This document shows, in pieces, positions 1 through 10,205 of a stretch of 10,205 nucleotides of DNA (the stretch's first letter is position 1; each line of letters begins with the position of its first letter). The DNA lies in assembly GCA_002167215.1 (NCBI GenBank), contig NHDS01000034.1, positions 15,782 to 25,986 of the forward strand, given 5' to 3'. The DNA comes from Pelagibacteraceae bacterium TMED65 (lineage in GTDB: Bacteria > Pseudomonadota > Alphaproteobacteria > TMED127). Under the pieces are notes generated by a model. The model made no database searches. It had not been told where the DNA came from and worked only from the letters and a program-made list of their open reading frames with translations. The position numbers and the translations under genes are program-made.

Positions 1-13
1 TTTTTTTTATATT

Positions 14-240
14 TCATGATTTGCCAAAAACTTTTTTTAAATGAACAAAAACAAAGCCCAAAGTAAATCCAATAAATAAGAGAAGTATAACTAGTAAGTA
101 GACTGGCAATTCAATAAAAAAAGGAAAAGGAAACAGGTTAATTTTGATTGAGCTTTTGTTTCCAAGGGAGAAGAGAGCAAAAAAAGCTAAAAAAAAAAAA
201 AAACCACCGAAGCAAATATTTTTTTAATCCTTGATGTCAT
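14..240 (-). CDS. LapA-domain (DUF1049) small membrane protein, frame broken at a 15-A run
   Basis: A small inner-membrane protein that a simple ORF search misses. The ATG at 240-238 overlaps the end of ihfB by 17 nt and follows an excellent ribosome binding site (AGGAAGGA, 5 nt spacer). It reads MTSRIKKIFASVVFFFF and then hits TAG at 189-187, directly after a 15-base A run (189-203 on the plus strand). A -1 shift inside that run continues as LAFFALFSLGNKSSIKINLF and runs to TGA at 16-14, giving 75 residues in total. Two hydrophobic segments flanking an N-x-x-S-I-x-I-N-L-F-P-F-P stretch, then a long hydrophobic helix ending GFTLGF, match the LapA/DUF1049 pattern. The likely role is membrane or lipopolysaccharide-assembly related, by family only. 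The break could be a homopolymer sequencing error (16 A would restore the frame), true inactivation, or rescue by slippage. Identity is fairly sure; status is open. Confidence 0.72.
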
Positions 241-511
241 TTAAATCCTTCCTTAACTTTTTACCAGGAATAAAATGAACGAAATATTTTTTGTTAATTT
301 TTATTTTTTCACCAGATGACGGGTTTCTACCAGTTCTTGCTTCTCTTAATCTTGTGGAAAAAGTTCCGAAGTCTCTGATCTCTATTCTGGCCCCTTTAGC
401 TAAATTTGCAGAGAAAAATTGGAGAATCTTCTCTAAAGTTCTTTCTACTTCCCTTCGAGGTAAGTAATCAAATTTGTTTTCAAGATCTTTTAGTATATCA
501 GATTTCTTCAT
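224..511 (-). CDS. ihfB: Integration host factor subunit beta
   Basis: DNA-bending nucleoid protein; with IhfA it forms the heterodimer that sharply bends specific sites in recombination, replication and transcription. The 95-residue product has the HU/IHF fold from end to end: an N-terminal helical dimerisation part (MKKSDILKDLENKF), then RIEIRDFGTF around residue 42, the beta-arm signature RTGRNP around residue 58 with the proline that intercalates at the kink, and a KYFVHFIPGKKLR C-terminus. The RIEIR and PGK forms are closer to IhfB than to HU. The chosen ATG (511-509) overlaps the sppA stop as ATGA, implying translational coupling. An upstream in-frame TTG at 526 would add five residues and is less likely. 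It lies downstream of rpsA-sppA, a common placement of ihfB next to rpsA in proteobacteria. Confidence 0.95.
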   Translation of the reverse strand: MKKSDILKDLENKFDYLPRREVERTLEKILQFFSANLAKGARIEIRDFGTFSTRLREARTGRNPSSGEKIKINKKYFVHFIPGKKLRKDLNDIKD

Positions 512-1401
512 AGTCCTGGTGCCCAAATAGCAAAAAATCCATTATAAAAGTTTTGGCTAAAATAATTAAACTTTTTTTTAAATATTCTTAAATTTATTAA
601 TTTTTGCAGGTCATTTTCAGGAGATAATTCTTTAATTTTTATCTTTTCATCAACTTTGGCTTCATTCTTAAGCCAATTAAGGGCATCATCTTCGTTACCA
701 ATATCGTCTATTAATTTCAAATTTTTTGCTTCTCTTCCAGTCAAAATTCTTCCATCTGAAACCAAGCTCAAAACCGATTCTGATACATTTCTATTTTTTT
801 TAACAATCATTAGAAATTCCTTTTGCATTTTTTCAATGATTTCCTTTAGGTAATTCAATTTTTCCTCATCAATTTGCTCTGCAGGATTCGGAACAGCTTT
901 AAGTTTACCACTTTTTATGATTATTGGACTTACACCAATTTTTCCAAGTAAATTGCTGATATCCGCGGATTGCAATATAACACCAATCGAACCAGTTATC
1001 GAACCTGAATTACCAAAGATTTTATCTGAACTTAATGATGCCAAATATCCACCTGAGGTGGCCATTTCTTTCATGTAAACTGCAGTAGGGATTTTCTCAC
1101 CTATAGTTTGAATGGAGTCATATAGTTCTTTGCTACCAACATAAGTTCCACCTGGACTATTGATTATAGTTAAAAGGCCTTTAACATTATTATCTGATTT
1201 CAAGCTGTTAATTTGTTTAATGATATCTGTTCTATCTTGAATGATTCCTTCTATGTTTATTTTCGCAATAAAACTTTCATCTGATTGAAATTTATAAGAA
1301 AGGGTTATAATAAAAGCTATAATCAAAAAGAAAAAAAATGAACGAAATATAATGGATTTTCTTTTTTGGTAGAATTTATCTAATAGATCATTTTTTTTCA
1401 T
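508..1401 (-). CDS. sppA: Signal peptide peptidase SppA, short single-domain type (peptidase S49)
   Basis: Membrane-anchored serine protease that degrades cleaved signal peptides and possibly other membrane-associated substrates. Numbering from the ATG at 1401, the 297-residue protein has a basic N-terminus, one transmembrane helix at about 20-37, and then the S49 domain. The nucleophile should be Ser116 in the ATSGGYLAS motif. The general base is probably Lys168 in KSGKLKAV, because the 52-residue spacing equals that of the Bacillus SppA dyad. TGSIGVI and SPGG motifs are also family hallmarks. The length fits the short SppA type rather than the double-domain E. coli form. The ATG lies 14 nt inside the rpsA end and has no clear ribosome binding site. 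An alternative GTG at 1446 has AGGAG 9 nt upstream and would add 15 residues, so the start is uncertain. The end overlaps ihfB as ATGA. Confidence 0.92.
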   Translation of the reverse strand: MKKNDLLDKFYQKRKSIIFRSFFFFLIIAFIITLSYKFQSDESFIAKINIEGIIQDRTDIIKQINSLKSDNNVKGLLTIINSPGGTYVGSKELYDSIQTIGEKIPTAVYMKEMATSGGYLASLSSDKIFGNSGSITGSIGVILQSADISNLLGKIGVSPIIIKSGKLKAVPNPAEQIDEEKLNYLKEIIEKMQKEFLMIVKKNRNVSESVLSLVSDGRILTGREAKNLKLIDDIGNEDDALNWLKNEAKVDEKIKIKELSPENDLQKLINLRIFKKKFNYFSQNFYNGFFAIWAPGL

Positions 1402-3079
1402 CTGATGATTTTGAATTTTTCTTTTTTCCCTCTTCAAGGGCAGCACCTATAATGTCTCCTATACTAGCACCTGATGAGGAGGAGCCGTATTCTTTGAGTG
1501 CTTCTTTTTCTTCTTGGATTTCAAGATCTTTTACGGAGAGCTCATAAGACCCGTCTTTTGATATTTTTTTTAAAACCTTGGCATCTATCTTCTCTCCAAC
1601 AGCAAATCTTCCAGTATTTTGTTCAGTCTTGACCTTGGCTAGGTTAGATTTTTTAATAACTCCGTTTAAATCATCATCAAAAACTATGAAGATTTTATCT
1701 TCATTAATTTTTTTTATAACACAAGTTACAGTTTTATTGATCAATTTTTCAGTTTTATTTGATCCTTTAGTTAGTTGTTTAATTCCTAGAGACACTCTTT
1801 CTTTATCTACGTCGATATCAAGAATTTTACTTTTAATTGTTTGGTCAATTTTGAAATCTAAAATAGCTTTTTCACCGTTGTCTTCCCATGATATGTCTGA
1901 TGCATGAATCAAACCATCTAGTTCGTTTGTAAGACCAACAAAAATTCCAAAGTCTGTGATGTTTTTTATTTTTCCTTCTATGATGTCCCCATCTTTATTG
2001 CTTGACGCAAAAGTTTTCCAAGGGTTTTCGGTACACTGTTTCAAACCTAAACTAATTCTTCTTTTTGAATTGTCAATTTCAAGGATCACGACCTCGACTT
2101 CCTCTCCTACCTTCAAAATAGCGTTTGGATTAATATTTTTGTTTACCCAACTCATTTCAGATGTGTGAATCAAACCTTCTACACCTTTTTCCAACTCTAT
2201 GAATGCACCGTAATCCGCTATACTAGAAATACTTGATTTTACCTTGCTACCTACCTTGTATAAAGACTCTACATTTTCCCATGGATCCTTGGTAAGTTGT
2301 TTTAAACCGAGACTTATTCTGTTATTTTCTTTATCGTATTTGGTAACAATAACCTCAATTTGTTCGCCAATACTAAACATCTCTGAAGGATGATTCACTC
2401 TTTCCCATGAAAGATCAGTAACATGTATTAATCCATCCATGCCACCCAAATCAACGAAAACTCCATAGTCAGTTATGTTTTTGACTGTACCTTTTAATTT
2501 GTCTCCTTCATTAATGTCTGATAATAATTTACTTCTGTCTGCTTTTCTTGATTCTTCTAGAAGAACTCTTCTCGACACAACTATGTTCCCTCTGAGTTTA
2601 TCCATTTTAAGGATTATCATTGGTTGAGGTTTGTTGATAAGTGGTGATATATCTTTAACAGGTTTTAAATCTACTTGACTTCCTGGAAGGAATGCAACTG
2701 CACCGTTAATATCAACTGCGAACCCTCCTTTGACCCTGCCGGTGATAACTCCCATTATCTGTTCTTTTTGATTCTGTATTTTTTCTAGATTTGTCCAAGA
2801 TTCTTCTTTTCTAGCTCTCTCTCTACTTAAAAGTGCTTCCCCTTCTTTATTTTCTAACTTTTCCAGGTAAACATCATAACTCTCTCCAACTTTAACGCCG
2901 TGTTCTTCACCTGGAGAATGAAACTCTTTGATTGGGATTCTTCCTTCGGCCTTTAAACCTACGTCAACAACAACTGTATCATTGACAATTGAAAGGACTC
3001 TGCCTTTAATTATCTGACCTTCTTTATATTTAAAATCAACAAGGCTTTGCTCTAATAATTCACTAAAATTTTCTACCAA
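1388..3079 (-). CDS. rpsA: 30S ribosomal protein S1
   Basis: RNA-binding ribosomal protein that helps load structured or weakly led mRNAs on the 30S subunit. Its 563 residues hold six S1 (OB-fold) repeats at roughly 19-87, 105-171, 190-260, 275-347, 362-435 and 447-516. Repeats 3 to 5 show the clearest pattern: (D/E)YG-F-(V/I), DGLIH or EGLIH, and RISLGLKQ. The C-terminus is a lysine- and serine-rich tail (GKKKNSKSSDEKK). The start is a TTG at 3079-3077: it is preceded by GAGG with an 8-nt spacer, and the following VENFSELLEQSL matches S1 N-termini of alphaproteobacteria. The product ends inside the start region of sppA. A 60-nt gap separates it from cmk, enough for its own promoter or autoregulatory leader, though I see no convincing promoter boxes there. 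Confidence 0.97.
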   Translation of the reverse strand: MVENFSELLEQSLVDFKYKEGQIIKGRVLSIVNDTVVVDVGLKAEGRIPIKEFHSPGEEHGVKVGESYDVYLEKLENKEGEALLSRERARKEESWTNLEKIQNQKEQIMGVITGRVKGGFAVDINGAVAFLPGSQVDLKPVKDISPLINKPQPMIILKMDKLRGNIVVSRRVLLEESRKADRSKLLSDINEGDKLKGTVKNITDYGVFVDLGGMDGLIHVTDLSWERVNHPSEMFSIGEQIEVIVTKYDKENNRISLGLKQLTKDPWENVESLYKVGSKVKSSISSIADYGAFIELEKGVEGLIHTSEMSWVNKNINPNAILKVGEEVEVVILEIDNSKRRISLGLKQCTENPWKTFASSNKDGDIIEGKIKNITDFGIFVGLTNELDGLIHASDISWEDNGEKAILDFKIDQTIKSKILDIDVDKERVSLGIKQLTKGSNKTEKLINKTVTCVIKKINEDKIFIVFDDDLNGVIKKSNLAKVKTEQNTGRFAVGEKIDAKVLKKISKDGSYELSVKDLEIQEEKEALKEYGSSSSGASIGDIIGAALEEGKKKNSKSSDEKK

Positions 3080-3139
3080 TATAATTTCCTCTTAAACTAA
3101 TGCCCTACAATTACAAAATTTTCTCACTATATGCAATTA

Positions 3140-3775
3140 TTAAATGAAATCTGTATGTTTTTTAATGTATTTTAAAGCCTTTTCTAAAATATCTGAAGCA
3201 TCTGCGTACGACGAATCTATGAAATAGCTATCTTTTGTCCTGACTAATGGAGAGAGTTTCCGATTTATATCTTTTTCATCTCTGGATACCATAGATTTTA
3301 GAATACTTTTATACTCTGAACTATGAAGTTTTAATTGATTAATTCTTCGATTTGCTCGAATTTCTACTTGAGCATCAATGAAAAACTTTACTTCTGCATT
3401 TGGGATTATAACGGACCCAATATCTCTACCATCAATAACTGAACCTTTCCCATCAGGAGGGTTGTTAGCAAACTCCCTTTGGACTTCAACTAAAGTTTCT
3501 CTAACTTTTTTTTGCTGTGAAATTGTGGATGCTAATTGGGAAATTTTTTCTGTTCTAAGTTTGTCAAAATTATTTTTTGATTTAAACCAACTGGATAAAT
3601 CAATGGATTTGTTTTTATTATGAATAGACTCATATGCAAATATCCTATACAAAATTCCTGTGTCAAGATGATTAAAATTTAACTTGTCAGCCAAACTTTT
3701 AGCAAGAGTCCCCTTCCCTGAACCAGCTGTACCATCGATTGCAACCACTGGTTTAATGTTTTTGAATGTGCTCAA
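3140..3775 (-). CDS. cmk: Cytidylate kinase
   Basis: Phosphorylates CMP and dCMP with ATP to the diphosphates, recycling the CMP released by RNA and lipid turnover. The 211-residue protein shows the P-loop GTAGSGKG (residues 15-22), the nucleotide-binding LDTG (37-40), the CMP-binding DGRDIG (115-120) and the lid motif RDEKDINR (165-172), in the family order and at the usual length. I place the start at the TTG 3775-3773, overlapping the aroA end by 23 nt: it has AGG about 8 nt upstream, and the short lead before VVAIDG resembles that of E. coli Cmk. A GTG at residue 10 is possible but lacks a ribosome binding site. The aroA-cmk-rpsA order is a classic conserved cluster. Confidence 0.95.
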   Translation of the reverse strand: MSTFKNIKPVVAIDGTAGSGKGTLAKSLADKLNFNHLDTGILYRIFAYESIHNKNKSIDLSSWFKSKNNFDKLRTEKISQLASTISQQKKVRETLVEVQREFANNPPDGKGSVIDGRDIGSVIIPNAEVKFFIDAQVEIRANRRINQLKLHSSEYKSILKSMVSRDEKDINRKLSPLVRTKDSYFIDSSYADASDILEKALKYIKKHTDFI

Positions 3776-5072
3776 TATTTGCGCCTAAATTTTGAAAAAG
3801 ATCTCTAAAACCAGGAAATGACGTTTTTATCATTCTCATGTCATCAATTACGATAGAATTTTTTGAAAAAAATCCGAATATCAGCATTGACATTGCAACT
3901 CTGTGATCACTTTCAGTGATAATTTCAGTTCCTCCTCTCTGGAATTTTTCTCCAAATATTTCAATAGAATCTTTACCAAGTAATAATTTAACTCCACTTT
4001 CTGATAAAGCTTTAGCCATTGTTTTTAATCTATTACTTTCTTTTACTTTAAGTTCATCAAGACCATAAAATTTTGATGTTCCAGACGCAAAAGATGCAGC
4101 AACAAATAAAATTGGATATTCATCTATTAGTCTTGGGCTAATTTGCTTTCTGACGGTTATCCCTGATAAATTTGAACTTTGCACTTCAATGTCTCCAACT
4201 ACTTCCCCATTAAATTTTCTTTTATTATTGACTAAAATTTTAGCATTCATTTTTTTCAAAACTTCAAGCAAACCAATTCTGTAATAGTTTAAACCAACTT
4301 CTTTAATTTTAACTTTGCTTTTAACTGATAACAGAACAGCCACTATAACAAATGCAGCTGAACTAAAATCTCCAGGAATATATAAGTCTTTTGGTTTTAG
4401 AAAGTTGGGACTAGTCAGGCTAATAACATTGTTATGTACATTTAAATTCGCTCCAAGATGTTTTAACATTATTTCTGTATGATTTCTGGATGGAATATTC
4501 TCAATTATTTTTGTCATTCCTTTAACATTCATTCCAGCAAGTAATATTGCACTTTTAACCTGAGCAGAACCGATTTCAAGATTATGGGTAGCAGGAACAT
4601 GAATAGTTTTATTATTGGAAATTTTAATTGGCAATAAACCATTTTCATGAGTAATATTAACATTCATTTTTTCTAACGGTCTGATTATCCGATTCATCGG
4701 TCTTGCAGACAACGATTTATCTCCTACAAGTGTCGCATTCACTTCACTTGTACTTAAAAGACCTGTCATCAATCTTACACCTGTGCCTGAATTACCGAAA
4801 TCTAGCTTATCATGAGGATCTGAGAAAAAACCACCTTGTCCGTATACTTCGAAAAAATTTTTTTTTTTTTCAATTTTTATCTTTAACTTTCTAAGAACTT
4901 TAAGTGTGTTTAAAACATCGTCTGATTCTAATAATTTAAAAATTTTTGTATTTCCCAGACAAATTGAGGATATTATAAGTGATCTGATAGAGATTGATTT
5001 ATCAGACGGAACAAGAGTTATACCATTTAATGGTTTACTTTTCGAAGATTTAAGAGTAAAAGATTTTTTCAT
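3753..5072 (-). CDS. aroA: 3-phosphoshikimate 1-carboxyvinyltransferase (EPSP synthase), class II-like
   Basis: Cytoplasmic shikimate-pathway enzyme joining phosphoenolpyruvate to shikimate-3-phosphate on the way to aromatic amino acids. The 439-residue length fits the family. Visible landmarks are DKSISIR (24-30), GNSGTGVR (93-100), GDKSL (117-121), RP (124-125), SAQVK (169-173), RNHTE (196-200), DEYP with the probable catalytic Asp (317-320), VKESNRL (343-349), DHR (389-391) and KTSFP (416-420). SAQxK and RxHxE are marks of the class II type typified by Agrobacterium CP4. Two deviations: the residue that is Ala100 in CP4 is Gly96 here, and the common KESDR is KESNR. The ATG at 5072 has only 48 nt between it and the divergent zinc-ribbon gene, so its promoter must lie in that AT-rich gap. 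It overlaps cmk downstream. Confidence 0.96.
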   Translation of the reverse strand: MKKSFTLKSSKSKPLNGITLVPSDKSISIRSLIISSICLGNTKIFKLLESDDVLNTLKVLRKLKIKIEKKKNFFEVYGQGGFFSDPHDKLDFGNSGTGVRLMTGLLSTSEVNATLVGDKSLSARPMNRIIRPLEKMNVNITHENGLLPIKISNNKTIHVPATHNLEIGSAQVKSAILLAGMNVKGMTKIIENIPSRNHTEIMLKHLGANLNVHNNVISLTSPNFLKPKDLYIPGDFSSAAFVIVAVLLSVKSKVKIKEVGLNYYRIGLLEVLKKMNAKILVNNKRKFNGEVVGDIEVQSSNLSGITVRKQISPRLIDEYPILFVAASFASGTSKFYGLDELKVKESNRLKTMAKALSESGVKLLLGKDSIEIFGEKFQRGGTEIITESDHRVAMSMLIFGFFSKNSIVIDDMRMIKTSFPGFRDLFQNLGANIEHIQKH

Positions 5073-5092
5073 TCTTTATATTGATATATAAT
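5066..5092 (+). promoter_or_regulatory. Probable sigma-70 type promoter for the zinc-ribbon gene
   Basis: A perfect -10 hexamer TATAAT lies at 5087-5092, with a weak -35 candidate TTTTCA at 5066-5071 and a short 15-nt spacer. Transcription would begin near 5099, about 20 nt before the ATG at 5121. The -35 part overlaps the first codons of the divergent aroA, so the two promoters are face to back in very little space. Only the -10 is convincing, and in AT-rich DNA such a hexamer can occur by chance. Confidence 0.45.
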
Positions 5093-5120
5093 TTATTTGC
5101 TCTACTAATGAAAGTTGATT

Positions 5121-5414
5121 ATGGAAAAATTTGATAAAGGTGCAAAAAGAAAATGCACTAAATGTAACACTTTATTTTTTGATTTTGGAAAGTTTCCAAT
5201 AGCTTGTCCAGCTTGCGGAGCAGAAGTTAATTCTCTTCTCACTAATGTTTCAAGAAGGGGTAGGCCGCCAAAAAACCCTAAACCAGAACCGGTTGCTGAA
5301 ACAAAAGATTTAAAAATCGAGGAAATCGAGGTCGAGGATACTGTAGAGGACGTTGATTCAGAGGATTCTAATGTTGAGGACATTGTCGAAATTGAGAGAG
5401 ATCAAGAGTCTTAA
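5121..5414 (+). CDS. FYDLN-acid domain zinc-ribbon protein (TIGR02300 family)
   Basis: Alphaproteobacterial family of unknown function, with a zinc ribbon and an acidic tail. In the 97-residue product, Cys12-x2-Cys15 and Cys29-x2-Cys32 form the putative zinc site. Between them the family's FYDLN motif appears in the degenerate form FFDFG. Residues 45-52 read RRGRPPKN, resembling an AT-hook core (R-G-R-P), and from about 66 to the end the chain is almost all Glu, Asp, Ser and Val. The ATG at 5121 is preferred over a TTG at 5115 because the family start is a short lead to the first CxxC; the ribosome binding site is weak (GAAAG). The gene sits next to tRNA-Ala and divergent from aroA, the usual family location. 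A nucleic-acid-related role is only an inference from the ribbon and hook. Confidence 0.88.
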   Translation: MEKFDKGAKRKCTKCNTLFFDFGKFPIACPACGAEVNSLLTNVSRRGRPPKNPKPEPVAETKDLKIEEIEVEDTVEDVDSEDSNVEDIVEIERDQES

Positions 5415-5463
5415 AAAAAACTATTTTAAATTCCACAGATCCACTTTTAATATAAATATTTGA

Positions 5464-5469
5464 TATATT
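5464..5469 (+). promoter_or_regulatory. Candidate -10 box of the tRNA-Ala gene
   Basis: TATATT at 5464-5469 would start transcription around 5475, some 8 nt before the mature tRNA. There is no recognisable -35 hexamer 16-18 nt upstream, and the whole spacer 5415-5482 is AT-rich, so this is a weak call. Cotranscription with the zinc-ribbon gene, which ends 68 nt upstream without an obvious terminator, is equally possible. Confidence 0.25.
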
Positions 5470-5482
5470 AAGGGAATATATT

Positions 5483-5558
5483 GGGGCTGTAGCTCAGTTG
5501 GGAGAGCGTCTGGATGGCATTCAGAAGGTCGTCGGTTCGATCCCGTCCAGCTCCACCA
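5483..5558 (+). tRNA. tRNA-Ala (anticodon GGC)
   Basis: A complete 76-nt cloverleaf with an encoded CCA end. The acceptor stem GGGGCTG/CAGCTCC contains the G3-U70 wobble pair that is the identity element for alanyl-tRNA synthetase. The D arm is GCTC/GAGC. The anticodon stem TCTGG/TCAGA closes (with one G-U) on the loop ATGGCAT, giving anticodon GGC at 34-36, which reads GCC and GCU alanine codons. The T loop is TTCGATC. One oddity: the T stem GTCGG/CCGTC has a T-T mismatch at 50-64. The gene lies between the zinc-ribbon gene and the hsp20 promoter, an arrangement seen in other alphaproteobacteria. Confidence 0.97.
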
Positions 5559-5570
5559 TAAATATTGGAA

Positions 5571-5622
5571 ATTATAGAAAAAGTAATTGAAAATTAAAAA
5601 TTGATTTTTAAATTTCTATAAT
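5571..5622. repeat. AT-rich inverted repeat with a nested second palindrome
   Basis: ATTATAGAAA at 5571-5580 is repeated perfectly inverted as TTTCTATAAT at 5613-5622. Inside lies a second perfect palindrome, TTAAAAAT (5594-5601) and ATTTTTAA (5604-5611). The outer right arm contains the likely -10 of hsp20. It could act as a weak terminator for the tRNA transcript, or as a protein-binding site over the promoter, or be chance in AT-rich sequence. No T tract follows it, so a standard intrinsic terminator is unlikely. Confidence 0.4.
5594..5622 (+). promoter_or_regulatory. Probable sigma-70 type promoter of hsp20-DUF1150
   Basis: The -10 TATAAT at 5617-5622 is a perfect match, and 17 nt upstream lies TTAAAA (5594-5599), a 4/6 match to the -35. 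Transcription would start near 5629, leaving a leader of about 53 nt that holds just the two hairpins described next. I see no heat-shock sigma-32 type boxes (CTTG-like -35 with a C-rich -10), which fits heat control acting on the RNA rather than on the promoter. Confidence 0.5.
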
Positions 5623-5635
5623 GTAGATTCAAAAT

Positions 5636-5681
5636 ATGAACGCTTTCGTAGGTTCATTTTGATCGCTCGAATTGAGGGTTT
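5636..5681 (+). promoter_or_regulatory. Candidate ROSE-type RNA thermometer in the hsp20 leader
   Basis: Two hairpins fill the leader. The first has ATGAAC (5636-5641) pairing with GTTCAT (5652-5657). The second has GATCGCTC (5661-5668), a 5-nt loop GAATT, and GAGGGTTT (5674-5681), ending directly at the start codon. The right arm contains the ribosome binding site GAGGG. Base by base: C5668-G5674, T5667-A5675, C5666-G5676, a G5665-G5677 mismatch, C5664-G5678, a T5663-T5679 mismatch, A5662-T5680 and G5661-T5681 wobble. The left arm carries TCGCT, matching the conserved U(U/C)GCU of ROSE elements. ROSE elements mask the Shine-Dalgarno of small heat-shock genes in rhizobia and use a G-G pair and a U-U pair to melt on warming. 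The leader is shorter than classical ROSE leaders. The assignment rests on reading, not on a covariance model. Confidence 0.6.
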
Positions 5682-6140
5682 ATGAATAGAATGTCAGTAT
5701 TTAACAGTCCATTTCTTTTAGGTTTTGATCAGTTTGAGAGAACCATAGACAGAATTTCTAAGTTGTCTTCTGACTCTTACCCGCCTTATAATATCGAACA
5801 AACATCTCCAAATAGTATTAGAATTACAATAGCTGTTGCCGGTTTTAACAAAAAAGATCTAGATGTAAGCCTGGAAGGTAATCAGCTCCAAATTAGGGGT
5901 AGCAGAGATGATAATGAGGCAGATAGAATATATATACATAGAGGTATTGCAACTAGACAATTCCAGAGAAATTTTATTTTAGCTGAAGGAATTGAAGTTG
6001 AAGAGGCATCAATGGATAATGGCCTATTATTCATTGATCTATCTCAACCAATTAATAATGAAGAATCAAAAAAGATTGAAATTAGAGATAAAAATAATAA
6101 AATTAAAGAAAATCTTATTAGTTTAGGAAAAGGTAAATGA
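5682..6140 (+). CDS. Small heat-shock protein, Hsp20/alpha-crystallin family
   Basis: ATP-independent holdase chaperone that binds unfolding proteins and keeps them for refolding by DnaK/ClpB. Of 152 residues, 1-34 are the variable N-terminal arm (SVFNSPFLLGFDQFERTIDR) and about 35-122 are the alpha-crystallin domain, including VAGFNKKDLDV and the signature DNGLLFIDL (112-120). A short charged C-terminal tail follows. The N-terminus resembles the IbpA-like alphaproteobacterial proteins beginning M-x-R-x-SVFNSP, so I chose the ATG at 5682 over the one at 5691. GAGGG lies only 3 nt before the first ATG and 12 nt before the second, so the second could be used. The stop overlaps the DUF1150 start as ATGA. 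The leader probably contains a thermosensor. Confidence 0.95.
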   Translation: MNRMSVFNSPFLLGFDQFERTIDRISKLSSDSYPPYNIEQTSPNSIRITIAVAGFNKKDLDVSLEGNQLQIRGSRDDNEADRIYIHRGIATRQFQRNFILAEGIEVEEASMDNGLLFIDLSQPINNEESKKIEIRDKNNKIKENLISLGKGK

Positions 6141-6355
6141 GAAGCAAAATTAATCCAGATAATTTGGACTTCATTGAATATGGAGACGCTTCACTAGCTT
6201 TCGTGAAGAAAGAGATTCATAAAGAAGAAAATTTTAGTACAGACGTATTCTCAGTATATTCTGCTGATGGAACACTCTTAGCTGCATTTGATAGCAGAGA
6301 ATCAGCTATTGCTGCAATATTACAATCCGGCTTAGAGCATATTAACCTTCATTAA
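6137..6355 (+). CDS. DUF1150 family small protein
   Basis: A 72-residue protein of unknown function found in alphaproteobacteria, typically encoded just after an Hsp20 gene as here. Family features are the middle stretch FSVYSADGTLLAAFDSRESAIAAI (residues about 38-61), an N-terminal segment around YGDASLAFVK, and the short acidic-to-His end (LEHINLH). There is no signal peptide or membrane helix. It starts with ATG overlapping the hsp20 TGA, with AAAGG just upstream, so it is translationally coupled and should share any heat control. A helper role for the chaperone is suggested only by the pairing. Its stop codon overlaps that of the convergent ptsN. Confidence 0.88.
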   Translation: MRSKINPDNLDFIEYGDASLAFVKKEIHKEENFSTDVFSVYSADGTLLAAFDSRESAIAAILQSGLEHINLH

Positions 6356-6798
6356 TATTTAGATATAAATTTAAGAATTTCTTCAGCCTTTTTAAAGGTT
6401 CTAAGCTTTCTGACCAAACCCTCTTTTTTAAGAAAACTTGAAATAGATGATAAAATAAGAAGATGTTCTGATTGGCAATTCTTTGGAGCTAATATGACAA
6501 ATACAAGATCCACATTTTTTTTGTCTGAAGCAGAAAAATCAATTGCAGATTTTAACTTAAAAAGAAAAACCTTTGTCTTTTGTATGTAACTAATTTTAGA
6601 GTGAGGAATGGCAACACCATTTCCTACTCCAGTGGACCCCAATCTCTCCCTTTCATTTAGTTTTTCAGTAACAATTGAAGCTTTATCTGTATCATTCTTA
6701 GAAAATATATTTGATACTAACTTGAATAAATTTTTTTTACTATCAATATCAATATCGACGTGAATTGATTCAAGTGAAATAAATTCATTAAGTTTCAT
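6352..6798 (-). CDS. ptsN: Nitrogen-type phosphotransferase EIIA (PtsN)
   Basis: Terminal phosphate acceptor of the PTS-Ntr relay (PtsP, NPr, PtsN), which regulates rather than transports; known targets in other bacteria include potassium handling and sensor kinases. The 148 residues form one EIIA type-2 domain with the motif RERLGSTGVGNGVAIPH. His66 is the phosphorylated residue and His112 (SEHLLILSSI) is the second conserved histidine. The ATG at 6798 overlaps the hpf stop as ATGA, with GGATCC about 6 nt upstream. An upstream TTG at 6816 would add six residues and is less likely. No EIIB or EIIC gene is near. In most alphaproteobacteria ptsN follows rpoN and hpf; here rpoN is missing from the cluster. 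Confidence 0.95.
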   Translation of the reverse strand: MKLNEFISLESIHVDIDIDSKKNLFKLVSNIFSKNDTDKASIVTEKLNERERLGSTGVGNGVAIPHSKISYIQKTKVFLFKLKSAIDFSASDKKNVDLVFVILAPKNCQSEHLLILSSISSFLKKEGLVRKLRTFKKAEEILKFISKY

Positions 6799-7373
6799 TT
6801 TTTTGGATCCACCCAACCAATATTTCCATCGGATCGTCTGTAAAGAATATTTAATCTTTTTGAATTAACATTTTTGAAAAAAATTGCATTTTGATCTTTC
6901 AAATTCATAAGCATTATTGCCTCACTAACGGAAACAGTTTTTATTATATCTTCTGATTCAGCAATTATAACTGGTTCAGATATATTCTTATTTAAATTTT
7001 TTATTTCTGGATTTTCTATAATATATTGATTGGCTTCTAGAAATTTAAGTGATCTTTTATTCTTAGTTCTGTGGTCGGTAAGTCTTCTATGATATCGTCT
7101 AAGTCTTTTTTTAATTTTTTCATTAGCAATATTAAAAGAACCATAGGCATCATTGCTTAGACCATTTCCTTGAAGAAAAATTGAACTGTCAATATGAATA
7201 CTGATTTCACACCTAAAGTTATAAGTATCTTTAGAAAAAAGAATGTTTGCGTTGATAAAATTGTCAAAATATTTCTTTAATGTTGAAACTATTGAGTCTT
7301 GAACATGTGAAGTTAGCGATTTTCCAACCTTCGTTTGTTTTCCTGATACTGATATATTATCTTTTTCAGTCAA
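6795..7373 (-). CDS. hpf: Ribosome hibernation promoting factor, long form (HPF/RaiA)
   Basis: Binds idle 70S ribosomes and pairs them into 100S dimers during stress or starvation. Of 192 residues, about 7-105 form the S30AE domain that sits in the mRNA/tRNA channel (ISVSGKQTKVGKSL at the start and the basic stretch KKRLRRYHRRLTDHR at 88-102). After a linker, about 133-190 form the dimerising C-terminal domain (PVIIAES, VSVSEAIMLMNL, YRRSDGNIGWVDP). This makes it the long type. The start is a TTG at 7373-7371, overlapping the lptB stop as TTGA; no ATG or GTG lies between it and the conserved ISVSGKQ, and GGGA lies about 7 nt upstream. Its end overlaps ptsN. Coupling to lptB is direct because rpoN is absent. 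Confidence 0.93.
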   Translation of the reverse strand: MTEKDNISVSGKQTKVGKSLTSHVQDSIVSTLKKYFDNFINANILFSKDTYNFRCEISIHIDSSIFLQGNGLSNDAYGSFNIANEKIKKRLRRYHRRLTDHRTKNKRSLKFLEANQYIIENPEIKNLNKNISEPVIIAESEDIIKTVSVSEAIMLMNLKDQNAIFFKNVNSKRLNILYRRSDGNIGWVDPKK

Positions 7374-8122
7374 AAATCATTCCCAAGATAAAATGTTCTG
7401 ACGTTTTTATTTTTTATGATTTCATCAGGTTTTCCTTGAAATAAAACTTTCCCTTCAAAGATAATGTATGCTCTATCAACTATTTCTAATGTGCTTTTGA
7501 CGTTGTGATCAGTTATAAGAACTCCAATATTTTTTTTTTTTAAATTTTGTATTAAATTTTTAACATCTTTAATCGCTATAGGATCAATACCAGCAAGTGG
7601 TTCGTCTAAAAGAATAAAGTTAGGGTTAGAGGCCAAACATCTTGCAATTTCCAATCTTCTTCTCTCTCCTCCAGATAGAGATAATGAAGGTGCATAGCGT
7701 ATGTGTTCAATTCCAAACTCAGCAAGAAGATCTTCAAGTTTTTTTATTTTAATTTCAGATGATTTTTCAGTTTTTTCTAATATTGATAAAATATTTTCTT
7801 CCACATTCATTCCTCTAAAGATTGATGACTCTTGGGGTAGATAGCCCAGGCCTAACTTTGAACGTCTATACATAGGATACTCTGATATTTGGGTTTTATC
7901 TAAGTTGATTGATCCACTCTCTGATTTAATTAATCCCATTATAATATAAAACAAAGAGGTTTTCCCAGCTCCATTTGGCCCCAAAAGAGCTACAGATTCT
8001 CCTCTGTTTAGATTTATCGAAACATTGTCTAGTATTCTTTTATTATCATAGGACTTTGTGATATTTTTGACTTCCAGGCCTTTGTTGTCCACTGCAATGA
8101 ATGGAATATCAATTTGGTTCAT
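7370..8122 (-). CDS. lptB: LPS export ABC transporter ATP-binding protein LptB
   Basis: Cytoplasmic ATPase that, with LptF and LptG (not in this window), extracts LPS from the inner membrane and pushes it through LptC and LptA. The 250-residue chain shows Walker A GPNGAGKTS (48-56), the Q-loop GYLPQESSIFRGMNVEENI (94-112) typical of LptB, the signature LSGGERRR (149-156), Walker B FILLDE (169-174) and the switch His206 (TDHNV). All catalytic residues are present. The ATG at 8122 lies 14 nt inside the lptA end and follows AAGGAGG with an 11-nt spacer. A CTG three bases earlier or a TTG at 8146 are weaker alternatives. It follows lptC and lptA, completing the standard order. Confidence 0.96.
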   Translation of the reverse strand: MNQIDIPFIAVDNKGLEVKNITKSYDNKRILDNVSINLNRGESVALLGPNGAGKTSLFYIIMGLIKSESGSINLDKTQISEYPMYRRSKLGLGYLPQESSIFRGMNVEENILSILEKTEKSSEIKIKKLEDLLAEFGIEHIRYAPSLSLSGGERRRLEIARCLASNPNFILLDEPLAGIDPIAIKDVKNLIQNLKKKNIGVLITDHNVKSTLEIVDRAYIIFEGKVLFQGKPDEIIKNKNVRTFYLGNDF

Positions 8123-8933
8123 CAGTATCAATTCCTCCTTTATCAATTAATGCCTTAACTTTGTTTTCTTTCATTGAATTTCCAGGAGCTGGTAATAATT
8201 TGCTGATTCCCTTCTTAAGATCAACTTCAGCATATTCACCAAGCAAAAAACTGTCCCCTCTTTGTAGTTTTACATTTCCATATAACTTACAAATCTCAGT
8301 TTCATTATTATAAATTGCTTTGTCACTAAATGCTACTTCATTATTAGTTTTAATAGAAACATTTTTAAAACCAAGTATTTTTTTTACTGTTGTTTTATTT
8401 TTGTCCTCTTTTAAGTACCAAACTAATTTATCTGCTAAAACTACAAATTCTTTATCTTTTTGTGCTTCAGCCTTTCCGGTAGCTATAGCAATATTTCTTG
8501 ACCTCCAATATTCAAGTTTTTCTTTTGATCTTAAAGTATTTGCCTCCGAGGTAAGAATAATGTTTTTACCTACTATAAGAAAATAGTCTTTAATAGTTTT
8601 GTATTCCGCATAATCACCTCCAACTATTCTCATTTTTTTATCTTCTACTATTACATTTTTTTTTGCTTTTACTTCTTTTATGTTCATTCCTGTATCTTCT
8701 TTTTCAGTGTAAAATGCCTCAATTCTGTCTGATTTAAGTGACAATGAACCACTTACGGCTTTGGCATTTCCAATTGCAACATATTTATTTTTATTTTTAT
8801 GCCATTCTATACCCTCTTCAGCAAAGATCTCTATAGGATTTTCATCATTACTAAGATTAGAAAGTTGTTGAGAAAAAGTGGCCTCATGGATAAAAAATAA
8901 CAATAAAAAGAAATTAAGTTTTTTTAAAATCAT
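8109..8933 (-). CDS. lptA: LPS transport periplasmic protein LptA, with two OstA-like units
   Basis: Periplasmic bridge that carries LPS from LptC to the outer-membrane LptD. The 274-residue precursor begins with a signal peptide: Lys4-Lys5, hydrophobic core 7-16, probable cleavage after Thr-Phe-Ser at 21. The rest is a beta-rich OstA/LptA fold that appears twice. Unit one (about 34-127) contains GNAKAVSGSLSLKSDRIEAFY and later KKNVIVEDKKMRIVGGDYAEY. Unit two (about 135-224) contains GKAEAQKDKEFVVLADKLVWY and FKNVSIKTNNEVAFSDKAIYN, which line up in the same order. A last GNVKLQ...GEYAEVDL strand set caps it, followed by a polar tail. It is clearly longer than E. coli LptA (185 residues). It starts 1 nt after the lptC stop, and its end contains the lptB ribosome binding site. 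Confidence 0.9.
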   Translation of the reverse strand: MILKKLNFFLLLFFIHEATFSQQLSNLSNDENPIEIFAEEGIEWHKNKNKYVAIGNAKAVSGSLSLKSDRIEAFYTEKEDTGMNIKEVKAKKNVIVEDKKMRIVGGDYAEYKTIKDYFLIVGKNIILTSEANTLRSKEKLEYWRSRNIAIATGKAEAQKDKEFVVLADKLVWYLKEDKNKTTVKKILGFKNVSIKTNNEVAFSDKAIYNNETEICKLYGNVKLQRGDSFLLGEYAEVDLKKGISKLLPAPGNSMKENKVKALIDKGGIDTDEPN

Positions 8934-8934
8934 A

Positions 8935-9507
8935 TCAATTTTTGACTAAAGTTAATTTGGTTTTTCCTGTAAAAAAAATTTTTTCTCCTTTATTAATTAT
9001 CTTAAACCCTTCAGATACAATAATAGAATTATCTTTTTTACCTTTCACTTTTTTCTTACCAGAAAGGATCTCCTGTTTAAAGTCGAAATACATTTCCGAT
9101 GTTTTAAAAATCATATTATCTTGATTTTTAAATTTTACATTTCCTTCAACTTTTAGTTGTTGAACCTCTTTATTAAAAATACCAAAATCTCCACTTAAAA
9201 AAAACATTTCTTCACCTGATTTGATTTCTCCTGTAGGCTTGTCAAGATTGAAAATATTTGGCTCGCTTTTATATCTTGTCGCTTTTGTTGCCATCACTTT
9301 AAATGGTTGTTTTTTATTATCAATACTCATAAATGTTGGTTTATGCAAAACTTGGCTAATTGACTTAAAATCATTACTTGAAATTCTTTGGCTAGGGGTT
9401 TTTTCAGTTTTATGTGACAAGTTATTGAGAATAATCAAAAGAATTATAATAATTGAAATTAATACAAATCCATATTTGATGCTTTTTATAAATATTGTGT
9501 AATTCAT
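8935..9507 (-). CDS. lptC: LPS export system protein LptC
   Basis: Bitopic inner-membrane protein that receives LPS from LptB2FG and passes it to LptA. The 190-residue product has one N-terminal transmembrane helix (about 12-29, GFVLISIIIILLIIL) with a short cytoplasmic lead. A periplasmic part follows, whose last 100 residues have the strand-rich LptC/OstA pattern: NLDKPTGEIKSGEEMFFLSGDFGIF, KVEGNVKF and TSEMYFDF. Sequence conservation in this family is low, so the call rests on topology, size and position between kdsD and lptA. The ATG overlaps the kdsD stop as ATGA. It ends with TGA one base before the lptA ATG. Confidence 0.88.
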   Translation of the reverse strand: MNYTIFIKSIKYGFVLISIIIILLIILNNLSHKTEKTPSQRISSNDFKSISQVLHKPTFMSIDNKKQPFKVMATKATRYKSEPNIFNLDKPTGEIKSGEEMFFLSGDFGIFNKEVQQLKVEGNVKFKNQDNMIFKTSEMYFDFKQEILSGKKKVKGKKDNSIIVSEGFKIINKGEKIFFTGKTKLTLVKN

Positions 9508-10205
9508 TTTCTTAAAATATCGTGCATATGAATAATCCCAATAGGTTTTTTTTTAGAAGTTATAAAATAATTTGTTATTGACTTATCATTCATCATATTA
9601 AGTGCTTCAGATGCTAAAGTTGTGGGAGATAATGTCTTAGGGTTTTTTGTCATTATATCTTCAACTTTTTTATTAAGTAAATTTGGATCCATATGCCGCC
9701 TTAGATCTCCATCTGTGATAATACCAATCAACTCTTCTTTTTTAGAAATAACGCCAACACATCCCTGACCTTTTGAACTCATTTCTAAAATTGCTTCGCT
9801 TACTTTTTCATTAATTAATGTAAGAGGAAGCAATTTTTTTGTTTTCATTAAATCTTTCACCGGAAGAAGTATTTGACCTAGCTTGCCTCCTGGATGAAGT
9901 GCATGAAAATCTTTTTTTGAAAATGATTTTTTTTTTAGTAAAGTCACTGCAATGGCATCTCCAAGAGCTAGCATGCAAGTTGTGGAACTAGTTGGTGCAA
10001 GTTCTAGGGGGCATGCCTCAATATTTTTTGGAATTATTAGATTTAAATCTGATTCTTTTGCTAACGTGCTATTTGATTCACTTGTTATAGAGATAATTGG
10101 AATTTTAAGTTTTCTGCAGTGTAATATCAGGTTAATAAGTTCTGAAGTTTCACCAGAATTAGAGATAAGAATAACACAATCTCTTCTCTCTAACATTCCT
10201 AAGTC
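9504..10205 (-). CDS. kdsD: Arabinose-5-phosphate isomerase (KdsD/KpsF family), N-terminus outside the window
   Basis: Converts ribulose-5-phosphate to arabinose-5-phosphate, the first step toward Kdo, the sugar linking lipid A to the LPS core. The 233 visible residues start in the middle of the SIS sugar-isomerase domain: DLGM at the edge, ISNSGET (15-20), EACPLELAPTSST (63-75), and FHALHPGGKLG (100-110) with the histidine equivalent to the proposed catalytic His193 of E. coli KdsD. Two CBS domains follow at about 119-172 (GIITDGDLRRHM) and 181-233 (PIGIIHMHDILRK). By comparison with E. coli, roughly the first 95 residues are off the right edge; the frame stays open to 10205. The gene overlaps lptC as ATGA, joining Kdo supply to LPS export. 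Confidence 0.95.
   Translation of the reverse strand, partial: DLGMLERRDCVILISNSGETSELINLILHCRKLKIPIISITSESNSTLAKESDLNLIIPKNIEACPLELAPTSSTTCMLALGDAIAVTLLKKKSFSKKDFHALHPGGKLGQILLPVKDLMKTKKLLPLTLINEKVSEAILEMSSKGQGCVGVISKKEELIGIITDGDLRRHMDPNLLNKKVEDIMTKNPKTLSPTTLASEALNMMNDKSITNYFITSKKKPIGIIHMHDILRK

Follow-up and report, generated by a model that had tools for sequence, protein, structure and literature searches.

The short ROSE-like RNA thermometer of Pseudomonas ibpA consists of two hairpins, a stable hairpin I and a hairpin II in which UYGCU pairs with the Shine-Dalgarno (SD) sequence of a small heat shock gene, and two-hairpin ROSE elements with U(U/C)GCU are tested thermometers in this genus (excerpts of PMC3669281). 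Counting back from G64/G65 in the start codon gives the Pseudomonas leader a length of ~61–62 nt (same excerpts), against ~53 nt for the leader described here if its predicted start is right. The same arrangement of hairpins, motif and gene is found in the 10,205-nucleotide stretch of DNA that was analysed (the window). It differs from family RF02523 (ROSE_3) in that its sequence is too far removed for a match and its hairpin I is AT-rich. We take RF02523 to be the Pseudomonas-type model.

ROSE1 of Bradyrhizobium japonicum hspA (RF00435) shares with the window the U(U/C)GCU motif, a bulged G opposite the SD sequence and a small heat shock gene, but has four hairpins instead of two; deletion of the first three leaves hairpin IV (excerpts of PMC3669281). 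ROSE-G elements, which lie before ABC transporter genes, resemble the window in the register in which it was first drawn, with the G of the motif facing a G of the SD sequence, and this opposed G-G is their mark (excerpts of PMC12857270). They carry CUGCU and a double G bulge (same excerpts), whereas the window has UCGCU and its relatives favour a single bulge, which places it outside ROSE-G.

The hsp20 leader of the window

The hsp20 mRNA very probably begins with a short RNA thermometer of the ROSE type, a temperature response being expected by analogy with ROSE elements that have been tested. The features of the locus are as follows.

5483..5558, + strand: tRNA-Ala(GGC), upstream of and outside the element
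5594..5622, + strand: promoter-like site TTAAAA-17-TATAAT (consensus scan, 10/12 positions)
5629..5681, + strand: predicted leader of ~53 nt, its 5' end a prediction from the promoter-like match
5636..5657, + strand: hairpin I, stem AUGAAC(G)CU / AGGUUCAU, G5642 bulged, closed by A5636-U5657
5661..5680, + strand: hairpin II (SD hairpin), bulged G5665, loop GAAUU at 5669-5673
5663..5667, + strand: UCGCU, the U(U/C)GCU motif of ROSE elements (motif from excerpts of PMC3669281)
5674..5678, + strand: SD sequence GAGGG, 3 nt before the ATG (5682)
5682..6140, + strand: hsp20, small heat shock protein of 152 aa (PF00011, 63.8 bits), orthologues found
6137..6355, + strand: DUF1150 gene (PF06620), its start overlapping the hsp20 stop by 4 nt

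The leader thus combines U(U/C)GCU set against the SD sequence, a bulged G or non-canonical pairs, two hairpins and a small heat shock gene downstream, all of them ROSE traits. The sequence-only reading had placed UCGCU opposite GAGGG and a first hairpin in front of them; the letters and pairs of the former are present as claimed, and the latter is present in the window and has three pairs that change on both sides in 23 relatives. The bulge motif of hairpin I, Y(G)CY/RGG, resembles the bulged-G motif of the SD hairpin. A promoter had also been proposed, and the match listed above was recovered upstream; sites like it number four in 401 bases compared with 1.7 ± 1.5 in shuffles (consensus scan). 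Transcription is predicted from this consensus match, which is no evidence of function, to start near 5629 and would give the leader of ~53 nt.

The GC content of the window is 30.7%, and the closest relatives with names are uncultured members of the Alphaproteobacteria, represented by single-cell and metagenome genomes of 0.9–2.0 Mb. Judged by GC content, genome size and the style of the isolate names, the clade is probably the marine AEGEAN-169/HIMB59, for which a GC content of 27.0–32.5% and genome sizes of 1.26–1.84 Mb are given (excerpts of PMC10308909). Because of the overlap with the hsp20 stop, the DUF1150 gene is perhaps under the same leader, a coupling that we infer from the gene arrangement. 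A DUF1150-like frame, taken as the longest frame within −20 to +60 nt of the hsp20 stop so that exact starts are uncertain, begins between −20 and +5 nt from that stop in 25/27 relatives, and the retention of this neighbour beside hsp20 hints at a common function of both.

Comparison with the Rfam ROSE models, which had been suggested as a check, gave no support: at cut-offs the tRNA is the sole match in the window, and at E 10 nothing ROSE-like appears. Because the curated cut-offs are not reached, we do not file the window element under Rfam ROSE, ROSE_2 or ROSE_3. The Rfam ROSE families also give no match at cut-off in 20 orthologue loci, and ROSE_3 exceeds its cut-off in 0/32 clade genomes.

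Conservation of the leader in the clade and the class

The relatives examined are the 32 genomes of the family, which in the data used is the whole order. An Hsp20 match was found in 30 of them: 27 have a full-length orthologue with a leader, one has a partial gene without leader (L132, left out) and two have another copy only. The second hsp20 of genome G014, at a contig edge, and the second match of G169 were likewise left out. A strict descriptor, six pairs around an unpaired G with the SD sequence 2–20 nt from the start, is passed by 25 of the 28 clade leaders, window counted, with L111, L115 and L118 failing. The U(U/C)GCU motif likewise occurs in 25/28, the same three leaders having none, CUGCU and UUACU, respectively. 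Hairpin I GCTT is seen in 26 of the 27 relatives' leaders, the same 26 in which arm and SD sequence can be parsed, and L111 is without either. Control ORFs (at least 100 aa, from the same loci, mechanically listed) pass in 0/60 and 11/1102 cases and shuffles in 57/5600 and 15/3600, while shuffles of the window leader itself produce the descriptor 44 times in 5000. Two of the failing leaders merit separate mention: CUGCU in L115 (1960-2011) has the letters of the ROSE-G motif (excerpts of PMC12857270), and the genome that carries L111 (G007) lacks the element before its orthologue but has one before its other hsp20 copy (L141).

Outside the clade the descriptor is passed by 64/72 alphaproteobacterial orthologues (best matches among those listed). 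A class sample of 190 genomes was drawn evenly; 100 had an Hsp20 match at 1e-35 (three in the clade), and 97 leaders were read. In this sample 74/97 leaders pass; judged by the first match listed for each, U(U/C)GCU is present in 67 of these and absent from seven. Because ROSE-type hsp20 leaders are this common in Alphaproteobacteria, the presence of the element in the window is expected; what is unusual is how short it is, in a small genome rich in AT. More than 40 ROSE candidates were reportedly listed by Waldminghaus et al. in 2005. Against the frequency of the strict motif stands the performance of RF00435, which is over cut-off in 0/190 class genomes with eight weaker matches at E 0.01; the 14 control genomes were silent too, which leaves this search without a positive control.

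Beyond the orthologues, hsp20 occurs at 27 further places in the clade genomes, and the leaders of 26 of these were read. All 26 pass the strict descriptor, 25 with CUUGCUU...AAGGAG and one with CUCGCUA...UAGGAG, and in 19/32 genomes there is a strict pass before both the orthologue and another copy. These leaders are very uniform, and their hairpin I pairs vary yet stay paired. ROSE_3 has its three best places over the 32 genomes, each below cut-off, immediately upstream of such copies; weaker ROSE_3 places up to E 10 are equally common in control genomes.

A hairpin I with Y(G)CY/RGG and at least three pairs below it is found in 21/28 clade orthologues, 26/26 other clade copies, 48/72 and 55/97 leaders of the two sets from other alphaproteobacteria and 41/46 phage leaders, versus 0/560, 0/520, 62/1440, 82/1940 and 1/920 mononucleotide shuffles in the same order. 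One phage leader (L302, no annotated start) was left out of this count, and the pairs in phage and paralogue leaders were counted by direct parsing, with no third covariance model, because MAFFT alignments misplaced the hairpin arms.

Covariance models were built from the clade itself. A first model, R1, made from eight clade leaders with the window left out, gives the window a score of 54 bits (E 1.3e-8) and recovers 23/27 relatives' loci at E ≤0.5 and 20 at E ≤0.008, the eight training leaders included. It is narrow, as it found nothing in 54 other sources searched with the window, among them other alphaproteobacterial orthologues and paralogues. A second model, R2, was made from the 23 leaders that R1 found. 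Over the 32 whole genomes, with the best 150 candidates per genome scored, all 25 places at E ≤3.1e-4 are hsp20 leaders and the next best stands at 0.014; since 23 of the 25 places had built the model, this is a test of specificity within the scored candidates. The same search missed two genomes with hsp20 orthologues, G007 (L111) and G008 (L112). Over 385 class genomes (best 16 candidates per genome) R2 returned five clade members and three weak places at E 0.02–0.05. The next-best R2 match and recurring weak matches of 66 nt and ~22 bits, four of which were examined, lie inside coding frames and were dropped.

Covariation, register and other readings of the leader

As a single sequence the leader has an ordinary folding energy (z −0.07 versus shuffles), and it is conservation and covariation, not folding energy, by which the element is held to exceed chance. 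In the 23 relatives' leaders 98.3% of cells are paired in the two-hairpin form, a figure from an alignment fitted to that structure and so favouring it. Two-sided changes occur at four pairs (eight cells), of which hairpin I has three and hairpin II one; of 500 shuffles, three reach four pairs and none eight cells, and slid-partner controls reach one pair at most. Further pair types number nine and are not above shuffles (8.4; 210/500 reach 9). The sequence-only reading had asked whether the SD pairing might prove neither conserved nor covarying in relatives. Its claim of a ROSE-type element right before hsp20 survived this comparison, with two hairpins at 5636-5681, the strict descriptor passed as counted above and the four two-sided pairs.

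It is improbable that the working repressing fold is instead a long-range hairpin that pairs 5635-5645 with the SD sequence and start codon (5674-5684) and leaves the two hairpins incidental. This fold does have the lower predicted energy in the window, by ~3 kcal/mol at 25 °C and throughout 15–42 °C for 5636-5684, and it is the lowest up to 37 °C for 5629-5684, where the two hairpins in the mismatch register described below take over at 42 °C; when 27 coding bases are included, still other structures have the lowest energy at every temperature tried. In the 23 relatives, however, the long-range fold has no two-sided pair, its 89.8% of paired cells fall below the 90.7% of shuffles and its Y-R pair is broken in nine, as opposed to the near-complete pairing and four two-sided pairs of the two-hairpin form. 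Hairpin I would presumably also form first during transcription.

Within the SD hairpin two registers can be drawn for the window. The one originally claimed has G5665·G5677 and U5663·U5679 mismatches with C5664-G5678 paired between them; the other has a single bulged G5665 with C5664-G5677, U5663·G5678 and A5662-U5679. Calculated energies prefer the mismatch register at 15 °C (−8.07 vs −7.41 kcal/mol), are level at 25 °C (−5.90 vs −5.85) and prefer the bulge register at 37 °C (−3.30 vs −4.00). The three pairs below the G, of which the first bulge-register pair is largely forced by the parse and the other two are free, form in 27, 25 and 27 of 27 clade leaders in the bulge register and in 14, 0 and 21 in the mismatch register; in 67 other alphaproteobacterial leaders the counts are 67, 65 and 64 versus 10, 65 (61 of them U·G) and 37. 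A G stands at the bulge place in 26/27 clade leaders and in 67/67 parsable leaders of other alphaproteobacteria, in a parse that permitted G or A only and preferred G. Taken together, the relatives' sequences favour one bulged G over the G-G/U-U register; the mismatches hold as a possibility for the window alone, where both registers can form. ROSE-like elements have been described with a predicted bulged G (excerpts of PMC11342760 and PMC11182007). The foot pair of the SD hairpin, which is free in the parse, unlike the SD core and the arm's Y, G/A, C and U, is A-U in 24/27 clade leaders and G-U in the rest, and C-G in 61/67 other alphaproteobacteria.

Taken alone at 25 °C, the SD hairpin has a median energy of −4.8 kcal/mol in the clade, −2.4 in the other clade hsp20 copies and −7.9 in other alphaproteobacteria, and in those other copies the SD sequence is predicted by the energy model to be unpaired for roughly one quarter of the time already at 15 °C. 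By this model the clade hairpin is ~3 kcal/mol weaker than that of other alphaproteobacteria, which suggests tuning to cooler water but may equally reflect plain base composition.

At habitat temperature, UCGCU would pair around the one bulged G with GAGGG and keep ribosomes off; warming would open this weak helix, six or seven pairs long, so that Hsp20 translation could start and, via the overlapping start, that of the DUF1150 protein perhaps be released too. Hairpin I probably assists the fold or shields the short leader. Self-repression by Hsp20 through the leader may act alongside such a thermometer, and a stronger form of this idea makes the leader mainly an Hsp20 binding site, with temperature acting via aggregates that draw Hsp20 off. 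Escherichia coli IbpA represses its own translation through the 5'UTR, and the residues implicated in this, R93 and Y34, are reportedly conserved among the IbpAs of Alphaproteobacteria (excerpts of PMC10474464). In the window Hsp20, Y33 and R92 are invariant in an alignment of 17 sequences including the window. We take these residues to be the counterparts of Y34 and R93. Self-repression is nevertheless compatible with a thermometer, and tested ROSE elements have this same bulged G and pairing of U(U/C)GCU with the SD sequence, so that a leader serving mainly as a binding site appears still less probable than the long-range fold. Least probable of all is a conserved hairpin that merely tunes constant translation or mRNA stability and gives no temperature response in the organism's range: the SD sequence is predicted to open little at any temperature tried (0.0003 at 25 °C, 0.002 at 37 °C), but the descriptor is found before hsp20 and rarely before control ORFs, and the bulged G and SD pairing are those of tested thermometers.

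ROSE-like hsp20 leaders in marine phages

Leaders passing the strict descriptor also precede phage hsp20 genes. On phage contigs all 24 hsp20 leaders pass, several being near-copies and two passing via a GAGA site. An Hsp20 match occurs in 507/50,697 phage records; in 23 records picked by hand 17 leaders pass, compared with 0/254 other phage ORFs, and the six failures all have CUCGCU or CUUGCU ahead of GGAG. Rfam searches of 20 phage loci gave three matches at E ≤0.1, each of them ROSE_3 at the leader and below cut-off. The passing phages include the pelagiphages HTVC103P and HTVC115P and the cyanophages P-SSM4 and S-RIM2; S-TIM61 passes too, without hairpin I and U(U/C)GCU, and is a doubtful case. 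On one phage contig (L006:221-2786) hsp20 and its ROSE-like leader lie among ORFs for putative ClpX, IF-3, ribosomal protein S21 and ClpS, as judged from translations read by eye.

According to one study, cyanophage Hsp20 resembles bacterial class A proteins more closely than host ones, and lateral transfer was proposed (excerpts of PMC3827213); the words thermometer, untranslated and upstream are absent from that paper. A ROSE-like sequence has been reported for one Anabaena gene (excerpts of PMC4166951). Among the matches listed from the open-licence PMC literature, none was found to treat ROSE elements of phages or of the clade. Phage thermometers, as the marine leaders may be, are represented by lambda cIII, SPbeta blyA (fourU) and a sigma70 gene of gut Caudoviricetes (fourU), none of which is described as ROSE-type or as lying before hsp20 in the parts of the sources used; blyA has been called only the second thermometer in a phage genome (excerpts of PMC11182007).

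The two-hairpin leader common to the clade and to marine phages of cyanobacteria, Pelagibacter and methylotrophs might mean that ROSE thermometers travel with hsp20, the phages having taken the switch with the gene from bacteria and exploiting it so that temperature sets the timing of chaperone production during infection, a proposal for which we regard the case as evenly balanced. The phage leader set is a more novel lead than the window element, which is itself a ROSE-type member, and if the phage leaders work, ROSE elements would join the few published phage thermometers. Streamlined ocean bacteria such as this clade are believed to possess few regulators, and a protein-free switch of ~50 nt before the clade's small heat shock genes would let it respond to heat at little cost as surface water warms.
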